From NCBI GenBank assembly GCA_937951485.1, contig CALEDJ010000038.1, positions 62,001-126,000 of the forward strand: 64,000 bases of DNA, written 5' to 3'. How positions within the stretch are numbered: the stretch's first letter is position 1; each line of letters opens with the position of its first letter. The notes beneath the pieces are model-generated. The model was not told where the DNA came from and made no database searches. It worked only from the letters and a program-made list of their open reading frames with translations. This document shows positions 1 to 64,000 of this stretch, piece after piece. The DNA comes from an uncultured bacterium. Lineage in GTDB: Bacteria > Hydrogenedentota > Hydrogenedentia > Hydrogenedentales > CAILVY01. Both the position numbers and the translations under genes were made by a program.

Positions 1-1
1 A

Positions 2-811
2 ATGCCACCATGGAAAGGGAAACAGTTTGTGGGCGAGGCCTTCAGTCACCGGGAGGAATCGGGGCTGCACCGCTTCGCCGCGGTGGTCGGCGAAGGGTCC
101 ATCGAGGGCAGTTACCATTTTGAGAACGTGGACAACGTGGCGGAATTGCATGCGCAGTGGACGGACATCCCCGCGCGGTATCTCATTCGCCACCTGAATT
201 TCCCGGAACTGCTCGACGGCCCCATCACCGGCATGATTCGCTATACCATTGATTACGATGATCCGGGCACGCTGGAAGGCGCGGGTTCGTTCAACATCCG
301 CGACGGACGGTTCAGCGCCGATGTGCTGGCCGAACATTTCCAGGAGCAATTGCAGGAAGATCTCGCCGGGCTTCACGCCGCCCTCGCCTTTTCCCGATTC
401 TCCGCCGATGTGACGCTCGAAGGCGATATCGTGAAAGCGGAGAACCTGCTGCTGCGGCTCCAGGGCATCACCCTCTCCGGCGAAGGGCAATTTGTCACCG
501 ACGGCGATATGGATTTCCAACTGCGCGCCAGCATCACGCCGGCCACCGCCCGCCGCATCCCCGCCCTGCTGCGCAGTTTCAACATCGAAGGGCACCGCCT
601 CACCCAGAGCAACATCGAACTGGCGTTTGACATCAGCGGCCCCACCTTCAAGCCCGTCGGCGAGGTCACCGGCCTGCCTTCCATCGGCGTGACCCTGATC
701 AGCGGCGCGGGCGAAATGGCCTCGGAAGCCATCCGGATTATTGACACGCCTAGACAAATCCTCCTCGATCTGTTTAAGATCGTCGGCGGTATCGTTGGTC
801 CGGGGAAATAG
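2..811 (+). CDS. AsmA-like C-terminal region protein (5' partial)
   Basis: This is the C-terminal part of a larger protein that runs off the left edge; the ATG at position 2 is probably internal. The 269 visible residues alternate short beta strands with phrases typical of AsmA/TamB-like proteins, such as a layer reading VTLEGDIVKAENLLLRLQG followed by a GEGQFVTDGDMDFQL stretch. The tail (GVTLISGAGEMASEAIRIID) resembles the C-terminus of planctomycete-type AsmA-like proteins. Such proteins are envelope-anchored and implicated in lipid transport or outer-membrane assembly. The family call is from pattern only and the substrate is unknown. It is followed after about 50 bp by a zinc-ribbon gene on the same strand. 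Confidence 0.55.
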   Translation: MPPWKGKQFVGEAFSHREESGLHRFAAVVGEGSIEGSYHFENVDNVAELHAQWTDIPARYLIRHLNFPELLDGPITGMIRYTIDYDDPGTLEGAGSFNIRDGRFSADVLAEHFQEQLQEDLAGLHAALAFSRFSADVTLEGDIVKAENLLLRLQGITLSGEGQFVTDGDMDFQLRASITPATARRIPALLRSFNIEGHRLTQSNIELAFDISGPTFKPVGEVTGLPSIGVTLISGAGEMASEAIRIIDTPRQILLDLFKIVGGIVGPGK

Positions 812-864
812 GGGACCGCAGCCGGAAATAATCGTGACTGCGGCCCTGCAACATAAGCGACATC

Positions 865-1407
865 ATGGAAATCAAGATCGGTAAAAGTTCCCGCGCATGC
901 GCGGCATGTGGCCATCTTTTCGTGCACGAAGAGGAATTCCACTCCGTGGCCATCGCGGTCGAGGACGGGCTGCAACGCGAAGACTATTGCAGCGCATGCT
1001 GGACCATGGACCGCGCAGCGGACGCCTATTCCGCCTGGTCGCCGAAATTCTACGATCCGCTGGTTGCGGAACAGGAACCCCCGGAAGTATTCTCTCCCCT
1101 GCGGCAGTTGTTTTATGAGACGGTGGAAGCCGAAGACCGGACGGCGCAGGCCATGGCATTTCTGGCGGCCCAATTGCTGCGCCGCCAGAAGGTCTTTCGA
1201 CGCATCAAGGAATCCGACGAAGCGGACGGCGCGTCGCATATTCTGCTCTATGCCGACCGCATCGGCAACCGTTTGATCGAAGTAAGGGACCCCAACTTCA
1301 GTTACGCGGAAATGGAGACGGCGCGCCAGGCCCTGCTGGCCCGGCTCCAGGAATTGGAATTCCCGCAGACAGGCGAAGAACAGGTGGAAAATGCCCCCGT
1401 CGAGTAA
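865..1407 (+). CDS. Zinc-ribbon hypothetical protein
   Basis: A 180-residue cytoplasmic protein with no signal peptide. Two CxxC pairs at C12/C15 and C42/C45 form a likely zinc ribbon near the N-terminus. The rest is largely helical and charged. I do not recognise a characterised family. The last 17 bp overlap the start of the next gene, which encodes a SPOR-domain protein, so the two are probably translated together. No strong ribosome binding site is visible in front of the ATG at 865. A DNA-, RNA- or protein-binding adaptor role is possible but is only inference from the zinc ribbon. Confidence 0.7.
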   Translation: MEIKIGKSSRACAACGHLFVHEEEFHSVAIAVEDGLQREDYCSACWTMDRAADAYSAWSPKFYDPLVAEQEPPEVFSPLRQLFYETVEAEDRTAQAMAFLAAQLLRRQKVFRRIKESDEADGASHILLYADRIGNRLIEVRDPNFSYAEMETARQALLARLQELEFPQTGEEQVENAPVE

Positions 1408-2287
1408 AAACAAATGGCATCTGAACGGCGACCGGCTTACAGCCGAATTCAGTTCCGGCCAGTTGGTCATCGCCATATGTGTCTCGTTGTTCATCGCGCT
1501 GACCTGCTTTCTGCTGGGCGTGCTCGTGGGCCGTTATGACGGAACCGCGCGCATCGCGCGCCAGGAGGAATCCCGCACCATCGCCCCCCTCGCCGAAAGC
1601 GCAGACGCCGGGCGCGGCGTCCAGATCTCCCCGCGCGAAGACCTGATTCAGCCCCCCCCCGAAGACCCGGAGAGAAAAACCCCGGCTCCGGCCCCCCGCG
1701 CAATTCGGACCCTCAGCCCGCTCAAAGACCTGGACCCGCTGCCGCCGCCACCGCAGAGCGCCAGGGAAGCGGAAGCGCCCATTCCCGTAGCAAGACCTGC
1801 CCCCGTGGATGACTCGGCAGTACGGCCGGCCCCGGACCCAGCCGCCGACGCCTCCTCGCCCAAGCCCGTTGATGTGGCCGCTGCAACGTCGCCGCCGACA
1901 AGTCCGCCTGCCCAGGAAACGGCAACACCGCCCATCCCGGCGGAACGCGACATTGCCGTCCCGCCGCCGGACCCGGCCTCCGTACTGACGGTTGACCCGG
2001 TTGCAGTGGAGGTCGGGGCGAAGTCCACGCCCATCCCCCCATCGGAACGGGGCGCCTTCGGCATTCAGGTGGCCGCGTTCACCGGCGCCAATCGGGATGC
2101 CGCCGCCGCCGAATTCCAGCGACGGCTGCAGGAGAATGCCGGGCTGCACGCGGAGATAATCAGCGACCAGCAATATGCGCGCGTGGTCATCGTTGGATAT
2201 AAAGACCGCGTCTCCGCCAACGCAGCATGCGTGGAAATGAGAAAAAAGCCGGGATTTGCCGACGCTTTCGTGCGACCGCTTACCTAG
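1391..2287 (+). CDS. SPOR-domain membrane protein
   Basis: A 298-residue bitopic protein. A transmembrane helix lies at about residues 24-46, followed by a long Pro/Ala-rich linker (about 60-210) and a C-terminal SPOR domain from about residue 218 (FGIQVAAFTGANRDAAAAEF onward). SPOR domains bind denuded peptidoglycan, usually at division septa, so the domain should face the periplasm. The start at 1391 lies inside the end of the zinc-ribbon gene and has AGGTGG about five bases upstream. The extreme proline content of the linker is normal for periplasm-spanning spacers. The role is probably cell division or wall remodelling; the exact partner is unknown. Confidence 0.85.
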   Translation: MPPSSKNKWHLNGDRLTAEFSSGQLVIAICVSLFIALTCFLLGVLVGRYDGTARIARQEESRTIAPLAESADAGRGVQISPREDLIQPPPEDPERKTPAPAPRAIRTLSPLKDLDPLPPPPQSAREAEAPIPVARPAPVDDSAVRPAPDPAADASSPKPVDVAAATSPPTSPPAQETATPPIPAERDIAVPPPDPASVLTVDPVAVEVGAKSTPIPPSERGAFGIQVAAFTGANRDAAAAEFQRRLQENAGLHAEIISDQQYARVVIVGYKDRVSANAACVEMRKKPGFADAFVRPLT

Positions 2288-2312
2288 CGCAACTCAAGAG
2301 GCGATTTTCACT

Positions 2313-3188
2313 ATGAAGGTGGCAGTTGTTGGACCGGGAGCGATGGGATGCCTCTTCGCGGCGCGCCTGGCGCAGAGCAGGACAAAGACCTTCCTCGTGG
2401 ACCACAATTCGGCGCGGGCCGACCGGCTCGACAAGTCAGGCATTGCCGTGGAGACCGGCGCGGGTGAGTTCCTTGAACGCCCTTCCGTGGTCGCGCATAT
2501 CCCCACGGGCATGGATCTTATTATCGTGCTGACGAAATCGTACAGCACGAAGACGCTGCACTTTCCCCCCGAAACCCCCGTGCTCACGCTGCAAAACGGA
2601 CTGAACAACGCGGAGACCCTGTGCGCGCTGGTGGGCAGCGCCCGCGTGCTGGTCGGCGCCACCACGGAGGCGGCCACCCTCGTCGGCGAAGGCCGCACCC
2701 GCCATGTGGCCGCCGGCGTGACCAGTTTCGGCGCGTGGACTTCATGCCGCTGCGAGGGTGCAGCGGAAGTCCTGCGCAAGGCCGGTTTTGAAGTGGAGGT
2801 GACGGACACCCCCGGTCGGCTGATTTGGGAAAAGACCGCCATCAACGCCGGGATCAATCCGCTCACCGCCATCCTGAACGTGCCCAATGGCCGCCTGCTG
2901 CGTCTGTCCGAAGCACGGCAATTGATGCGCGATCTCGTGGTTGAAGCCACCAAGGTCGCCTCGACCGAAGGCTATCGCTTCGATTATAGCCTGGTCGAAA
3001 AGGCCGAAGCCGTCTGCGCAAAAACCGCCGACAACATTTCCTCGATGCTGCAGGATGTCCGCGCGGGAAAACAAACGGAGATTGAGGCCATCAGCGGCGA
3101 AATCCTGCGCCGGGCGCAGGCGGCGTCGCTCCCGACCCCCCGAACGCGTGTGATGCATCAACTGGTGCGGTCTCTGGAGGACAGGTGA
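2313..3188 (+). CDS. panE: 2-dehydropantoate 2-reductase (ketopantoate reductase)
   Basis: The enzyme reduces 2-dehydropantoate to pantoate with NADPH in pantothenate/CoA synthesis. The 291-residue protein opens with a Rossmann motif (VVGPGAMG, residues 5-12). It keeps the catalytic lysine K174 in WEKTAINAGINPLTAI, with N178 and N182, the LQNG motif at 93-96 and the conserved glutamate E256. Length fits the family. The frame is open upstream to 2256, but the Rossmann strand starts immediately after the ATG at 2313, which has AGAGG upstream, so that start is preferred. The stop overlaps the GTG start of the acyltransferase gene by three bases, implying translational coupling. Some PanE paralogues act on other 2-oxoacids. 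Confidence 0.9.
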   Translation: MKVAVVGPGAMGCLFAARLAQSRTKTFLVDHNSARADRLDKSGIAVETGAGEFLERPSVVAHIPTGMDLIIVLTKSYSTKTLHFPPETPVLTLQNGLNNAETLCALVGSARVLVGATTEAATLVGEGRTRHVAAGVTSFGAWTSCRCEGAAEVLRKAGFEVEVTDTPGRLIWEKTAINAGINPLTAILNVPNGRLLRLSEARQLMRDLVVEATKVASTEGYRFDYSLVEKAEAVCAKTADNISSMLQDVRAGKQTEIEAISGEILRRAQAASLPTPRTRVMHQLVRSLEDR

Positions 3189-3892
3189 AGCCCGCCAGCC
3201 TGCAATATGAAAGTCCCCAGGGCTTTTCCCTCTGGCAACGCACGCAACTCGCCGTGGTTCCCCCCCTGGTCGCCTTCGCATACAAGCGACTGGCCGCAAT
3301 GTGCGCCTTTGATGTGCGCGACAAGGAACACTTCCGGCATACGTACCACAGCCAGGGCCGCGTTCTGATTGCCTTCTGGCATGAATATCTCGGTCTCGCC
3401 GCGTGCCACTTCGCCGGATTCCCTGGCGCGCACACCCTCACCAGTTACAGTTTCGACGGCGAAATGGCTGCGCGGACGGTTGCCTGTTTTGGCATCAAAT
3501 CGCTGCGGGGTTCCTCATCGCGCGGCGGCGTCGCGGCGCTCAGCCAGTTGCAGACAGCCGCCGAACAGGGCATGTCGCTCGGCTGGACCCTCGATGGTCC
3601 GCGCGGCCCCCGCAGAAAGGCCAAAGGCGGCGTCGCCTATCTCGCCGGACAGACCGGCATGCCCATCGTCCCCAACGCCTATGCGATCAGCAAGTGCTGG
3701 CGCTTGAACTCCTGGGACCGGTTCGCCATCCCCAGGCCCGGCGCGCGGATTCTCGTCGCTTTTGCCCCGCCCATCCCCCCGCCGCCCGACACGTCCCGAG
3801 AAAGCATTGAAGCAACGCGACAAGAAGTCGAACAGTCTTTGAATGCGCTTCACAGCGTCCTCGAAGCCGAACTGGATGTTTCGCCGGATTGA
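3185..3892 (+). CDS. DUF374-type lysophospholipid acyltransferase family protein
   Basis: A 235-residue member of the DUF374 branch of the LPLAT superfamily. Diagnostic segments are FWHEYLG near residue 64, SYSFDGEMAARTVACFGIKS, the RGSSSRGGVAAL stretch and the DGPRGPRRKAKGGVAYLA block near residue 140. In Gram-negative bacteria this group is found beside lipid A and lipoprotein acylation genes and is thought to transfer an acyl chain to a lipid acceptor at the inner membrane. The GTG start overlaps the panE stop. The acceptor lipid cannot be read from sequence. Confidence 0.85.
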   Translation: MKPASLQYESPQGFSLWQRTQLAVVPPLVAFAYKRLAAMCAFDVRDKEHFRHTYHSQGRVLIAFWHEYLGLAACHFAGFPGAHTLTSYSFDGEMAARTVACFGIKSLRGSSSRGGVAALSQLQTAAEQGMSLGWTLDGPRGPRRKAKGGVAYLAGQTGMPIVPNAYAISKCWRLNSWDRFAIPRPGARILVAFAPPIPPPPDTSRESIEATRQEVEQSLNALHSVLEAELDVSPD

Positions 3893-3902
3893 CAGCCCGG
3901 CA

Positions 3903-3930
3903 GGATGGGTGCAGCGAAGCGAAACCCACC
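3903..3930. repeat. REP-like palindrome
   Basis: A 28-bp imperfect palindrome just downstream of the acyltransferase stop. The arms read GGATGGGT and AACCCACC around a core of GCAGCGAAGCGA. It resembles the widespread REP-type element whose consensus includes GGGTTTCGCTTCGCT. It may act as a mobile repeat or as a transcript-stabilising hairpin between two convergent genes. Confidence 0.5.
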
Positions 3931-3942
3931 ATCAGTGTCTGT

Positions 3943-3984
3943 CGGACCGGTCGGACATGTCGGACCAGTCAAACCAGTCGGACG
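3943..3984. repeat. 9-bp-period CGGACNNNT array
   Basis: Nearly five units of a 9-bp repeat follow each other: CGGACCGGT, CGGACATGT, CGGACCAGT, CAAACCAGT, then CGGACGGCA. Two further units in the opposite orientation lie at 4021-4040, and isolated GTCCGAC cores occur at 4092 and 4110. Direct and inverted copies together could fold the 245-bp gap between two convergent genes into a hairpin. The same 9-mer recurs at 59020-59072. Confidence 0.85.
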
Positions 3985-4137
3985 GCATGGACACGATGGA
4001 GAGGCAGGCGAACACGCAGGCGTCCGACTCGTCCGACCGGACAATGGGCCATCGTGATCCGCGCCGTTTCAATCACCCTGTGGACTTTCGCGTCCGACCC
4101 GGCCGCCCCGTCCGACCGGAAAGGCAACGCGGCGCGT

Positions 4138-5172
4138 CTATGTTGCACACGCGCCGCCATTGCCGCGCAATTGGCCGCAGGCCGCTTCGATGTCCTGGCC
4201 CTTTTCCTTGCGGATGGTCGCGGTGATGCCGCGTTCGCGGAGCACCGCCTGGAATGCCTGACAACGCGCCGGGGGCGACGGCGCGAAAGGCAGTTCCGGC
4301 ACGGGATTCCAGGGAATCAGGTTGACGGCGACATCCAGACCCCGCGCAAACGCGGCCAGTTCGTCGGCATCGCAGGCGGAATCATTGACGCCATCAAGGA
4401 GCACCCACTCCAGTGTGACTTGCCGGCCGCAGCGTTTCTGATAGCGTTGCAGCGCCGCCCGCAGCCGCTCGACGGGATAGCGTTTGTTCAGCGGCACAAG
4501 CCTGGACCGGAGTTCATTGTTGGCCGCATGCAGCGACACGCTCAGTCGCACCTGCCAGTCTTCTTCCGCGAAGCGTTCGATCCCTTTGATGTCGCCCGCA
4601 GTGGACACGGTGATCTTGCGCGCGCCGATGTGCAATCCCTGCGGGTGCATGATCAGGCGGATGCTTTTCAGCACCGCGTCATAGTTGTAGAACGGCTCGC
4701 CCATGCCCATATAGACGATGTTGGGCGTTCGCCCGGAAAGGTCCTCATCGCGTAAAAGCCAAAGCGCCTGTTCCACGATTTCGCCCGCATCGAGATTGCG
4801 TCGGTATCCCGCCGCGCCCGTGGCGCAGAAGGCGCATCTCAGGGGGCATCCCGCCTGCGAGGAGAGGCACAGCGTGATGCGGTCGCGGTCACGGATGAGC
4901 ACGCATTCCACCGCATCGCCGTCCGGCAGGCGCAACAGCGCCTTTCGCGTGCCGGTGGCCTCCGATTCGCGGATAGTGTCCAAGGTCAGTTGCGATGCGG
5001 TGAACGCTGCGGCAAGCCGGGCGCGCAGCGCTTTCGACAGGTCGCTCATGGCGTCGAAGTCAACTATGCGCTTCTGGTGAATCCATCGGAACAGTTGCGC
5101 GCCCTGATAAGGTTTCACATCAAGCGTTGCGGCAATTTCATCCGGAAACAGACCGGTCAGCGGGGTTTTCAT
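4138..5172 (-). CDS. rlmN: Dual-specificity 23S rRNA/tRNA A2503/A37 C2-methyltransferase
   Basis: A 344-residue radical SAM methyltransferase that adds a methyl group to C2 of adenosine in 23S rRNA and certain tRNAs. The cluster motif is CPLRCAFC (C109, C113, C116), preceded by the family-specific SSQAG. The resolving cysteine that carries the methyl intermediate is C332, in EAACGQL near the C-terminus. The glycine-rich VYMGMGEPFYNYD loop and the VSLHAANNELR and GVNDSACDADELA blocks are standard. Length is normal. Its start overlaps the 3' end of the lipoprotein gene by four bases (ATGA type). Confidence 0.95.
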   Translation of the reverse strand: MKTPLTGLFPDEIAATLDVKPYQGAQLFRWIHQKRIVDFDAMSDLSKALRARLAAAFTASQLTLDTIRESEATGTRKALLRLPDGDAVECVLIRDRDRITLCLSSQAGCPLRCAFCATGAAGYRRNLDAGEIVEQALWLLRDEDLSGRTPNIVYMGMGEPFYNYDAVLKSIRLIMHPQGLHIGARKITVSTAGDIKGIERFAEEDWQVRLSVSLHAANNELRSRLVPLNKRYPVERLRAALQRYQKRCGRQVTLEWVLLDGVNDSACDADELAAFARGLDVAVNLIPWNPVPELPFAPSPPARCQAFQAVLRERGITATIRKEKGQDIEAACGQLRGNGGACAT

Positions 5173-6026
5173 CGGCGTCTTTTCTTCTTTTCCGGTTCCG
5201 GTGCATCCATGGGTTGATAACGGCGTTCAGTGACAAAACGCGTCCGCGCGGCGATGTCGAACTGCGCATCGTCAATCGGCGTATTGAGAAAGAGTTCGCG
5301 CATGTCGAAGCGCATGAGCGCATCCTGGGCGGGAAACACCGATTCCACCTGCGTGGGGAAACGCACCCCGCCCTGCTCGTGATAGGCGTCCTTGCTGGTA
5401 ATGGCGACGATGCGTCCTTCGCGGTCCAGCAGTTCGCTGCGGCGCACGACCCACGGAACGCCTTCCAACTGCAGGCGGCGTCGCGGCCGCTTGCGCAGCC
5501 CGCCCGTCAACACTTCAATCGCGACGACGCCGCGCTCCGGGTCAAAAGCGGCGATCCGCACCTGTCGCGGATCGAGTTCGCTCCAGACCTCGGGCAGAAA
5601 CATCTCGCGCGCAATATCCGCCGGCGACACGGCATCGTCCACGCCTTCCACACGTTCGCCTTCGGACCGGTAGTAATATTGTCTTTCAGTGGGGAATTCG
5701 ATGATGAATTCCGGGCCGACGCAGGTCAACCGGAAGACCTGCTTGCCGTATTTCCGGCCGATCACCATCAGATCGGTCGGTGTTCGGAAATGGATGGCGC
5801 TTTCCCGGAGCAGCTGCGTGGCAGTCAGTTCCGGCGACTTCAGTGTAAAGGTCCCCGTCGCGCGAAACGTGTGAATGGCCGCGTCATTCGCGGCGAGGTC
5901 CTGCAGGATTATTTCCGGCGTCGGCGCGCCGGGCGGCAGACCGCGCGGTTGAAATTCCTCGCCCAGCCGGACACAGCCTCCCAAGACCATACAAACCGCC
6001 AGAACTGTTGCGGCCTTCTTGATCAT
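5169..6026 (-). CDS. Predicted outer-membrane lipoprotein (LolA/DUF4292-like)
   Basis: A 285-residue lipoprotein with a signal peptide (MIKKAATVLAVCMVLGGC) ending in the lipobox LGGC. The mature part is rich in beta strands and contains short phrases reminiscent of LolA/LolB-like carriers or DUF4292 (FRATGTFTLKSP, FEVE-like strands). The C-terminus is strongly basic (EKKKRRR). The function is unassigned; lipoprotein or lipid handling is a guess. The start at 6026 gives a proper signal peptide. A second start with the same ribosome binding site lies 21 bp upstream because the initiation region is duplicated. The gene is coupled to rlmN downstream. Confidence 0.75.
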   Translation of the reverse strand: MIKKAATVLAVCMVLGGCVRLGEEFQPRGLPPGAPTPEIILQDLAANDAAIHTFRATGTFTLKSPELTATQLLRESAIHFRTPTDLMVIGRKYGKQVFRLTCVGPEFIIEFPTERQYYYRSEGERVEGVDDAVSPADIAREMFLPEVWSELDPRQVRIAAFDPERGVVAIEVLTGGLRKRPRRRLQLEGVPWVVRRSELLDREGRIVAITSKDAYHEQGGVRFPTQVESVFPAQDALMRFDMRELFLNTPIDDAQFDIAARTRFVTERRYQPMDAPEPEKKKRRR

Positions 6027-6065
6027 CACAAACCTTATACCGTCCATCACAAACCTTATATCGTC
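6024..6065 (-). repeat. 21-bp tandem duplication of a translation start
   Basis: Two head-to-tail 21-bp units (6024-6044 and 6045-6065) differ at one base. Read on the minus strand, each carries AAGG followed by GTTTGTG and ATG, so the ribosome binding site and start codon of the lipoprotein gene are present twice. The unit is exactly seven codons, which keeps both starts in frame. Confidence 0.9.
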
Positions 6066-6104
6066 ACGCGCGGCAACCGGGCGATAAGTTCCGAATGTTC
6101 CAGG

Positions 6105-6127
6105 GTACAGGCTTTAGCCTGCGAGGG
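6105..6127. repeat. Dispersed palindrome CAGGCTTTAGCCTG
   Basis: The inverted repeat CAGGCT-TT-AGCCTG lies between the lipoprotein gene and the rpmB promoter. A near-identical copy (CAGGCTTCAGCCTG) occurs at 59109-59122 and a related palindrome at 49895-49916. It belongs to a family of short, nearly loopless intergenic palindromes in this window. Confidence 0.6.
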
Positions 6128-6178
6128 TTGTCCCAAAACCCGCACGATAAAGCGCGTATTCCAAACAAAAACGTCAAT

Positions 6179-6207
6179 TTGACAACTCGCCGCATGTATG
6201 CTATATT
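6179..6207 (+). promoter_or_regulatory. Sigma-70 promoter of rpmB
   Basis: A perfect -35 box TTGACA (6179-6184) is followed after exactly 17 bp by a -10 box TATATT (6202-6207). Transcription should begin near 6214 and leave a leader of about 64 bases before the rpmB start. This is the strongest promoter-like site seen in the window, as expected for a ribosomal protein gene. Confidence 0.8.
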
Positions 6208-6277
6208 CATGGGACATCCGGTCTGGAAGTGTAACACGCTTTGCGTAACGAACCCAAGGTTTCCCCAGGAGAGAGTC

Positions 6278-6538
6278 ATGGCTAGAGTATGTCAATACAG
6301 CGGCAAGCGGCCACAGGTCGGCCATCGGGTGGTCCGTCGCGGCAAAGCCAAGCGCGAAGGCGGCATCGGGCAGAACGTCACGGGCATCACCAAGCGCCGC
6401 TGGAAGCCCAATATACAGCGCATCCGCGTCGTGGACGAGAATGGGCGGGTTCAGCGCGTGCGCGTCTGTGCGCGCTATATCAAAGCGGGCAAGTTTGTGA
6501 AAGCGCCGCGCGGCAGCCGCAAAGCCGCCGCTGGTTGA
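6278..6538 (+). CDS. rpmB: 50S ribosomal protein L28
   Basis: An 86-residue basic protein of the large ribosomal subunit. It starts MARVCQYSGKRPQVGH and contains the L28 signatures GKRP, VS/RR-GKAK and KRRWKPNIQ. The start at 6278 is fixed by the strong ribosome binding site CAGGAGAGAG just upstream and by family length; the frame is open further upstream but that part holds the promoter. The gene stands alone, with its own promoter and terminator. One cysteine pair found in some L28 proteins is only partly present (C5 and C71 are visible). Confidence 0.95.
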   Translation: MARVCQYSGKRPQVGHRVVRRGKAKREGGIGQNVTGITKRRWKPNIQRIRVVDENGRVQRVRVCARYIKAGKFVKAPRGSRKAAAG

Positions 6539-6558
6539 GACGCAATTCCTTTTCAGAG

Positions 6559-6594
6559 CCGAAGGCGCTGTCGTTCATACGACAGCGCCTTCGG
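6559..6594. terminator. Bidirectional terminator between rpmB and gspD
   Basis: A perfect 15-bp stem (6559-6573 with 6580-6594) closes a six-base loop TTCATA. A short T-rich stretch (GTTTC) follows on the plus strand, and AATTG/AAAAGG lies on the other side. It sits between the rpmB stop and the convergent stop of the secretin gene, so it can terminate both transcripts. Confidence 0.85.
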
Positions 6595-6614
6595 TGTTTC
6601 CTGGAATATTGCGT

Positions 6615-9500
6615 CTATGGCGCCGCCGCGCCGTCTGTCGTGGTCAATTCCACGGACGGTTCCGGTCGGCTGACCGATTCGACAGGGTCGGCGTGCCGGG
6701 CAGACTCGCCGAAATTCGACACCACTGGCGGCACGCGGTCGTCGAATTCCACCCGCAGTTCGGCCTCCATCGCCGCTTCCGTAACCTCCATGACGACATC
6801 CTGCGGCGCACGGGGGTGTTTGCGGATGACCACCAACACCCGATCGGGATGCTTCTGCGCGTGGAATTCCGAGGCGATTTCATCCAGTGTCATCCGTTTG
6901 CCTTCAGAGTAGATGCTGCCGGTCTGGCCGATGGACAGGCTGATTTCCCTGCGTCCGCCGGGCAACGCCTCCTGCATGCCGGGGGGAAGTCTGTCGTGCA
7001 TTCGTCCCCAGAGACTCTTCTCGTTGCGCCGGGTGACGTCGGCAATTTTGTCCACCGCGTTGGCCAGGATGTCCACCTCCGGATGCGTAAACTCATCCAC
7101 GATGGTTGTGGTGATGAAAATCAAGAGGCTGCTGTGGCTTGCGCTTCGGCTGGGATTGCGGAACAGGCGCCCGAACAACGGGATATCGCCGAGCAGCGGC
7201 GTCTTGGTCATCGCATGGGACGCGCGATTGCGCCGCAGTCCGCCCAGCACCACGGTGTCGCCGCTGTGCACCCGCAGTTGGGTCTGCGCCTGGCGGACCG
7301 TCTTCTCCGGCACGGTGGAGGTCTGATCGTAGGCCTTAATCTCCTTGTCTTTGTAAGTGCTGTCCTCGGCGCTGATGTCCAGAAGGATGTTCATGTCATC
7401 GGTGATGCGCGGGAGTACGGCGAGAATGGTGCCCACGTCAATAAACTCGACCCTGTTCATGTTGCTGTAATAACTGTATCTGTAATAAGGGTCCGTTGTG
7501 CCGGTGCCCGTGCCGTAGGGCGGATAGGCGGAGGTGGCCGAAATATAGGGCACGCGCGTGGCGTTTTCAAAAGACGCCTCTTCACCGTCCTGCACCACCA
7601 CGCGGGGCGAAGACAGGATGGTCGCCTTGTTCTGGCGGTCCAGATAGTTCAACGTGACCGACAGGCTGTTGCCGCCAAAACCGCCGATGACCGGCTTGCC
7701 GGAAATGTTCTCCAGGATTGGGCGCACGATATTGCCCGCGGCGTCCAGTTCAAGTGCGCCGTAGAGCGGGACGCGGTAGGGCAATTGACCGACGCTCATG
7801 GATTCGCCGCTGCCGGGCGCGGTGGCGATGTCTTTGAAGCCGCTGCCGCTATGCACCACGATGGGCGTTTGGCCGCCGGCCCCGAAGTACGACCAGTTGA
7901 TGTTGAACTGGCGCTCGACTTCGCTGTCCACTTCCACGATATAGGCTTCAATCAGGACCTGGCGTCGCTTGATGTCCCAGGTCCGGATGAGTTCATCCAC
8001 CTTGTCCAGCCGGCTGGGCAAACCGGTCACCGTGATCTGGTGGACTGCATCGTGCACGATGATCTCGCCCATTTCGCTGGGGATTTGTGATTGAATCTGA
8101 TCGGCTATGAAATCAATATCCGCATATTTGATGACCCATGTTCGGGTCTCCAGTTCACGGTCCAGGGTCTGCACCATCGCTTCAATGCGGTCCAGGCGCC
8201 CCGGAAGGTCCGTCACCACCAGCGTGTTGTATCGCGGGTCCACCTGAATCAAGCCCCGCTCGGAAAGCAACACTTCGAGCGAGTCTATGACATCTTCGGC
8301 ATTGACATGCGCGATCTCGAATTTTCGCGACTCGACCGGCACGTCGAGGCGCGAGACCGCCGTGCGCATCTGGTCCAGCGCGGCCGGCGCGTCCCACACG
8401 AAGATCTGCGCGGTCCGTGGGTCAGAGAGCAGGCTGCCGTTCGGGGTCAGCAGCGAATTGAGCACGCTTTCAATGTCGCCGATGTCGGCATGTGCGATGG
8501 TGAATTCCGCCTTCTGCAGGGGCACATCCAACTGCTCGACGGTCTTGATCATCTGCTCCAGGTTGTCCTGGGTGTCCCAGACGTAAATGTGCGAGGTCCG
8601 GTGATCAGAGATAAGTCTCCCCACGCCGGAAAGCAGCGAAGAGAGAATAGATTCGATGTATGTCACATCTGCGTACTGGACCTTGAACTCATGCGGCTTG
8701 GTGTCACCGTAGGTCTTCTTCAGCCATTCGTCCTTGGACATGACATATAAGAAACGCGTTTCCGGATTCCATTCGTAGTAGATGTCATGAAATTTGAGGA
8801 TTTCAAGCGCCTCGGCCGGTTTTTTGTCATTGATCCAGAATTGGAGTTGCGTGCCGAGCGCTTCCTGTGTAACGAGAATATCCCAGTTGGTGGCCATATT
8901 GATGAGTTGCAGGAACTCACCCAACGGCATTGGCCCTTCCACCGTAATGCTTTCTCCTTCATCCGGCACATCACCGTATTCGAGATGACGCTGCATGAAG
9001 GGTTCATAGGTCCCGGCCCCCATGACGGACACCGTTCCCGGAGCGCCGCGCGTCATCCGCGCGGCGGCAGCGGCAGCGCCGGCAGGGCCGCGCGCGGCCG
9101 GCCCGGCTGCGGCGCGAATGGCCGCGGGCGACAGCGGTGGCATTGCACCCCGCTGCCCGGGAGGCGCGGGCGGCTGCTGCGCCGCGGGCGCAGGACTGGG
9201 GGGGGCGGCGGCAGGCGCAGCCGGAGGCTGGGCTGTCTCAGTAGCCTCCGCACGGGGCTGGGCTTGTTGCTCCGCGCCGGTATCCCGTTGCAGGCGGCTT
9301 CGCGTCCCCAAGGGACTTCCCAATTCCTGGTATCCGGACTCTCCCATTTGTCTTGTGGGTTCTGTGGCGCTGCGCAAGGCCCTGGGGCGTGGCTGCGGCG
9401 TGGTGGGCGTCTGGCTTTGCGCGAAAAGCGGCCATGCCATGCTGAACAGCAACAGGGCAGGGAGCAAACATCGTAATAATGGTCGTGTCCGTAGGCTCAT
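6615..9500 (-). CDS. gspD: Type II secretion system secretin
   Basis: A 961-residue outer-membrane channel subunit. A signal peptide (about 1-28) leads into a long Pro/Ala/Gln-rich linker to about residue 165. An N0-like domain (about 183-270) and four N1-type repeats follow (about 271-513), each ending in a phrase like the LDVP at the close of a helix. The secretin beta-barrel domain runs from about 515 to 850 (VLIEAYIVEV start; VHSGDTVVLGGL and TPLLGDIPLFGRLFR near the end). A short extra region follows. The start at 9500 gives a clean signal peptide. It is the last gene of the secretion cluster, set 297 bp from its neighbour, with its own possible promoter. A type IV pilus PilQ is the alternative, but the pseudopilin set favours type II secretion. 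Confidence 0.92.
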   Translation of the reverse strand: MSLRTRPLLRCLLPALLLFSMAWPLFAQSQTPTTPQPRPRALRSATEPTRQMGESGYQELGSPLGTRSRLQRDTGAEQQAQPRAEATETAQPPAAPAAAPPSPAPAAQQPPAPPGQRGAMPPLSPAAIRAAAGPAARGPAGAAAAAARMTRGAPGTVSVMGAGTYEPFMQRHLEYGDVPDEGESITVEGPMPLGEFLQLINMATNWDILVTQEALGTQLQFWINDKKPAEALEILKFHDIYYEWNPETRFLYVMSKDEWLKKTYGDTKPHEFKVQYADVTYIESILSSLLSGVGRLISDHRTSHIYVWDTQDNLEQMIKTVEQLDVPLQKAEFTIAHADIGDIESVLNSLLTPNGSLLSDPRTAQIFVWDAPAALDQMRTAVSRLDVPVESRKFEIAHVNAEDVIDSLEVLLSERGLIQVDPRYNTLVVTDLPGRLDRIEAMVQTLDRELETRTWVIKYADIDFIADQIQSQIPSEMGEIIVHDAVHQITVTGLPSRLDKVDELIRTWDIKRRQVLIEAYIVEVDSEVERQFNINWSYFGAGGQTPIVVHSGSGFKDIATAPGSGESMSVGQLPYRVPLYGALELDAAGNIVRPILENISGKPVIGGFGGNSLSVTLNYLDRQNKATILSSPRVVVQDGEEASFENATRVPYISATSAYPPYGTGTGTTDPYYRYSYYSNMNRVEFIDVGTILAVLPRITDDMNILLDISAEDSTYKDKEIKAYDQTSTVPEKTVRQAQTQLRVHSGDTVVLGGLRRNRASHAMTKTPLLGDIPLFGRLFRNPSRSASHSSLLIFITTTIVDEFTHPEVDILANAVDKIADVTRRNEKSLWGRMHDRLPPGMQEALPGGRREISLSIGQTGSIYSEGKRMTLDEIASEFHAQKHPDRVLVVIRKHPRAPQDVVMEVTEAAMEAELRVEFDDRVPPVVSNFGESARHADPVESVSRPEPSVELTTTDGAAAP

Positions 9501-9796
9501 GATATCTTTATCGCCGGCATTGGAAACATTTCCGGAAGCGGTGGGATGCATTCTCCACCTCCACGCGCACTGACCCTTTCGTTTCCCACCTCAATATATA
9601 ACGCAGATCACCCTCCGGATACAAGAATTTGTGCAGCCAGGCCGCTCGATTCTCAGATTGCCGGGGCATCCTGCACACATAAAACGTTATCCTCTCTTTC
9701 CAAGGTGACAGGATTCAGTCGAAACACAGAAAGCCACGCCACAGCACCGATGCGCATAACAGGATCGAAGCGATCCTTCAAGACCATCCATCGGAC
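9501..9796. other. Intergenic region upstream of gspD
   Basis: This 296-bp gap has no convincing gene. It holds a promoter-like site for gspD and a short palindrome GGATCGAAGCGATCC near 9763-9777, just downstream of the preceding gene. The palindrome could be a weak terminator or a pause site because no T-run follows it. Confidence 0.4.
9595..9624 (-). promoter_or_regulatory. Possible promoter of gspD
   Basis: On the minus strand TTGTAT (9619-9624) is followed after 17-18 bp by TTATAT/TATATA (9595-9601). It lies about 95 bp before the secretin start, so gspD could be expressed separately from the rest of the cluster. Confidence 0.4.
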
Positions 9797-10291
9797 TTAC
9801 TCCCTGGGAATGACATGAGTGATTTCCTGATTCCCTTCCCGCCAAAAGATCGAAAAAGTGACAGCATTGCGATCGAAGGATTTCAAGGTGCATCCGTTGA
9901 CTTTTTCACCCACCTCCAAAAACGCGCCACGGGGGTTTTCGGGGGTGATGATCTTCACTTTGTCGCCGACCTGATGCTTGGATGCCGAGACGCCTTCAAG
10001 CATCTTTCGGATGTCAGGCGGCTTGGGCGGGGGTGGCGGTTTTGGGGGCGGGGGCGGGGGCGGGGGGATAAGGCCGTCCCAGATGCCCATATTGCTGCGG
10101 ATGGTGCTTTCCCATTCGCCGAAGGGGAGGGGGGCCGTTTCGGGAAATTCCATGGCGGCAGGCACATTTTGGAGGTCCCGCGCCAGTTGGGCGCGTTCCG
10201 CCTCCATGGGGTCGCTGATGACATTCATCAGCATCATTGCCAGGATGCCCGCCAGGATTCCACAACCCAGTATCAGCATGATCCGTCGCAC
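9797..10291 (-). CDS. GspC/PilP-like type II secretion protein
   Basis: A 164-residue bitopic inner-membrane protein. A transmembrane helix at about residues 5-25 is followed by a periplasmic stretch, a polyproline linker (about 75-93, eight prolines then alternating KP) and a small C-terminal beta domain ending in GNQEITHVIPRE. That layout matches GspC or PilP, which connect the inner-membrane platform to the secretin. It lies between gspM and gspD, only 3 bp after gspM, which supports the role. Sequence similarity to textbook GspC is too weak to see by eye, so the call rests on architecture and context. Confidence 0.65.
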   Translation of the reverse strand: MRRIMLILGCGILAGILAMMLMNVISDPMEAERAQLARDLQNVPAAMEFPETAPLPFGEWESTIRSNMGIWDGLIPPPPPPPPKPPPPPKPPDIRKMLEGVSASKHQVGDKVKIITPENPRGAFLEVGEKVNGCTLKSFDRNAVTFSIFWREGNQEITHVIPRE

Positions 10292-10294
10292 GTC

Positions 10295-11371
10295 TCACTC
10301 CGCCTTTCGCAATACCATCCGGTGGATTGTTGCAGTGGCCTCCGGCCCTTGCAACAGCAGTGTCGGTGCGCGCATGCGCACTTCGCGCGCCGGCCAGGCA
10401 GGGGCGCTGAATTGAATGTGATATCGGCTGAGTCCGCCGCCGGCTTCCAGCAACACGGGATCGGCCAGCAACATGCCGCCGGTTTCATCGGCAACAGCCG
10501 CCTGCACCTCGCCCGTGACTTGCACGTCAAGGTACATATCATAGGAAGCGCCGGGCCGGATGGACGCGATGTGGTATGCCGCGCCCCGCTCCGAGTCGGA
10601 CCGTACAGCCAATCGCGGCGCGCCGTCGGGCGCTGCAACATCTCTCACGCGCCGCAAGATCGCGCCCTCAGCCTGCCAGCCGGCAAGCCCCAGGCGTTCC
10701 CAACCGGAAGCGCCGGCGGCATCCATTCCCGGAGCAGGCGTTTCCGTCGCGGCATCCGCAACGGTCCGCGTGATGTCAATCCGTGCGGCGGTTGCGCGCC
10801 CCATGGGATCCCGGCTGATTTCCAGGCTGTCTATCCGCAGCGCCTGCGGACTTTCCTGCAACCGCTGCAAAAAAGCCACGAGCGGCATCAATTCCGTTTG
10901 CGGCAACCGCAGGCTGATGCGGTATTCCCGGTAGCCTTCGCCGCCTTCAAGCAGCATGCCCTGTTGGAGTGCGGGGATGTCCACAAGACGGCCTTCCTCG
11001 CCGGTGGTTCTCACCGGAATGCCGTCGTCGCCCAGCGGGGGGGGAATTTTCTGCGCCAGGCGGTAGATTTCCGCCCGAAGCCTGTCATGAATCTCCGCTT
11101 CCGACCAGCGGCTGGAATGCTGCGCGGCCACCCGGTTGTATTGCGCCTCCACGCTCTGCCGCCGCGCCATCTGGTAGTGATAATTGACAATATCCTGCTG
11201 GAGCCGGTCAATGGTGCGGTCCATCAGGTCCAGACGGGCCATCGCGCCACGATATGCCATCAGCGTCATCATGGCGATGAGCAACACGAGCACGGCCGCG
11301 CTCAGCGCCCGCTCGCGCAGGTTCAGGCGGATCCATTGATCAGTCAATATCTGAATCAGCCGTGTCAGCAT
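10295..11371 (-). CDS. gspM: GspM/PilO-like inner-membrane secretion protein
   Basis: A 358-residue bitopic protein of the inner-membrane platform. A short cytoplasmic N-terminus leads to a transmembrane helix at about 21-40, then a coiled coil and a ferredoxin-like periplasmic part. It is longer than classic GspM (about 160 residues); the extra C-terminal 170 residues look beta-rich. The start at 11371 has AGAGG six bases upstream; an ATG six bases earlier is the alternative. It overlaps the 3' end of gspL by about 30 bp, the standard gspL-gspM arrangement. Confidence 0.75.
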   Translation of the reverse strand: MLTRLIQILTDQWIRLNLRERALSAAVLVLLIAMMTLMAYRGAMARLDLMDRTIDRLQQDIVNYHYQMARRQSVEAQYNRVAAQHSSRWSEAEIHDRLRAEIYRLAQKIPPPLGDDGIPVRTTGEEGRLVDIPALQQGMLLEGGEGYREYRISLRLPQTELMPLVAFLQRLQESPQALRIDSLEISRDPMGRATAARIDITRTVADAATETPAPGMDAAGASGWERLGLAGWQAEGAILRRVRDVAAPDGAPRLAVRSDSERGAAYHIASIRPGASYDMYLDVQVTGEVQAAVADETGGMLLADPVLLEAGGGLSRYHIQFSAPAWPAREVRMRAPTLLLQGPEATATIHRMVLRKAE

Positions 11372-12833
11372 GTTCATCCTCTGTGAAGGGAATGGCAATC
11401 TGATACATGAATACCCACGAACCGCGTTCCTGTCCCTGCTGCCAATATACGCTGCGCGCCTGGGCAAGCCGACGCAGACCGCTCTGCGTCGCCGCGTTGC
11501 GCAACGCCTCGGCGAAGCCCTGAACATCATCCACGGTAAGGGCATGCCCCCAGAGATTGATACCGTCTTCCCGCTCAAACGTCATGCGGGTCAGAGACAC
11601 GCGGGACTCGGGCGCTGCGTCAAAAATGGCCGCCATGAGTTCCAGCACGGTGCCGGTGCGGTCCACCTGCCGCCGCAGGATTTGCAGTTGCTCCTGTTTT
11701 GCCGCCACGCCTTTGGCCAGGGGGGCCACCGCCGCCGCCTGTTGCTCCAATTCCTGAATCAGGCGCTGGCGCTGCCACGATGCCTGATAATACAGGCCAC
11801 ACAGCGCCAGCACGATTGCCGCCACCAACCCGGCCCCCAAAAGAAGATTCATCCTGACCCCCTCCAGTTTCCGCGCGCGCGCCACGGAAACCGGCAGGAG
11901 GTTGATGCGGAACGCCGATCGGTCCTGCGCTTCCAGGGCGGCCCCGATCGCCACCAGCGGCGTGGCCGCGATCTGGTCCGCGCCTCTCGTCACAATCTTT
12001 GCCACCAGGTCCCCGGCGACGAGGCAATCGCGGCCTATCTCCGATCCGAGCGCCGCCGCCATCGGCGCAATTTCCGCCCAGTCCGAGCACAGATACACCT
12101 TCTCCACATCCGCGCCGTCTTCCGATTCGCGGCGATGCGCCGAGAGCGACCCCCGAATCTCGATCGCCAGTTCGCGCAGCGCCCCGCTTCCTTCCTCGCC
12201 CGACAACGCCCAGTCCTGCACCGTCGGGATGGCCCGGCCGTAGCGCGGCCTGCCGCGGGACACCATGAGCGCTTCGATGCCGCCCGACGCCAGATTCACG
12301 ATGGCGGCGGGCGCGGCGTCATCCGCCATGACGGCTGCGGCAGCGGAGGCCAGGCAGGCCGTACTGAGCATGATGCGTTCCGGTTCGATATCCGCGCGGC
12401 GCATGGTCGCAAGATGCCCTTCCACCACGTCCCGATGCGCCAGTGCCGCGAGCACGGTGGCCTCGCCGCTGGGCAGTTTTTCCAGGATACACTGATCAAT
12501 AATCAATTCATCAGCGGTGAAAGGCACATACTCCTCCGCGCTCAGGCGGACCATGCTGGCGGCTTCCTCTGGGCTGTGCGTCGGCAAGGTCAGGATGCGG
12601 GTGGTAATGTCATGGCGCGGCAAGACGGTGCAGACCATATCGTCGCGCAGGCCGGTCTCATCGGCAAACGCGCGAACGGCCTGCTCCAGTGATCCATCCT
12701 CCGGGCGCCACGCGCCCCGGAGGACATCGTGCCGCAGCACTTCAAGCCCTTTTGGGGTCTTGCGCACCTGCAGGCGCGTAATGCACTGCGGGTCCACTTG
12801 TAAGATGCTTATGTAGTTCGATTTACGAGCCAA
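11340..12833 (-). CDS. gspL: GspL-like (PilM-PilN fusion) secretion platform protein
   Basis: A 497-residue protein with an actin-like PilM/GspL cytoplasmic domain (about 1-310), a transmembrane helix at about 330-352 and a PilN-like periplasmic domain with a coiled coil. GspL recruits the ATPase GspE to the inner-membrane platform. The start is taken as TTG at 12833: it is the first codon giving the expected N-terminal strand (ARKSNYISILQVD), has AGGAAG six bases upstream and overlaps the gspK stop. No ATG is available before a deeply internal one. It overlaps gspM at its 3' end. Confidence 0.82.
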   Translation of the reverse strand: MARKSNYISILQVDPQCITRLQVRKTPKGLEVLRHDVLRGAWRPEDGSLEQAVRAFADETGLRDDMVCTVLPRHDITTRILTLPTHSPEEAASMVRLSAEEYVPFTADELIIDQCILEKLPSGEATVLAALAHRDVVEGHLATMRRADIEPERIMLSTACLASAAAAVMADDAAPAAIVNLASGGIEALMVSRGRPRYGRAIPTVQDWALSGEEGSGALRELAIEIRGSLSAHRRESEDGADVEKVYLCSDWAEIAPMAAALGSEIGRDCLVAGDLVAKIVTRGADQIAATPLVAIGAALEAQDRSAFRINLLPVSVARARKLEGVRMNLLLGAGLVAAIVLALCGLYYQASWQRQRLIQELEQQAAAVAPLAKGVAAKQEQLQILRRQVDRTGTVLELMAAIFDAAPESRVSLTRMTFEREDGINLWGHALTVDDVQGFAEALRNAATQSGLRRLAQARSVYWQQGQERGSWVFMYQIAIPFTEDEHADTADSDID

Positions 12834-13752
12834 GGGGTTCTTCCTGCCAAGCCAGAAGGCTTCCGCCGACATGCACCACGGCCGAGCATGACACGCGCAC
12901 GGCGCCGTTGCGCCGCGTTGCTTCGCCGGTGATCTTAAATAACTCAGAGTTGTACTTACAATACTGCATGATTGCCTGCATGGCATCCACACGAATGCCG
13001 ACCAGCCCGACCAGATCAACGAGCGGCTTGAATCCCTGATCGTCGCCGGTGCCCAATTCCCCGTCGTTCCCCGCGCGAAATGCAATAATCTTTTCCACGT
13101 CGTCCTCGCGCATGCCGGGAATGCTCCGCAGCACCTCGGCCGATGCGGTGTTTACATTGACCCTGCCGTCGCCCCATGTGGTCAACAGATGCCTCAGGCC
13201 GGTCTTGCCTTTGCTGCCGAACCAGTCCTCGTCGCGCACGCCGTCAATATGCCGGATTTCCTCAAGGGCGTGAAAGGCGGCGGGCGGATCGCCTTCCTGC
13301 TCGCCGGTGCGGGTGCGCGCATACATTTTCCGCGCGGCGGTGCGGCTGAGCGCATCAATGTTTTCCAGCAATTGCGGGGGCGCACGGTTGACGTTGATGC
13401 GCCGCTCCATATCTTCGATGCGATAAACCACATGATCCGTTTCAAAGGCTTCGCCCAGCCGGAAAATATCGCCGTCCTTCAGCATGTCCTGCGGTCTGGC
13501 CCACGATTGCCCCAGGTGCGTAATGCCCGGATCGCGCTCCGAGAGTTCGTCTATGATCGCCTTGTTCCGCACTTCGGCAATCCCCCGGTGCACAGCGCCC
13601 CGCGCCATGAGCATGGCCTGGCTGCGATCAAGCGCGTAGGCCGCCGCGCGGCGGTCGAGCAGCGCCCGCCGTCCCAAGCCAAGTGTCGCCACCGTAAGGA
13701 TGGCCAGAACCCACAACACGCACACCAATACAAAGCCGTGCCGGTTCCTCAT
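12823..13752 (-). CDS. gspK: Type II secretion minor pseudopilin GspK
   Basis: A 309-residue pseudopilin, much larger than the others, as usual for GspK. The prepilin site is RHG^FVLVCVLWVLAILT (cleavage after G6). Position +5 is cysteine instead of glutamate, and lack of Glu5 is characteristic of GspK, which caps the pseudopilus tip. Two helix-hairpin-helix-like segments are visible (INVNRAPPQLLENI and VNVNTASAEVLRSIPGM). The start overlaps the gspJ stop by four bases. Confidence 0.9.
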   Translation of the reverse strand: MRNRHGFVLVCVLWVLAILTVATLGLGRRALLDRRAAAYALDRSQAMLMARGAVHRGIAEVRNKAIIDELSERDPGITHLGQSWARPQDMLKDGDIFRLGEAFETDHVVYRIEDMERRINVNRAPPQLLENIDALSRTAARKMYARTRTGEQEGDPPAAFHALEEIRHIDGVRDEDWFGSKGKTGLRHLLTTWGDGRVNVNTASAEVLRSIPGMREDDVEKIIAFRAGNDGELGTGDDQGFKPLVDLVGLVGIRVDAMQAIMQYCKYNSELFKITGEATRRNGAVRVSCSAVVHVGGSLLAWQEEPLGS

Positions 13753-14489
13753 GACGTCACGTCCTTCAATTGGCTCATCAGTTCCCGTCGCGTGTGCGCC
13801 GCATGCTGCGCGGGTACGGGGATTGTCGCCTTGAGGGTCAACGGATCAGCCGAACTCCGCTTGCGATCCTGAAAGGCGAGGGTGACTTGAATGGCGTTGG
13901 GCATGCCAAGGCGCCATTTTTTTTCATGGCGATCCACGAAGATGGGGGCCTCCGGTTTCGGCGGTTTACGCATATCCCGATCTTCCTCCCGAGGCACCCA
14001 GACATACTGTACGCGGAAACGGCGCACACCGGTGGCGACCACAAAGGTCTCCTTGCTCTGTACGCGGAGCCGGCCCCCGGTCATCTCGTCCTCGTCGGGC
14101 GATTGGGGAAGGGCTTTGACGACAATGGCCTCCTCGCGGACCAGTTCGTTCTTGTTGCTGTTGCGATAATAACGCACGCGCAACAGGTGGCGCCCTTCGG
14201 TCTTGTCCACATTCATCGGTTCGGAGACGACAAAGGCGGTGAATTCATCGTTTCCCCCCTCGAAAAGAAAGCCCGCCGCGCCCAACAGCGAGTTCATCTC
14301 CCGCTGCAGGATGGTCAGGGCGATACGCGCGTCCTGATAGGCGTCATAATCCTCTTCCACCGCCCGCCAGGCGGTGATCACCGTATTGCACAGCGTGTAC
14401 ACCGAGGTCATGACGATGCTCAGCAGGATCGTCGCCACCAGCAGTTCGGCGAGCGTGAATCCGCGCTGTCTCGATTTCATCCGCATCAT
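13749..14489 (-). CDS. gspJ: Type II secretion minor pseudopilin GspJ
   Basis: A 246-residue prepilin-like protein. The cleavage site is QRG^FTLAELLVATILLSI, with the conserved glutamate at +5 (E15). Its size and place between gspI and gspK support GspJ. The ATG at 14489 overlaps the gspI stop (TGATG) and has GGAGG four bases upstream; a second ATG three bases on is equally possible. The mature domain is beta-rich with a KPPKPEAP spacer. Confidence 0.85.
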   Translation of the reverse strand: MMRMKSRQRGFTLAELLVATILLSIVMTSVYTLCNTVITAWRAVEEDYDAYQDARIALTILQREMNSLLGAAGFLFEGGNDEFTAFVVSEPMNVDKTEGRHLLRVRYYRNSNKNELVREEAIVVKALPQSPDEDEMTGGRLRVQSKETFVVATGVRRFRVQYVWVPREEDRDMRKPPKPEAPIFVDRHEKKWRLGMPNAIQVTLAFQDRKRSSADPLTLKATIPVPAQHAAHTRRELMSQLKDVTS

Positions 14490-14947
14490 CAGTCCTCCGG
14501 CGGGGTCCATAATTGGCCGGGACGCAGCAGCGTTTCACCAACCACCTCGAAATCCTGTCCGGCCCGCGTCCATGTGATCCGCACCTGGAGTTTGCCGATA
14601 TACTTCATGAACCGGCGCTCCAGTTCCTGATATCGCTCCGGGGGGAAACCGGGGGGAATCGGCGGGCGCGGGAGGGTCACCCGGGTGATCTCCCATTCGT
14701 GGCGGAACCGCGAGCAGGGCGCGGGAAATCTGCCTCCGCCCCGCCCTTCAATCACCTCCGGCAACAACTCCTTTTCCGCGACGACCTCCTCGAGCAGAAA
14801 CCGCGCAATGGTGTAATCCTGCGCCTGCCCGCGCGCGATGACGGTCTGCCGGATGGATCCGTGGATGGCGATCATGCTGACGCTGAGCAGGCCCATGGCC
14901 ACCACCGTCTCCACCATGACATAGCCGAATGTCGTCGCGATGCGCAT
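14489..14947 (-). CDS. gspI: Type II secretion minor pseudopilin GspI
   Basis: A 152-residue prepilin-like protein with the site TFG^YVMVETVVAMGLLSVS (cleavage after G8, glutamate at +5). The cleavage is followed by tyrosine rather than phenylalanine, a tolerated change. Size and gene order (H-I-J-K) identify it as GspI, which nucleates the tip complex with J and K. The start overlaps the gspH stop, with AGGTGG seven bases upstream. Confidence 0.85.
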   Translation of the reverse strand: MRIATTFGYVMVETVVAMGLLSVSMIAIHGSIRQTVIARGQAQDYTIARFLLEEVVAEKELLPEVIEGRGGGRFPAPCSRFRHEWEITRVTLPRPPIPPGFPPERYQELERRFMKYIGKLQVRITWTRAGQDFEVVGETLLRPGQLWTPPED

Positions 14948-15528
14948 CACCGCACCACCTGCGTCGTGCCGCTGCGCACATCAATCCTGCCCATGGCGCC
15001 CAGGGTGGCCACGCGAAATGCGCGGCTGCGGTTGCGTTCATCGCGAAACGAAACGGTGGCCCGGTCTGACGCGCCGTTGGGATAACAGGCGATGTAATAT
15101 GCCCGGCGCTCGCGGTCTTTACGCGCCCTCACCCGGTCCATGCGCAGATAGGGCGGAAAAAACACCTTGCGCGCGAACTCTCCGGAAGCCGGCTCGAAAA
15201 CTTTCTCATCCTTGTCCATGCCCGCCAGCCGCATCACCCAGTACGCGCCTTCTTGATCGTCAATGTAGATGCGGTATTCAAGCGATTCGGCGACCGCGCG
15301 CTCCTGCACATGCGTAATCAACGACACAAAACTGTTTCGCGCGTCGCGCAACTGGACGTGCGCCATGGAACTGCCGTACAGCGGAACCACCACGGCGGCG
15401 ATCACCGTTACCAGCGTAAGCACCACGATGAGTTCCATGAGCGAGAAGCCGTCGCATGCCCTGTGCTTCAATGGGATTTGTCCGGCATCATCCACGGCGT
15501 CCGGCTCCTTACTGCGACAAGACACCAT
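14947..15528 (-). CDS. gspH: Type II secretion minor pseudopilin GspH
   Basis: A 193-residue prepilin-like protein. The site is DG^FSLMELIVVLTLVTVIAA, cleaved after G27 with glutamate at +5, so the leader is long (27 residues). The ATG at 15528 overlaps the gspG stop. A beta-rich globular domain follows the helix. Position after gspG and before gspI supports GspH. Confidence 0.85.
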   Translation of the reverse strand: MVSCRSKEPDAVDDAGQIPLKHRACDGFSLMELIVVLTLVTVIAAVVVPLYGSSMAHVQLRDARNSFVSLITHVQERAVAESLEYRIYIDDQEGAYWVMRLAGMDKDEKVFEPASGEFARKVFFPPYLRMDRVRARKDRERRAYYIACYPNGASDRATVSFRDERNRSRAFRVATLGAMGRIDVRSGTTQVVR

Positions 15529-15908
15529 CAATCCGCGGTCGAAGTCGTGGTGACGTCGTCCTCATTCCCCGGAATGCCGTCCGGACCGGCGGAAAACAAT
15601 ACATAGTCCGCCTTCTTGGGGTCACTCGGCGGACGGTAAATGTACGGATTCCCCCACGGGTCGGGGCGGATTTCCCGCACATAGCGCCGCGAGCCGGTCA
15701 CCAGGTCCTCCAATGTCTGGGGGTATTTGTCGTTGTTGTCCAGCGCGTACAGGTCCACGGCGTTCAAATAACTCATGATGTCGCCCTTGGCGGCGCGAAT
15801 CTGCGCTTCGCGCACCCGTCCGCCGTAGGTGGTGACCACCATCCCCGCGAGGATGCCGATAATAACCGTCACCAGGATCAATTCAATGAGGGTGAAACCC
15901 TTGTTCAT
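15528..15908 (-). CDS. gspG: Type II secretion major pseudopilin GspG
   Basis: A 126-residue major pseudopilin. The site is MNKG^FTLIELILVTVIIG with glutamate at +5. The C-terminal half keeps the GspG signatures LEDLV, the block DPWGNPYIY and a calcium-site-like loop SAGPDGIPGNEDD. The start at 15908 is set by GGAGG five bases upstream; an earlier in-frame ATG overlaps that site and is less likely. It heads a tightly overlapping run G-H-I-J-K-L-M. Confidence 0.95.
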   Translation of the reverse strand: MNKGFTLIELILVTVIIGILAGMVVTTYGGRVREAQIRAAKGDIMSYLNAVDLYALDNNDKYPQTLEDLVTGSRRYVREIRPDPWGNPYIYRPPSDPKKADYVLFSAGPDGIPGNEDDVTTTSTAD

Positions 15909-16213
15909 GCACGCCTCCATGCGCGCCCGGCGCGCCCAGTTCTTTCCTCACGCCCAGAGGAATTTTGAGGATATCCTCTCTCATTATACGCTGATCTGCG
16001 GGAAAAATGAGACAGCCCCAGCCCCTGCCCCCGATGAAGAGCATTTAAGAACGGGCATCGCCCCCATGGCCTCCTGGATTCTTCGTGAAGCCATGGCCGC
16101 CCTGCATGCGCCCTGCCACACTCAACCGCCCGCCCACGGGAGAAACGTTTCCCAGAACCGGCCCCGGTGTGGGTGTGGGCGCACCGGGGGCCCGCGCCCA
16201 TCGAATGCCGCGA
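15909..16213. other. Gap between DUF1559 pseudopilin and gspG
   Basis: This 305-bp gap has no convincing gene. A GC-rich stem-loop at 16162-16189 (CCCCGGTG paired with CACCGGGG) lies 25 bp after the DUF1559 gene stop and may end or attenuate that transcript. No T-run follows, so factor-independent termination is unsure. An AT-richer patch at 15968-15985 could hold a promoter for gspG. Confidence 0.35.
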
Positions 16214-17170
<957 letters not shown>

Positions 17171-17433
17171 CACGACATACTCCTTATTGTTGTAAGAATG
17201 CGCCATTACCCCCGGCGCCGATTCCCACTTTTGCCCGACATATCGCCAGACATTGGGGTGCGAATCAGGCTCTCCGGCACCGTCCCACCACGGCAAACTC
17301 AGTATATCGCAAGACCCGGGTTCGGCGCAAAATCCAGAATAACCCTGTTTCCCCGAAAAACTGAAGCGCCGATTGCCCGGTCCTTGGCGCCCCCCCATCC
17401 TCTTCCGCTTCAGGACAACGGGTGAGTTGCGAT

Positions 17434-18648
17434 TTACACCCCGATAGCGGAACTGAGGGTGAGCATGGGCAGCAGCATGGCGATGACCAGGAAGCCGACG
17501 ACAACCCCCATCACCACGATAAGCAGCGGCTCGAAAAGCGCAGTCAACGCCTTCACCGCGCGGTCCACCTCGGTGTCATACGCATCCGCGACCCGTTTCG
17601 CTACGCTTCCAATGCGCCCGCTTTCCTCGCCCACGGCGAACATGCTGACGACCATCGGGGGGAAATGCGGCGCGCCGCGCATGCTCTCGCTCATGCTGTC
17701 GCCTTCCATCACCCCCGCGTGAATCGTGCTCACTTCCTCGCGGACGATACGGTTGCTCATGGTTTCCGCGGTGATGCGCAGGGCCGTCAAGACCGGCACC
17801 CCATTGTCAAGCAGCGTGCCCAGCGTGCGCGCGAACTTGGCCATTTCATACTTGTTCACCACGTCGCGAACCACGGGGATTCGCAGCACGAGGGTGTCGA
17901 ATTGCCTGCGGCCGGCATCGGTTCTCACATACGAGACGAGGCTTGCCACGAGGGCAATCACTCCCAGCAGTACCGCCCACCACCATTTTCCCATGAAGTC
18001 GCAGATCGCCATGACGATACGGGTCGCCAGCGGGAGTTGCGCGTCAAACTCTTCAAAGATGGCGACAAATTTGGGGAAGACGAACGAGATGAGGATAAAC
18101 ACGGCGGCAGTGCCGACGATGCTCAGGAAGGCCGGATAAACCATGGCGGAAACCGCTTTGCCCCGCAGTTCCTCCTCCTGCTCCCCGAAGGCCACGATGC
18201 GCCAGAGCACTTCTTCGAGCATGCCGCCGGTTTCCCCGGCGCGGATCATGCTGCAATACATCGCGGGGAACAGCGTTGGGTGCTTTTCCATCGCATCGGC
18301 GAGGCTGTTGCCCTTCTGCACATCGTCGCGCAGTTGCCCGATGATGCGCGCCAGTTTGGGGTTCTGCGTCTGCTCCGTGAGCGTGCGCAGGGCGCGGGTG
18401 ATGACCATGCCCGACTCGCTCAAATTGGCCAGTTGCCGGAAGAAGATATTGCGGTCCTTCAGCCGGATGCGCTGCAGCGATTGCAGGACCCGGTCGCGTG
18501 GTGCCTCGCCGGTATATTCCTCGACCCGGATGGGGAAGTAGCCCATGTCGCGGAGCCGGGCGACGGCGGCGCGCTGGTTTTCCGCCTCGATGACTCCGGA
18601 AGCCGTTTCCTCCGGACCTTTTTTCACCTCATATTGAAATTGAGGCAT
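17434..18648 (-). CDS. gspF: Type II secretion inner-membrane platform protein GspF
   Basis: A 404-residue polytopic protein with the duplicated T2SSF domain. Each half begins with a cytoplasmic helical bundle ([38 protein letters not shown]), and hydrophobic helices lie at about 170-192, 218-240 and 375-397. GspF anchors the ATPase GspE to the membrane and the growing pseudopilus. Length is normal. It is separated by 326 bp from gspE. Confidence 0.95.
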
Positions 18649-18974
18649 ATGCGCATCGGAGCCTTTTTGTCGTGCAACACATAACCCTCGAGAAGATTTG
18701 CGCGGTGTTTTTTGCAGTCCGAAAAAATGGCATTCGGCAGTTTCTCTGTGATGCTTTCGCTCTGAAAGGGCGAAAAATGATTCCGGCGAAAGATCTCGCC
18801 GTTATCATCAAGGAGTCCTCAATCTCCGCCTTTTGTTTCGCGCTTTCAGCGCTGATATTTGAGCAAGCGATTCCGTTTTCCCAGGGTTTCGCCTTGGGCT
18901 GAATTGTTCCGCGCCTCCGGCGCTTTTGCCTGCGTTTTTCCATTCCGCATTCCGCATTCGGAATTCCGCATTGA
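18649..18974. other. Gap between gspE and gspF with repeats
   Basis: No gene is evident in these 326 bp. The right part holds GC-rich palindromic pieces (for example GCGCCTCCGGCGC near 18911) and a run of ATTCCGC-type 7-mers at 18942-18972. The left part is AT-richer (TTTTTTGCAGTCC near 18707) and could carry a promoter for gspF. Confidence 0.4.
18942..18972. repeat. 7-bp ATTCCGC repeat
   Basis: ATTCCGC occurs twice, then ATTCGGA, then ATTCCGC and ATT, a short 7-bp-period array ending next to the gspE stop codon. A relative (CATTCCGCACCCCGCATTCCGCATTC) occurs at 59326-59351 next to motE, so the element is dispersed. Confidence 0.7.
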
Positions 18975-20684
18975 TCACGCGTCTGCGGTCACGCGGAGCA
19001 CTTCCTCCGCCGTGGTGATGCCCTGGCGCACCCGTTGCCATCCCGACATGCGCAACGTACGCATGCCTTGTTGCAGGGCGAGACGCTTGATGTCGAGCGA
19101 TGTGGCGCGGCGCACGGTCAAATCCTTGATTTCGTTGGTAAACGGAAGGATTTCACAGATGGCCATGCGGCCCTTGTATCCGGTATGGCGGCATATGTCG
19201 CAGCCACGGCCTTTTCGGAAATCCCCCTGCCTGACTTCCTCTTCGGGAATATTGAACTCGTCGCAGATGGCCGCCGGGTCCAACTGGGTCGGCGCGGCGC
19301 AATTCTCGCACACCCGCCGGAGCAGGCGCTGCGCCATCGAAGCGATCATGGTGCTGGAGATAAGAAACGGCTCGACGCCCATGTCGGTCAGGCGCGTCAC
19401 TGCGCCGGCGGCGTCGTTGGTGTGCAGGGTGCTCAACACCAGGTGTCCTGTAAGGCTGGACCGGATGGCCATTTCCGCTGTCTCGTAGTCGCGAATCTCG
19501 CCCACCAGCATCACATCGGGGTCATGTCGCAGCATGGAGCGCAAACCGAGGGAAAAATCGAATCCAATGCGCGGCTGCACCTGCATCTGCGAAATGCCCG
19601 CCAACTGGTATTCGATGGGGTCTTCAATCGTGAGTATTTTGCGGTCAACGCTGTTGAGTTTGGCGAGCGCGGCATAAAGCGTGGTGGTTTTACCGCTGCC
19701 TGTGGGACCAGTGACCAGGATAATGCCATGCGGCTTGCTGATGAAGGTATTGAACAGTTTCATGTCCTCCGCCTGGAAACCCAACTGATCCAGCGTGAGC
19801 AGCATGGAGGACCTGCTCAGGATGCGGATGTTCACCGTTTCGCCATGCGGCGTCGGAAGAATGGAGACGCGGAGGTCATACTGTTGATCACCGAAAGAGG
19901 CCAGAATCTTACCGTCCTGCGGCAAACGCCGCTCGGCGATGTTCAGGTTCGCCATGATCTTGATGCGTGACACAATGGCCGAGTGGAAACCCCGGATGGA
20001 GGGCGGGGTGGGGACCTGATGCAGGATGCCGTCAATCCGATAGCGGACCCGCAGGAAATCCTCGAACGGCTCGATGTGAATGTCCGTCGTATCGGATTGC
20101 ACCGCCTCGAGGATGAGTTCATTCACGAATTTGATGATGGAAGCGTCAATGGTGTCGTCGCCGAGGTCCGCGCTCATCCCGGTCGCTTCCAGGTTGACCA
20201 CTTCCCCGGCGTGTTCCTCGCTGATGAGGATGCGCTCCATGGTGTCCGCGCCCACCCCGTACAATTCCTTGGTCACTTTCTGAATTTCGGCGGGCGTGGT
20301 GACCACCGCCTCGATCCGTCGCTTGAGCACAAGCCGGATATCATCCAAGAGGTGGGCGTTAAGCGGGTCGGAGAGCGCGACGACCAGGGCGCCGTTGGCC
20401 TCCTGGACCGGCACAAAACGGTAGTGGGTGGCAAACCTCGCGGGCACCCGGGCGATGATTTCCGGAGGAATCTGCATTTTCGAGGGAAGGACGAAGCGCA
20501 TTTCGCAGAAATCCGCCAACGCCCGGTACGCTGTCTCCGCCGTGGCGTATCCCAATTGGGGGATAACCTCCACCAGCGGCAAATCGTTTTTGACCGCTTC
20601 CGCGCGCGCCCGCGTCAATTTCGCTTCATCCAGAATATTCTGTTGAAGCAGGAAGCGCTCAAAGGCTTTGGGTTCCTGCACCAT
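18975..20684 (-). CDS. gspE: Type II secretion ATPase GspE
   Basis: A 569-residue cytoplasmic AAA+ ATPase that powers pseudopilus assembly. The MshEN/GspE N-terminal domain occupies about 1-150. The ATPase has Walker A GPTGSGKT (326-333), the Asp box TIEDPIEY (352-359), Walker B VMLVGEIRD (391-399) and the His box around 411-423. A zinc site is complete: C459, C462, C495 and C498. The protein matches the GspE/PilB family in length. It is the first gene of the secretion cluster, downstream of the sigma/anti-sigma pair. Confidence 0.95.
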   Translation of the reverse strand: MVQEPKAFERFLLQQNILDEAKLTRARAEAVKNDLPLVEVIPQLGYATAETAYRALADFCEMRFVLPSKMQIPPEIIARVPARFATHYRFVPVQEANGALVVALSDPLNAHLLDDIRLVLKRRIEAVVTTPAEIQKVTKELYGVGADTMERILISEEHAGEVVNLEATGMSADLGDDTIDASIIKFVNELILEAVQSDTTDIHIEPFEDFLRVRYRIDGILHQVPTPPSIRGFHSAIVSRIKIMANLNIAERRLPQDGKILASFGDQQYDLRVSILPTPHGETVNIRILSRSSMLLTLDQLGFQAEDMKLFNTFISKPHGIILVTGPTGSGKTTTLYAALAKLNSVDRKILTIEDPIEYQLAGISQMQVQPRIGFDFSLGLRSMLRHDPDVMLVGEIRDYETAEMAIRSSLTGHLVLSTLHTNDAAGAVTRLTDMGVEPFLISSTMIASMAQRLLRRVCENCAAPTQLDPAAICDEFNIPEEEVRQGDFRKGRGCDICRHTGYKGRMAICEILPFTNEIKDLTVRRATSLDIKRLALQQGMRTLRMSGWQRVRQGITTAEEVLRVTADA

Positions 20685-20842
20685 GTCTGCTCCAGAATCG
20701 TCAAAACTGCTTGATTATCAATATGTTACCACATGCATGCGAAACCCGGCAAGCCCGCTTGGCGGAAACGCGGCGCCACCCTTCCCTCTGCGGCGGTCTG
20801 CCCCTGCATGGCAGACGAAACGGCTGCGCCGGACCGATGGGT

Positions 20843-21877
20843 TTACGGCAGCATGCCCGCAGCCAGACTGTCCATCTCCCACAACGCGGCACGCGCCACG
20901 CTGGCCAGGGCCATATGCCCGCTGCCCGCCGCCTGCGTGTACGCTTCGCGGGCGCGTTCGATGTCCCGCAGGTCCCGCCAATACATATCGCCCAGCGCAA
21001 CATTGATTTGGGCGATCGCCACGGGGTCGGTGCATCGGTCCCGGACAAACTCCATGGCGTCAATGCGCGTTTCCGGCGCCGCGCTGTCTTCCGGGCCGCA
21101 CAGGCGCTCGCGCATCGTCTCGATAGCCAGCGAAGCCACCAGTTTGCACGGATACTTCGCCACCACCTTCTCCAGTTGCGCAAAGGCGTCGCCGCCGCTG
21201 TTGCGGGCGGCGTCAAACTGGTACAGCGGCTCGAAATTCTCCAAGCGCGCCTCCGCGAGCAGGTCATAGCGGTCCTTCACCGCGCCGGGACTGGTGTTCC
21301 AATCCTGTGGATACCGACTGCGCAGCGCGTCGTAGGCGGCGAAGGCTTCTGCATAGCGCTGTCCATGGCTGAACTCCAGGTTTGCCAGCAGCAGTTGCGC
21401 TTCGCCCGCGCGCGGGTCACTCGGGTGTGCCTGAATCGCCTCGCGCAGCGTCAACACCGCCTTGCCGAACTGCTGTCCGGACTGTTCCATCGCCGCCGCA
21501 ATCGCGGCGTCCATCGGCGATGCCGTCGCAACGGTCGCCACATCAGGACCCGACATGCCGCGGCCATCCCACGCGGTGTATCCGAAAATGGCCGCCAGCA
21601 TGATGCAGGCCGCCACAGGCAACGCCACGCGCCACCCGGCCCATGCGGACCGCGCGGGCGCTTCCATCAGTCGTTGCCGCACCACGGGCAGCAAATCGCC
21701 CGTGAACGGGGCGGGCGGCACGGGGATCGCTCCGGCCACGCGCGGCAGCGATTCCGCTTCTGCGCGACAGGCCGCACATGCGGTCATGTGTCGCGCAAGA
21801 TACGCGCGTTCTTCCGCCGAAGCGTCATCATAAATGGACGCGGCGATGATTCCTCTCGCTTTTCGACACCCAAACAT
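20843..21877 (-). CDS. Zinc-finger anti-sigma factor with TPR-like C-terminus
   Basis: A 344-residue protein. The N-terminus has the anti-sigma zinc-finger motif H-x3-C-x2-C (ARHMTACAACRAE). A transmembrane helix (about 85-105) follows, and then a helical, tetratricopeptide-like periplasmic domain. It lies 125 bp after an ECF sigma gene on the same strand, the usual sigma/anti-sigma layout. It would hold the sigma factor at the membrane until a signal acts on the outer part. The start at 21877 has GAGGAA about eight bases upstream; the frame is open earlier. Confidence 0.8.
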   Translation of the reverse strand: MFGCRKARGIIAASIYDDASAEERAYLARHMTACAACRAEAESLPRVAGAIPVPPAPFTGDLLPVVRQRLMEAPARSAWAGWRVALPVAACIMLAAIFGYTAWDGRGMSGPDVATVATASPMDAAIAAAMEQSGQQFGKAVLTLREAIQAHPSDPRAGEAQLLLANLEFSHGQRYAEAFAAYDALRSRYPQDWNTSPGAVKDRYDLLAEARLENFEPLYQFDAARNSGGDAFAQLEKVVAKYPCKLVASLAIETMRERLCGPEDSAAPETRIDAMEFVRDRCTDPVAIAQINVALGDMYWRDLRDIERAREAYTQAAGSGHMALASVARAALWEMDSLAAGMLP

Positions 21878-22001
21878 GTCTGATTCCTCATTGGATTTAT
21901 GAGGCATTTGCGAAACGGGTGTTCCGGACCTCAGTTCCATCTAAAATCGCGGATATTTCATGCTCCCATGCCCACAAACAGTTCATTTCGCAAATGCCTA
22001 T

Positions 22002-22604
22002 TCATGATTCGGGATCGTACAAATCCCGTAGTTCTCGCTGGAGTTTCTTCAACGATCGGAACAGATGCACCTTTACGCTGCCCACGGTGCACCCCAGTTG
22101 TTCCGCGATTTCCGCCAAAGCCAGACCCTCATAATGCCGCAATACAAACACCGTTTTCTGCGTGGGCGAAAGCACATCCAACGCCGCGCGCACGCGCGCG
22201 TCAATCTCCCGGCCACGCACCTCCGCCGCCGTCCCCGGCACCGTCGGCTCCACCGCCGCGCCTTCCGTTTCCGGAAGGAACGCCTCATCCAGCGGTTCCT
22301 GGCGGTGCCGTCGCCGCCGCCGCAGATGATCAATCGCCTGGTTCGCCGTCAACCGCAACAACCACGGCAGGAAACCGCCCGTCGGCTGCCACGACCCAAT
22401 CTTGCGGTACAACTTGATCAGGGCTTCCTGCGCCACATCCAACGCGTCCTCGCGGTTGCCCGTGAGCCGGTACGCTACGGCGTACACCCGGCCCTGATGA
22501 CGACGCACCAACTCGTCGAAGGCGCGCTCATCGCCGCCTTTCAGCGCCAGCGCCAGCGCCTTGTCGTCCGACGCCGCAACATTTTTCTCGTTTTCTCGAA
22601 CCAC
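22002..22604 (-). CDS. ECF-type RNA polymerase sigma factor
   Basis: A sigma-70 family protein of about 200 residues. Region 2 is visible from AFDELVRRHQGRVYAVAYRL through WLLRLTANQAIDHLRRR. Region 4 runs from LSPTQKTVFVLRHYEGLALA through the helix-turn-helix GCTVGSVKVHLFRSLKKL. There is no region 3, as expected for ECF sigmas. The start is uncertain: GTG at 22604 or 22601 is suggested, while GTG at 22652 would add 16 residues. Its neighbours are the cognate anti-sigma factor and the secretion cluster, which it may control. Confidence 0.88.
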   Translation of the reverse strand: MVRENEKNVAASDDKALALALKGGDERAFDELVRRHQGRVYAVAYRLTGNREDALDVAQEALIKLYRKIGSWQPTGGFLPWLLRLTANQAIDHLRRRRRHRQEPLDEAFLPETEGAAVEPTVPGTAAEVRGREIDARVRAALDVLSPTQKTVFVLRHYEGLALAEIAEQLGCTVGSVKVHLFRSLKKLQRELRDLYDPES

Positions 22605-22689
22605 TTGACCTAACGCCTTCCCGAAACAAAAGGTTAACAGGCGCCCCCGCACCCTTCCGCACGCCGCCTATTGTACACGCTCGGCGTAA

Positions 22690-22743
22690 AAGGACATCAA
22701 GGACGGCAAGGACAACAAGGACGATCAGGACAGCAAAGGGACT
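22690..22743. repeat. 9-bp-period AAGGACNNC array
   Basis: Five consecutive 9-bp units are visible: AAGGACATC, AAGGACGGC, AAGGACAAC, AAGGACGAT, CAGGACAGC, then a degenerate AAAGGGACT. The array fills the gap upstream of the sigma factor gene. It has the same period and the same GGAC core as the CGGACNNNT arrays at 3943 and 59020. Confidence 0.85.
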
Positions 22744-22792
22744 GATGACCACTGGCCGCGGTCAGCAAACTGACCGATTCACTACCGACGCC

Positions 22793-23677
22793 TCAGCGGT
22801 CCGTAGCGTTGCCCGGGGGGTGCATCTCATTCCCCTCCGGTTTCCGGCGGCGCATGAGCGCGCGGGCCTCCGCGACAAAGCGGGCGAACAGGGCATTGAC
22901 ACGCGGTTCCTCGGTCCGCATCCGTTCGGGGTGAAACTGCACTCCCAGAATGAACACATCGCCCTCATGCTCGATGGCTTCGACAATACCATCATCGCTA
23001 CGGGCGGAAATGCGCAGCCCTTCGCCCAGTTTTTTGACGGCTTGGTGATGATGGGTGTTCACCTTGATCCGCGTCACGCCCAACAGCGCGTGCATCAATG
23101 TACTTTCCTCGATGGTGATGTCATGATGCTTCGATCCGCCGCGATGCGTAACCGCCTCGCCGCCAATCGGCCCGAATTGTGCGGGGATGTCCTGGTAAAG
23201 CGATCCGCCGAAGAATACATTGATCACCTGATGGCCGCGGCAGATGCCCAGCACGGGCAATCCATGTTCGCGGGCGTGATCCAACAAGTCGAATTGGAGG
23301 CGGTCAAGCGGCAGGTCCACTTCCTCCAGTTTCTCATGGGGTTCCTCGCCATAGAACGCGGGGTCCACATCCACCCCGCCGGGAAGCAGCACACCGTCAA
23401 GCATCGCCTTGCGCGCTGCAATATCCGCCGGGTCGCACGAAGGCGAGAAAACGATCACTTCAGCGTCATACTCATCGAGGGCCGCGCGATACAATGCCAA
23501 TGGATCGTTCTTGCCGCCCTGAAGCGCCTCCATCTGCCCAGTCGTGTACACCAGCGCAATGCCCGGCGCTTCGGCAACGGCCAGCGCGGCGAGGAAAAGC
23601 GCCAAGCCGGGACACGTTATTTTACGTATGAACAAATCCTTCGTTTCCTGATTTGTTTTATAAATAAACGAATTCAC
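22793..23677 (-). CDS. Exported class I glutamine amidotransferase-like hydrolase (peptidase C26)
   Basis: A protein of up to 294 residues in the gamma-glutamyl hydrolase/PuuD family. The nucleophile is C146 in GICRGHQ; the catalytic pair is H249 and E251 in VQFHPER. Family members cleave gamma-glutamyl bonds. An extra N-terminus (ITCPGLALFLAALAVAEA) looks like a signal peptide, so the enzyme is probably periplasmic, unlike typical cytoplasmic PuuD. The GTG at 23677 overlaps the upstream stop codon (GTGA); a TTG at 23632 would start directly before the signal peptide. It is coupled to the secreted BNR_4 protein. Confidence 0.8.
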   Translation of the reverse strand: MNSFIYKTNQETKDLFIRKITCPGLALFLAALAVAEAPGIALVYTTGQMEALQGGKNDPLALYRAALDEYDAEVIVFSPSCDPADIAARKAMLDGVLLPGGVDVDPAFYGEEPHEKLEEVDLPLDRLQFDLLDHAREHGLPVLGICRGHQVINVFFGGSLYQDIPAQFGPIGGEAVTHRGGSKHHDITIEESTLMHALLGVTRIKVNTHHHQAVKKLGEGLRISARSDDGIVEAIEHEGDVFILGVQFHPERMRTEEPRVNALFARFVAEARALMRRRKPEGNEMHPPGNATDR

Positions 23678-25068
23678 CGCAACAATCGGGGTTGTTCGCG
23701 GTCCTCGGTCATGGTGTAGGGCAATTCCCAGACGTGGCTGCCGTCCCGGTTGGTGAAATAGAGATGTGATTCGGAGAATTCATCGGGATTGCCGTCGGCC
23801 CAGAAGGCGTAGAAATCGGGATGGGCGTTGACGGGCCGGCGCGCATACGCGTGATTGCGTGGGCTGTTTTCGGTGATCTGCCGCACTTTTTTCCAGGTGA
23901 CGCCATGGTCATGGCTGTGCCACAGGGCCATCTCACCGCCTGTTCCCCAACGCTGCGGGCCGGGTTCCGTCGGCGCGATGATGCGCCAGGGGCCTTCTTT
24001 CTCGATGTACAGCGAACCCATGTCGTAGTTGTGCGTGGAACGTGTTACCTCGTGAGAATCCCACGAGGCGCCGTTCCAATGGACAATCAGCCAGGTGCGC
24101 GGGTCGTTTTCAGGACCCGGCTGATGCCCGCCGCTGGTGACGATGAGCATGACCGGCCGCCTTGCGTCGTCGAAATTGATGTCTTTGACATAGACCAGGC
24201 GACTTTCCGCCGCGAAATCGCGCACCAGCGCCGGGTTCTGCACATCTTCCAACGGCGTGGTCACGACTTCGCCGGCGGCGGTCCGCCAGGTCTCCCCGAA
24301 ATCGCTCGTTTCAACGTAATAGAGGTTGGTCCGCTTGTCCACATTGCCGCCGGGATGATAATTGAATGCTGTAATCACGCGGCCATCCTTTTCCCGGCTG
24401 ACCTGGTAATGGCCGCCCATGCCCGCGAGTTTGCGGTCCTCGGTCCAGATGCGGCCGTCGGCGCTTGTCGCCCAATACAACTCACGGCCCTGGGTGTACT
24501 TGGTGAAACAGAGGAGGAAACCCTTCCCGGCGATAAACCAAGGCTGGGGATAGGTCAATTCCCGTTCCCGGATGCGCTCAAAGGCATTCACGCTGTACGG
24601 CGCGACGCTGCGATACAGGAAACCGGGACGGCGGCGGCCGCGTCCGCTGACAAAGACCCACACATGCCCGTCCTCGGCCAGCGCGATGCTGGGGTTGTCG
24701 TGGGGATCGTTCACGCCTTCCTTGTCGTGGACGATGGTGGGTCGCGGCACGGTCCCCGTAGCATGGTCATACGCGGAGGCCATCATCAGCAGATGCCGTT
24801 CCTGCGGACTTCGCGTGCCGCCATAAACGAAAAAGGTTTTGTCCGCCTCCGGCGTATACACCGCCAACGGGATGTGCTTGGCGGTATAGGTGCCCAGTCC
24901 GCCGGAGTATTTGTCGCCATGCTCCGAAAACTGGCCGAGGGTGAACCAGATGCCCTTGTATCCGTCCGCCTTGTCATCGTTGATGACGGTTTCTGTAGGT
25001 GCCGGCGCGGCGCCGATAACGGCCAGGAGGCACACATGCGCCATGATAAGATTGCGGCAATGATTCAT
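23674..25068 (-). CDS. Secreted BNR_4-type sialidase/lyase-like protein
   Basis: A 464-residue exported protein. A short signal peptide (LIMAHVCLLAVIGAAPAPT) precedes a seven-bladed-propeller-like BNR_4 region: GYKGIWFTLGQ, a conserved DPHDNPSIALAEDGHVWVFVSGRG and several S-x-D-x-G-x-x-W Asp-box-like turns (TSADGRIWT, TSDFGETWR, SHDHGVTWK). BNR_4 proteins include ulvan-type polysaccharide lyases and putative neuraminidases, so a role in algal or mucin glycan breakdown is plausible. Catalytic residues cannot be assigned by eye. The start at 25068 has GGAGG eight bases upstream. It overlaps the C26 hydrolase gene. Confidence 0.75.
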   Translation of the reverse strand: MNHCRNLIMAHVCLLAVIGAAPAPTETVINDDKADGYKGIWFTLGQFSEHGDKYSGGLGTYTAKHIPLAVYTPEADKTFFVYGGTRSPQERHLLMMASAYDHATGTVPRPTIVHDKEGVNDPHDNPSIALAEDGHVWVFVSGRGRRRPGFLYRSVAPYSVNAFERIRERELTYPQPWFIAGKGFLLCFTKYTQGRELYWATSADGRIWTEDRKLAGMGGHYQVSREKDGRVITAFNYHPGGNVDKRTNLYYVETSDFGETWRTAAGEVVTTPLEDVQNPALVRDFAAESRLVYVKDINFDDARRPVMLIVTSGGHQPGPENDPRTWLIVHWNGASWDSHEVTRSTHNYDMGSLYIEKEGPWRIIAPTEPGPQRWGTGGEMALWHSHDHGVTWKKVRQITENSPRNHAYARRPVNAHPDFYAFWADGNPDEFSESHLYFTNRDGSHVWELPYTMTEDREQPRLLR

Positions 25069-25201
25069 CTGACGAGCCTCCATGCGGTTTGGCTGGATAC
25101 CCCTCTAACCCCTGTGTAACGCGAATGGAACACAGAATGCAAATTGCGGGCGTAATGTCTTCGCCTTCGTCTATGGGGTATGATGGGCATGCGGCAGAGA
25201 A

Positions 25202-27418
25202 GTGGACGACAGAACCCATTGGCTGACAAGAGTGCGTGTGAACACAAGCGAGCATCCAAAGAACGCCGAACCGCCAACCGGTCCGAAAGGATTTTGGGAG
25301 CGGCATGCCTGGCGGATACTCGTGCTTATCCTGCTGGCGGCGCTGGCATTGCGGCTGGCGTATCTGCGCGAAATCGTCGCGTCGCCGACGTTCACATACG
25401 CCGTTTATGACCCGCAATACAACGACTATTGGGCGCGGGGGCTGGTGACGGACGACTGGACCGTGCCGGAAGGCGTGAATGATCCGGAGATTCGCACGAC
25501 GCCCTATGGGCGACCGCCGGGCTATCCGTTTTTCCTCGCGCTGGTCTATCGCGTCTTCGGACTGAATTACCTCGCGCCGCGTCTGGTGCAGATGTATCTG
25601 GGTCTGATCAGCGCCGTGCTGCTGTTTGTTTTGGCGCGCGGCATCTTCGGCGCGGCGACAGCGTTGCTCGCGGCAGTGTTTTTCTCATGCTACTGGGTGT
25701 TTATTTATTTCGAGGGCGTGCTCACCTATCCCTCCGTGGTGGTGTGCCTGCTGCTCCTTATCATGATCGCGATTTCGGCGTGGTTACGGCAGCCCCATGC
25801 CGGCCGCGCGGTCATCGTCGGGCTGCTGATGGGTCTGTTCGCGTTGTTCCGGCCCAATGGATTGCTCTACGTGCCGGTGTTGGTCGTCTGGATGGGGTGG
25901 ACTTTGCGGCACCCGGACGCGCATTCCGGAGAATCCGTCAAACGGCCCGGCGTACAGCGGGCCTTCCGGCGGTCGGTCGCGGCGTTGGTGCTCGGGGTTG
26001 TCGTGCCGTTGGTGCCGGTGCTGGTGAGAAACTACGTCGTGGCCGGCGATTTCGTTTTCCTTTCTTCCTACGGCGGCTTGAATTTCTATGTGGGCAATCA
26101 CGCGGGGGCCGGCGGGGTGGAACCGCGGATTCCCGAACTGCCCGAACTGGCGGGCATCGAGAACTGGTCCTGTTTCGATTACCCGGCGATAGTGCGCGGC
26201 CTTGCTGTAAATATGGGCAGGGAGCACATCCGTTTTTCCGAGGCCAACGCTTATTTCTACCGAAAAGCCCTTGATTTCATCCGCCACGATCCCGTCGCAT
26301 TCCTGAAATTGACCGCGAAAAAAGCGTTGCTGTTCTGGGGACCGCGGGAAATCACCAACGACACCGTCTTGGAATGGGACAAGCGGCATTCGCCGCTGCT
26401 GCGTTGGCTGCCGGGATTCCCCTTCGCGCTGGGGACCTTTCTGTCCGGACTGTTGCTCTTTCTCCGTGACATGCGCATGGGCCGCACGCTTCCGCGCCCC
26501 GAATCACGCGCGACGGCTTGCGCCGCACTGTTGTTCATCGGCGCGTATTTCGTTTCCGTCGTGCCCTACTTCATCGCGGGGCGCTACCGCGTGCCGGTCA
26601 TCCCGTTCATGCTGTTGTTCAGCGCGTACGGCGCGCAGCGCATCGGGGCGATGGCGGCGGCGCGACAGTGGCGACAATGCACGCTGTGGCTGGGCGCGGC
26701 GGGCGCGCTGGTGGGGGTGTCATTCTGGAATCCCATGGGCTACGCACCATCCGAGGCGACATGGCATTTTCATCAGGCGATGGCGTACGCCGCGCGCCAG
26801 GATTGCCCGGCGGCCGCCGAACACTACCGGGAATGCATCGCCCTTGACCCCGCCAACGCCGCCGCACACAACAATCTCGGACGCATCCATTCGCGCCTGG
26901 GCGAACACGATGCCGCGCTGGCACTGTTTCAAGAGGCGCTGCGCCTGCGTCCGCAAGACCCGACCATCCGGAACAACCTCGGTTTTGAATTGCAGCAACT
27001 TGGCCGCACGGCTGAGGCTGTGGAGGAGTATGAGGCGGCGCTGCGCGCCGCGCCCCGGGCATATCTGCCGCGCGCCAATCTCATCAACGCGCTGACGGCG
27101 CTGGGCCGCGCCGACGAGGCCCTGCGACACGCCGCCGTCCTGCTGGAAACATATGGCCACACCGCCGCCGCGCAGAACGCCTGCGGGTATGCGTTCGCGC
27201 GCGCAGGCCGCGCCGAGGAGGCCGTGATGCGCTTCCGAGAAGCACTCCGCATCAACCCCCGCTTTGTCCCGGCGTGGGTCAACCTCGGCATGGCGCTGGA
27301 AAGCCTGGGGCGACGCGAGGAAGCCGCAGACGCCTACACGCAGGTTCTTGATCTGGAACCCACAAACGCCCACGTGCAGGAACGTCTGCGCGTCCTGCGA
27401 GCACAACTATCACCTTAA
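25202..27418 (+). CDS. GT-C membrane glycosyltransferase with C-terminal TPRs
   Basis: A 738-residue polytopic protein. About ten hydrophobic helices fill residues 38-500, with an acidic first loop (YDPQYNDYWARG) and the segment RPPGYPFFLALVYRVFG, hallmarks of the GT39/PMT-like GT-C superfamily. Such enzymes use polyprenyl-phosphate sugars and act on the periplasmic side. From about residue 520 to the end there are at least five TPR units (NAAAHNNLGRIHSRLGEHDA; PAWVNLGMALESLGRREEAA). The start at 25202 is a GTG; a GTG ten codons later is possible. The stop overlaps the convergent toxin-antitoxin remnant. It opens the surface-glycan region. Confidence 0.8.
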   Translation: MDDRTHWLTRVRVNTSEHPKNAEPPTGPKGFWERHAWRILVLILLAALALRLAYLREIVASPTFTYAVYDPQYNDYWARGLVTDDWTVPEGVNDPEIRTTPYGRPPGYPFFLALVYRVFGLNYLAPRLVQMYLGLISAVLLFVLARGIFGAATALLAAVFFSCYWVFIYFEGVLTYPSVVVCLLLLIMIAISAWLRQPHAGRAVIVGLLMGLFALFRPNGLLYVPVLVVWMGWTLRHPDAHSGESVKRPGVQRAFRRSVAALVLGVVVPLVPVLVRNYVVAGDFVFLSSYGGLNFYVGNHAGAGGVEPRIPELPELAGIENWSCFDYPAIVRGLAVNMGREHIRFSEANAYFYRKALDFIRHDPVAFLKLTAKKALLFWGPREITNDTVLEWDKRHSPLLRWLPGFPFALGTFLSGLLLFLRDMRMGRTLPRPESRATACAALLFIGAYFVSVVPYFIAGRYRVPVIPFMLLFSAYGAQRIGAMAAARQWRQCTLWLGAAGALVGVSFWNPMGYAPSEATWHFHQAMAYAARQDCPAAAEHYRECIALDPANAAAHNNLGRIHSRLGEHDAALALFQEALRLRPQDPTIRNNLGFELQQLGRTAEAVEEYEAALRAAPRAYLPRANLINALTALGRADEALRHAAVLLETYGHTAAAQNACGYAFARAGRAEEAVMRFREALRINPRFVPAWVNLGMALESLGRREEAADAYTQVLDLEPTNAHVQERLRVLRAQLSP

Positions 27419-27699
27419 AGCCAGTTGGCGACTCTCAATCCCGCAACGTGCCGGAATTCCCGCTCGTTGTTGGTGACCAGCACTGCGCCCTCCGCCACGG
27501 CATGCGCCGCTCCCAGCAGGTCCATCGGCCCAATCACCCCGCCCGCGCGCTCCAGCGCCTCCCAGCCACGCTCCGGTGGAAAAATCATCACCACGTCACG
27601 CACCTTGGTGATACACACCTCGTCCGAAGAAAACCGGTGTTCTTTGAGCAGGCGCACCGCCTGGCTGCCGCCATTGAGGAAGACCTTGGCTTTTTTCAC
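27415..27699 (-). pseudogene. VapB-VapC hybrid remnant (internal deletion)
   Basis: A 94-codon frame joins the first half of a VapB antitoxin to the last third of a VapC toxin. Residues 1-51 match the AbrB-like VapB pattern (KAKVFLNGGSQAVRLLKEHR, then DEVCITKVRDVVMIFPP and WEALERAG). Residues 55-94 match the end of a PIN domain (IGPMDLLGAAHAVAEGAVLV, then TNNEREFRHVAGLRVANW). The VapB tail and the first 90 or so residues of VapC, including the catalytic aspartate of the LLDTN motif, are missing. The GTG start at 27699 has AGGAG seven bases upstream and a promoter-like site, so it may still be expressed. No toxicity is expected. Confidence 0.75.
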
Positions 27700-27716
27700 G
27701 GCACACTCCTGAAAGT

Positions 27717-27746
27717 ATATACAAATTACACGGATCAAGATGTCAA
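27717..27746 (-). promoter_or_regulatory. Possible promoter of the vapB remnant
   Basis: On the minus strand TTGACA (27741-27746) is followed by an AT-rich stretch with TGTATA at 17 bp and TATATA at 19 bp spacing. It lies directly before the ribosome binding site of the remnant gene, leaving a very short leader. Confidence 0.4.
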
Positions 27747-27795
27747 GCCGGGACCTCTTGGAAAGCGCCTGCGCCGGGTGCTACCATGCTGCCGC

Positions 27796-28653
27796 ATGAA
27801 CGGACACATTTATACAAGCGCCAACCAGCGGGAGTGGCTGCGGGTGCTTCCCGACCTCGTCCGGGCGCGGGAACTGCTGCGCGATCTGATCTGGAAAGAC
27901 CTTCGCGCGCGGTACCGCTATGCCGTGATGGGATTCCTGTGGGCTGTTCTGGAACCCCTGGCGTTCACGCTGATCCTGGCATTCGTGTTTTCGGTTCTGC
28001 TGGCGGACAAGGCGGCGTTCTTGCGCCCCGACAACGGGCCGCCGTTCACGACGATGCTCTTGAGCGGGTTGATCTTCTGGCAATTCACGGCGACGGCGCT
28101 GGCGAGCGCAACGTTTTCGCTGGTGATCAACCAGAATCTTGTGAAAAAGGTGCATTTCGCGCGGGAGACCGTCCCGTTGGCGACGGTATGCGTGCCGCTG
28201 GTGAATCTTGGCGTGGGCTTCCTGTTGCTGCTGGGGGTGCATGTGCTGCTGGGCGGACGGCTGCATCCCGCACTGGTCTGGGTGCTGCCGGTGTTCGGCA
28301 TCCAATTCTCCCTGACAGCGGGATTGGCGCTGATCTTTTCCAGCGCCCATGTGCACTTTCGCGACGTGGGGAACATGGTCAATGTCGCCATTCTCTTCGG
28401 TTTCTACGCCTCGCCGGTGTTCTATCCGCTGGAGCGGGTGACCCAGTCCGGCGTGTTGCCGGCGTGGGCGGTGCATGCTTATCTGCTGAATCCCATGGCG
28501 GGACTGCTGACCGCCTACCGGCAAATCCTGTTTGACGGCCATTTCCCGGACTGGACGCTCCTGCTGTGGCCCGCCATGTTGGCGGGGCTGGTGCTTGTCG
28601 GCGGATCATGGCTTTTCCGGCGCGCAGCGCCGACCTTTTCGGATTACCTGTAA
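27796..28653 (+). CDS. Polysaccharide ABC exporter permease (Wzm/TagG family)
   Basis: A 285-residue ABC-2 type membrane protein. The N-terminal segment LLRDLIWKDLRARYRYAVMGFLW is the typical amphipathic lead-in of Wzm, KpsM and TagG permeases. About six transmembrane helices follow, ending with FRRAAPTFSDYL, where family members end in a similar F-x-x-xx-xFAD/Y phrase. It exports completed lipid-linked glycans with its ATPase partner. The ATG at 27796 is supported by the family start; an upstream open frame is the antisense of the vapB remnant. The stop overlaps the start of the ATPase gene (TAATG). Confidence 0.9.
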   Translation: MNGHIYTSANQREWLRVLPDLVRARELLRDLIWKDLRARYRYAVMGFLWAVLEPLAFTLILAFVFSVLLADKAAFLRPDNGPPFTTMLLSGLIFWQFTATALASATFSLVINQNLVKKVHFARETVPLATVCVPLVNLGVGFLLLLGVHVLLGGRLHPALVWVLPVFGIQFSLTAGLALIFSSAHVHFRDVGNMVNVAILFGFYASPVFYPLERVTQSGVLPAWAVHAYLLNPMAGLLTAYRQILFDGHFPDWTLLLWPAMLAGLVLVGGSWLFRRAAPTFSDYL

Positions 28654-30737
28654 TGCCCATCATCGAAGTGGACCATGTGACCAAGGTGTTCCCGGCGCGG
28701 CGCGGCGCGCGCGACATCCGGGGACGCGGCGGTCTGGCCGACTGGATTCGCGGACGGAAGACGGAGACGTTCGAGGCGCTGAAAGATATCAGCCTGTCGG
28801 TCGAGCGTGGGGAATCGCTGGGCATCATCGGTCGGAATGGCTCCGGAAAAAGCACCCTGCTCAGCCTCATCGCGGGGGTAACACTGCCCACACGCGGCAC
28901 GGTCACCGTTCGCGGGCGCGTCGCCTCGTTACTGGAACTGGGCGCCGGCTTTCATCCCATCCTGACCGGACGCGAGAATGTTTATCTGAATGCCGGCCTG
29001 CTCGGCATGCGCCGCGCGCAAGTGGACGAAGTTTTTGACCGTATCGTGGCGTTTTCAGGCATCGCTGAATTCATTGATCAGCCGGTCGAAACCTACAGCA
29101 GCGGCATGTATGTGCGCATCGGTTTCGCCGTGGCCGCTCATGTCAACCCCGATGTTTTTCTCGTGGACGAGGTCCTGTCCGTCGGCGACGAGGAATTCCA
29201 GCGCAAATGCCGCGCGCGCATCAGTGCGTTGCGCGAAGAAGGCAAGACCATCGTCTTCGTCTCGCATGATCTCGGTATTGTGAACACCCTCTGCGACCGG
29301 GTGGTGCTCCTGGACAAGGGCCGGATGGTTCTGCGCGAGAGCGCGCGCAAGACCATCAGTTTCTATCTGCGCCAGGTCGGCCGCGAACGCGGCGTGCACA
29401 CCTTCGCCGCAGGTCCCCTGGAGGCCATCCTCTGCGAAGGCCGTATCTCACTCTTCCACAATCAGGAGGAACTCACCGCGCCGGATGGCTTCGCCATGTT
29501 TGTCCAATCGCTGGGGCGCCTGCACGCCTCGACGGAAGCGGATTGGGTTCTGACCCGGCGTGACCCTGACGGTTGCACCGCCGAGGGGCGCATGATGCGC
29601 CTGCCCCTCAAATACTTCTGGGACCTTCAACTCACCCCCGACCGTCTCACCTGGCACATCGCCGTGGAGTGCGAACGCGAAACGCCCATGAACAGCCTCG
29701 ACGTACGGCTCACCCTGACCACCGCGTTCACCCGTTGGATGTTGGGCGACTTGTCGGGGGTTTTCCCGGAAATCCGTCCCTCAGACACCCTCTGGAACAT
29801 GCTCGTGTGGCCTTCGGACACGCCCCTCGACGATACCCGCGCCGCCATCCTGCCGGAGGAGGAAAACGAAGCCGTTCCCCGCCTGATCTTCCGCACCACC
29901 CCGCTGCGGCCGCATTTCAACCTCTACTGGGTGAACTCCGACTATGCCGCCTACTGCCGGATTCTGTTCATTCACACCCGATTCCCCGACAAGGACGCCG
30001 GACTGCCTCCCGGTCGCCATGAACTGCTGCGTGTCGAGATTGAGCCGGCGGCGGGTCGGGACCTCCTGTGGCGACGCCTCTCCCCCGACCGGACCATCAG
30101 CGCCGGAAAAGTGTCCGCTTGTTTCGAGCGTGGCTGGCTGAAACTGGCCTACGACGGCCGCGAAATCACCGCGCTTATCCATGTCTTTTCCTCAATGCTT
30201 GTACAACACCTCTGGAACGACAGCCACACATTGCATTGGGGCGAGGTGCAGAATGACGGCCGATGCCTGCGCGTCAGCGGCGAGTCGCGCCGTTTCCCGT
30301 TTTTCCAGCATTGGGAAGCGGAGGCGCGCGAAGACGGCATTTTTCTGCGCATATGGCTGGAGGCGGTCGAAGCGCTGGACGCCCAGGAATACCAGGCATC
30401 CGTAGTGCTGTTACCGGAGTACAGGGCGTGGCGTTCCGACTACGAGGAAGGTGTGTTCCCGCCGTTTGACGCCAAAGCCGACAAATGGCGGCATCTGAAT
30501 AAGATCTACCTCCCCGGCAAACGCCTCAGCGCCTTGAGTTCCACGTTACCATCTGTTACGCTTGAGGTTACAAACGACGCAATGCAGTTCCGAATGACCC
30601 CGATCAACACCCGGCGACAAGAAAACGCCCGGGTATTGCAGGCTTTGTGTTCCTCGGAATCGGGTGTCTTTCATTTCGATCGCGGGCGGCATCTCATCTT
30701 TGAAGGAATGATCCGGATAGCGCCCCCAGGGAGTTGA
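28653..30737 (+). CDS. Wzt-like ABC exporter ATPase with duplicated C-terminal module
   Basis: A 694-residue protein. Residues 1-245 are a Wzt/TagH-type ATPase: Walker A GRNGSGKS (60-67), signature YSSGM (148-152), Walker B FLVDE (169-173) and switch histidine H205. Wzt proteins usually add a glycan-binding domain of about 180 residues. Here the C-terminal part is about 440 residues and appears to be two tandem copies (about 256-465 and 485-690) of one module. Matching anchor points are the E-L/I-TA turn, a central W, C308/C538, the RLP/RFP step and W323/W554, and both end in an RH-L motif (455-458; 679-681). I do not recognise the module. It probably binds the exported glycan, by analogy with Wzt. 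Confidence 0.85.
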   Translation: MPIIEVDHVTKVFPARRGARDIRGRGGLADWIRGRKTETFEALKDISLSVERGESLGIIGRNGSGKSTLLSLIAGVTLPTRGTVTVRGRVASLLELGAGFHPILTGRENVYLNAGLLGMRRAQVDEVFDRIVAFSGIAEFIDQPVETYSSGMYVRIGFAVAAHVNPDVFLVDEVLSVGDEEFQRKCRARISALREEGKTIVFVSHDLGIVNTLCDRVVLLDKGRMVLRESARKTISFYLRQVGRERGVHTFAAGPLEAILCEGRISLFHNQEELTAPDGFAMFVQSLGRLHASTEADWVLTRRDPDGCTAEGRMMRLPLKYFWDLQLTPDRLTWHIAVECERETPMNSLDVRLTLTTAFTRWMLGDLSGVFPEIRPSDTLWNMLVWPSDTPLDDTRAAILPEEENEAVPRLIFRTTPLRPHFNLYWVNSDYAAYCRILFIHTRFPDKDAGLPPGRHELLRVEIEPAAGRDLLWRRLSPDRTISAGKVSACFERGWLKLAYDGREITALIHVFSSMLVQHLWNDSHTLHWGEVQNDGRCLRVSGESRRFPFFQHWEAEAREDGIFLRIWLEAVEALDAQEYQASVVLLPEYRAWRSDYEEGVFPPFDAKADKWRHLNKIYLPGKRLSALSSTLPSVTLEVTNDAMQFRMTPINTRRQENARVLQALCSSESGVFHFDRGRHLIFEGMIRIAPPGS

Positions 30738-30742
30738 CGTTC

Positions 30743-32080
30743 ATGGACCCGGTAACCGCGGAAAACGCCGTGGGCGCGGATTGCCCGAACCCCATCGCCG
30801 CAGCATCCGCTGCGCCCTTGCAAGTCGCGCATGGATGCCGGAAAACCACGCGGCGCGTGCTTACCCGGCGCGGGGTGATGTGGCTCGGCCAGACCTGCAA
30901 TCTTCGCTGCTACTTCTGCTACTTCATTGACCGCATCGAGGACCACAAGCATCCCGAGCACGCGTTCATGACCCTCCAGAAAGCCAAGCAAATCTGCAAG
31001 GCGCTGCGCGAGTTCTACGGCAACACCGCCATTGACATCCAGGGCGGCGAGCCGACCATCCACAAAGAAATCCTGGAACTTATCCGCTACTGCCGTGAAA
31101 TCGGCCTGATTCCCACCCTCATCACCAATGGCCTGATCCTGGGAAAGCCCGGCAAACTGGAGGAATTCCGCGACGCGGGCATCCGCGATTTCCTGGTCAG
31201 CCTCCATGGCATCGGCGAACTGCACAATGAAGTCGTGCGCGTGAAAGGCGCCTACGAGAAAATCATCGCGGCCATCGAGCGCATGCGCGCCCTCGACATC
31301 CCCTTTCGCTTCAACTGCACCATGTCCAAGCCGGTGATCCCCGTGCTGACGCAGGTCGCCCAGAAGGCGATTGATTACGGGGCGCTTGTCGTCAACTTCA
31401 TCGCGTTCAACCCTTTCAGCGACCAATTCGGGCATCGCCGCGCCGACACCGTCGCCCGCTATGCCGATATCAAACCGGAACTCACCCGTGCGATGGACAT
31501 GCTGGAGGCGGCGGGCATCGAGGTCAATGTGCGCTATCTCCCCCTGTGCATGGCCGAAGAGCGCCACCGCAAAAACTTCTTCAACTTCCAGCAACTTTCC
31601 TACGACATCCACGAATGGGATTACCAGAGTTGGCTCTGGACCATGATGATGACCCAGATGATGCGGGACGGCAACCCCTCGCCCCTGTTCCGACTCGGTC
31701 CCGGCGCAAGCCGCATCTACAAGGGCGGCGCGATGCGCATCCGCGACAACTACGAGAAACATCCGCTGCGGCAGGGAGTGAAATTCGCCGCGCAGCGCGC
31801 CCTGGCGCGCATCTATCAGGCGGCGCGCGGCATGCCCGCCGTCTATCGCGAGGAAGCCCGCCGCCGCGCCGAGCACGACTGCGGCTACAAATACGCGGAG
31901 GCTTGCCAATCGTGCGCGGCCCGGAACATCTGTGACGGATTCCACGGCGATTACGCCGAATTCTTCGGAACCGACGAGGCCCGGCCCATCACCGGCATCG
32001 CGCCCATTGACGACCCGCTCCACTATATCCGCAACCAGGAAAAAGTCGTCTTTCCCGAGGATGCCTCCTGGGCGCTGTGA
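30743..32080 (+). CDS. Radical SAM protein with SPASM-like C-terminus
   Basis: A 445-residue radical SAM enzyme. The cluster loop is CNLRCYFC (C52, C56, C59), followed by the GGEP motif (101-104) and further TIM-barrel strands. A cysteine-rich C-terminus (C380, C388, C391, C397) resembles SPASM or twitch auxiliary-cluster sites. Such enzymes modify peptides, carbohydrates or nucleotide substrates by radical chemistry. The ATG at 30743 has GGGAG upstream; a TTG overlapping the ATPase stop is an alternative. It follows the exporter genes within 6 bp and shares clear similarity with the next gene. The substrate is unknown. Confidence 0.88.
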   Translation: MDPVTAENAVGADCPNPIAAASAAPLQVAHGCRKTTRRVLTRRGVMWLGQTCNLRCYFCYFIDRIEDHKHPEHAFMTLQKAKQICKALREFYGNTAIDIQGGEPTIHKEILELIRYCREIGLIPTLITNGLILGKPGKLEEFRDAGIRDFLVSLHGIGELHNEVVRVKGAYEKIIAAIERMRALDIPFRFNCTMSKPVIPVLTQVAQKAIDYGALVVNFIAFNPFSDQFGHRRADTVARYADIKPELTRAMDMLEAAGIEVNVRYLPLCMAEERHRKNFFNFQQLSYDIHEWDYQSWLWTMMMTQMMRDGNPSPLFRLGPGASRIYKGGAMRIRDNYEKHPLRQGVKFAAQRALARIYQAARGMPAVYREEARRRAEHDCGYKYAEACQSCAARNICDGFHGDYAEFFGTDEARPITGIAPIDDPLHYIRNQEKVVFPEDASWAL

Positions 32081-32193
32081 ACGACACAGGACGCTATTTG
32101 GAAAGCGCATGAGGGAAGGGAGTCGCGGGGGGATTGGCGTATTGGGGGGCGGGTTGTTGCACAATAACAAGGCTCTTGCAGGACTTCCGTGGC

Positions 32194-32233
32194 ATGGGCG
32201 TATCGCCCATAAAACACGGGCAGGATGCCCGTG
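32194..32233. repeat. Paired short palindromes
   Basis: Two nearly adjacent perfect palindromes occupy the gap before the next gene: ATGGGCG-TAT-CGCCCAT (32194-32210) and CACGGGCA-GGA-TGCCCGTG (32215-32233). They lie within an open frame continuous with the downstream gene, but look like dispersed intergenic repeats, not coding sequence. Confidence 0.65.
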
Positions 32234-32280
32234 CTCTATTGGATAACGGAAGGTTCTGCAAAAGCCTCTTATGGCAGGAC

Positions 32281-34650
32281 ATGAACGCATATTCTGAGAT
32301 GGACCAACCCTTGCATCCCACGCGCGGGCTGATGGCCACGCACGACGCGCATGGCCGTCCTTTCGACCTGACAGACCTCAAGAAGTGGCTTCGACTGCAT
32401 GCGGTCGTGTTCCACACGGAAAAGATAGACGTGCGCCCTGCAGGCGAAGGCGTCCGCCTGCTGCCCGCGCTGCTGGATTTCGCCCGTCAGAACGGCGTCC
32501 GGCTTTCCCTGCGCACCGATGGAACCCACGATCCCGTCATGCTGCCCGCATTGGCCGAGGCCGGGCTGCTGGACGTATTCTGCGCCATGCCGGCCTGCGA
32601 CGGCGGCCTCATCGCCCGATGGGCGGCAGCCTGTGCGGACGCCGGGCTGGCGTTGCGGGTGCAAATCGGCGCGCCGCTGCCCGAACAAGAGAACATTGAA
32701 GCCGCCGTGAAACGTCTGGCCGGGGCCGCCGTGGTGAACATCACGCTCCATGATCCCTTTGCGCCCGCGCCGCCGTTGCGGGGCGAGACCGCATCCGCCG
32801 CCCTGCGGAACATGAACGCGCTGGCGCGCGCGCTGGATGCGCGCGGCGTGGAAGTCAACCTCCTGCATGCGCCGTTTTGCCTGATCGCGGAAGAGAACCG
32901 GCCACATGTCGTCAACTCGGCGCAATTTTTCCTTGACCATCAGCACTATGACCGGCGCGCTTATGATTTTGCAGTCAACATCCACGCGCGCGGCCCAAGG
33001 CGGCTGGGCAAGGCCGTCGAAAACATGCTCAGCCGGGGAATGGCCGTGGACAGCCCTTTCCACCATAGCGTGCTCCCGTGGCTGCTGCATCATCCCCTTC
33101 TTCTTATGCGTCTGTGGGTCTTGCATCAACTGACGCGGCATCTTCAGTTGCTGCGGGGTCCGCGCCCGCTGCCGGAGACCGTCGAGGAATGGGAAGCCGC
33201 GATTGAAGCCCACCGCAGGCGCCACCGCAGGAACCTCGGCCCCGTCTGCGCCGCGTGCCGCTTCCAGCGCATCTGCGACCACGCCCCGGAGGAATTCCGC
33301 CGCCGATACCCCGACCTCCAGATCGCCGCCGTGCCGGGCGAAGAAGTGATATCGCCTTTCCATCTCATGCGGGGGCGCAAGCGTTATTATGACGCAGTGG
33401 ATGCCGCGCGCCGGGAACTGCCGAAAATCCAGGAGGCATTGGCCGAGGAAGCGCGCCGCATCACCCTGCGCGAAGCGCCCACCCGTGAAATCACCGCCGA
33501 TCACTACGAGATTGAGAACCATTACACCCACCACATGCCCGGCGCGGTGCGCTGGCTTTCCTTTCTCAACGTCGAACACTGCAGCACGCCGCTGGCGCGA
33601 CTCACCCCGCCCTTCACCATGCAACTCACCTTCGGCGGCGGCATCGCCGGGCACATCGGCTTCAGTTTCGGGCGTCACGCCAAGATTCTCTGCCCGATGG
33701 TGGACTATTCGCACCGTCTCACGCTGCACGTGGATGAATTCGGGCGCTACGTTCTGCTGCGCGACGGCGTCCTCGTGCGTCCAACCGAGTTCGAGGGCGC
33801 GCGCTGCCTGCCTCCTCGCATCGGCGACAACGTCGAACCGCGCATCTGTATCCATAACATAGACGGGTTCCTCCTCACGCAGACCCTGCTGCTCTGGGAA
33901 GGCCGCCGCGACGCCGACGGCGCCCTCGCCGAACATGTCCCCGAAATGACAAGGATCAAATATTCCGTCGTCATCATCTGCACGCGTTACACGCGGCGAC
34001 TTCAGGCGACGCTCCTCGGGCTGGCCCATCAGCGCGGCTTCGACATGCGCGCCCTCGAAGTTGTCATCGGCTATGTGCCCGGCATTGACGCTACCGACGA
34101 CCTCATTGACAGCATGCGCCGCGCCTGCCCCGAACTGCGCATCGTCCGCATGCCCTTCTCCGAAGACCACGTCCGCGCCAAGGGATTCATGATCAACGAG
34201 TCGCGGCGCATCGCCGCCGGCGACTGGATCGTCCTGCTCGACGCCGACATCATCCTCCCGCCCGATTTCTTCGTCCGCATGGAGACCCTTGGGGAAGACG
34301 CGCGCTTCGTCGCGCCCGACGGCCGGAAAATGCTCACGCCCGATGACACGGCCCGGGTGCTGCTCGGTCGGATTCGGCCTTGGGAATGCTTTGAGGAACT
34401 GGCTGCCGGCGCGGGCGAATACCGCTTCCGCGAGGCCGACCGCGTGCCCATCGGCTTCTGCCAGTGCGTGCGCCGGGATATTCTGGAAAAGATTCCCTAC
34501 CATGAACGGGATCACTTCGAGGCGTCCGACTGGTGGTTCGGGCATTGCGTCATCAAGGAATACGGCCCCGAAACCCGACTCGAAGGCGTTGTCGTCCTCC
34601 ATCTCGACCACGGCGGCAGCCAATGGTACGGCGCTTTCAAGCACATGTAA
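32281..34650 (+). CDS. Pseudo-radical SAM protein fused to GT2 glycosyltransferase
   Basis: A 789-residue protein in three parts. Residues 1-370 are a paralogue of the preceding radical SAM protein. They share GVEVNLLHAPFCLIAEE (GIEVNVRYLPLCMAEE in the partner) and the terminal CAACRFQRICDH (CQSCAARNICDG), but the cluster loop CxxxCxxC and the GGEP motif are absent. Residues about 405-545 are a beta-rich domain I cannot name. Residues about 560-789 are a family 2 glycosyltransferase with YSVVIICTRY, the DAD motif (654-656) and a late FEASDWWFGH. The start at 32281 is the first after the palindromes; 32299 and 32332 are alternatives. The fusion suggests glycosylation of the product of the active partner. 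Confidence 0.8.
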   Translation: MNAYSEMDQPLHPTRGLMATHDAHGRPFDLTDLKKWLRLHAVVFHTEKIDVRPAGEGVRLLPALLDFARQNGVRLSLRTDGTHDPVMLPALAEAGLLDVFCAMPACDGGLIARWAAACADAGLALRVQIGAPLPEQENIEAAVKRLAGAAVVNITLHDPFAPAPPLRGETASAALRNMNALARALDARGVEVNLLHAPFCLIAEENRPHVVNSAQFFLDHQHYDRRAYDFAVNIHARGPRRLGKAVENMLSRGMAVDSPFHHSVLPWLLHHPLLLMRLWVLHQLTRHLQLLRGPRPLPETVEEWEAAIEAHRRRHRRNLGPVCAACRFQRICDHAPEEFRRRYPDLQIAAVPGEEVISPFHLMRGRKRYYDAVDAARRELPKIQEALAEEARRITLREAPTREITADHYEIENHYTHHMPGAVRWLSFLNVEHCSTPLARLTPPFTMQLTFGGGIAGHIGFSFGRHAKILCPMVDYSHRLTLHVDEFGRYVLLRDGVLVRPTEFEGARCLPPRIGDNVEPRICIHNIDGFLLTQTLLLWEGRRDADGALAEHVPEMTRIKYSVVIICTRYTRRLQATLLGLAHQRGFDMRALEVVIGYVPGIDATDDLIDSMRRACPELRIVRMPFSEDHVRAKGFMINESRRIAAGDWIVLLDADIILPPDFFVRMETLGEDARFVAPDGRKMLTPDDTARVLLGRIRPWECFEELAAGAGEYRFREADRVPIGFCQCVRRDILEKIPYHERDHFEASDWWFGHCVIKEYGPETRLEGVVVLHLDHGGSQWYGAFKHM

Positions 34651-34755
34651 GCGACGGAACAAACCCAGGCGTATCCGTCATCGCAGCGGTGCAGACCTCT
34701 GGCACGCGACTGGCGTTGACAGGGTGCGGTTTTCTTTGGCACTTCCAAAGGAGAT

Positions 34756-35922
34756 TCAGGCAGCGGCAGGCAGGGTTTCCTTCAGAAACCGGACCAGATT
34801 CCCGCCCATGACGGCGGCGATCTCGGATTCGGAGAATCCTTCGCCAAGCAGCGCTTCGGTTATCAGCGGCATGCCTGATGCATCAAAAGGCATCCGCACT
34901 GCGCCGTCAAAATCGGACCCCAGGGCGACATGCGGCACCCCGGCCACATGCACGGCGTGCCGAATAGCGCGGGCGATGGCAGCGACATCCGTGCCGCCAA
35001 CCGCCTGCGGCCAGAAACCCACCCCGACCAATCCACCTTTCTCCGCGATGTGTCGCAGATGCGCATCGCTGAGATTGCGTGGTCCCGGGCATATCGCTTG
35101 AAATCCCGTGTGTGACACCACGACAGGGCGCGCGGCGCACTCCAGCACATCGTCAATGAGCCGGGGCGCGGCATGCGCCAGATCAATGATGATCCCCGTG
35201 CGCTCCATCAAATGAATCGCTTCGCGCCCGAACGGGGTCAAACCTTCTGACGCCGCGCCGTGCGCCGAACCGCCGATCTCGTTGTCATGAAAATGCATCA
35301 GCCCCATCATGCGGAATCCCGCATCGAAAAACACGCGGATATTGTCGAGGCTGTGTTCCAGCGCGTGCATGCCCTCGATGCTCAGCAGTGCGCCGCAGCA
35401 GGCGGTGTCCACGGCGCGACGCGCCAGGAACCGTTCCAGTTCCTCCCGGTTGCGCAACAGGACAAGTTGACCGTCGGATTCCCTGACGGCGGCGTCCATC
35501 CGGGCGGCGGCGTGCAGCGCGCGGGCGCGCGGACTGGTCCATGTGGCGACAGGCCAGCCCTGAAGCAGCACCAGCGGGGTGATCACGTCCCAACGATCCG
35601 GCACCCTTTCCATGCGGTATGCCTGTACAGGCACGCGGGTCACCGAGGCAAAGACTTGGATTGCCACATTACCCGCGACAAGCCGGGGCAGGTCCGCATG
35701 TCCCCAGCGCCCGCGGTGAAGCACCTCGCGTCGCCAGAGCAGCGCGTCGCAGTGCAGGTCCGCCACCAGCAGGCGCCGGTGCAGCGCGTTGGCTGTCGCC
35801 GACGCAGCATAGGGACCTACGCGCCGCACCCGGTTCAACGCCGCGCCAATGCCCCTCGGAAGCCACAGAACAAGCGCTATCGCCGAAACGGCAACAAACA
35901 TGATCGCCAGCAGCAACACCAT
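34756..35922 (-). CDS. Membrane-anchored dipeptidase, peptidase family M19
   Basis: A 388-residue zinc dipeptidase of the renal-dipeptidase type. An N-terminal membrane helix (MVLLLAIMFVAVSAIALVLW) precedes the TIM-barrel. Metal-site motifs are present: DLHCD near the start, LLSIEG, the IIDLAHA block, VVSHTGF and the late LGSDFDG. M19 enzymes cleave dipeptides, including D-amino acid or dehydro forms. The start at 35922 has AAGGAAG eight bases upstream; an ATG 13 codons earlier is possible. It is convergent with the glycosyltransferase gene and not obviously part of that operon. Confidence 0.9.
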   Translation of the reverse strand: MVLLLAIMFVAVSAIALVLWLPRGIGAALNRVRRVGPYAASATANALHRRLLVADLHCDALLWRREVLHRGRWGHADLPRLVAGNVAIQVFASVTRVPVQAYRMERVPDRWDVITPLVLLQGWPVATWTSPRARALHAAARMDAAVRESDGQLVLLRNREELERFLARRAVDTACCGALLSIEGMHALEHSLDNIRVFFDAGFRMMGLMHFHDNEIGGSAHGAASEGLTPFGREAIHLMERTGIIIDLAHAAPRLIDDVLECAARPVVVSHTGFQAICPGPRNLSDAHLRHIAEKGGLVGVGFWPQAVGGTDVAAIARAIRHAVHVAGVPHVALGSDFDGAVRMPFDASGMPLITEALLGEGFSESEIAAVMGGNLVRFLKETLPAAA

Positions 35923-36666
35923 TCCGAGGACTTCCTTCCCGCCGCTTTCCGCCGACAGCATACCTGAAAGTGTTCTTCTTTACACAGCGTCATTGAGAAC
36001 AGCGTATGATCCCCTTTGAAATGGAAGTGTTTTCTGCAACATTCGTTCGCAATATGCGCGAGAATATATGACGCTGTTTGTCATCAGTTCAATACACATC
36101 GTAACACTTTGGCGGAATGGCATGGACTGTCGGGGCGCACTATATGGCCTTTTCCATCCCCCCTGGAAGGGTGTTCCGGGAGGAATTTCCGGGCGATGAT
36201 TTATTTATGAGTAAAAGGCTTTTCCGTCGGTTGGCAAGTCACCTGTCGGCATTGCAGTCAAGTCCGCCTTGGAAGGGGGCGGCGCGCAGCGCCGGGGGAT
36301 GTAGAAAAAACACAAGATTCCCGGCTGCACGCCACTCGGCTAAAAGTAACTGAACACCAAATTTTTCGTTGGATGATCAGGCATACGCTAAATGCGTGGT
36401 TGCACAATTGCAAGCGCGCCGCCGTCTCCAAAAAGTTGCACTTTCGAAAAGAGAGGAGTAGGCTACGCCAGTGAAATGTCCCGCCCTTCGGCTGCGGGCG
36501 AAATTGCGACCTGCTTGCCGCTGTTTCCGTCTGCACTCCGGGATTGCAGCAAACCCGTTAACCGTGGATCGGCGCGGATGCGCCGGCGCGGGACGCATCT
36601 TCTGGGGTATCCAGGGGGCGGAAAGTTCAACACAACGCGCATGCGCCGCATGCAAAGGAACCGACG
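35923..36666. other. Long intergenic region between dipeptidase and FKBP genes
   Basis: These 744 bp divide two divergent genes and show no convincing coding region. Two related GC-rich units occur at about 36156-36186 (CCCCCCTGGAAGGG then TTCCGGGAGGAA) and 36268-36303 (CCGCCTTGGAAGGGGGCGGC then a CGCCGGGGGATG tail). A palindrome TTGCACAATTGCAA lies at 36400-36413. The AT-rich parts (36310-36370) may hold promoters for either gene, but no clear -35/-10 pair stands out. Confidence 0.45.
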
Positions 36667-37392
36667 ATGAAAAAGATGACATGTGTATTGGTGGCATGTG
36701 TTTTGTTCTCCGCGCTTTCGGCGTGGACGGCTGATGACACCGCGAAAGCGAAGGAAAAAAGTACCGTGGTTTTGTATGACGACAGTGAAAAACTGAGTTA
36801 TGCCGTGGGTCTGCAGGTGGGAAAAAGCCTTCAGACGGCGGCGATTGACCTTAAGATGGATGCATTTGTGAAAGGGATCGAAGATGTCATGGCGGACCGC
36901 GAACCGGCCCTGTCTGACGAGGAAATGATGGTCGTCATGAATGCATTTCGACAAAAGGCGATGGAAGAAATGGAATCAAAGCAGCAGGCCGAAGCCGAGA
37001 CCAACCTGCGGGACGGTCAGGCGTTTCTTGCCGCGAACGCCGCGAAGGAGGGGGTCAAGACGCTGGACAGCGGCCTGCAGTACCGGGTGATCGAGGAAGG
37101 CGCGGGGCCTTCCCCCACCGCATCGGACCGCGTCAAGGTGCATTACCGGGGCACGCTGATTGACGGATCGCAGTTCGACAGTTCCTATGATCGCGGCGAA
37201 CCGGTGGTCTTCGGCGTCACCCAGGTGATCAAAGGGTGGACCGAGGCGCTGCAACTGATGAAGAAGGGCGCCAAGTGGCAACTGTTCATCCCGCCGCAAC
37301 TCGCCTACGGCCCCAACGGAAGACCAGGCATTCCGCCCAATGCGGTGCTCATTTTCGACGTGGAATTGCTGGACATCAATCCGCAACAATAG
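36667..37392 (+). CDS. FKBP-type peptidyl-prolyl isomerase (FkpA/Mip-like)
   Basis: A 241-residue exported folding helper that catalyses cis-trans isomerisation of prolyl bonds in the periplasm. A signal peptide ends near A21. Residues about 40-115 form the Mip-type helical dimerisation domain (KLSYAVGLQVGKSLQ). Residues about 130-240 are the FKBP domain with all usual active-site elements: VKVHYRGTLIDGSQFDSSY, VIKGWTEAL and IPPQLAYG. The start has AAAGGAA upstream. A strong terminator follows at 37440. Confidence 0.93.
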   Translation: MKKMTCVLVACVLFSALSAWTADDTAKAKEKSTVVLYDDSEKLSYAVGLQVGKSLQTAAIDLKMDAFVKGIEDVMADREPALSDEEMMVVMNAFRQKAMEEMESKQQAEAETNLRDGQAFLAANAAKEGVKTLDSGLQYRVIEEGAGPSPTASDRVKVHYRGTLIDGSQFDSSYDRGEPVVFGVTQVIKGWTEALQLMKKGAKWQLFIPPQLAYGPNGRPGIPPNAVLIFDVELLDINPQQ

Positions 37393-37439
37393 CCCCGCAT
37401 TCGCGTTCCGCCCAAGCGTTTTCTTATGGCACACCCGAT

Positions 37440-37463
37440 GGCCGCCGCATCCGTGCGGCGGCC
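37440..37463. terminator. Bidirectional terminator-like hairpin
   Basis: A perfect 10-bp GC-rich stem (GGCCGCCGCA with TGCGGCGGCC) around a TCCG loop is followed by GTTGTTCCTT on the plus strand. It sits between the convergent stops of the FKBP gene and the large GT-C/TPR gene and can serve both. Confidence 0.75.
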
Positions 37464-37481
37464 GTTGTTCCTTCAGAAATG

Positions 37482-40400
37482 TCAATGCTCCGCCGAATCT
37501 TCACCGGCGTTGTGCGTCGCTGTCGGCGCTTCCGCGCGGGTCTGTTCCATCATGACGCGCGCCAGGGCTTCCCTGGTGCCTTCCGCGTCCGGGTCCAGTT
37601 CCAACGCGCGTTCATAAGCGACGCGCGCGGCGTCCCAATCGCCGCGTCGCTCAAGGGCAAGCCCGAAGCAGAACCAGGCCAGCGCGCGTTCCGGGTGCGC
37701 CTTGACAGCCCGCTGCCACTCCGCCACAAGCCCCTCCAGATCGCCCTGTCGCACATACATGTCCGACAATTGTTCATAGGCGCCGTAGTCGTGCGGCACC
37801 GCTTCGATGACACGGCGGCAGATTGCCAGGGCTTCGGTGATATTTCCTTCGTGGGCATGCAGCATCGCCAATCCCATCCAGATTTCGGACCGGCCCGGCG
37901 CCAGCGATTCCGCCCGATCAAACGCCGCCCGGGCTTCGGCTGCTCTGCCTGTCGCAAACAATGCGTACCCCTCCGCCATCACTAAGCGCCACTGCACGTC
38001 TTTTGCTGCTTCGGGACGTTGCGTATAACTATCCGGTTGTTCGCGAATATCGGCATGTAATCGAGTCATTTCGGGAAACTTCAATAACTCCTCACGCAAC
38101 TGCAGTGCGCTTTCCCGCGCGGCGCCGATATCGGACTGCGCCTGACGCCGTATGATGTCCACGCGAATCGCCGCCGCGCATGTCATCAGGAAGGGGTTTG
38201 CAAAGTCTTTCCCCTGCTCGTTCGCGATCCATTGCAGCATCGCCGCGGGGTCCAGAAATTGCTGGGCGGGCGTGAGAATTACCGAGAGTACAAAGTCCAG
38301 GCTGCCTCGGCTCGCGCAGTAGGCGTTGGCGCATGCCTCCATTGTTCCCGAAAGATCGCCGTGGCGGGCGCGCGCCAACGCGAGATGCGCCTGCGGCAGG
38401 GGATGGAACGGCAATTCCCCGGCAAGCACTTCCCACTCCCGCAGTAGAAGTTCTTTGTCATCATGGTCGGTGTAAAGATTCGTCAGTTGTCGGCACAGCG
38501 CCACGGAATCCGGTTGTTTTCGGATTGCGCGGCGCAGCGGCATGGCCTGGCGCAGGAGCGCGCGCCGGTGTTCAAAAAACGCCATGCTTCCGCGGTAGAA
38601 GGAATCATGAATGTCCGAATCTTGTGTTAGGCCCAGGCGTTTGAGGCGACGGCGGCGTTGTTCCGCGCTGTGCTGCAAATACCGTTCAGGCGCGACAGGC
38701 GTCCCGCCGGCCGTCCAGCGATAGATCGTCAGCAGAAGTTCGCCTGAATGCTCCGATTCAATTTCCAGTACCAATTCGGCGCCTGTTTCATGCGGGGGCG
38801 GCGCGAGCGCCGCCGCGCAGGTCGCCAGAGATTCGGACAGATTCTCTTCAAGGGGGAGGGTTTCCAACAGCGCTGCGTCAATGCCGGGTGACTGAACGCT
38901 TGCGGTCACTTGACCATGGATACGTGACTGCGGCGGCAGCGCAACCAGCAGCAGAAGCGGATGCGCATCCGGCAGCGGTCTGGAAAGGCGGACAACGCCG
39001 GGGACCAACGGAATCCGCCACGACAGACGCGAAAGTTCGTCCCACCGATGCCATCCAGCGGTGATTTCAGAGCCGTCATCTTGACGCCAAGGCTCGGCAT
39101 GCCAGCGGGTAAGCAACTCCGGGGCATCGGCGGGCATTCGATACAAGTCCGCCGCCGGCGCAACAAACCCGTAGGACAAGACAAACAAGGGGAGCGTCGC
39201 CCGGTCGTCCCGCACAAGGAAGACTTCACCAATCTGACCGAAACTGTCAGTCCCGAATGATATCGTCGCCATGAAATGCTTCGTGTGCGCATGGTACGCC
39301 TCATGAAGAAAAGGAATATCATATAGAGCCGTACTGAAAAGGGAATGAATGGAATAGGTCGGCTGCATGGCCAGTAATTCCGGCGTATTGGCCACGCCCA
39401 TCGTGAGGAATGCCTGAATGTGCGTATTGGGTCGGTGCAGCGCCGGATGTGTCAGGCCGAATTGCTCGATCACATAAGCCCGCTCGAGCATCCATGCAGG
39501 CATGCCGCCATTTTCCACGATAACTTTGTCGTCGGGATAATAGAAATCTTCCGGACAAAGATGCTTATACGCAGGGATGAAATTGTCGTGCGCCATATCT
39601 CTTGATTGTACGAGATGCCGGGTCCGGTAGTCGGGCTGGTGGAGAAAATCCGCGCTTCTTTGGGCCAACGCCCCGACGTTCATGTTGTAGAGTGCAGTCC
39701 CCACGCACACGCCTACCGCCGCCTCCTGCAGGCAGAAGCGCCGGGGAAGCGCGGCGCACCCCAGCAAAGAGCCAAAAGCGAGCAAAGTGTAATAGGGAGA
39801 TAGCAGTCGAAATCCCAGCCAGTCCCCGCCGTTCTTTATCACCAAGGCCGCATTGAAGCATAGCAGGACAAGCATCAAGCCGGCCAATGATGCGTTTTGC
39901 CGCCGCATGGCGCCTGTCGCGAGCAACGCCAGCAAGGGAAGCAAGGGCTGATAGTAGTTTCGAACAAGCGCCACGCCGGCCCGGGTGGCCACATGGTCAT
40001 TGCCTTCCATTATTTTCGACGCCAGGGCTTTGGCCCGTACCGTGCTGGGGATGACATCGCCGAAATATAGCGCGCGGAACAATGTAATGCCGCCCACCGC
40101 AAATGCCGCCATCGCAGCCACGAACAGGAATCCATTCAGCGATATGCGCGCGCGGCGGAATTCCCAGAATGTCCAGGCGGCGATAAAACCCGCGATCACA
40201 GCGCCTTCCGGACGGTTCGCCGTGAAGAGCGCCGCCGCAACGCCCAGCACAAGCGGCGCACGCCGCACCGCGCCGTACAGCATCAACGCGCAGCAAAAAA
40301 ATACCAGCGACCCTTCGAGCATGTTGCCGGAATCCGTCAGGAATGCCGTAAACAGCACGGTCATCGCCAAGGGCAGCCGGCTGAGAAAGGGTCGATCCGC

Positions 40401-40751
40401 AAACTGTTTTAGCGACGCGGCGCGTACAAGCCACGCGCCGAAAAGCAGGCAAAGCATGGTCATTATGTGGGCCGCGAAACGCATGCTGAAGCCCGCGCGA
40501 TAGAGTCCCGCCAAACACAGGGTCCATAGCAGGTTGCTGATGCCTTCGTGGTACTCCCCCGCGTTGTACGTCAGTCCGTCGCCCCACGCCAGGTTGCGCG
40601 CATATCGGAAACTGATGCAGGCATCATCTACAAGACCAAAATAGATAACGGATTGATAGGCCAGAAATGCAAAAAGAAGTATGTCAAAGCCCAGGACAAA
40701 CACGCGGAAATTGAAAGAGGGGGATGCACTCTTGACCCAGGAACCCGCCAC
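37482..40751 (-). CDS. Large GT-C-like membrane protein with C-terminal TPRs
   Basis: A protein of about 1089 residues. The N-terminal 400 residues hold about ten membrane helices and the motif DDACISFRYARNL with NAGEYHEGISNLLWTL, typical of arabinofuranosyl/mannosyl GT-C enzymes. The acidic pair DD in the first periplasmic loop is the expected catalytic site. A soluble middle region with an unknown fold follows, and about the last 350 residues form TPR repeats (RSEIWMGLAMLHAHEGNITE; RALAWFCFGLALERRGDWDA). The start is uncertain: GTG at 40751 has GGAGAG six bases upstream, while a GTG at 40799 has none. It shares its architecture with the gene at 25202. Confidence 0.75.
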   Translation of the reverse strand: MAGSWVKSASPSFNFRVFVLGFDILLFAFLAYQSVIYFGLVDDACISFRYARNLAWGDGLTYNAGEYHEGISNLLWTLCLAGLYRAGFSMRFAAHIMTMLCLLFGAWLVRAASLKQFADRPFLSRLPLAMTVLFTAFLTDSGNMLEGSLVFFCCALMLYGAVRRAPLVLGVAAALFTANRPEGAVIAGFIAAWTFWEFRRARISLNGFLFVAAMAAFAVGGITLFRALYFGDVIPSTVRAKALASKIMEGNDHVATRAGVALVRNYYQPLLPLLALLATGAMRRQNASLAGLMLVLLCFNAALVIKNGGDWLGFRLLSPYYTLLAFGSLLGCAALPRRFCLQEAAVGVCVGTALYNMNVGALAQRSADFLHQPDYRTRHLVQSRDMAHDNFIPAYKHLCPEDFYYPDDKVIVENGGMPAWMLERAYVIEQFGLTHPALHRPNTHIQAFLTMGVANTPELLAMQPTYSIHSLFSTALYDIPFLHEAYHAHTKHFMATISFGTDSFGQIGEVFLVRDDRATLPLFVLSYGFVAPAADLYRMPADAPELLTRWHAEPWRQDDGSEITAGWHRWDELSRLSWRIPLVPGVVRLSRPLPDAHPLLLLVALPPQSRIHGQVTASVQSPGIDAALLETLPLEENLSESLATCAAALAPPPHETGAELVLEIESEHSGELLLTIYRWTAGGTPVAPERYLQHSAEQRRRRLKRLGLTQDSDIHDSFYRGSMAFFEHRRALLRQAMPLRRAIRKQPDSVALCRQLTNLYTDHDDKELLLREWEVLAGELPFHPLPQAHLALARARHGDLSGTMEACANAYCASRGSLDFVLSVILTPAQQFLDPAAMLQWIANEQGKDFANPFLMTCAAAIRVDIIRRQAQSDIGAARESALQLREELLKFPEMTRLHADIREQPDSYTQRPEAAKDVQWRLVMAEGYALFATGRAAEARAAFDRAESLAPGRSEIWMGLAMLHAHEGNITEALAICRRVIEAVPHDYGAYEQLSDMYVRQGDLEGLVAEWQRAVKAHPERALAWFCFGLALERRGDWDAARVAYERALELDPDAEGTREALARVMMEQTRAEAPTATHNAGEDSAEH

Positions 40752-40960
40752 GTGTGTCTCTCCGGTCCGTTCGCTTGAACTCGTTGATGGTTCCCGCACG
40801 CAATGACCATTCTAACAACCGACATAGATGTGTTCAATGACCTTACGGCCTGAATGCGTCGTGCTGGAACCCCAGCGAGGAGAAACCGACCCAAGTTGGC
40901 TCTTTCAAACATTTGTTAGTGTTCCTTGTCTCGAAAGAAAAGCGGTTCTTCATCAGATTG

Positions 40961-43420
40961 TCAAGTTGCCGAATTACCCGTTGCGGCGATTTCCAGGGTG
41001 TGGTCGAGGCGGTAGATCGCCCACGCGGCGAGGACATACACCGCCACGGCGGCGATCATGATCGCCTTGAATCCGAGATGTACGGCGATAAGCGTGGCGA
41101 GCGACGCGCCGGCCACGGAGGCGCAGCCGTTGATGCCCCACGCCCAGGGAAGGAGTGCATCGTCGCTGTCGGCGGCTTTCTGCAGGCCGGCGGGGAAGGG
41201 TATGCCCATCGCAAAGGCGAGCGGCGCGATCAGCAGCAATCCGATGGGAATCTTCACGAAATCGGGCCAGGCGATGGCGGCGCGGAAGACCGCGGGCAGG
41301 AATGCGCCGTATAGCGCGGCGATGATCGCGATTGCGATGACGGCGCCCAGGACGAGGCGCGGCGCGCGCAGGCGCGGACTGCGCCACGCGTAGCAGTGGT
41401 GTGCGAAGAGGCTGCCGAGACCGGAAAAGACCAGGAAACCCGTGAGCGCCACGGCCACGGCGTAGACAGGATACGCGAGAAAGAGCATCAGCCGCTGGAT
41501 GAACGCGATTTCCAGCAGCATGTAGGCGAGGCCCAGTCCCGCGAAATAGACGATGACCCAGCGTTTGGCGCGGCGCACGGCGGGTCGCCGCGCCAGCGTG
41601 AGCAACGGGACAAGAATGAAGACCGCCGAGGCGACCGCGCCCTGGACCAGCGTCGCCGCCAATGTGATGTAGCCCCACTCGACGAACGGCGCCCATTGCG
41701 CGCCCATGGCGCGCACGAGCCGGGGCAGTGAGGTCCACTTGAAGAATCTGAAAAAATAGGGTTTGTCATCGGTGGCGGGCCGCAGATAGAACAGGGCGTC
41801 GCGCTGTGCCGATTCGCGGTCGCCGAACAGCAGCGTCTTCGCGAAGCGGTAATGCACCGGGTCCTCCAGTACCGTGAAGCGGTTCCCCTCGTCTTCGCGC
41901 ATGCCGGGCAGATAACACAGGTCAAAGCCCCGTTCTTCTGAGAAGCGCCGCGCCGCCGCGATTTGCGTGTCGGTCAGCGGGCTTTCAGTGATCACAATCG
42001 TCCCCGTGTTCCACGAGCGGATGAAGGCCAGGCGCTCGGCGGCGGGGCCGCGCCCCGCGCGTTCGCAGGCGGCCACGGCGGTGGCGAACATTTTCAGGCT
42101 GTCGCGCGGCGGGGTCTTGAGCCATCGGGTGATGGCGATCATCCCGCCGGGTTGCAGACGTTCCAGGTAGAGCGTGATCGCCTCGACGGTGTAGAGGTAA
42201 CTTTCGTTCAGCGCGTGGACGCCCGCCGCCGCCGCATTGAAGGCGTCCAGCAGCGCGATTTGGATGAGGTCGTGACGCTGCGCGTCCGCCTGCACGTGGC
42301 CGCGTCCGTCGGCGATCACCGGGGTCACCTGCGGCAATTCATAAATCGCGCCGGAAAATTCGCGGATTTCCGGGTGTTCGCGCATGAGTCGGAATACATC
42401 GGGATTGACTTCGACCGCCGTGACACGCGGCGCGCCGTGCCATAACGCGGCCAGCACGTCCGTGCCGCCGCCCGCGCCGATGACCAGCGTATCCGGCTTG
42501 TCCAGAAGGTGATACGGAAGCGCGGCGGTGACGCAGTCGAGATAGGCGAAGCGCGACAGGTCGCCGTCGAAGCGGTGCACCGGCGACACGCCGCCTGCGT
42601 CGAAGAATAGCCCGATCTGCTCGGGCATGGCCCCCTTTTCGCTCCAGGGATAGGAATAGGCGATCTGGCCGGGCGATTCGCGGATCATCTCGGAGCGCAC
42701 CGCCGTGATCACGGCGAGCGGGCCGACGGCTTCCGTCACGATCCGCGCGTCGGGAAACTGCATGGCGTAGGACAGACCCTTGTATTCCGAGACCCGGATG
42801 GGCACAAACACCGCCCAGACGGCCGCGCCCGCTGCACCCACCGCCACGACGACATGCCGCGCGCCGACGCCGCAGGCCAGCAGCCATCCCGCAATCGCCG
42901 CCGCCGCAATCAGGGACGGCGCGTACTGCGGGTGCGCCAGATGCAGCAGGGCAACGGTCGCCGCCGCGCCCGCGCCGGACCCCACCATATTCGCGCAGTA
43001 GAGTTGCCCCACGCCGCCGGTATGCTGCATGAACGCGAGCGTCAGCGACACCGACAGCAGCAGGAATGGCACAGCGAGCACGGCATAAAGCGCGAAGAGC
43101 CAGGCGAACTGCACCGGCTGCGTCGCGAGTTGGAAGGTTTCAAAGGGAATCCGCTGGCTCAGGGCGTAGGACGCGGGCAGACTCAGCGCGAACACCGGCA
43201 GCGCCACGGCCAGCAGCGCGCGCTCCCGCCCGCTGATCCGATGCCGGAACAGGGCGAGCGCCGATCCCCCCGCGCCGAAGCCGAGCATCGCGATGCTGAT
43301 GATCATGTAGGCGAAATGATGCCACTGCGCGATGCTGAAGATGCGCGTCAGCGCCACCTGCTGCGCGATGCCCGCCGCGCTGATGCAGAATACGGCGGCA
43401 TGTATCGAGAAACGTTTCAT
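40961..43420 (-). CDS. Spermidine synthase-like domain flanked by membrane helices
   Basis: An 819-residue protein. About seven membrane helices precede and about seven follow a central SpeE-like methyltransferase-fold domain (about 240-560). The nucleotide-site motif is LVIGAGGGTDVLAALW, with the acidic end of the next strand at VTAVEVNPDV. A later ALLDAFNAAAAGVHALNESY resembles the aminopropyltransferase region. Membrane-embedded SpeE-like proteins are common in planctomycete-type genomes; their reaction is unproven and need not be polyamine synthesis. It is the last gene of a four-gene run with DUF1549, DUF1501 and PPC proteins. Confidence 0.8.
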   Translation of the reverse strand: MKRFSIHAAVFCISAAGIAQQVALTRIFSIAQWHHFAYMIISIAMLGFGAGGSALALFRHRISGRERALLAVALPVFALSLPASYALSQRIPFETFQLATQPVQFAWLFALYAVLAVPFLLLSVSLTLAFMQHTGGVGQLYCANMVGSGAGAAATVALLHLAHPQYAPSLIAAAAIAGWLLACGVGARHVVVAVGAAGAAVWAVFVPIRVSEYKGLSYAMQFPDARIVTEAVGPLAVITAVRSEMIRESPGQIAYSYPWSEKGAMPEQIGLFFDAGGVSPVHRFDGDLSRFAYLDCVTAALPYHLLDKPDTLVIGAGGGTDVLAALWHGAPRVTAVEVNPDVFRLMREHPEIREFSGAIYELPQVTPVIADGRGHVQADAQRHDLIQIALLDAFNAAAAGVHALNESYLYTVEAITLYLERLQPGGMIAITRWLKTPPRDSLKMFATAVAACERAGRGPAAERLAFIRSWNTGTIVITESPLTDTQIAAARRFSEERGFDLCYLPGMREDEGNRFTVLEDPVHYRFAKTLLFGDRESAQRDALFYLRPATDDKPYFFRFFKWTSLPRLVRAMGAQWAPFVEWGYITLAATLVQGAVASAVFILVPLLTLARRPAVRRAKRWVIVYFAGLGLAYMLLEIAFIQRLMLFLAYPVYAVAVALTGFLVFSGLGSLFAHHCYAWRSPRLRAPRLVLGAVIAIAIIAALYGAFLPAVFRAAIAWPDFVKIPIGLLLIAPLAFAMGIPFPAGLQKAADSDDALLPWAWGINGCASVAGASLATLIAVHLGFKAIMIAAVAVYVLAAWAIYRLDHTLEIAATGNSAT

Positions 43421-43480
43421 GATTTGCCTCGACCCACGCCATTGACTTCCTTGACCGGCCTTTGGGGATATCCTGCCACG

Positions 43481-45820
43481 TCAATGGATTTCAATGGAAA
43501 TGGCCGGCAGGACGCCGGCCGGCGCACGCTGTAACCTGGCCGCCGGATTGTCTTTCTGCGCCTCCGCTGTCTCGACGAACGCTTTGACAATCAGGTTGTC
43601 TTGATAGCCCGTTTCCAGGCTGCTTCCCTCATCCCGAAGCCGGAAGGCCAGTCCGATGGGCGTGACACACACGTTTTCGATGGAGACACCCGGCGGCGCT
43701 TCGTCAAGTTCAAGCCGCACATGCGGCAGGAGCGGATGCCTCGGCGTCCGTATCCGCACAAGGGCGCTGCCGCCCCTGGGAATACGCACCGGCATGGGAT
43801 CGGCCAGGCGCACCATTGGCGCGCCGCCCCGCCGGCGAAGCACAGCGGCCAGCAATTCCGCCGAAGGAACCAGATGCCTCGGCAGGAAGGCCTGCATCAT
43901 GTCTTCGGAGGGCGCGGCGCGCCGCACGACCATTTCGCCGCCAATCTCAGCGCGCCCTTCAAGGATCAGGGCGGTTGGCGCGGCGGGCGCTCGAGGCGCG
44001 GCGGACAGCGTCATTCTCATCTTGTCGTGCCCGCGCGGGATGCGTCCGCCCTCGAGCGAGATGAAGTCGGGCGCATCGGCCAACGCCACTTCGATCTCGC
44101 CGTCAAAGCCGTCCAGTCGCACCGCATGGACGCAGATCGTCGCGGACCTTCCGGCGGGGATGTTCACGGACGAGGGCACAACCAGAAGAGCGAAGTCGGG
44201 CCGGGGCGGCCCGACGCGCAGCCGGTAATTCCAGGCATCGCCGCCCTGTCGCTGCGTATCCGAGACCTCCACGTAATAAACGCCTGTTTGCGGCAGGCGC
44301 GCCGCGAGTCGGGCGTCCGCGTGGTGTGTCAACAACTCGAAGCGCCGGTCCTTGTGGTCATCATTCCATTGCAGCACGCGGCCCGAGCCATCCATCAGCC
44401 GCAACAGAGCGTCCATTGGCGAGTTCAACCGGCGGGCAAACACCTCTGCGACAATTTCTTCTCCCGCACGCCCTTCGAAGGCAAACACATCCACGTCATT
44501 TGGATTCGCAACGGTTCCGTTGACAATTTTCGGCACACTGACCCGCTGCGCGGTCTCCGCGCAGTCGTTCGGTTCGATTTCCTTCGTTTCAGGCAAATCG
44601 TCCACCGCATACAGGAACTCGTTGGACTGGTTACCGTTTGCGAAAACCGCGGCGCGGCGGATGCCTGTTTCATCCCCGCGCGTATCCAGATACAGCCGTT
44701 CGCCGGGCAAGTTGCACCCGGCCATGGTGACAACCGTTTCCTCACCGACGCGCCCGCCCAAGGGAAATATGTGCGAGACGAATGGCAGTTCCCCCAAAAC
44801 GATGCGATATACAAAATCCTCACGCCCGCGATAGAGCGCATCGCGGATTTCGATTTCATAGTCGGCATCCGACGGGAGGGTATGGACAAGCACCGGGTCC
44901 GGGTCATAGCGGTAATCGTCGGCGCAGGCCAGTTCAATGCCCCAGGCGTCGTACAGACACACCGTGGCCTGAAACCAACCGGGGACCGCATCGGCCAGGT
45001 AAGGGATCAGCCGCCGGGCCGCCACCCGCACCACGAGTTGCTGTCCCTTCTTGCCGCGAAAGCGAAACCGGTCCACATCGCCGGGCATGATCTGACCGTT
45101 CAACACGGCGGGCGGCGTAATGGGCGCCGTTTCCGGCAGGGGAAACGCAATCTGCGGGTCGTTTGGCTCCTGCTCATGGATTTCGGGCAACACGCCTACC
45201 TGAAAACGGATGGGATTGGTCAGGCCGGCGGCGGTGCGGATTCGCAGTTCCCGCTCACCCGGCGTCGCATCCGCGCTGATCCTGATTTCGATGGCGACCA
45301 TTTCGGCCAGTTGCATGTTCATTTGTCGCTTGCGGAAACGCCGGATTTCATGCACGACACCCGCCAGTTCCCGCAGACTCATGCGCTCGATGTTATTCAA
45401 AAGGGGGTGGTCGGGGAGTGTGACGGGCTTCAATGCGTTCAGGGCCGGCCGGCGCCTGTCGGCGACCCCGAACGCCGTGGCGGACGGAACCCTTTTCCTG
45501 TCCTCGCTTGGGAGTTCCGCGCGACGCTTTTCCCAACTTTCCCGAAGACGACGTTCCAGTTCGCGCCGCTGGTCCTGATCAAGATTCCTCAGCGGGCGGT
45601 AATAATGGACGACCTCGGCGTGAACGCCGTCGCCGGAAACGATTACGCTGTCCGTGCCCCGAAGCGCCTGTCCCCCGGCAAGCGCGTGCACAACCGTCCC
45701 CTGTTGTCCGCCGGCAGGATAAAGATACCCGACGCGCGGTTCACGCGCCGCCTGCTGCGCCCATGCGCCCGCCGCGCATAGAAACGCCGCCGAAAGAAGA
45801 AATCTTCGGACGAGTTTCAT
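43481..45820 (-). CDS. Secreted PPC-domain protein
   Basis: A 779-residue exported protein. A signal peptide ends near AWAQ (residue 21). Two bacterial pre-peptidase C-terminal (PPC) domains are visible, each introduced by an EPND motif (EIHEQEPNDPQIA; ETKEIEPNDCAET) and ending with a DVDRFRF or DVDVFAF strand. These beta domains are usually found on secreted or surface enzymes, but no catalytic domain is visible here. The start has GGGAG six bases upstream. It lies 16 bp after the DUF1501 gene, a partnership often seen in planctomycete-type genomes. Confidence 0.8.
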   Translation of the reverse strand: MKLVRRFLLSAAFLCAAGAWAQQAAREPRVGYLYPAGGQQGTVVHALAGGQALRGTDSVIVSGDGVHAEVVHYYRPLRNLDQDQRRELERRLRESWEKRRAELPSEDRKRVPSATAFGVADRRRPALNALKPVTLPDHPLLNNIERMSLRELAGVVHEIRRFRKRQMNMQLAEMVAIEIRISADATPGERELRIRTAAGLTNPIRFQVGVLPEIHEQEPNDPQIAFPLPETAPITPPAVLNGQIMPGDVDRFRFRGKKGQQLVVRVAARRLIPYLADAVPGWFQATVCLYDAWGIELACADDYRYDPDPVLVHTLPSDADYEIEIRDALYRGREDFVYRIVLGELPFVSHIFPLGGRVGEETVVTMAGCNLPGERLYLDTRGDETGIRRAAVFANGNQSNEFLYAVDDLPETKEIEPNDCAETAQRVSVPKIVNGTVANPNDVDVFAFEGRAGEEIVAEVFARRLNSPMDALLRLMDGSGRVLQWNDDHKDRRFELLTHHADARLAARLPQTGVYYVEVSDTQRQGGDAWNYRLRVGPPRPDFALLVVPSSVNIPAGRSATICVHAVRLDGFDGEIEVALADAPDFISLEGGRIPRGHDKMRMTLSAAPRAPAAPTALILEGRAEIGGEMVVRRAAPSEDMMQAFLPRHLVPSAELLAAVLRRRGGAPMVRLADPMPVRIPRGGSALVRIRTPRHPLLPHVRLELDEAPPGVSIENVCVTPIGLAFRLRDEGSSLETGYQDNLIVKAFVETAEAQKDNPAARLQRAPAGVLPAISIEIH

Positions 45821-45836
45821 GGAATGCTCCCGTATT

Positions 45837-47159
45837 TCATGTGATTTCAGTCAAGCGAGCGCCGCGCAATTCACCCGGCGCGGAAGGAGGCAATACCCGC
45901 ACATCCAGGCCGCGCGGGTTGGGCAACGGCCCGTCCGGGGCTATGCCGAGCAGTTCATAGATGCCGGCGATGAGGTCCGCCGGGTACACAGGCCGCGATG
46001 CAACCTCCTCACCCCGAGCGTCTGACCCGCCCACCACGTGCCCGCCTTTGAAACCGCCCCCGGCCACCATCGCGCAGAAACATGCGCCGTAATGCCCGCG
46101 CCCCCCGTTCCAAGGGGGACTCCATTGAACACGCGGCGTGCGCCCGAACTCGCCGCTCCACCAGACAATGGTGCTGTCGAGCAGGCCGCGTTCCGAAAGG
46201 TCCTGCAGCAACGCGGCCATGGCGCGGTCCATTTCAGGCAGTTTGCGGCGCATGATCTCGAAATGCTGCTTGTGCGTGTCCCATCCCTTATAGTTGATGG
46301 TGACATACGGAACGCCATGTTCCACCAGTCGGCGCGCCGCGAGACAGGACTGACCGAACGTGTTTCGCCCATAGCGCTCGCGCGTCGCCTCGTTTTCTTC
46401 GTTCAGGTCAAATACGCGGCGGGCCTCGCCGAAGATGAGGTCGCTGGCGGCGTCGCCGCAACGCTCAAATGCCTCGAAGCGCGGATGGTCCGGCATTTCC
46501 CGCCCCAGCGAATCGAGGGCTGCGAGCAATTCCCGCCGGTGCTGCTGCCGTTCGTCTGTAACGTTTTCCAGGACAATGCCCTCGACCGCGAAGCGCCGTT
46601 GATTGGGGTCGCCCCCGGTGGCGAAAGGTTTGTATCGCTGCCCCAGAAAACCCGCCTCAGAGAAACGTCCCTGCGGTTCCGTCAACACGATATAGGGGGG
46701 AGCGATGCCCGCATACCCGTGGTCATATCCCTTGAATGCCGAAACGACAGCGCCCACGGCGGGATAGACCAGCCTGCCGGGCATGCGCCCCGTCTGCACC
46801 AGGTACGAAGCGGTCTCATGGGCGTTGACGCCGTGGGTCATGCTGCGGATGAGGGCATACTTGTCGGCCTGCTGCGCCAACTGGGGCAACGCGGCATTGA
46901 TCCGTATGCCGTCCACGTTGGTGGCGATGGCTTTGTCCAGGGGACCGCAATAGTCGTAGCCGGCGTCAGGTTTTGGATCGAAGGTATCGAGATGACTCGG
47001 CCCGCCCCACATCCAAATCTGGATGACCGCTTTTGCGCGGGCTGCCTTGGCCGCGGGATGCGTGCGGGCGTGCCCCGGAAACGCCAGCCCCGCGGCGCCG
47101 GCCAGACCGCGCAGAAGGGCTGTGCGCCGCGTGATTCTTTCTGTATGGCGCTCGTCCAT
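45837..47159 (-). CDS. DUF1501 family protein
   Basis: A 440-residue protein of the DUF1501 family, part of the alkaline-phosphatase-like superfamily by fold prediction. The N-terminus (ITRRTALLRGLAGAAGLAF) has twin arginines and a hydrophobic stretch typical of a Tat signal. Family phrases are WMWGGPSHLDTFDPKPDA, RSMTHGVNAHE, NYKGWDTHKQHF and WWSGEFGRTPRVQ. The function is unknown; co-occurrence with DUF1549/DUF1553 and PPC proteins is well known. It starts 36 bp after the DUF1549 gene stop. Confidence 0.93.
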   Translation of the reverse strand: MDERHTERITRRTALLRGLAGAAGLAFPGHARTHPAAKAARAKAVIQIWMWGGPSHLDTFDPKPDAGYDYCGPLDKAIATNVDGIRINAALPQLAQQADKYALIRSMTHGVNAHETASYLVQTGRMPGRLVYPAVGAVVSAFKGYDHGYAGIAPPYIVLTEPQGRFSEAGFLGQRYKPFATGGDPNQRRFAVEGIVLENVTDERQQHRRELLAALDSLGREMPDHPRFEAFERCGDAASDLIFGEARRVFDLNEENEATRERYGRNTFGQSCLAARRLVEHGVPYVTINYKGWDTHKQHFEIMRRKLPEMDRAMAALLQDLSERGLLDSTIVWWSGEFGRTPRVQWSPPWNGGRGHYGACFCAMVAGGGFKGGHVVGGSDARGEEVASRPVYPADLIAGIYELLGIAPDGPLPNPRGLDVRVLPPSAPGELRGARLTEIT

Positions 47160-47195
47160 GACGTTATCTCCACAAGAACGTTTATTGCCTCGATT

Positions 47196-48758
47196 TCAAT
47201 GGCGATAAAGAAACTCCTTGGAGTTGATGAGCGCCCAAACCAGGTCCTCGGCGGCCTGTTGCGGAGTGACCTGGCCCGCCGACGCGTACCGCATCACCGC
47301 CGCCACTTCATCTTCTGTGGGGAATCGCGACAGGATGCCGAGGTAGATTTGATCGATGCCCCGGCGGGGATTGCCCCGCGAAGACGCCAGAATCTGGCGG
47401 ATCCGTCTGTTGTTGGCGATGCTGCGTTGCACCTCCGAGGAATTCAGCAAGTACAGGCGCTGCGCATCGGTGGGCTGGTTGCTGCGCTCGCTTTCAAGGC
47501 CCGTATCGCGCGCCGGACGCCCAAAGGTTTCCAGAAACGCGCTGGTGATGCTGCCGTCCGCCAACGCGACCGCACGATGATGTTCCGGAATATGGGTGAA
47601 CGGCTCCGGAATCATGCTGGCGTAGGATTCCCGCGCTCCGAACAGCGAATTGAGCAGGTCGCGGAGCACTTCGGCTTCCAACCGGCGCACCGGGTAACAT
47701 GCAAACAGCGCCTCGGCTTCAGGCGGCTGCGTCGGCGCGACAGCGGACTGCTGATAGGTGGCGGAATTGAGGATAATCCGGTAGATATGGCGCAGATCAT
47801 ACCCGGCTTGAATCAATTCCGTCTCAAGATACGCCAACAGTTCCGGGTTCACAGGCGGGTTATCCGGGCGGATGTCGTCGGGTTCGTGAATGATGCCACG
47901 ACCCAGCAGCCACGACCAGACGCGATTGACGATGTTCCGCGCAAACCATTCGTTGTCCGGCGCAATCAGCCAGTCGGCGAAAACGATGCGGGGGTCTTCG
48001 CGTGAGGCAATCCGCACGCGCGTGCCGTCGGGCAACACTGCGTCCAGGGGATCGGCGGGCGCGGGGTCAAGACATACGATTTCCTCTTTCCATTCGTCGG
48101 TCTCCTTGAACACAAGGCGCGAAAAAAAGGCCGCCATGTCAGCGCGCCGCTGTTCCGGCCACGCATCGAGGCGCGTCCCCATGAAGGTCAGCGCAACCGC
48201 GCCGGCGATGGCGGTTGGGTCTTTGCCCTGGACGGCGCGGTAGAAGTTCACGGGCGGCGTACGGAAATTGCTGCCGCTGGAAGTCAGCAAGGCGCGGGCA
48301 AAGGCATCGTAGGGCATATTCGATTGAATGGCTTCGCGAATCCAGCGGTGATATGCCTGCACCGCGTTGGGCCACAAATTGATCGGGAATTCGGCCTTGA
48401 CGCGCAGCAGGTCACACCATTTCATTGACCAGTATTCGCTGAATTCGTCACGGCGCAGGAGCGCATCAATACACCGGACGCGCTTGTCCGCCCGGTGATC
48501 ATTCAGAAACGCGACCACATCCCGCGGTTCCGGCAGGATTCCAAGGAGATCGAGATGCACCCGCCGGAAAAAAACTTCGTCCGAACACACCGCCGCCGGA
48601 ACAAGACCATGCTTCTGGAGATTGGCATGTACCAATGCGTCTATGACGTTCGTGGCGGCAATCGGGACACCGTAATCAAGCGGATCTTGGCGCGCGGTTT
48701 CCCTCTCGGAGACCGGCCATGTGGCAGCGAAAAGAATGACTGCAAGAAGGGTCTGCAT
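47196..48758 (-). CDS. DUF1549/DUF1553 domain protein
   Basis: A 520-residue exported protein. The N-terminal membrane signal (MQTLLAVILFAATWPVS) is followed by DUF1549 (FFRRVHLDLLGILPEPRDVV) and then DUF1553 (from about residue 230: LIAPDNEWFARNIVNRVWSW through YRIILNSATYQQS). Larger planctomycete homologues also carry cytochrome c or LamG modules; this one has neither, so it is a short version. The start at 48758 has AGGAG six bases upstream; the open frame continues upstream but lacks support. It opens the four-gene cluster. Confidence 0.92.
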   Translation of the reverse strand: MQTLLAVILFAATWPVSERETARQDPLDYGVPIAATNVIDALVHANLQKHGLVPAAVCSDEVFFRRVHLDLLGILPEPRDVVAFLNDHRADKRVRCIDALLRRDEFSEYWSMKWCDLLRVKAEFPINLWPNAVQAYHRWIREAIQSNMPYDAFARALLTSSGSNFRTPPVNFYRAVQGKDPTAIAGAVALTFMGTRLDAWPEQRRADMAAFFSRLVFKETDEWKEEIVCLDPAPADPLDAVLPDGTRVRIASREDPRIVFADWLIAPDNEWFARNIVNRVWSWLLGRGIIHEPDDIRPDNPPVNPELLAYLETELIQAGYDLRHIYRIILNSATYQQSAVAPTQPPEAEALFACYPVRRLEAEVLRDLLNSLFGARESYASMIPEPFTHIPEHHRAVALADGSITSAFLETFGRPARDTGLESERSNQPTDAQRLYLLNSSEVQRSIANNRRIRQILASSRGNPRRGIDQIYLGILSRFPTEDEVAAVMRYASAGQVTPQQAAEDLVWALINSKEFLYRH

Positions 48759-48963
48759 TGCCTGCTCCTGAGTTCGCAACATCGAACAACAGCGGATGTG
48801 GCGTCTGACACGCGGTCCTGCCGCCCGAACGAAAATCTGCAAATCGTTAAACACCCTCTCGCAACAGAAGTTCCGGCATGCCGGGGATCGCCCGGAAAAG
48901 GTCCCGACAAGATGTGTTCCGACAGCAAAACAGAAGCGCGGCACGGGCCGTCATAATGCCCGT

Positions 48964-49746
48964 TTATTCGCCGCCCGGCGCGCGGGTCAGCGGCACGAAA
49001 CGCACCGGCATGACGCTGCGCTGGCGGATGCTGCCGTCCTCGCGCTTCTCCAGGATCATCAGTTGCTGCACCTGCATCGGCGGGCCGACGGGGATCACCA
49101 TGCGCCCGCCCGGCTTCAATTGCTCCACCAGCGGCGGGGGAATGTGGGCGGCGGCAGCCGTTACGATGATGAGGTCGAACGGCGCATGCTCCGGCCAGCC
49201 GTGATAGCCGTCGCCGGTCTTGACGGTCACATTGTCGTACCTCAGGCGTTTCAGCGTCTCCTCGGCGCGTCGGCTCAGTTCCGGCACGATCTCTATCGTA
49301 TAGACCTCTTTGACCAGTTCCGCGAGCACCGCCGCCTGGTAGCCCGACCCTGCGCCTATCTCCAGCGCCTTGTGCTCCGGTTTGGGCTGGAGCAGTTCCG
49401 TCATGGACGCCACGATGTAGGGCTGCGAGATGGTCTGGCCGTAGCCGATGGGGAGCGGGCGGTCCGCGTAAGCCTGGTCGCGGATTTCGCGCGGCACAAA
49501 CTCATGGCGCAACACCTTGCGCATCGCGGCGAGCACCTTGACGTCCTTCACGGCCTGGCGGCCCCACAGGTCGCCCTTCGCGATATCCTGGCTTACCATG
49601 CGTTCGCGTTGCGCCCGATACGGGTCGGACTGGTCCGGCTTCACGTGCTTCTCTGCCGCCGCCGCCCAGGCCGCCAGACAGCCCATCACCACACATGCCC
49701 GCAACCATCCCCTCCCGTGAATCCCCCGGAGAATAGCGTGCTTCAT
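48964..49746 (-). CDS. pcm: Exported protein-L-isoaspartate O-methyltransferase
   Basis: A 260-residue SAM-dependent methyltransferase that repairs isoaspartate in damaged proteins. Family blocks are YADRPLPIGYGQTISQPYIV, the SAM-binding motif ALEIGAGSGYQAAVL and DLIIVTAAAAHIPPPL. An N-terminal segment (WLRACVVMGCLAAWAAAAEK) resembles a signal peptide, so the protein may act in the periplasm, unlike E. coli Pcm. It stands alone, about 200 bp before the DUF1549 gene on the same strand. Confidence 0.9.
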   Translation of the reverse strand: MKHAILRGIHGRGWLRACVVMGCLAAWAAAAEKHVKPDQSDPYRAQRERMVSQDIAKGDLWGRQAVKDVKVLAAMRKVLRHEFVPREIRDQAYADRPLPIGYGQTISQPYIVASMTELLQPKPEHKALEIGAGSGYQAAVLAELVKEVYTIEIVPELSRRAEETLKRLRYDNVTVKTGDGYHGWPEHAPFDLIIVTAAAAHIPPPLVEQLKPGGRMVIPVGPPMQVQQLMILEKREDGSIRQRSVMPVRFVPLTRAPGGE

Positions 49747-50074
49747 GCGCGCCTCCTTTCCCGCCGCGCGGCGGAAGGCATTCCAGAGTGTGCCGTGCTC
49801 CTCTTATCACAACATCCCCAGAGTCGTTTGTCAACTTCTTGGAACAGCGAAAGTCGTTTTCCTTTGGACCGCGGCGGCTTGCCAACGATTTCATGCGTCC
49901 AGGCTCGCCTGGACGCCCCGCCTGCAAGCCGACCGGTGAAAAGCGCACGCATGGTTTGCGCACTGTAAAATACGAGCGCGCCTGTCTCGGACCTTGGAAC
50001 GCAGGGCGACTCGCCTGCCTGGTGCGGCCAAACTGATTCCCAATCATTTTGACGGGGAGGGTTGAAGGAAGTCG
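49747..50074. other. Gap between pcm and the fliP-linked gene
   Basis: No gene is evident in these 328 bp. The central part carries dispersed palindromes (see the repeat at 49895-49965). It divides the end of the flagellar operon from the divergent direction of no other gene; both neighbours are on the minus strand, so a promoter for pcm should lie on its left part. Confidence 0.4.
49895..49965. repeat. Dispersed palindromic element
   Basis: A perfect 10-bp palindrome with a two-base loop (GCGTCCAGGC-TC-GCCTGGACGC, 49895-49916) is followed by GCGCACGCATGGTTTGCGCACT (49943-49964). The second part closely resembles GCGCAAGCATGGCTTGCGCACT at 59170-59191, so this is a two-part dispersed element. 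Confidence 0.65.
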
Positions 50075-50527
50075 TTATGCGGCCTTGAAGATGTTAATGA
50101 TGTGTTGGAGGAGGGCCTTGTCTTCGCCGGTGGCGACGATCATGAACTTTCCCCGGCGCGCGGCGAGGGTGGGAAGATTCCGGGAAGGTGCGGCGCCCAG
50201 AGATTGCGCCAATCCCCACATCTCGACGATGGCCGTTCCAGGGTCCTGTTTCTGGTATTCGAAATGCCGGGCGATTTTTCCCGCATCGTCGTATTGGTAG
50301 ATGTCCACGCGAACGCCCGCCACATACAGGCCGACGTGCGCAATGGATTCCAGTTGGGGCGGCAGGACTTCCGTATACCCTTCTATGGGCAGGCCGGCGT
50401 CGCGGATGGCGGTGGTGATGCGGTCAAAGGTCATGGGTTTTGGGATAATCATCGGCAAAACGGGGAGGAAGGCGAGCAAAATAACCGCAACGATGACCAC
50501 TTTCTTGATGCCTGAAGCGTTCATCAC
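50075..50527 (-). CDS. Small membrane-anchored protein coupled to fliP
   Basis: A 150-residue protein with one N-terminal membrane helix ([19 protein letters not shown]) and a small alpha/beta domain. The end ([22 protein letters not shown]) and the middle ([20 protein letters not shown]) suggest a periplasmic or cytoplasmic sensor-like fold, but I recognise no family. Its ATG overlaps the fliP stop, so it is translated with the flagellar export gene. It occupies the place where fliQ usually follows fliP. A flagellar role is inferred from coupling only. Confidence 0.75.
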
Positions 50528-51306
50528 TGAAAACTCCTTACCAGGGAACCGACCAGCAGGCTCCAGCCGTCCACCAGCACGAACATGATAATCTTGAACG
50601 GCAGCGAGACGAAAATGGGCGGCAGCATCATCATGCCCATCGCCATCAGGGTGCTGGCGACGACCATGTCAATGATGAGGAAGGGGATGTAGATCACAAA
50701 GCCGATGATAAATGCGGTGGTGATTTCGCTGAGCACGAAGGCGGGGACGAGCACGTGGGTGGGCACATCGTCGGGGGTATTGGGCCGGCCCAGCCCGGCG
50801 ATCTCGAGGAAAAGGCGCAGGTCTTTGGGACGGGTCTGCTTGAACATGAATTCGCGGATGGGCACGAGGGCGGTTTCGAGCGCCTCCATCTGGGTCTCGA
50901 ATTCGCCCCGGATATAAGGCTGGAGCGCTTCATCATTGACGCGCTGATAGGTCGGCATCATGATGAAGAAGGTGAGTAAGAGCGCGAGACCGATGAGCAC
51001 CTGGTTGGGCGGGGTCTGCTGGGTGGCGAGCGCCTGCCGGAGGAATCCGAGCACGACGATAATGCGGGTGAAGGAAGTGGTCATCACCAGGATGGCGGGC
51101 GCGAGCGAGATGACGGTGATGAGAAATACGATGACGAGAGAGGTGGAGATGTTTTCCTGTTCGAGGGCGTCGCGCGCGCCGCGCAGCAGGTTCAGGCCGA
51201 GCGTGTCGGGTTCCTCTTGGGCGGACGCGGCGGCCATGCACAGCGCCAGGATCAGCGCCGAGATCGCCAGGACGCGGCGCGCCCGCGCGTTACTGGCGGG
51301 GTTCAC
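50524..51306 (-). CDS. fliP: Flagellar type III export gate protein FliP
   Basis: A 260-residue core component of the flagellar export gate. A cleavable signal peptide (about 1-24), typical of FliP, leads into four membrane helices. Family blocks are [61 protein letters not shown] and the late [20 protein letters not shown]. The GTG start at 51306 has AGGAGG six bases upstream and overlaps fliO; an open frame continues upstream but is antisense to nothing useful and lacks support. Confidence 0.94.
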
Positions 51307-52120
51307 GGGACCCCTCCTGCAGGTAGCGCTGAAGGCGCTGGAGGTCGCCGCGCAACGCGGCCAGATCGTCTTCCTCCTCCGCTGCGGCGCCTTGCCGGGC
51401 GATGGCCTGCAATTGGTCCAGAAAAGTGGCGGGTTGGGCGGCTGTTTGCGAGGCGGCTTCGAAAGTTGCTTCGGGCGCGGCCGCCTCGAATTTTTCGGCA
51501 TCAAAATCCGCCACCAGCGAAACGGCGTTCGGCGTCACCGCGACAATCAGGACCCTCCCGCCGGTCTTGACATAGTGGAGCGTCACCTTTGGGGCAAGAT
51601 GCACCCGGCCGAGCACCGCGCCAAGGCGCGGCCCGGCCAACAGCGGCGAATGCCGCCCCATGCGCCGCGCGAGGTAGCCGCCCAGAAGAATCAGCCCGCA
51701 GACGACACACAGGCCGATAATCATACGCGGGATGAACTGCCACAGGCTGAGGGGTTCCAGCGGCGGCACGGCGGCGTCGGTTTCCGGTGCAGCGCCTTCC
51801 TCATCCCAGATGCGCTGGTGGGCCTTGAAGAAGTCGGGTGTCCCTGCCGGTTCCTTGCCGGGCGGCGGCTCCGGTGGGACCGTCGTGTCAATCACCGGGG
51901 GGGAGGTTTCCTCAAAATGCCTTTCGTGTTCTTCCGTCGCGTTTGTCGCGTCAAGGGCGTCCGCTTCCGTTGATTCCGTTCCGACGGCTTCCGGGGCGGG
52001 CCGCACGGCCTCTTGCGGCGACGCGTCGCCGGCGGCAGCGCCCGATGCATGGGCAAAGGCAACGATTGTTCCCATCAGCATGGCGCACAAAACTGCATGG
52101 CGTGGAGGACGTTTATTCAT
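51290..52120 (-). CDS. fliO: Flagellar biosynthesis protein FliO
   Basis: A 276-residue protein with an N-terminal signal peptide, a long acidic Pro-rich periplasmic stretch, one membrane helix (about 130-155, [19 protein letters not shown]) and a cytoplasmic FliO domain (about 165-210, [20 protein letters not shown]). FliO stabilises FliP during export-gate assembly. The periplasmic part is longer than in enteric bacteria. It lies between fliN and fliP with overlaps on both sides. Confidence 0.85.
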
Positions 52121-52460
52121 ACTCTTCGGATTCTTTCTCGGTGAACCCGAAAATTTCCGCGATGCGCACGTGCAGGGTATCGGCGATCACGACGACTTCG
52201 CCTCTGGCGAGAGGAACGCCGTTGACGCAGATTTCCACCATTTCCCCGGCCATTTTGTCCAAAGGAAGCACCGATCCGCGCTTGAGTTCGAGCACTTCGC
52301 GCACCAGCAGCGAGCAGCGGCCCAGTTCCGCCGTCACATCCAGGCGCACCCGGCGCAGGCTGTCAATACCCAAATGAACGCCCGGCCCCTGCACCTCAAC
52401 CAGTTCCTGGTCCAAGGCGGGGTCGGGCATGGTTTCGCGTAGTTGGCCCTGTTCGGTCAT
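52113..52460 (-). CDS. fliN: Flagellar motor switch protein FliN
   Basis: A 115-residue C-ring protein with the SpoA domain: RVRLDVTAELGRCSLLVREV, LKRGSVLPLDKMAGEMVEI and the conserved NGVPLARGEVVVI. FliN sets rotation direction together with FliM and FliG. Its length is normal. It overlaps fliL and fliO by a few bases. No fliM lies between fliL and fliN, where it is usually found. Confidence 0.92.
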   Translation of the reverse strand: MTEQGQLRETMPDPALDQELVEVQGPGVHLGIDSLRRVRLDVTAELGRCSLLVREVLELKRGSVLPLDKMAGEMVEICVNGVPLARGEVVVIADTLHVRIAEIFGFTEKESEEYE

Positions 52461-52987
52461 AGGTCAATTATGGCGTACTTGGTATACATAACGTCAATCA
52501 CTTCGAAATTGCTGCCGGGAGCGAGTTTCTTCAGCAGCAGGTTGGCTTCCTGTCTTGCCTGGCGCAGGATGTTGTCCTGAACGAAAGGATCGTTCAGTTC
52601 GGCGCGGGTGCGGTTGCGGTGCAATTTGCTGAGCATGGCGCTGAACCACGATTTTTTTTCTTCGATCAACGCCCGCGCCGTCGGACTTGAAACGGCCATC
52701 GAAACGCGGTACATGAGGAGCGGCGCGGCCACGGCGGGGTCCTCGGTGAGCACGGTGGCCTGGGACTCCTCGAAATCCACCATCACGACGCCTGGAGGAA
52801 TAACCTCGATCTGCTCATTGACAGGGGGGGACACATCCTGGACCAGCAGCGGTCGCAGCACAAAAAGGAAGGTGCTCAAGCCAAGAGCGGCGGGAATGAC
52901 GATGACGACCGCTGCAATGAGCAGCGTTCGCGACAACGATCCTCCTCCACCTGCTTGTTGAGGGACGGTTTCTTGCGGATCAGGCAT
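52457..52987 (-). CDS. fliL: Flagellar basal body-associated protein FliL
   Basis: A 176-residue bitopic protein. A Gly/Ser-rich N-terminus precedes one membrane helix (about 22-44). The periplasmic domain keeps FliL phrases such as YRVSMAVSSPTARALIEEKK, and the C-terminus reads FEVIDVMYTKYAIIDL. FliL supports stator function at the basal body. It lies between motB and fliN, six bases after the motB stop. Confidence 0.88.
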   Translation of the reverse strand: MPDPQETVPQQAGGGGSLSRTLLIAAVVIVIPAALGLSTFLFVLRPLLVQDVSPPVNEQIEVIPPGVVMVDFEESQATVLTEDPAVAAPLLMYRVSMAVSSPTARALIEEKKSWFSAMLSKLHRNRTRAELNDPFVQDNILRQARQEANLLLKKLAPGSNFEVIDVMYTKYAIIDL

Positions 52988-52993
52988 GGCAGT

Positions 52994-53791
52994 TCACCTC
53001 AAGTCGGTTAGTTGCCGGGGAGACACGGGCATCCCCGGCGCTTCAGATTCCTCCAGCGTTTCGGATTCCCCCTGCAGCAGTTCCATCTTGCGCCTGTCAA
53101 CCAGACCGCGCACATAGATTTCCACGCGCCGGTTGGCGTTGCGGCCTTCCTCGGTGGCGTTGGTAGCCACGGGCTGACTGGACCCGCAGGAGATGATCTC
53201 GAATTGTTCCATCGGGATTTCGCCGACGCGCATCAACTGGCGGGCCACGGCGTCCGCGCGCGCGTAACTGAGATCGTAGTTGTCTCGAAAGCGCACTGTA
53301 TCGCGGAGGGGTTGCGAATCCGAATGCCCGCGCACCTCGATGAATGTGTCCGGCAATTCGGCGAGAATCTGGGCCACATCGCGCAGGACAGGGAGCGCCT
53401 CGGCGCGGAGCGTGGCGCTGCCGATGTCGAACAGAATGGCGCTGGGCAAATTGATTTTCAACCCGCCTTGGGCATCCATTTCGATTTTGACCTGGCGCTC
53501 CTTGCCCTGGATCAGCAATTGGCGCTGGAGCCTGCGCGCCGCCTGCTCCATTTCCTCTTTCCGCTGGCGCATGGTGCGCGGATAGGTCGCGACGACGCTG
53601 CTGTGCGCGGGCAGCACGCCGAGCGCGCCCTGAAGGGAAAGCAGCGCCTCCTTGAAAGCCTCTTCGCTGATCGTCGAGAAGGACAGGAGCAGCACGAAGA
53701 AGCACAGGAGCAGGCTCATCATGTCGCCATAAGTAACGACCCACGACGGCGCGCCTTCGGCTTCGGGTTTTTTCTGTCTTGCGCGGGGCAT
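52994..53791 (-). CDS. motB: Flagellar motor stator protein MotB
   Basis: A 265-residue stator subunit. The N-terminal helix SWVVTYGDMMSLLLCFFVLLL contains the proton- or sodium-binding aspartate D23. The OmpA/MotB peptidoglycan-binding domain spans about 140-235 (IEVRGHSDSQPLRDT, LSYARADAVARQL, NRRVEIYVRG). It starts one base after the motA stop. Ion type cannot be decided by eye. Confidence 0.93.
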   Translation of the reverse strand: MPRARQKKPEAEGAPSWVVTYGDMMSLLLCFFVLLLSFSTISEEAFKEALLSLQGALGVLPAHSSVVATYPRTMRQRKEEMEQAARRLQRQLLIQGKERQVKIEMDAQGGLKINLPSAILFDIGSATLRAEALPVLRDVAQILAELPDTFIEVRGHSDSQPLRDTVRFRDNYDLSYARADAVARQLMRVGEIPMEQFEIISCGSSQPVATNATEEGRNANRRVEIYVRGLVDRRKMELLQGESETLEESEAPGMPVSPRQLTDLR

Positions 53792-53792
53792 T

Positions 53793-54563
53793 TCAGCGTC
53801 TCGTCCCGATGCGTTCGCGAATGTGAGGCGAAACGAACGCCTTCAGTTTCTGCTCCACCACCCGGGGATTGTCGCCGGACTGGATGGACAGAATGCCTTC
53901 GATGATGATCTCTTTTTGCAGCAGTTCCAGCGCGGTACGCACTTTCAGTTTGCCCGCCGTGGGCAGGAAAATCACGTTCGCCATCAAGGCGCCGTAAAGC
54001 GTGGTCAGAATGGCCACCGCCATGCCCGCGCCGATGGTGGAAGGGTCTTCCATGGTGGCCAGCATCTGCACCAGGCCGATCAGGGTGCCGATCATTCCGA
54101 AGGCCGGCGCGTAGAGCGCCATGCCGCCGAGGATGGACTGTCCCATCGCATGGCGGTCCTCCATGAACGCGATCTCGGTGGTGAGGATGTCCTTGATCAG
54201 TTCCGGGGCGGTGCCGTCAATGGCGAGTTGAATGCTGCGCTGCAGAAACTCGTCCCCCGCATTGGCGGCGTGACTTTCCAGCGCGAGAATGCCTTCGCGG
54301 CGCGCCACGGTGGCGAAATCAACCAGTTTCTCGATGAGTCGCTCCGGGGTGGCCGCCTTCTGGATGAACGAGTTCTTGGCGGTGTTGAACACGCTGAGCA
54401 CTTCGCTCAGGGGGAAGTTGATGAGGGTGGCGGCGATGGTACCGCCGACAACGAGCACCAGCGAGGGCGGATTGATGAAGATCGCAATATTGCCGCCCAT
54501 GACGATGGTGATGGCGACCAGGAAGATGCCGGAGACAAAACCGATGATTGTTGCGATGTCCAT
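53793..54563 (-). CDS. motA: Flagellar motor stator protein MotA
   Basis: A 256-residue four-helix stator subunit. Family blocks are MDIATIIGFVSGIFLVAITI at the start, INPPSLVLVVGGTIAATLIN, and the MGGMALYAPAFGMIGTLIGL-like stretch (ILGGMALYAPAFGMIGTLIG). The start at 54563 matches the family; an upstream open frame of 19 codons has no support. The ribosome binding site (GGGGTG) is weak. Confidence 0.94.
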   Translation of the reverse strand: MDIATIIGFVSGIFLVAITIVMGGNIAIFINPPSLVLVVGGTIAATLINFPLSEVLSVFNTAKNSFIQKAATPERLIEKLVDFATVARREGILALESHAANAGDEFLQRSIQLAIDGTAPELIKDILTTEIAFMEDRHAMGQSILGGMALYAPAFGMIGTLIGLVQMLATMEDPSTIGAGMAVAILTTLYGALMANVIFLPTAGKLKVRTALELLQKEIIIEGILSIQSGDNPRVVEQKLKAFVSPHIRERIGTRR

Positions 54564-54876
54564 ACACTGCACCCCATAACTGTCGGCGTCCGCCCCTTCC
54601 GGTGGCGGGCACCGTTGCATGCGGCTATTCTAACACCCGTTCTTCCGCGCCGTCCATGACGACGGATGCCATGCGCGATTTGCGGTGGACCACGATCCGG
54701 CGGATTCCGCGCAGCCGCCGGACGCAACGCACGGCCTGCGGGACGCGGCCCGAAGGCCGCGCCCCGCGAGGACGCGACGGCATCTGTTTTGCCGCGCAAT
54801 TCCGGCGACGCTTTCGGGCGCGGCGCTCAATCGGCGCGCCGCGCGCCGCCCCGCCGGCGTGCGCCGTCATGCTGGA
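54564..54876. other. GC-rich gap between flgE and motA
   Basis: These 313 bp carry no gene I can name. A minus-strand frame of 81 codons (54870 to 54625) is arginine- and alanine-rich at its start and ends GIRRIVVHRKSRMASVVMDG. It sits where many genomes keep flbD, but it does not look like FlbD. The high GC bias makes it likely that most of it is non-coding. Confidence 0.35.
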
Positions 54877-56148
54877 TTATCGGACAAGGTTGACGGTTTC
54901 CTGAAGGATGGTGTCCGCCGCGGTGATCGTGCGGGCGTTGGCCTGGAAACCGCGCTGGGTGATAATCAGGTTGCTGAATTCGCGGCCGAGGTCCACGTTG
55001 GAATTCTCGAGCACGCCGCCGGAGACCGAGCCGCGCCCGCCGGTTTCCGGCGGGCCGATCTGGGCGGTACCCGACGCGGGCGTCTCCAAGAACATGTTGT
55101 TGCCGGCCCGGCTCAGCCCGCCCACATTCGAGAAGGTCGCCAACGCCACCTGGGCGATCACACGGGTCAGGCCGTTGCTGAACACGCCGTTGACCTGGCC
55201 GCCGCCGCCAATATTGAAACTCTCCAGAATACCGCGCGGAAAGCCGTCCTGATTCCGCAGCGTGATGTCGCTGGCGACGTCGGCCCCGCTCGCCAACTGC
55301 GTCACGGCGGAGAAATCCACGATGAAATCCAAATCGTCAGGCAGCGAACCGGTGGCGTTCATCAGCGCGCCGGCGATGCTGATGTTTCCCGTTGTGCCGG
55401 CGGGCAGGGTGCCGTTGGTCTGGAAGTCCAGATCACCGCTGCCCACCACCGTCACGCCGAGGGTCGGCGAGTTGTAGGTGGCTTCCCAAGACCAGCGGTT
55501 TTCCGGGACGGCCTGCTTGGTGTAGGTGATGGTCACCTGCTGCGCTGTGCCCAGGGAGTCATAGACAATGAAACTGCGCTGCACGCTGGTCGGCGGGACG
55601 CTGGGCGCATCGGCGTTCAGGTTGCCGATCATCGTGGCGAGGGTCGTGGCGCGGACAATGCCGATGCCGCTCAGCGGAATCGCAATGTCCTGCGGCGGGG
55701 TGTTGGTATTGATCACCCCCTGCGTATCGGCAAGATACCCCTGCACGCGCATGCCTGTGGCCGGCTCGATCAGCAGGCCGTTGGCGTTGAGCGAGAAGGA
55801 ACCGTCGCGGGTGAAGCCCAGCCGCGAGCCGTCTGAAAGCACAAAGAAGCCGCTGCCCTGGATGGCAAGGTCGGAGGACAGGCCCGTTGTGAGCAGCGAT
55901 CCCTGCTGAAAGTCCACGTCAATGCTGGCAATTTTCACGCCCAGCCCGATCTGCTGCGGGTTGGTGCCGCCGAAGGCGCCCAGCGGCGCGGAGCCGCCTT
56001 GGAGCGTCTGCGAGAACAAGTCCTGAAACAACACCCGCGAACTCCGATACCCGATGGTGTTCACGTTGGCGATGTTGGCGGCGACCACATCCAGGCGCCG
56101 CTGATGCGCCTGCAATCCGGTCACGCCTGTGTAAAGCGCCATACTCAT
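54877..56148 (-). CDS. flgE: Flagellar hook protein FlgE
   Basis: A 423-residue axial protein that builds the hook. The N-terminal rod-type motif is ALYTGVTGLQAHQRRLDVVA with ANIANVNTIGYRS. The C-terminal motif is NVDLGREFSNLIITQRGFQA with the final ARTITAADTILQETVNL. Middle domains carry the FlgE pattern FYDSLGTAQQVTITYTK-like strand. Length is normal. The start at 56148 has GGAG eight bases upstream. Confidence 0.95.
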   Translation of the reverse strand: MSMALYTGVTGLQAHQRRLDVVAANIANVNTIGYRSSRVLFQDLFSQTLQGGSAPLGAFGGTNPQQIGLGVKIASIDVDFQQGSLLTTGLSSDLAIQGSGFFVLSDGSRLGFTRDGSFSLNANGLLIEPATGMRVQGYLADTQGVINTNTPPQDIAIPLSGIGIVRATTLATMIGNLNADAPSVPPTSVQRSFIVYDSLGTAQQVTITYTKQAVPENRWSWEATYNSPTLGVTVVGSGDLDFQTNGTLPAGTTGNISIAGALMNATGSLPDDLDFIVDFSAVTQLASGADVASDITLRNQDGFPRGILESFNIGGGGQVNGVFSNGLTRVIAQVALATFSNVGGLSRAGNNMFLETPASGTAQIGPPETGGRGSVSGGVLENSNVDLGREFSNLIITQRGFQANARTITAADTILQETVNLVR

Positions 56149-56161
56149 GGGAAGGTCTCCT

Positions 56162-56638
56162 TTACATGTTGAGCCGCATCAGTCGGTCAGCGGCCTGCGG
56201 GCCTCCCCAGGCGGGGTCCGGCCCTGATGACATGGTTGTGGTCGGCGCTTCCGGACCGTCCGAAAGCACCACCGCGCTGTCTATGTTGGTGAAGACGGTT
56301 CCCGCCGCTTCGTCAGCGGCCATGACCGTGATCACCGTCCGATTGGGGATATTCACGACGAGGGCTGTGCGGTCAATCAGCAACAGCGATTCGCGGCAGC
56401 CTTTCGCCGCGGCGAGGTCCACCGCTTCGCGGATGCGCGCCAGGTCTTCACCGCTCAACGCGATGCCGCGCCGCTCGATGCGCTGGATGGCATGCGCCGA
56501 GAAACGGATGTCTCCGCTGCGCCGCATGGCGGCGGACAGCACCGACGCGAAGGCTGCGCCGGACGAAGCGGTCGCGGCGCGCCGCGCCGGGGTTTCCGGC
56601 GGCGATGTGCCGGTGGTCGGTTGGATTTCCCGGATCAT
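56162..56638 (-). CDS. TIGR02530-type flagellar operon protein
   Basis: A 158-residue protein between flgD and flgE. The central part matches the family known from flagellar operons of firmicutes and spirochaetes: FSAHAIQRIERRGIAL, LAAAKGCRESLLLID, NIPNRTVITVMA and the ending VFTNIDSAVVL. The role is not well defined; it may help hook assembly. The ATG overlaps the flgD stop. Confidence 0.82.
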   Translation of the reverse strand: MIREIQPTTGTSPPETPARRAATASSGAAFASVLSAAMRRSGDIRFSAHAIQRIERRGIALSGEDLARIREAVDLAAAKGCRESLLLIDRTALVVNIPNRTVITVMAADEAAGTVFTNIDSAVVLSDGPEAPTTTMSSGPDPAWGGPQAADRLMRLNM

Positions 56639-57267
56639 CGCACGCCCTCCGCCTCCGCTTCCGGCGGGACTTCCGCCTCCGCGGGGGCCTCGGCGAAAAT
56701 CGCCAGGACGCCGGTCATGGGCATGATCCGGCCGTCCACCCGGAGCAGGACGATGCTGCCATCCAGGGTCACGGCATCCACCAGCCCAGCGGCAAATCCA
56801 CCTTCTCTGGTGATGCCCTCGACGTGTTTGCCGAGCAGCCCCTGCGCAGCGATGAAATTCGCCTGGTCAATGTTTCCCGCCAGCAGTTCCATCTGCGCCC
56901 TGAACTCCGTATTCAGGTTTGTCATCTGTTCCAGGGCGGCGAATTGGGCCAGTTGCGTCACCATTTGCGCATTGTCCATCGGACTCGTCGGATCCTGGTT
57001 CTGCATCTGAACCACCAGCAACTGCAGGAAGGCGTCCCGGTCCAGTTCCTTTTTCACGGTTCGGACGCCCTGCGCGGAAACGATGGCCGCCTTTGCGGCG
57101 CCCGCCGCCACAGCGCTTGCGTCCGATTTGGCCGCCGCGCCCCGGAGCAGGCCCGCCAACTTCGCGCGCAGATTCGCGGTCACGGCATCCACCGCCGCTT
57201 TGCGCTGCGCCGCCGTAGGCGTCAGCGTTCCTGCTCCGTTCGCCCGAAAGGTCACCAAGGCATTCAT
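56635..57267 (-). CDS. flgD: Flagellar hook-capping protein FlgD
   Basis: A 210-residue protein that caps the growing hook. The core signature is LDRDAFLQLLVVQMQNQDPT with SPMDNAQMVTQLAQFAALEQ. The N-terminus is Ala-rich and the C-terminus has the beta part (GFAAGLVDAVTLDGSIVLL). The start at 57267 is chosen because upstream codons are antisense-like; AAGGAG lies about eleven bases before it. It overlaps fliK and the TIGR02530 gene. Confidence 0.92.
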   Translation of the reverse strand: MNALVTFRANGAGTLTPTAAQRKAAVDAVTANLRAKLAGLLRGAAAKSDASAVAAGAAKAAIVSAQGVRTVKKELDRDAFLQLLVVQMQNQDPTSPMDNAQMVTQLAQFAALEQMTNLNTEFRAQMELLAGNIDQANFIAAQGLLGKHVEGITREGGFAAGLVDAVTLDGSIVLLRVDGRIMPMTGVLAIFAEAPAEAEVPPEAEAEGVR

Positions 57268-57311
57268 GATGTTCTTCGCTCCTTCTGCGCGGATCGGCGA
57301 TCCGCGCCGGT

Positions 57312-58904
57312 TCACACAAATACGTTGAGTACTCCGTGATGCGGCCGGCCGCGCCCGCCCGCGTGCCCCGCCGCCGCTTCCGGCGCGCCGTCATACGGCG
57401 CGCGGCCGGGAGACGCCCAGCGAATGTGCTGCGGAACCGCCTCCTGGGGATGACGGCCGCCCTGGCCCGCGTTCTGGCTCATGCCCGCCGCAATGTCCAC
57501 CCGCGTCACTTCGATGCCCTCGCGGGCAAGGCTCTGACGGAGGTCGTGGACTTGCGCCTGGATGCTTTCGCGCACCGACGGATTCGCCGAAACAATGCGC
57601 ACCAGCATCTCCTCACCCTGCGCGCGCACCTCCACGCGCATTTCTCCCAACGACTCCGGCACAAGCCGCACGGTCAGGCTGCGGTCGCCGCCTCTTGATG
57701 CCAGGTAGCGGACGCTTCTGACCGCCGCCGCGCCGATGGATTCCATTCCAACGGGCGCTTGTGGCGGCGCCGGACTTTCCGCCAAGGTCGGCGGTGCGCC
57801 GCGCGCCGTGGGTGTCACCCACGATGCGACGGGCGCCGAAGCGCCGGCACGCGTCGCTTCCGACGCGCCTTCGGCGCGCAACGGGAAAGCGTCTTTGACG
57901 CCGGGGAGACGGTCATCCTGAATTGAAAGCCGATCCTCATGAACAGGCAAAGGCGCTTTCCGCGAGACAATCACAGTGTCTGCGTCCTGGATGCGGGTCG
58001 CCGCCTCGGGCGCATCCGCGACCTGGCGCATCACCGCAACGATGCGCAGCGGCGGCGATGGCGCCATGCGCGATGCGACGGCGTCGGGGGGCTGGAGTTG
58101 TGCATCCATGCCGCGCGGCGCGGCATGGTCGGCATGGTTTTTCAGGGGATCAGCGGCCTCCGGGGGCGTGCCGGACGGCGACAGATCGGCGGCTTGCGTC
58201 AGCGGAACCGCATCGGGGACCACCGGAGCGGGCGTTGAGAAAGCCTCCGATGTCCCCATTGACGCCTGCGGAAGCGAAGGGGCGAGTGGAACGCCAATGT
58301 CCAATGCGTCCGACGCACCGGCACCAGTGGGCGCTGCACCTGGCATATTGGCATTCAACTCCAAAGCCGCGAAACCATAACCCCCGCCCGATTGACTGGA
58401 AGCGTTCATGCCCATGAATGAAAGCGCCGCAAGAAGCGAATCGTTTTCTTTCACGGGGGCATTCATCGCATCCGGTGACCGGGCGGCCGCCGTGCCGATC
58501 ACTGCGGCCAACCACGCACCGGCATCCGATGTGTCCGCTACGGAGCCGTGGCCCATAATCATGGCGGATGCTGCCGCCGCAGCCCAATGGGCCGCATCGC
58601 CTGTGTTCATCTCCGACAGCGTTGCATCATCGGCGGGCGTCTCCGACGGTGTCTTATCGTCTGCATCGGTTTCCTGAGCGCTTCCCGGGTTGGGCGCCGG
58701 CGCGTTCGTTGCCGATGTTTCCAATACCGTAACCGCCGAAGAAAACCCAAATGCCGGCATTGCGTCCCGCATCGCGGCGAAGACCGCCGCGAAATTCAGG
58801 CCATCCGCCGGCGCAGACACTGCCGGAGACGCATGCGCCGGGAATGTTGCCGGTGTCGGCGCTTCCTGGGGAAACAACGGCACGATTTCCATGTTCATAT
58901 TCAT
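57312..58904 (-). CDS. fliK: Flagellar hook-length control protein FliK
   Basis: A 530-residue low-complexity protein rich in Ala, Pro and Ser, with a conserved C-terminal Flg_hook domain (about 405-480: LTVRLVPESLGEMRVEVRAQ, then EEMLVRIVSANPSVRESI and LRQSLAREGIEV). FliK measures hook length and switches export specificity. The start is supported by an almost perfect ribosome binding site, AAGGAGGTGAT. It is separated from motE by a repeat-filled gap. Confidence 0.88.
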   Translation of the reverse strand: MNMNMEIVPLFPQEAPTPATFPAHASPAVSAPADGLNFAAVFAAMRDAMPAFGFSSAVTVLETSATNAPAPNPGSAQETDADDKTPSETPADDATLSEMNTGDAAHWAAAAASAMIMGHGSVADTSDAGAWLAAVIGTAAARSPDAMNAPVKENDSLLAALSFMGMNASSQSGGGYGFAALELNANMPGAAPTGAGASDALDIGVPLAPSLPQASMGTSEAFSTPAPVVPDAVPLTQAADLSPSGTPPEAADPLKNHADHAAPRGMDAQLQPPDAVASRMAPSPPLRIVAVMRQVADAPEAATRIQDADTVIVSRKAPLPVHEDRLSIQDDRLPGVKDAFPLRAEGASEATRAGASAPVASWVTPTARGAPPTLAESPAPPQAPVGMESIGAAAVRSVRYLASRGGDRSLTVRLVPESLGEMRVEVRAQGEEMLVRIVSANPSVRESIQAQVHDLRQSLAREGIEVTRVDIAAGMSQNAGQGGRHPQEAVPQHIRWASPGRAPYDGAPEAAAGHAGGRGRPHHGVLNVFV

Positions 58905-59019
58905 CATCACCTCCTTTCCATGGGAATGTTCGCGGCGCGCGTTGCGCGCCGCTTGATTCATCCGCAGACAGCGGGAATCGTTAAAGATACATCATGCAGG
59001 GTCGCAGTTCTGAGAAATT

Positions 59020-59072
59020 CGGACTGGTCGGACGAGTCGGACAACTCGGACGAGTCGGACAAGTCGGACAGG
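59020..59072. repeat. 9-bp-period CGGACNNNT array (second locus)
   Basis: Six consecutive units: CGGACTGGT, CGGACGAGT, CGGACAACT, CGGACGAGT, CGGACAAGT, CGGACAGG. Only the three middle bases vary. The array matches the one at 3943-3984 in period and core, 55 kb away. Confidence 0.9.
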
Positions 59073-59105
59073 CGCAGCGCGAGCCGAGGCTTGCGCAGTT
59101 CCGGA

Positions 59106-59191
59106 ATACAGGCTTCAGCCTGCAAGTTTTTTGGAGACCTTCGGGCAGGCTTGTGGCCACAACGGCAAAGCGCAAGCATGGCTTGCGCACT
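59106..59191. repeat. Dispersed palindromic element (second copy)
   Basis: CAGGCT-TC-AGCCTG (59109-59122) is followed by GCGCAAGC-ATG-GCTTGCGC (59170-59188). The first half is nearly identical to 6108-6121 and the second to 49943-49964, so the element is modular and dispersed. Confidence 0.65.
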
Positions 59192-59324
59192 CCAAAGGGA
59201 GTGGCGCGGTTCGGCCTTCGCAACATGCTGCGGCGGACACGCAGGCGACCAGCCACAACGACATATCCAGAAAGAAACACGTGGTTCTCTGGACTGCGAT
59301 GGCAAACCACCGCCGTCCAAAGAA

Positions 59325-59351
59325 GCATTCCGCACCCCGCATTCCGCATTC
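59325..59351. repeat. ATTCCGC-type repeat (second copy)
   Basis: GCATTCCGCACCCCGC followed by ATTCCGCATTC resembles the 7-bp-period run at 18942-18972. Both copies lie directly downstream of a minus-strand gene, gspE in one case and motE in the other. Confidence 0.6.
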
Positions 59352-59378
59352 AACGGCGCAACGCGCCGTTGCGCCGTT
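59352..59378 (-). terminator. Perfect hairpin after motE
   Basis: A 12-bp perfect stem (AACGGCGCAACG with CGTTGCGCCGTT) closes a three-base loop CGC and begins three bases past the motE stop. No T-run follows, so it may be a factor-dependent terminator, an mRNA 3'-end stabiliser or part of a repeat. Confidence 0.5.
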
Positions 59379-59380
59379 GC

Positions 59381-59923
59381 CTACAGTCTGCGTTCCTGGA
59401 GTGCGCGCAGGATCAGGCCGGCCCGGTCGCTGGTCATGGCCTCAACGATCTTGCCGCGTTCCTTGGGTTTCACGAGATGCAGGATTTCGGCCACGTCTTC
59501 GATGGGCAACTGTTCGAGGCGTTCCGCCGCTTTGTCGGGCTTCATCACCGATATGGTGCTGGCGACGGTTTCAAGGCGGACCTTGCGCTCTTTTTCGGCG
59601 TCGGCGAGGGAATCGTCAATCTGTTTCTGGAGGTCCTCCAGGCGCTTCTGGAGTTGCGCGAGTTCCTGTTCGCGTTGCGCCACTTGGCTCTCGCGTCGTT
59701 TCAGTTCCTGTTCGCGCTGTTGCAGGGCGTTTTCGCGGCGTTTAACCTGCTGTACGAGCGGCGCGAGCGGGTCGGGGGGTGCGGCTTCGATGGGGGCCGG
59801 CGGGGCCTGTCCGAAGACGCGCTGGAGCGCGTCCGTGGAGAGGTTGCCGGTCAGGTAGAGTGAGAGGACCAGGGTGGCTGCAAATGAGAGCAGCCCGATA
59901 AGCGCCATCACCACGGTTTTCAT
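59381..59923 (-). CDS. MotE-like flagellar protein
   Basis: A 180-residue protein with one N-terminal membrane helix (VVMALIGLLSFAATLVLSLYL), a long coiled coil (about 58-120, rich in Q, E, K and R) and a C-terminal MgtE_N-like helical domain (MKPDKAAERLEQLPIEDVAE). This is the layout of MotE, a chaperone for the MotC-type motor protein, common in flagellar operons between fliJ and fliK. Its start overlaps fliJ by four bases. The name is by architecture and position. Confidence 0.78.
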   Translation of the reverse strand: MKTVVMALIGLLSFAATLVLSLYLTGNLSTDALQRVFGQAPPAPIEAAPPDPLAPLVQQVKRRENALQQREQELKRRESQVAQREQELAQLQKRLEDLQKQIDDSLADAEKERKVRLETVASTISVMKPDKAAERLEQLPIEDVAEILHLVKPKERGKIVEAMTSDRAGLILRALQERRL

Positions 59924-60411
59924 GGCTGCCTCCGATCCTTGGGTTGCGCCGTGCGCGCCGCCGAAGATTGTCGCAGGGCGGCGCGGGTTGTGGCGGCTTC
60001 GTCCAGGGCGGCCTGTTCCATCTTGCGCCGGTACAGAAGATTGGCCGATGCGCGCCGTTCCACGAGGCGTTCCATGACGCGGCGGGTTTTCGCCGAGGTC
60101 TCCAGTTCCACGCGCTTTTCTTCAGCGATGTTCTCCAACTGGCGGATATCGGCGTCCCTCGCGTCCCCCAGGCGCGCGAGATGCCGCTCATATTGGTAAT
60201 AGCGGCGCACTTCGTCCGCGTCGAAGCGACCCTGCGCGATGGCTTGCGCGGCGTGCAGGGCGCGCATCTGTTCTTCGGCGATCCGGGCGCGTTCGCGGCG
60301 CGCGGCATGGACCTGCCGCCGGGCCGACGCAAGCGCCTGGGCCTTGATGTCTTCCTGCCGCTTGCGGATGCGCAGGATGGTCTCGTAATGCGCGATATCC
60401 TTGATCGCCAT
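59920..60411 (-). CDS. fliJ: Flagellar export protein FliJ
   Basis: A 163-residue, almost wholly coiled-coil protein rich in Arg, Ala, Glu and Gln. FliJ is the soluble stalk-like factor that links the FliI ATPase ring to the export gate. Sequence in this family is poorly conserved; position directly after fliI and the coiled-coil build support the name. Only four bases divide it from fliI. Confidence 0.82.
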   Translation of the reverse strand: MAIKDIAHYETILRIRKRQEDIKAQALASARRQVHAARRERARIAEEQMRALHAAQAIAQGRFDADEVRRYYQYERHLARLGDARDADIRQLENIAEEKRVELETSAKTRRVMERLVERRASANLLYRRKMEQAALDEAATTRAALRQSSAARTAQPKDRRQP

Positions 60412-60415
60412 GCTG

Positions 60416-61732
60416 CTATCCCTTCAACGCGGCGGCCATGCGCGGTTCGATTTCCGTATAGGGGGACGCCTCGAAAAGTCCCTGTTGGAGGAATGCCCTT
60501 ATTTTGGGCATGAGCCGCAGGGCGGTGTCAATTTCCGGGTTGCTTCCGGCGACGTACGCGCCGATATTCACCAGGTCCTCCGCGTCGCGGTAGGTGGCGA
60601 GAATCCGGCGGATGCGCGCCGCGAGCGCCTGGTGGCTCTCGCTGGTCACTTCGGTCATGGACCGGCTCACGCTTTCGAGCACGTCCACCGCGGGGTAGTG
60701 ATTGCGCGTGGCCAATGCGCGCGACAGCGCGATGTGCCCGTCGGTGATGCTGCGCACCGCGTCGCCGATCGGGTCATTCAGGTCGTCCGCTTCCACCAGC
60801 ACCGCGTAGAAGCCTGTGATGCTGCCTCGCCCATCCGCGCCGGCGCGCTCCAGCAGTTTGGGCAACAGCGCATAGACGGAGGGCGGGTAGCCCTTGGTGG
60901 TCGGCGGTTCGCCCACGGCCAGCCCGATTTCCCGTTGCGCCATCGCGAAGCGCGTCAGCGAGTCCATGACCAGCATGACATCGGCGCCCTGCGCCCGGAA
61001 CCACTCCGCCACCGCCGTTGCCGCGTAGGCGCCGTTCAGGCGCACCAGGGCCGGCTCATCGGCCGTGGCGACCACCACCACGGACCGGCGCAACCCTTCC
61101 GGGCCGAGGTCGCCCTCGATGAATTCCCGAACCTCGCGACCGCGTTCGCCGATCAGGGCGATCACATTGACATCCGCGTTGGTATTGCGGGCAATCATGC
61201 CGATCATCTTGCTTTTGCCGACGCCGCTGCCGGACATGATAGCGATGCGCTGTCCTTTGCCGCAGGTGACGCAGGCATCCACGGCGCGGATGCCCGTCGC
61301 AATCGGCTCGGCGATGCGGCGGCGCGCCATGGGCGGCGGCGGGTCTGCATGGAGCGGCACTTCCTGCGTCCAGGGCGGGGGCGTGCCGCCGTCAATGGGG
61401 TTTCCCATCGCGCCGATGACGCGGCCCAGCAATCCTTCGCCCACCCGCACCATGCGGGAATGGTGGGTGGGGATGAGCAGGTTGCCCGGAGCGATGCCGC
61501 GCATGCCGCCCAGCGGCATGAGCAGGATGCGGTGGTCCCGAAAACCCACGACTTCCACCGGAATGGGCATGCCCCCCCCCTCGGCCTGCACGTAGCACAA
61601 GTCGCCGATCTTCATCTTTGGGCCGGTGGCCTGAATGGTCAGACCAGCGACTTCGGCGATCTTGCCATAGGCGACAATCGGTTCCGCGGCCTCGGCGCGC
61701 GCGAGGTACGCGCTCAGACTGACGGCGGGCAT
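60416..61732 (-). CDS. fliI: Flagellum-specific ATPase FliI
   Basis: A 438-residue type III export ATPase related to the F1 beta subunit. Walker A is SGSGVGKS, followed by the block VIALIGERGREVREFIE, the Walker B strand ADVMLVMDSLTRFAMAQREI and the GEPPTTKGYPPSVYALLPKL segment. The start at 61732 lies inside the end of fliH, with AAGGG about nine bases upstream; an upstream frame in the same phase is the antisense-like reading of fliH. Confidence 0.95.
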   Translation of the reverse strand: MPAVSLSAYLARAEAAEPIVAYGKIAEVAGLTIQATGPKMKIGDLCYVQAEGGGMPIPVEVVGFRDHRILLMPLGGMRGIAPGNLLIPTHHSRMVRVGEGLLGRVIGAMGNPIDGGTPPPWTQEVPLHADPPPPMARRRIAEPIATGIRAVDACVTCGKGQRIAIMSGSGVGKSKMIGMIARNTNADVNVIALIGERGREVREFIEGDLGPEGLRRSVVVVATADEPALVRLNGAYAATAVAEWFRAQGADVMLVMDSLTRFAMAQREIGLAVGEPPTTKGYPPSVYALLPKLLERAGADGRGSITGFYAVLVEADDLNDPIGDAVRSITDGHIALSRALATRNHYPAVDVLESVSRSMTEVTSESHQALAARIRRILATYRDAEDLVNIGAYVAGSNPEIDTALRLMPKIRAFLQQGLFEASPYTEIEPRMAAALKG

Positions 61733-62427
61733 GCATCCGACCCTTCCAGCGCGCTCAGGAGGTTGCCCAGCAGGGTTTCGAGGCGGGCGTCCACGTGCAT
61801 CCGTTCGGATTCCACGATACAACCTCCGGGCGACACGGAATCCGACGCCTGGACTTCGAGGATGTCAACGCCTGGAAAATCCTCCAACAGGCGTATCTTC
61901 CGGGCGCGCAGCGCCTCCAGGTCGGCGGGATGCACCCGCACCACGAGCCGCTGTCGGTCGGCGATTTTCTCCAGGGCGCGCCGGACCGTATTGTGGATGA
62001 GTTCGGGGTCTTCGCGTGATTCGCGCGCGAGAATCCGCCGCACGATCAGCGCCGTCAACTCGATCACCTGCGGCGTGAGCGATGCCAGAAATTCCTCACG
62101 CGCCCTGCGAATCGCCTCAGCGGCGCTTTCCAGGGCCGCGGCCGACTGCGCCACCGATTGCGCAAAGTGGTCGCGGCCGGCTTCCATGCCGCGCTCAAAG
62201 GCCTCGGCGTAGGCTTCCTGAATCTTCTGGGCCGCTTCTTCACGCGCTTCGGCCAAAACCGCGCGGCGTATGGCTTCGGGATCGGTGTAGTCGGGACGCG
62301 TCGGATCACCGATGGGTGCAAGATCGAGCCGGGGCGCTTCCCGGGGCGGGAATTCCTCCAGCGTGTCGGTTGCGACACGCACGGCAGCGCGCCTGTGCGC
62401 GCCATCCACCTTAATGACCCTCTCCAT
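61714..62427 (-). CDS. fliH: Flagellar assembly protein FliH
   Basis: A 237-residue regulator of FliI. The centre is a coiled coil with many Ala, Glu and Arg residues (IRRAVLAEAREEAAQKIQEA), and the C-terminal domain matches FliH/V-ATPase E-like subunits (LTALIVRRILARESRED; VVRVHPADLEALRARK; ILEVQASDSVSPGGCIVES). It overlaps fliI by 19 bp and follows fliG after about 50 bp. Confidence 0.88.
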   Translation of the reverse strand: MERVIKVDGAHRRAAVRVATDTLEEFPPREAPRLDLAPIGDPTRPDYTDPEAIRRAVLAEAREEAAQKIQEAYAEAFERGMEAGRDHFAQSVAQSAAALESAAEAIRRAREEFLASLTPQVIELTALIVRRILARESREDPELIHNTVRRALEKIADRQRLVVRVHPADLEALRARKIRLLEDFPGVDILEVQASDSVSPGGCIVESERMHVDARLETLLGNLLSALEGSDACPPSV

Positions 62428-62479
62428 GCACCCAATGCTCCCTGCCGCGGCGGGGCGGAAAACCCGGACGCAGCCGCTG

Positions 62480-63526
62480 TCAGACCAGAATCTCGTCCCT
62501 CTCGCCGCCGCCGCGCCCGGAGATGATCAGTTCGCCCGCTTCTTCCAGGCGGCGGATTGTCGCCACGATGCGCTGTTGCGCCTCCTCCACGTTCTTGAGA
62601 CGGGTCGGCCCCATGTATTCGATTTCTTCCTTGATCATTTCGCGGGCGCGCTCCGACATATTCCGGAAAATCTTGTCCGTCACTTCGTCGCTGGCGTTCT
62701 TGAGCGACAGGGCGAGGTCTTTCGTTTCGATCTCCCGCAACATCTTCTGAATGCCGGTGTCATCCACGTAGATGATGTCGTCAAAGGTGAACATGAGCCG
62801 GGCGATTTCGTCGGCCAGTTCCGGATCGCGCTCTTCCAGTTCCGCCATGATGGTCTTTTCCGCGGTGCGCTCGACGCGGTTGAGGATTTCCGCCACGTCC
62901 TTCACGCCGCCGGCAAAGGTGAATCCCTGGCTGAAGATGGCGGCCATTTTCCGTTCGAGCACGCGCTCCACTTCGCGCACGATTTCCGGCGCGGTGCGGT
63001 CCATGGTGGCGATGCGCATGACGACGTCGGACTGCACATTCTGCGGCAGGGCGGTGAGGACAATCGCGGCGGTGGCGGGTTCCAGATGCGCGAGAATCAA
63101 CGCGATGGTCTGGGGGTGCTCATCCTGAATGAAACTGGAAATCTGGGCGGGATCGGCCTTTTTGAGAAACTGAAACGGGACCTCCTGCAGGCTGTTCTGA
63201 ATTCGGTTGAGGATTTCAAAGGCGCGTTCCGCGCCAAAGGACTGTTCGAGCAGGTCCTTGGCGAAATCAATGCCGCCTTGCGCCACGAACTGCTTGGCCA
63301 CGGCCATCTGGTGCAGTTCGTCGAAAACAGCCGCCTTCAAATCCGGGTCAATCGTGCCCAGGCCGGAAATATCCAGCGTGATTTGGTCCACTTCATCCTC
63401 GCGGAGTTGGGCCAAAACGCGGCCCGCGTTCTCCGGTCCCAGGCAGGCCAGCAGGATCGCCGCCTTCTGCCGACCGTCCAACTCCTCCAGTGTGAGTTTT
63501 TTATCCTTCTTCTTGGCCATGCTCAC
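62480..63526 (-). CDS. fliG: Flagellar motor switch protein FliG
   Basis: A 348-residue rotor protein that converts ion flow into torque. The central motif is DEHPQTIALILAHLEPATAA and the C-terminal torque helix region includes FTFDDIIYVDDTGIQKMLRE with charged residues D and E on the helix. The GTG at 63526 overlaps the fliF stop (GTGA) with GGAAGAG upstream; the ATG two codons later is the alternative start. Confidence 0.95.
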   Translation of the reverse strand: MSMAKKKDKKLTLEELDGRQKAAILLACLGPENAGRVLAQLREDEVDQITLDISGLGTIDPDLKAAVFDELHQMAVAKQFVAQGGIDFAKDLLEQSFGAERAFEILNRIQNSLQEVPFQFLKKADPAQISSFIQDEHPQTIALILAHLEPATAAIVLTALPQNVQSDVVMRIATMDRTAPEIVREVERVLERKMAAIFSQGFTFAGGVKDVAEILNRVERTAEKTIMAELEERDPELADEIARLMFTFDDIIYVDDTGIQKMLREIETKDLALSLKNASDEVTDKIFRNMSERAREMIKEEIEYMGPTRLKNVEEAQQRIVATIRRLEEAGELIISGRGGGERDEILV

Positions 63527-64000
63527 TCATGCTCTTCCGCCATCCAACCCCGCAACAACGCCGCCACTCCCTGCGGTTCTTCCCGCGCCATGCGGTTGAC
63601 TTCCATGGCCACGTCGTGGCGCCGCAAATCCTCGCGGGTCGCCTCGGGCAGCGGAATCACTTCCTCTTCCTCCTCGCCCGGCGCTTCTATCGCCCGACCC
63701 AGCAGCACCCGGAGCACATAAAAGCCCGCCAGAATGGCCAGAATCTGCGCGACAGTCCACACCCACTGCATCCGTTGCGTCCATTGCGCGGCGGCCCGCG
63801 CCTCGTCCCGCGCGGCGACCGCGATTGGCAGTTGATCAATGGCGAAGGGATGATCATGAATCGCCACCTCCGTGGGAATCTCACCCTCGCCCACAGCCGC
63901 CTTCGCCAGATCGATATACGCCTGCCGGCGGTCCTCCGACAGGCCCACGTACTCCCGAACCGTGTTGCCCGCTTCGTCCGTTGTCTCCTGATAGTCGCCC
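63523..64000 (-). CDS. fliF: Flagellar MS-ring protein FliF (partial)
   Basis: The C-terminal 158 residues of FliF; the rest is beyond the right edge. A periplasmic stretch with GDYQETTDEAGNTVREYVGL leads to the second membrane helix (VWTVAQILAILAGFYVLRVLL). An acidic tail ends with the FliG-binding helix PQGVAALLRGWMAEE. The frame is open through the edge of the window, so the GTG at 63948 is internal. It begins the visible flagellar operon. Confidence 0.88.
   Translation of the reverse strand, partial: GDYQETTDEAGNTVREYVGLSEDRRQAYIDLAKAAVGEGEIPTEVAIHDHPFAIDQLPIAVAARDEARAAAQWTQRMQWVWTVAQILAILAGFYVLRVLLGRAIEAPGEEEEEVIPLPEATREDLRRHDVAMEVNRMAREEPQGVAALLRGWMAEEHE

Follow-up and report, generated by a model that had tools for sequence, protein, structure and literature searches.

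The question raised by this locus is whether an ABC exporter, a radical SAM enzyme (rSAM) and a protein in which a dead paralogue of that enzyme is fused to a GT2 glycosyltransferase domain (PSGT) work in one pathway, and whether the product of that pathway is a glycan or a peptide. The genes lie in a window of 64,000 nucleotides, the whole stretch of DNA that was analyzed, from a genome of 4.5 Mb in 77 contigs; the closest named relatives of rSAM come from metagenome-assembled genomes of Ca. Hydrogenedentota. The original prediction was that they form an undescribed cassette exporting a glycosylated, radical-modified sugar or peptide. We favor, with a probability of about 0.6, an order-wide module for the assembly and export of a surface glycan that includes a radical-modified sugar. 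The features on which the argument rests are the following.

25202-27418, + strand: possible upstream partner, PMT_2-type glycosyltransferase with a TPR tail (PF13231, 40 bits)
27796-28653, + strand: Wzm-type ABC-2 permease, 285 aa (PF01061, 51.7 bits, cutoff 26.9)
28653-30737, + strand: Wzt, whole gene, 694 aa (PF00005, 73.7 bits)
28653-29372, + strand: Wzt ATPase domain, residues 1-240 (PF00005, 73.7 bits; best matches in the PDB and NCBIfam of the TagH/Wzt type)
29373-30071, + strand: Wzt C-terminal domain 1, galactose-mutarotase-like (AF2 model; VIA against 3nre)
30072-30737, + strand: Wzt C-terminal domain 2, duplicate of domain 1 (hhalign; VIA against 3bga)
30743-32080, + strand: rSAM, radical SAM enzyme that looks active, one auxiliary cluster predicted (PF04055, 79.1 bits; alternative start TTG 30734)
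30896-30919, + strand: CX3CX2C motif of the SAM cluster (C55, C59, C62; CNLRCYFC), invariant in 36/36 homologues
31547-31549, + strand: C272, likely fourth auxiliary ligand, invariant in 36/36
31904-31933, + strand: CX2CX5C motif of the auxiliary cluster (C391, C394, C400), invariant in 36/36
32281-34650, + strand: PSGT, whole gene (PF13641 over cutoff at the C-terminus)
32281-33480, + strand: PSGT N-terminal pseudo-radical-SAM domain, approximate boundary (hhalign to rSAM; no CX3CX2C in 45/45)
32878-33276, + strand: retained auxiliary-cluster cysteines C200, C323, C326 and C332 (all four in 37/45 PSGTs)
33481-33945, + strand: PSGT middle beta-rich region, low-confidence model (conserved across the order; predicted strands, pLDDT mostly <50)
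33946-34650, + strand: PSGT GT2 (GT-A) glycosyltransferase domain (PF13641, 43.1 bits, cutoff 27)

The head-to-tail arrangement of Wzm, Wzt, rSAM and PSGT on the + strand, which had been proposed from the letters, is borne out by the coordinates and by the Pfam matches for the first three genes and for the C-terminus of the fourth, and the gene identities hold for all four (PF01061, PF00005, PF04055, and PF13641). The ATG of Wzt and the stop codon of Wzm overlap by one base in a TAATG at 28651-28655, as stated originally. The close spacing claimed for rSAM also stands, its ATG (30743) being located 5 nt past the Wzt stop and not 6 bp after it. The gap between rSAM and PSGT amounts to about 200 nt and contains an inverted-repeat element. 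The most likely start of PSGT, judging from the alignments, is the ATG at 32281, since homology begins around residue 6-7 counted from there, and the frame opening at TTG 32134 crosses the intergenic repeat. As homologues were found across the order, with pairwise identities of 26-92% in the case of PSGT, the four frames are not due to chance. The permeases in the relatives' loci are 24-71% identical to Wzm. The PMT_2/TPR gene lies 5' of Wzm on the same strand, and occupies a similar place in the sister genus (G001), with another radical SAM gene in between. No sugar-nucleotide synthesis gene was identified within the cassette. The 3' neighbor of PSGT is an M19 dipeptidase gene on the opposite strand.

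The PF01061 permease adjoins a PF00005 ATPase of the Wzt/TagH type, which places the pair among the Wzm/Wzt-type exporters. As in Wzm/Wzt O-polysaccharide export and in TagGH (PDB 8dku), an ABC-2 permease is accompanied by an ATPase carrying a C-terminal extension, and the ATPase finds its best PDB matches among such transporters. Wzt is unusually long (694 aa), and a Pfam search with its C-terminal part of about 450 aa matched no family, including the usual Wzt_C. Since Wzt_C occurs only in some Wzm/Wzt members and is not strictly defining, its absence lowers the claim that this is a standard Wzt and leaves untouched the claim that it works like one. The AF2 model of the tail (mean pLDDT 90.7) resembles the aldose 1-epimerase 3nre in domain 1 (VIA Z 18.1, rmsd 3.0, 208 residues aligned) and the beta-galactosidase domain 3bga in domain 2 (Z 17.6, rmsd 3.2, 194 aligned), and the two halves are homologous (hhalign probability 99.8, E 1.2e-29). 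In place of Wzt_C, the tail is thus predicted to be a tandem pair of galactose-mutarotase-like domains, a detail that is new. Domain 2 is the half that recurs in other phyla, being the only one matched by G100 and G109. The exporter type is already known, and the variant is new: it differs from Wzm/Wzt O-polysaccharide export in its tandem extension and in its frequent rSAM and PSGT partners.

In known O-antigen exporters, the Wzt ATPase carries a C-terminal glycan-recognition domain. By analogy with this role, and given the position of the domains in the exporter, the tail probably recognizes a glycan; the mutarotase-like fold, taken alone, does not imply binding. It is improbable that the tail is instead an active epimerase or mutarotase working on the glycan: aldose 1-epimerases are indeed among its best solved relatives (Z about 17-18), whereas domains of glycosidases and lyases that are not epimerases resemble the fold just as closely, and the tail is duplicated, fused to an ATPase, and located at the position where known exporters recognize their glycan.

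rSAM matched PF04055 well above the cutoff (29.5 bits) and carries CX3CX2C, and thus belongs to the radical SAM superfamily. The cysteines of this motif, along with C272, C391, C394, and C400, are invariant not only in the 36 homologues but also across 18 aligned sequences from several phyla, a pattern which predicts a SAM cluster and one fully ligated auxiliary cluster. No SPASM domain (PF13186) was matched by Pfam in the window's rSAM, although CX2CX5C is invariant. The best solved relatives found in profile searches are PqqE, SkfB, and the cytosylglucuronate decarboxylase BlsE. rSAM shares with these and other SPASM/twitch enzymes, such as anSME, the CX3CX2C core and the CX2CX5C auxiliary motif, whereas only the core can be aligned and the C-terminal part is distinct, with its one predicted auxiliary cluster. 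The scores against all NCBIfam equivalogs stay under their cutoffs, and rSAM thus has no family name that would point to its substrate. A dead radical SAM family has been described previously (TIGR04347, pseudo-SAM/SPASM); it matched the active rSAM weakly, at 67-74 bits, far below its cutoff of 525, and PSGT, which differs from it by the glycosyltransferase fusion, has no NCBIfam match. In the rSAM tree, where the midpoint root falls on one very long, truncated row (L201), the other rows from outside the Hydrogenedentota group together; this is the sole use made of the tree.

The claim that the fourth gene is a paralogue of the third proved correct. In profile-profile comparisons, most of the length of PSGT's N-terminal part aligned with rSAM (hhalign probability 97.9, E 3.5e-13), beginning just past the SAM loop and running almost to the end, and C200 was paired with C272 of rSAM and CX2CX5C with CX2CX5C, so that the C-terminal cysteine motif is part of the resemblance. 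That the second radical SAM domain is dead was likewise confirmed, since CX3CX2C is absent from all 45 aligned PSGTs. To judge from these sequences, the N-terminus is radical SAM by descent and not an active member of the superfamily. The fusion to GT2 is supported by PF13641 and by the fold: the model of this domain matches the GT-A enzyme 9jn3 (VIA Z 22.7, rmsd 2.3, 195 aligned), and the DXD and the catalytic Asp expected of GT2 are present, D[AS]D and D750 being found in 45/45 PSGTs. PSGT is predicted to be incapable of SAM chemistry and to have an intact transferase site. The model is usable only for the N-terminal alpha/beta part and GT2, the fold matches covering residues 556-780 alone, and its local confidence in the SPASM-like and beta regions is too low for the geometry of the cysteine cluster to be judged.

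What is new in PSGT is that the SAM-cluster cysteines are gone, yet auxiliary cysteines matching those of rSAM are mostly retained. The fact that four widely spaced cysteines have been kept jointly in 37 of the 45 proteins despite the loss of the SAM site suggests that, in most lineages, PSGT is under selection for keeping a metal site. We infer that these cysteines hold an Fe-S cluster; they could bind zinc instead.

The check on co-occurrence supported a conserved link between the exporter, rSAM, and PSGT. Of the 68 genomes of the order, 63 have PSGT, 58 the Wzt tail, and 48 rSAM (one further rSAM is cut by a contig end, in G052), and 44 have all three markers; the four-gene set belongs to the order. 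Because many assemblies are fragmented, the following linkage counts are lower bounds: Wzt and rSAM are at most 5 kb apart in 35 of the 45 genomes carrying both (sharing a strand in 34), Wzt and PSGT in 25 of 57 (sharing a strand in 22), and rSAM and PSGT in 21 of 47, always on the same strand. Even split sets stay coupled, Wzm being beside rSAM and Wzt beside PSGT in two genomes (G027 and G035), while G062 has Wzm-Wzt on one contig and rSAM-PSGT on another. In the two genomes nearest to the window (G001 and G002), PSGT and the Wzt-rSAM pair do not share a contig. In many genomes PSGT lies in another glycosyltransferase cluster, often away from the exporter. In this second setting it often follows at least one other radical SAM gene and precedes a GT4 gene and a gene for a protein of about 160 aa; contig 17 of the window's genome carries a copy of this type, and most of the eight PSGTs devoid of CX2CX5C are likewise found in the second setting. 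Within three genes 3' of PSGT, GT4 was found in 18 of 47 cases and the conserved protein of about 160 aa in 16.

In about a dozen genomes, PSGT and Wzt are kept without this rSAM family. A profile search of the 15 PSGT genomes with no rSAM match yielded no full-length member of the family, and some of the weak matches resemble generic radical SAM proteins. The idea of an obligate partnership between rSAM and PSGT, which we considered, is weakened by these genomes. They also make it less sure than the module itself that the two proteins are an active/dead pair, in which rSAM would make an unusual sugar and PSGT, as an iron-sulfur glycosyltransferase whose auxiliary cluster recognizes the modified sugar, would link that same sugar into the chain, to be checked by the Wzt tail before export. 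We hold this pairing only tentatively. Slightly more doubtful still is the view that the locus is an ordinary ABC-dependent O-antigen or capsule locus, to which rSAM and PSGT have been added as lineage-specific decorations that do not cooperate, PSGT being a glycosyltransferase that has recruited a scaffold without function as its N-terminus. The genomes devoid of rSAM, the frequent location of PSGT within a separate glycosyltransferase cluster, and the loss of the auxiliary cysteines in 8/45 PSGTs all speak for such decorations, whereas the paralogy of the two SAM domains, the four cysteines kept in most PSGTs, and the frequent linkage of the two genes speak against them.

As regards the nature of the product, the original prediction left the choice between a sugar and a peptide, and it is the sugar reading that the glycan partners favor. 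Since the exporter, the transferases, and a methyltransferase all point in that direction, the product is taken to be a glycan. Peptides are the substrates of many SPASM-type radical SAM enzymes, and a pathway resembling that of mycofactocin could be imagined here, with a ribosomal peptide being matured by rSAM before its glycosylation and export. In mycofactocin biosynthesis, the product of the radical SAM enzyme MftC is glycosylated by the glycosyltransferase MftF (PMC7491314), so that a radical SAM enzyme and a glycosyltransferase are combined in one pathway, as at this locus, and a GT2 of the wider neighborhood matches MftF, under the cutoff. Unlike the mycofactocin system, the present locus has an exporter as well as a GT2 fused to a dead radical SAM domain, and no precursor peptide was found: when conserved ORFs of 20-110 aa were sought within 2.6 kb of rSAM in 35 loci, none emerged outside the main genes. 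The most widely shared small-ORF matches, common to three loci, are antisense inside the methyltransferase gene, and the others are common to only two loci. rSAM also scored far below every NCBIfam maturase cutoff (for example 47 bits vs. 265 in the case of the mycofactocin maturase), and it is accompanied by glycan enzymes and by an exporter of glycans. A RiPP or other modified-peptide pathway was rejected on these grounds, and we regard it as very unlikely.

Outside the order, a profile search of 386 genomes recovered PSGT only in G100, which belongs to another phylum and whose Wzm, Wzt, rSAM, and PSGT genes follow one another as they do in the window. Its Wzt tail is shorter, as is the N-terminal part of its PSGT, which was not matched by the query. 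The four-gene order looked for in distant species was seen in this one genome. rSAM alone was found in 9 of the 149 genomes of the class of G090, all belonging to one family, where it lies near GT2 genes, often together with a second radical SAM protein of 297 aa; no plasmid match was obtained for rSAM in this family. A zinc-ribbon methyltransferase gene is near rSAM in five loci of the same family, and a homologue of it adjoins Wzt or rSAM in four Hydrogenedentota loci. In G302, rSAM is located between two GT2 genes, and the distant genome G200 encodes a fusion of a GT2-like region with an intact radical SAM domain, GT2 having been assigned by eye from motifs. Beyond the phylum, rSAM keeps company with glycosyltransferases, a further new detail.

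In the order-wide module that we favor, rSAM would first act by radical chemistry on a sugar nucleotide or on the growing lipid-linked glycan. The GT2 domain of PSGT would then add a sugar, the auxiliary cluster of its dead domain most likely shaping a binding site for the kind of substrate that is handled by rSAM. Further GT4 and GT2 enzymes and, in some lineages, the zinc-ribbon methyltransferase would complete the chain, and the tandem mutarotase-like tail of Wzt would bind the glycan in the cytoplasm and license its export via Wzm. The sugar as the substrate, the binding of the glycan by the tail, and the order of the steps are inferred. In view of the genomes carrying PSGT and Wzt but no rSAM family member, the first step is not universal, or is the task of another enzyme, in some genomes.

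In the open-access papers searched, none was found linking radical SAM enzymes with Wzm/Wzt export, Hydrogenedentes, or flagellin glycosylation, and none on a mutarotase-like Wzt tail; the cassette can be called undescribed in that limited sense alone. If the proposed module is correct, a whole bacterial order would build a surface glycan using a radical-chemistry step, a dead radical SAM enzyme would have passed on a predicted iron-sulfur cluster to a family of glycosyltransferases, and glycan ABC exporters would have a new recognition domain. If the two radical SAM proteins do form a pair, radical chemistry would be wired into surface-polysaccharide export. PSGT would also be the case of a pseudoenzyme that has lost its catalytic cluster and kept a second one, so that what an auxiliary cluster does could be studied separately from SAM chemistry. 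Through the rSAM homologues of a second bacterial family, whose genomes are near-complete, the proposal may become open to study beyond uncultured bacteria.

Apart from the PSGT of the cassette (the dead radical SAM paralogue fused to GT2), the genome carries a second copy, which has lost the auxiliary CX2CX5C motif; its neighbours are a GT4, a protein of about 160 aa and a further three radical SAM genes:
L062 8609-10981, contig 17 of G000 (own genome): second PSGT copy

The intergenic region between the rSAM and PSGT genes contains a repeat element:
32190-32240: inverted-repeat element, palindromes GGGCGTATCGCCC, then CACGGGCAGGATGCCCGTG
The second palindrome, CACGGGCAGGATGCCCGTG, occurs in 6 copies in the genome when up to one mismatch is allowed, and its reversed control in 0.

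Upstream of the cassette, the following genes were identified:
within 20843-25083 (-): TPR protein whose beginning resembles zf-HC2; ECF sigma factor; C26 glutamine amidotransferase; BNR-repeat protein (all ordinary neighbours)
27415-27699 (-): 94-aa ORF that separates the PMT_2/TPR gene from Wzm, partial PIN domain match (PF01850)
The PF01850 match scores 23.8 bits (cutoff 23.6) and is confined to the end of the PIN domain. Judged by eye, the N-terminal beginning is VapB antitoxin-like. This ORF looks like a toxin-antitoxin remnant, fused through deletion.

Outside the phylum, a second radical SAM protein of about 297 aa, close to rSAM and carrying CxNxCSNC, was found at several loci of the G090 family, a non-Hydrogenedentota family with rSAM (L162, L195, L196, L197, and L199, and also L192 and L198); it gave a weak match in Pfam and none in NCBIfam. 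In a distant genome, a gene interrupted by the contig end (L201 9404-10891) encodes an intact radical SAM domain with a GT2-like region fused N-terminally to it. Lastly, a contig titled Rhodothermaeota (L053) harbors Wzt, methyltransferase and two rSAM genes, all of the Hydrogenedentota type, and is placed among the Hydrogenedentota in the rSAM tree; this contig is probably a misnamed bin.

Follow-up and report, generated by a model that had tools for sequence, protein, structure and literature searches.

A predicted pseudo-radical-SAM domain fused to a GT2 glycosyltransferase in a glycan export gene cluster of Hydrogenedentota

The window (the whole stretch of DNA analysed, 64,000 nucleotides long, from an uncultured bacterium of the Hydrogenedentota) carries on its plus strand genes for a Wzm-like ABC-2 membrane subunit (27796..28653; ABC2_membrane, 1.7e-13), a Wzt-like ATPase of an ABC transporter, extended at its C-terminus by about 450 residues (28653..30737; ABC_tran, 2.9e-20), a predicted active radical SAM (rSAM) enzyme, here called P0002 (30743..32080; Pfam Radical_SAM PF04055, 5.4e-22), and a 789-aa protein, P0001 (32281..34650). 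The starts of the two transporter genes were inferred, from homologues in the case of Wzm. The ABC2_membrane and ABC_tran matches were above cut-off, and matches to TagH/Wzt-type NCBIfam families were below the curated cut-offs. P0002 contains the motifs CNLRCYFC (30896-30919), GGEP (31043-31054) and CX2CX5C (31904-31933), all on the plus strand. As predicted from these genes, the context of P0001 is Wzm-Wzt glycan export.

Several other features of this region were recorded. The Wzt extension (approximately residues 240-695 of the protein encoded at 28653-30737) had no Pfam match and is shared by the majority of the phylum's Wzt homologues; by eye it may be a pair of repeated beta domains, potentially able to read the end of a glycan. 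Between the rSAM gene and P0001, at 32196-32233, lies a REP-like element with two palindromes, GGGCGTATCGCCC and CACGGGCAGGATGCCCGTG, of which the genome has five copies when up to 2 mismatches are allowed; the reversed pattern gave none. A short minus-strand ORF just upstream of the Wzm gene (27415-27738) resembles, by eye, a DUF5615- or PIN-like toxin-antitoxin protein. The long antisense ORFs of the minus strand, among them those at 30671-32290 and 32269-34662, were set aside as reading-frame shadows of GC-rich genes.

P0001 is composed of an N-terminal domain (approximately residues 1-400, 32281..33480), delimited by profile comparison with the active rSAM family and by predicted secondary structure, a beta-rich middle domain that has no Pfam match (residues 402-557, 33484..33951), and a GT2 glycosyltransferase domain (residues 558-789, 33952..34647); homologues have the same length and architecture. 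The sole Pfam match of the protein was PF13641 in the C-terminal third (E 6.4e-11, 43.1 bits, cut-off 27), residues 1-400 gave nothing above chance against Pfam and NCBIfam, and Radical_SAM PF04055 did not match P0001 at E values up to 1. The DxD motif of the GT2 domain is DAD in P0001 (residues 654-656, 34240-34248), and D-x-D is found at the same place in the aligned homologues. In a structure search the domain matched the GT-A fold of 9jn3 (Z 22.7, rmsd 2.4, 195 residues), and the GT2 enzymes AvpGT, TarS, TarP, RmlT, WrtF and K4 chondroitin polymerase share this fold (Z about 20-23) and the DxD, although none of the listed matches reaches into the rSAM-derived N-domain; GlfT2, which heads the Foldseek list, gave a longer alignment with a high rmsd. 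The GT2 domain is therefore apparently intact, as predicted from its motifs and fold. Because GT2 matches took up the list when the complete fusion was used as query, the search is silent on the folds of the N and middle domains, and a PDB sequence search with the N-domain profile returned chance matches only. A homology between the middle domain and the Wzt extension was considered and dropped, as profile comparison found none.

The N-domain is a relative of the enzyme encoded directly upstream. BLASTP of the first 430 residues of P0001 against P0002 gave 24% identity over residues 148-376 (E 5e-8), an alignment that includes both GVEVNLLHAPFCLIAEE and CAACRFQRICDH, the two stretches that the original prediction had described as shared with the active partner. 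A first profile-profile comparison of the N-domain with the P0002 family gave a probability of 98.3% (E 2.6e-14, 316 columns) with homology from about residue 29 to 375, and hhalign of 73 pseudo-domains against 48 active enzymes gave 99.5% (E 6.2e-23, 341 columns). The previously proposed alignment covers residues 1-370 and omits the rest of the 789-residue ORF. As the hhalign E values are those of single comparisons, the argument rests on the controls: a reversed rSAM profile scored 0.2% against the N-domain profile, two other rSAM families of the same gene clusters 4.6% and 0.9%, the GT4 profile 0.2% and the Wzt profile 0.1%. These low scores identify the N-domain as a specific relative of the P0002 family, and on the profile evidence it is a true paralogue of that family; a derivation from the SPASM-type rSAMs that adjoin fusions in other genomes received no support from hhalign. 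In the AF2 model of P0001 (pLDDT 78) strands and helices alternate in the N-domain, and the seven beta strands follow the order that the barrel of the active enzyme would be expected to have. The AF2 model of P0002 itself (pLDDT 55) was too poor for use.

The catalytic site of this barrel is missing. It was found that P0001 has neither CxxxCxxC nor GGEP, as originally predicted, with AGEG at the GGEP position. The beta1 to alpha1 segment RGLMATHDAHGRPFDLTDLKKW (residues 15-36, 32323..32388), which occupies the place of the CxxxCxxC loop of the active enzyme, is shortened and cysteine-free; the beta1-cluster-loop segment of that enzyme has no counterpart in the P0001 alignment, and RGLMATHDAHGRPFDL stands there. 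None of the 73 full-length homologues (0/73) has CxxxCxxC at the beta1 position, so the homologues do not keep the cluster motif that P0001 lacks. The only match to the pattern among them (in L086) falls within the C-terminal motif, and the GGEP position is variable.

In contrast to the lost site, four cysteines have been retained, namely C200 of an APFC sequence (32878..32880) and C323, C326 and C332 of a partial SPASM-like motif, C-x2-C-x5-C (33247..33276). The C-terminal half of P0002 has five family-invariant cysteines, of which C269, C388, C391 and C397 are the counterparts of these four and C380 has none. All four were present in 61 of the 73 homologues; of the remaining 12, nine lack all four, L116 keeps two, and L142 and L143 keep the first only. 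The presence of C200 is associated with that of the other three (Fisher p 2e-9, with relatedness ignored), and on the tree the pattern requires five state changes, at least four of them forced by well-supported branches, so that the association reflects several events. With the tree rooted on L184, which has a very long branch, the root falls among four-cysteine sequences, and the set of four is thus probably ancestral. The joint loss of the cysteines suggests that they form a single common site, which may hold an Fe-S cluster or zinc. The SPASM motif has seven cysteines, CX9-15GX4C...CX2CX5CX3C...C (PMC5715301). P0001 shares with SPASM/Twitch enzymes such as PqqE and anSME the CX2CX5C that is part of this auxiliary-cluster motif (PMC5715301), but, unlike them, it lacks CX3CX2C, has no more than three of the seven SPASM cysteines alongside the one upstream in PFC, and gave no Pfam match to SPASM (PF13186). 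The description of the cysteines as SPASM-like therefore holds for CX2CX5C and the upstream PFC cysteine and not for a seven-cysteine SPASM, and the set in P0002 is equally partial. What had been noticed in a single protein, an rSAM fold that lost its cluster and kept other cysteines, is conserved in this form across the phylum.

The fusion was found in 62/68 Hydrogenedentota genomes and in 38/38 of those of high quality, compared to 48/68 and 26/38 for the P0002-type rSAM, such that 12/38 high-quality genomes have the fusion without this rSAM. In nine close pairs of homologues the dN/dS of the N-domain was 0.10-0.27, higher than that of the middle domain (0.02-0.13) and of GT2 (0.02-0.18) yet far below 1, which indicates a maintained domain; from these values and its distribution, the pseudo-rSAM domain is predicted to be an old, constrained pseudoenzyme and not one decayed copy. 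All fusion loci matched in a public genome collection were from Candidatus Hydrogenedentota/Hydrogenedentes MAGs, and the genome that contains the window is grouped with these. When other bacterial genomes were sampled, the pseudo-domain profile matched active P0002-type rSAMs only. P0002-type rSAMs were present in a few of these other genomes (G090, G100, G302, G428 and G463); in other phyla, near-full-length P0002 relatives exist unaccompanied by the pseudo-domain.

A P0002-type rSAM gene lies directly upstream of the fusion in 19 of 76 cases, several of them overlapping, and a GT4 gene directly downstream in 24 of 76; most of the 76 fusions are not adjacent to a P0002-type rSAM, and some adjoin SPASM-type rSAMs instead. 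The P0002-type rSAM usually comes after Wzt, and the order Wzm-Wzt-rSAM is conserved in the phylum; a strict-gap script counted Wzt followed by rSAM in 26/51, a figure lowered by several misses at contig ends or at ORFs whose starts were over-extended. The genome that contains the window has a paralogue of the fusion (contig C17:41719-43974; L002, L019), which is one of those next to SPASM-type rSAMs: it has lost all four cysteines and adjoins two such genes and a GT4 gene. A protein of 150-220 aa that has not been assigned to a family often follows the fusion and GT4 (for example L019 13250-13744; context clusters 4 and 11), and one small protein of these clusters had no match in Pfam or NCBIfam.

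In another phylum, the order Wzm-Wzt-rSAM-[N domain-middle-GT2] recurs in L184, the middle and GT2 domains of which match at E 2.7e-120; its N-domain, used as a single-sequence query, had no detectable homology to the pseudo-rSAM and is not recognisable as an rSAM. More distant relatives of P0002 are themselves joined to glycosyltransferases. L186 (7905-9392) and L187 (7789-9117) have a glycosyltransferase-2-like domain in front of an rSAM with intact CxxxCxxC, and in L198 (7520-16001) an open frame that encodes at least 2827 aa begins with an rSAM, behind which come GT2, GT4 and GT9 domains and TPR repeats. These rSAM-glycosyltransferase fusions argue that the P0002 class of rSAMs works jointly with glycosyltransferases.

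A pseudoenzyme of this kind has been recognised before, in that the curators of the haloarchaeal family TIGR04347 (NCBIfam) name it a radical-SAM-derived pseudo-SAM/SPASM protein. However, TIGR04347 did not match P0001 at E values up to 1 and is not described as fused to GT2. No fusion of a dead rSAM to GT2 turned up in the literature searched, which was mostly open access with few subscription journals, and the terms pseudo-rSAM, pseudo-radical SAM and inactive radical SAM were absent from the open-access literature searched.

The original prediction proposed a recognition or chaperone subunit for the active enzyme and did not take in the fused GT2. With GT2 attached, a free chaperone subunit becomes less likely as the role, and a domain that acts on the glycosyltransferase more likely. 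The reading that we prefer, at a probability of roughly 50%, is that the dead P0002 paralogue on GT2 is a docking or acceptor-binding module that couples sugar transfer with radical modification of the glycan before export. The barrel would no longer bind SAM, would retain a C-terminal cysteine-bound site (Fe-S cluster or zinc), and would serve GT2 for docking or acceptor binding. The pseudo-barrel could place the growing surface glycan beside the GT2 site and, in clusters like that of P0001 and P0002, would probably bring the active rSAM enzyme there as well; sugar transfer would then be coupled to radical modification of the glycan, followed by Wzm-Wzt export. The pseudo-rSAM would thus probably steer glycan building rather than carry out radical chemistry. 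In ABC-transporter-dependent O-antigen systems, the gene of a WbdD-type chain-modification enzyme directly follows Wzm-Wzt, with glycosyltransferase genes adjoining, and the proposed scheme parallels the pairs of modification enzyme and polymerase of these systems. The P0001 cluster resembles them in its modification gene after Wzm-Wzt, the neighbouring glycosyltransferases and the C-terminal extension of Wzt, but the putative modification enzyme is a radical SAM enzyme and its dead copy lies inside a glycosyltransferase. Counted against the preferred reading are the N-domain of L184, with its lack of detectable pseudo-rSAM homology, and the loss of the cysteines in some lineages.

It is plausible that the N-domain docks to P0002. 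The 19 directly upstream rSAM genes and the specific paralogy to P0002 favour such a role, whereas the presence of the fusion in all good genomes but of the P0002-type rSAM in only 26 of the 38, as well as the P0002 relatives elsewhere that have no pseudo-domain, are against it. Docking to the rSAM is thus favoured in clusters of the P0001 type and cannot be general, as about a third of the good genomes have no P0002-type rSAM, and an obligate rSAM partner is unlikely given these 12 genomes and the many non-adjacent fusions. The same observations lend some weight to the possibility, which we consider less probable than the preferred reading although the strongest of its competitors, that the pseudo-barrel does no more than bind an acceptor or donor for GT2, any tie to a radical SAM enzyme having been lost, and that co-location with rSAM genes reflects only the clustering of surface-glycan genes: the rSAM is patchier than the fusion and mostly not its neighbour, GT4 follows in 24 of 76, and lineages that lack the rSAM (G028-G030 and G033-G036) still have four-cysteine forms. 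What this leaves unaccounted for is that the rSAM directly upstream in the 19 cases belongs to the very family from which the N-domain descends, and that, outside the phylum, genes of P0002 relatives are joined to GT2 genes or lie next to them.

The match of the four cysteines to those of the active enzyme, and their being usually kept or lost together, would also fit a sensor in which an Fe-S cluster lets the glycosyltransferase respond to redox state or oxygen and the barrel serves as scaffold; this is unlikely, since L142-L144 and L133/L134 have lost all or nearly all of the cysteines and keep the fusion under similar constraint. Slightly less likely still is that the pseudo-rSAM lends a cysteine-bound cluster in trans to the active rSAM, as a heteromeric electron-transfer or positioning subunit of a split rSAM-glycosyltransferase machine that would modify the glycan during polymerisation. 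That P0001 is an unusual active radical SAM enzyme, binding SAM via a cluster on the retained cysteines, is very improbable: these cysteines occupy the auxiliary positions of the partner and not those of its CxxxCxxC, both the cluster loop and GGEP have been lost without being restored in any homologue, and there is no Pfam Radical_SAM match. A single recently decayed copy is the least credible explanation and can practically be dismissed, because the loss is common to the 73 full-length homologues across the phylum and the N-domain is under constraint in close pairs.

Radical SAM pseudoenzymes have been little studied, and the Hydrogenedentota appear to have a phylum-wide example that is joined to a glycosyltransferase and whose gene often lies beside that of its active paralogue. 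The fusion makes testable both the role of a dead rSAM barrel with retained cysteines and the use of radical chemistry on surface polysaccharides, and the rSAM-glycosyltransferase fusions of other phyla suggest that there is a class of glycan-linked rSAM enzymes still to be characterised.
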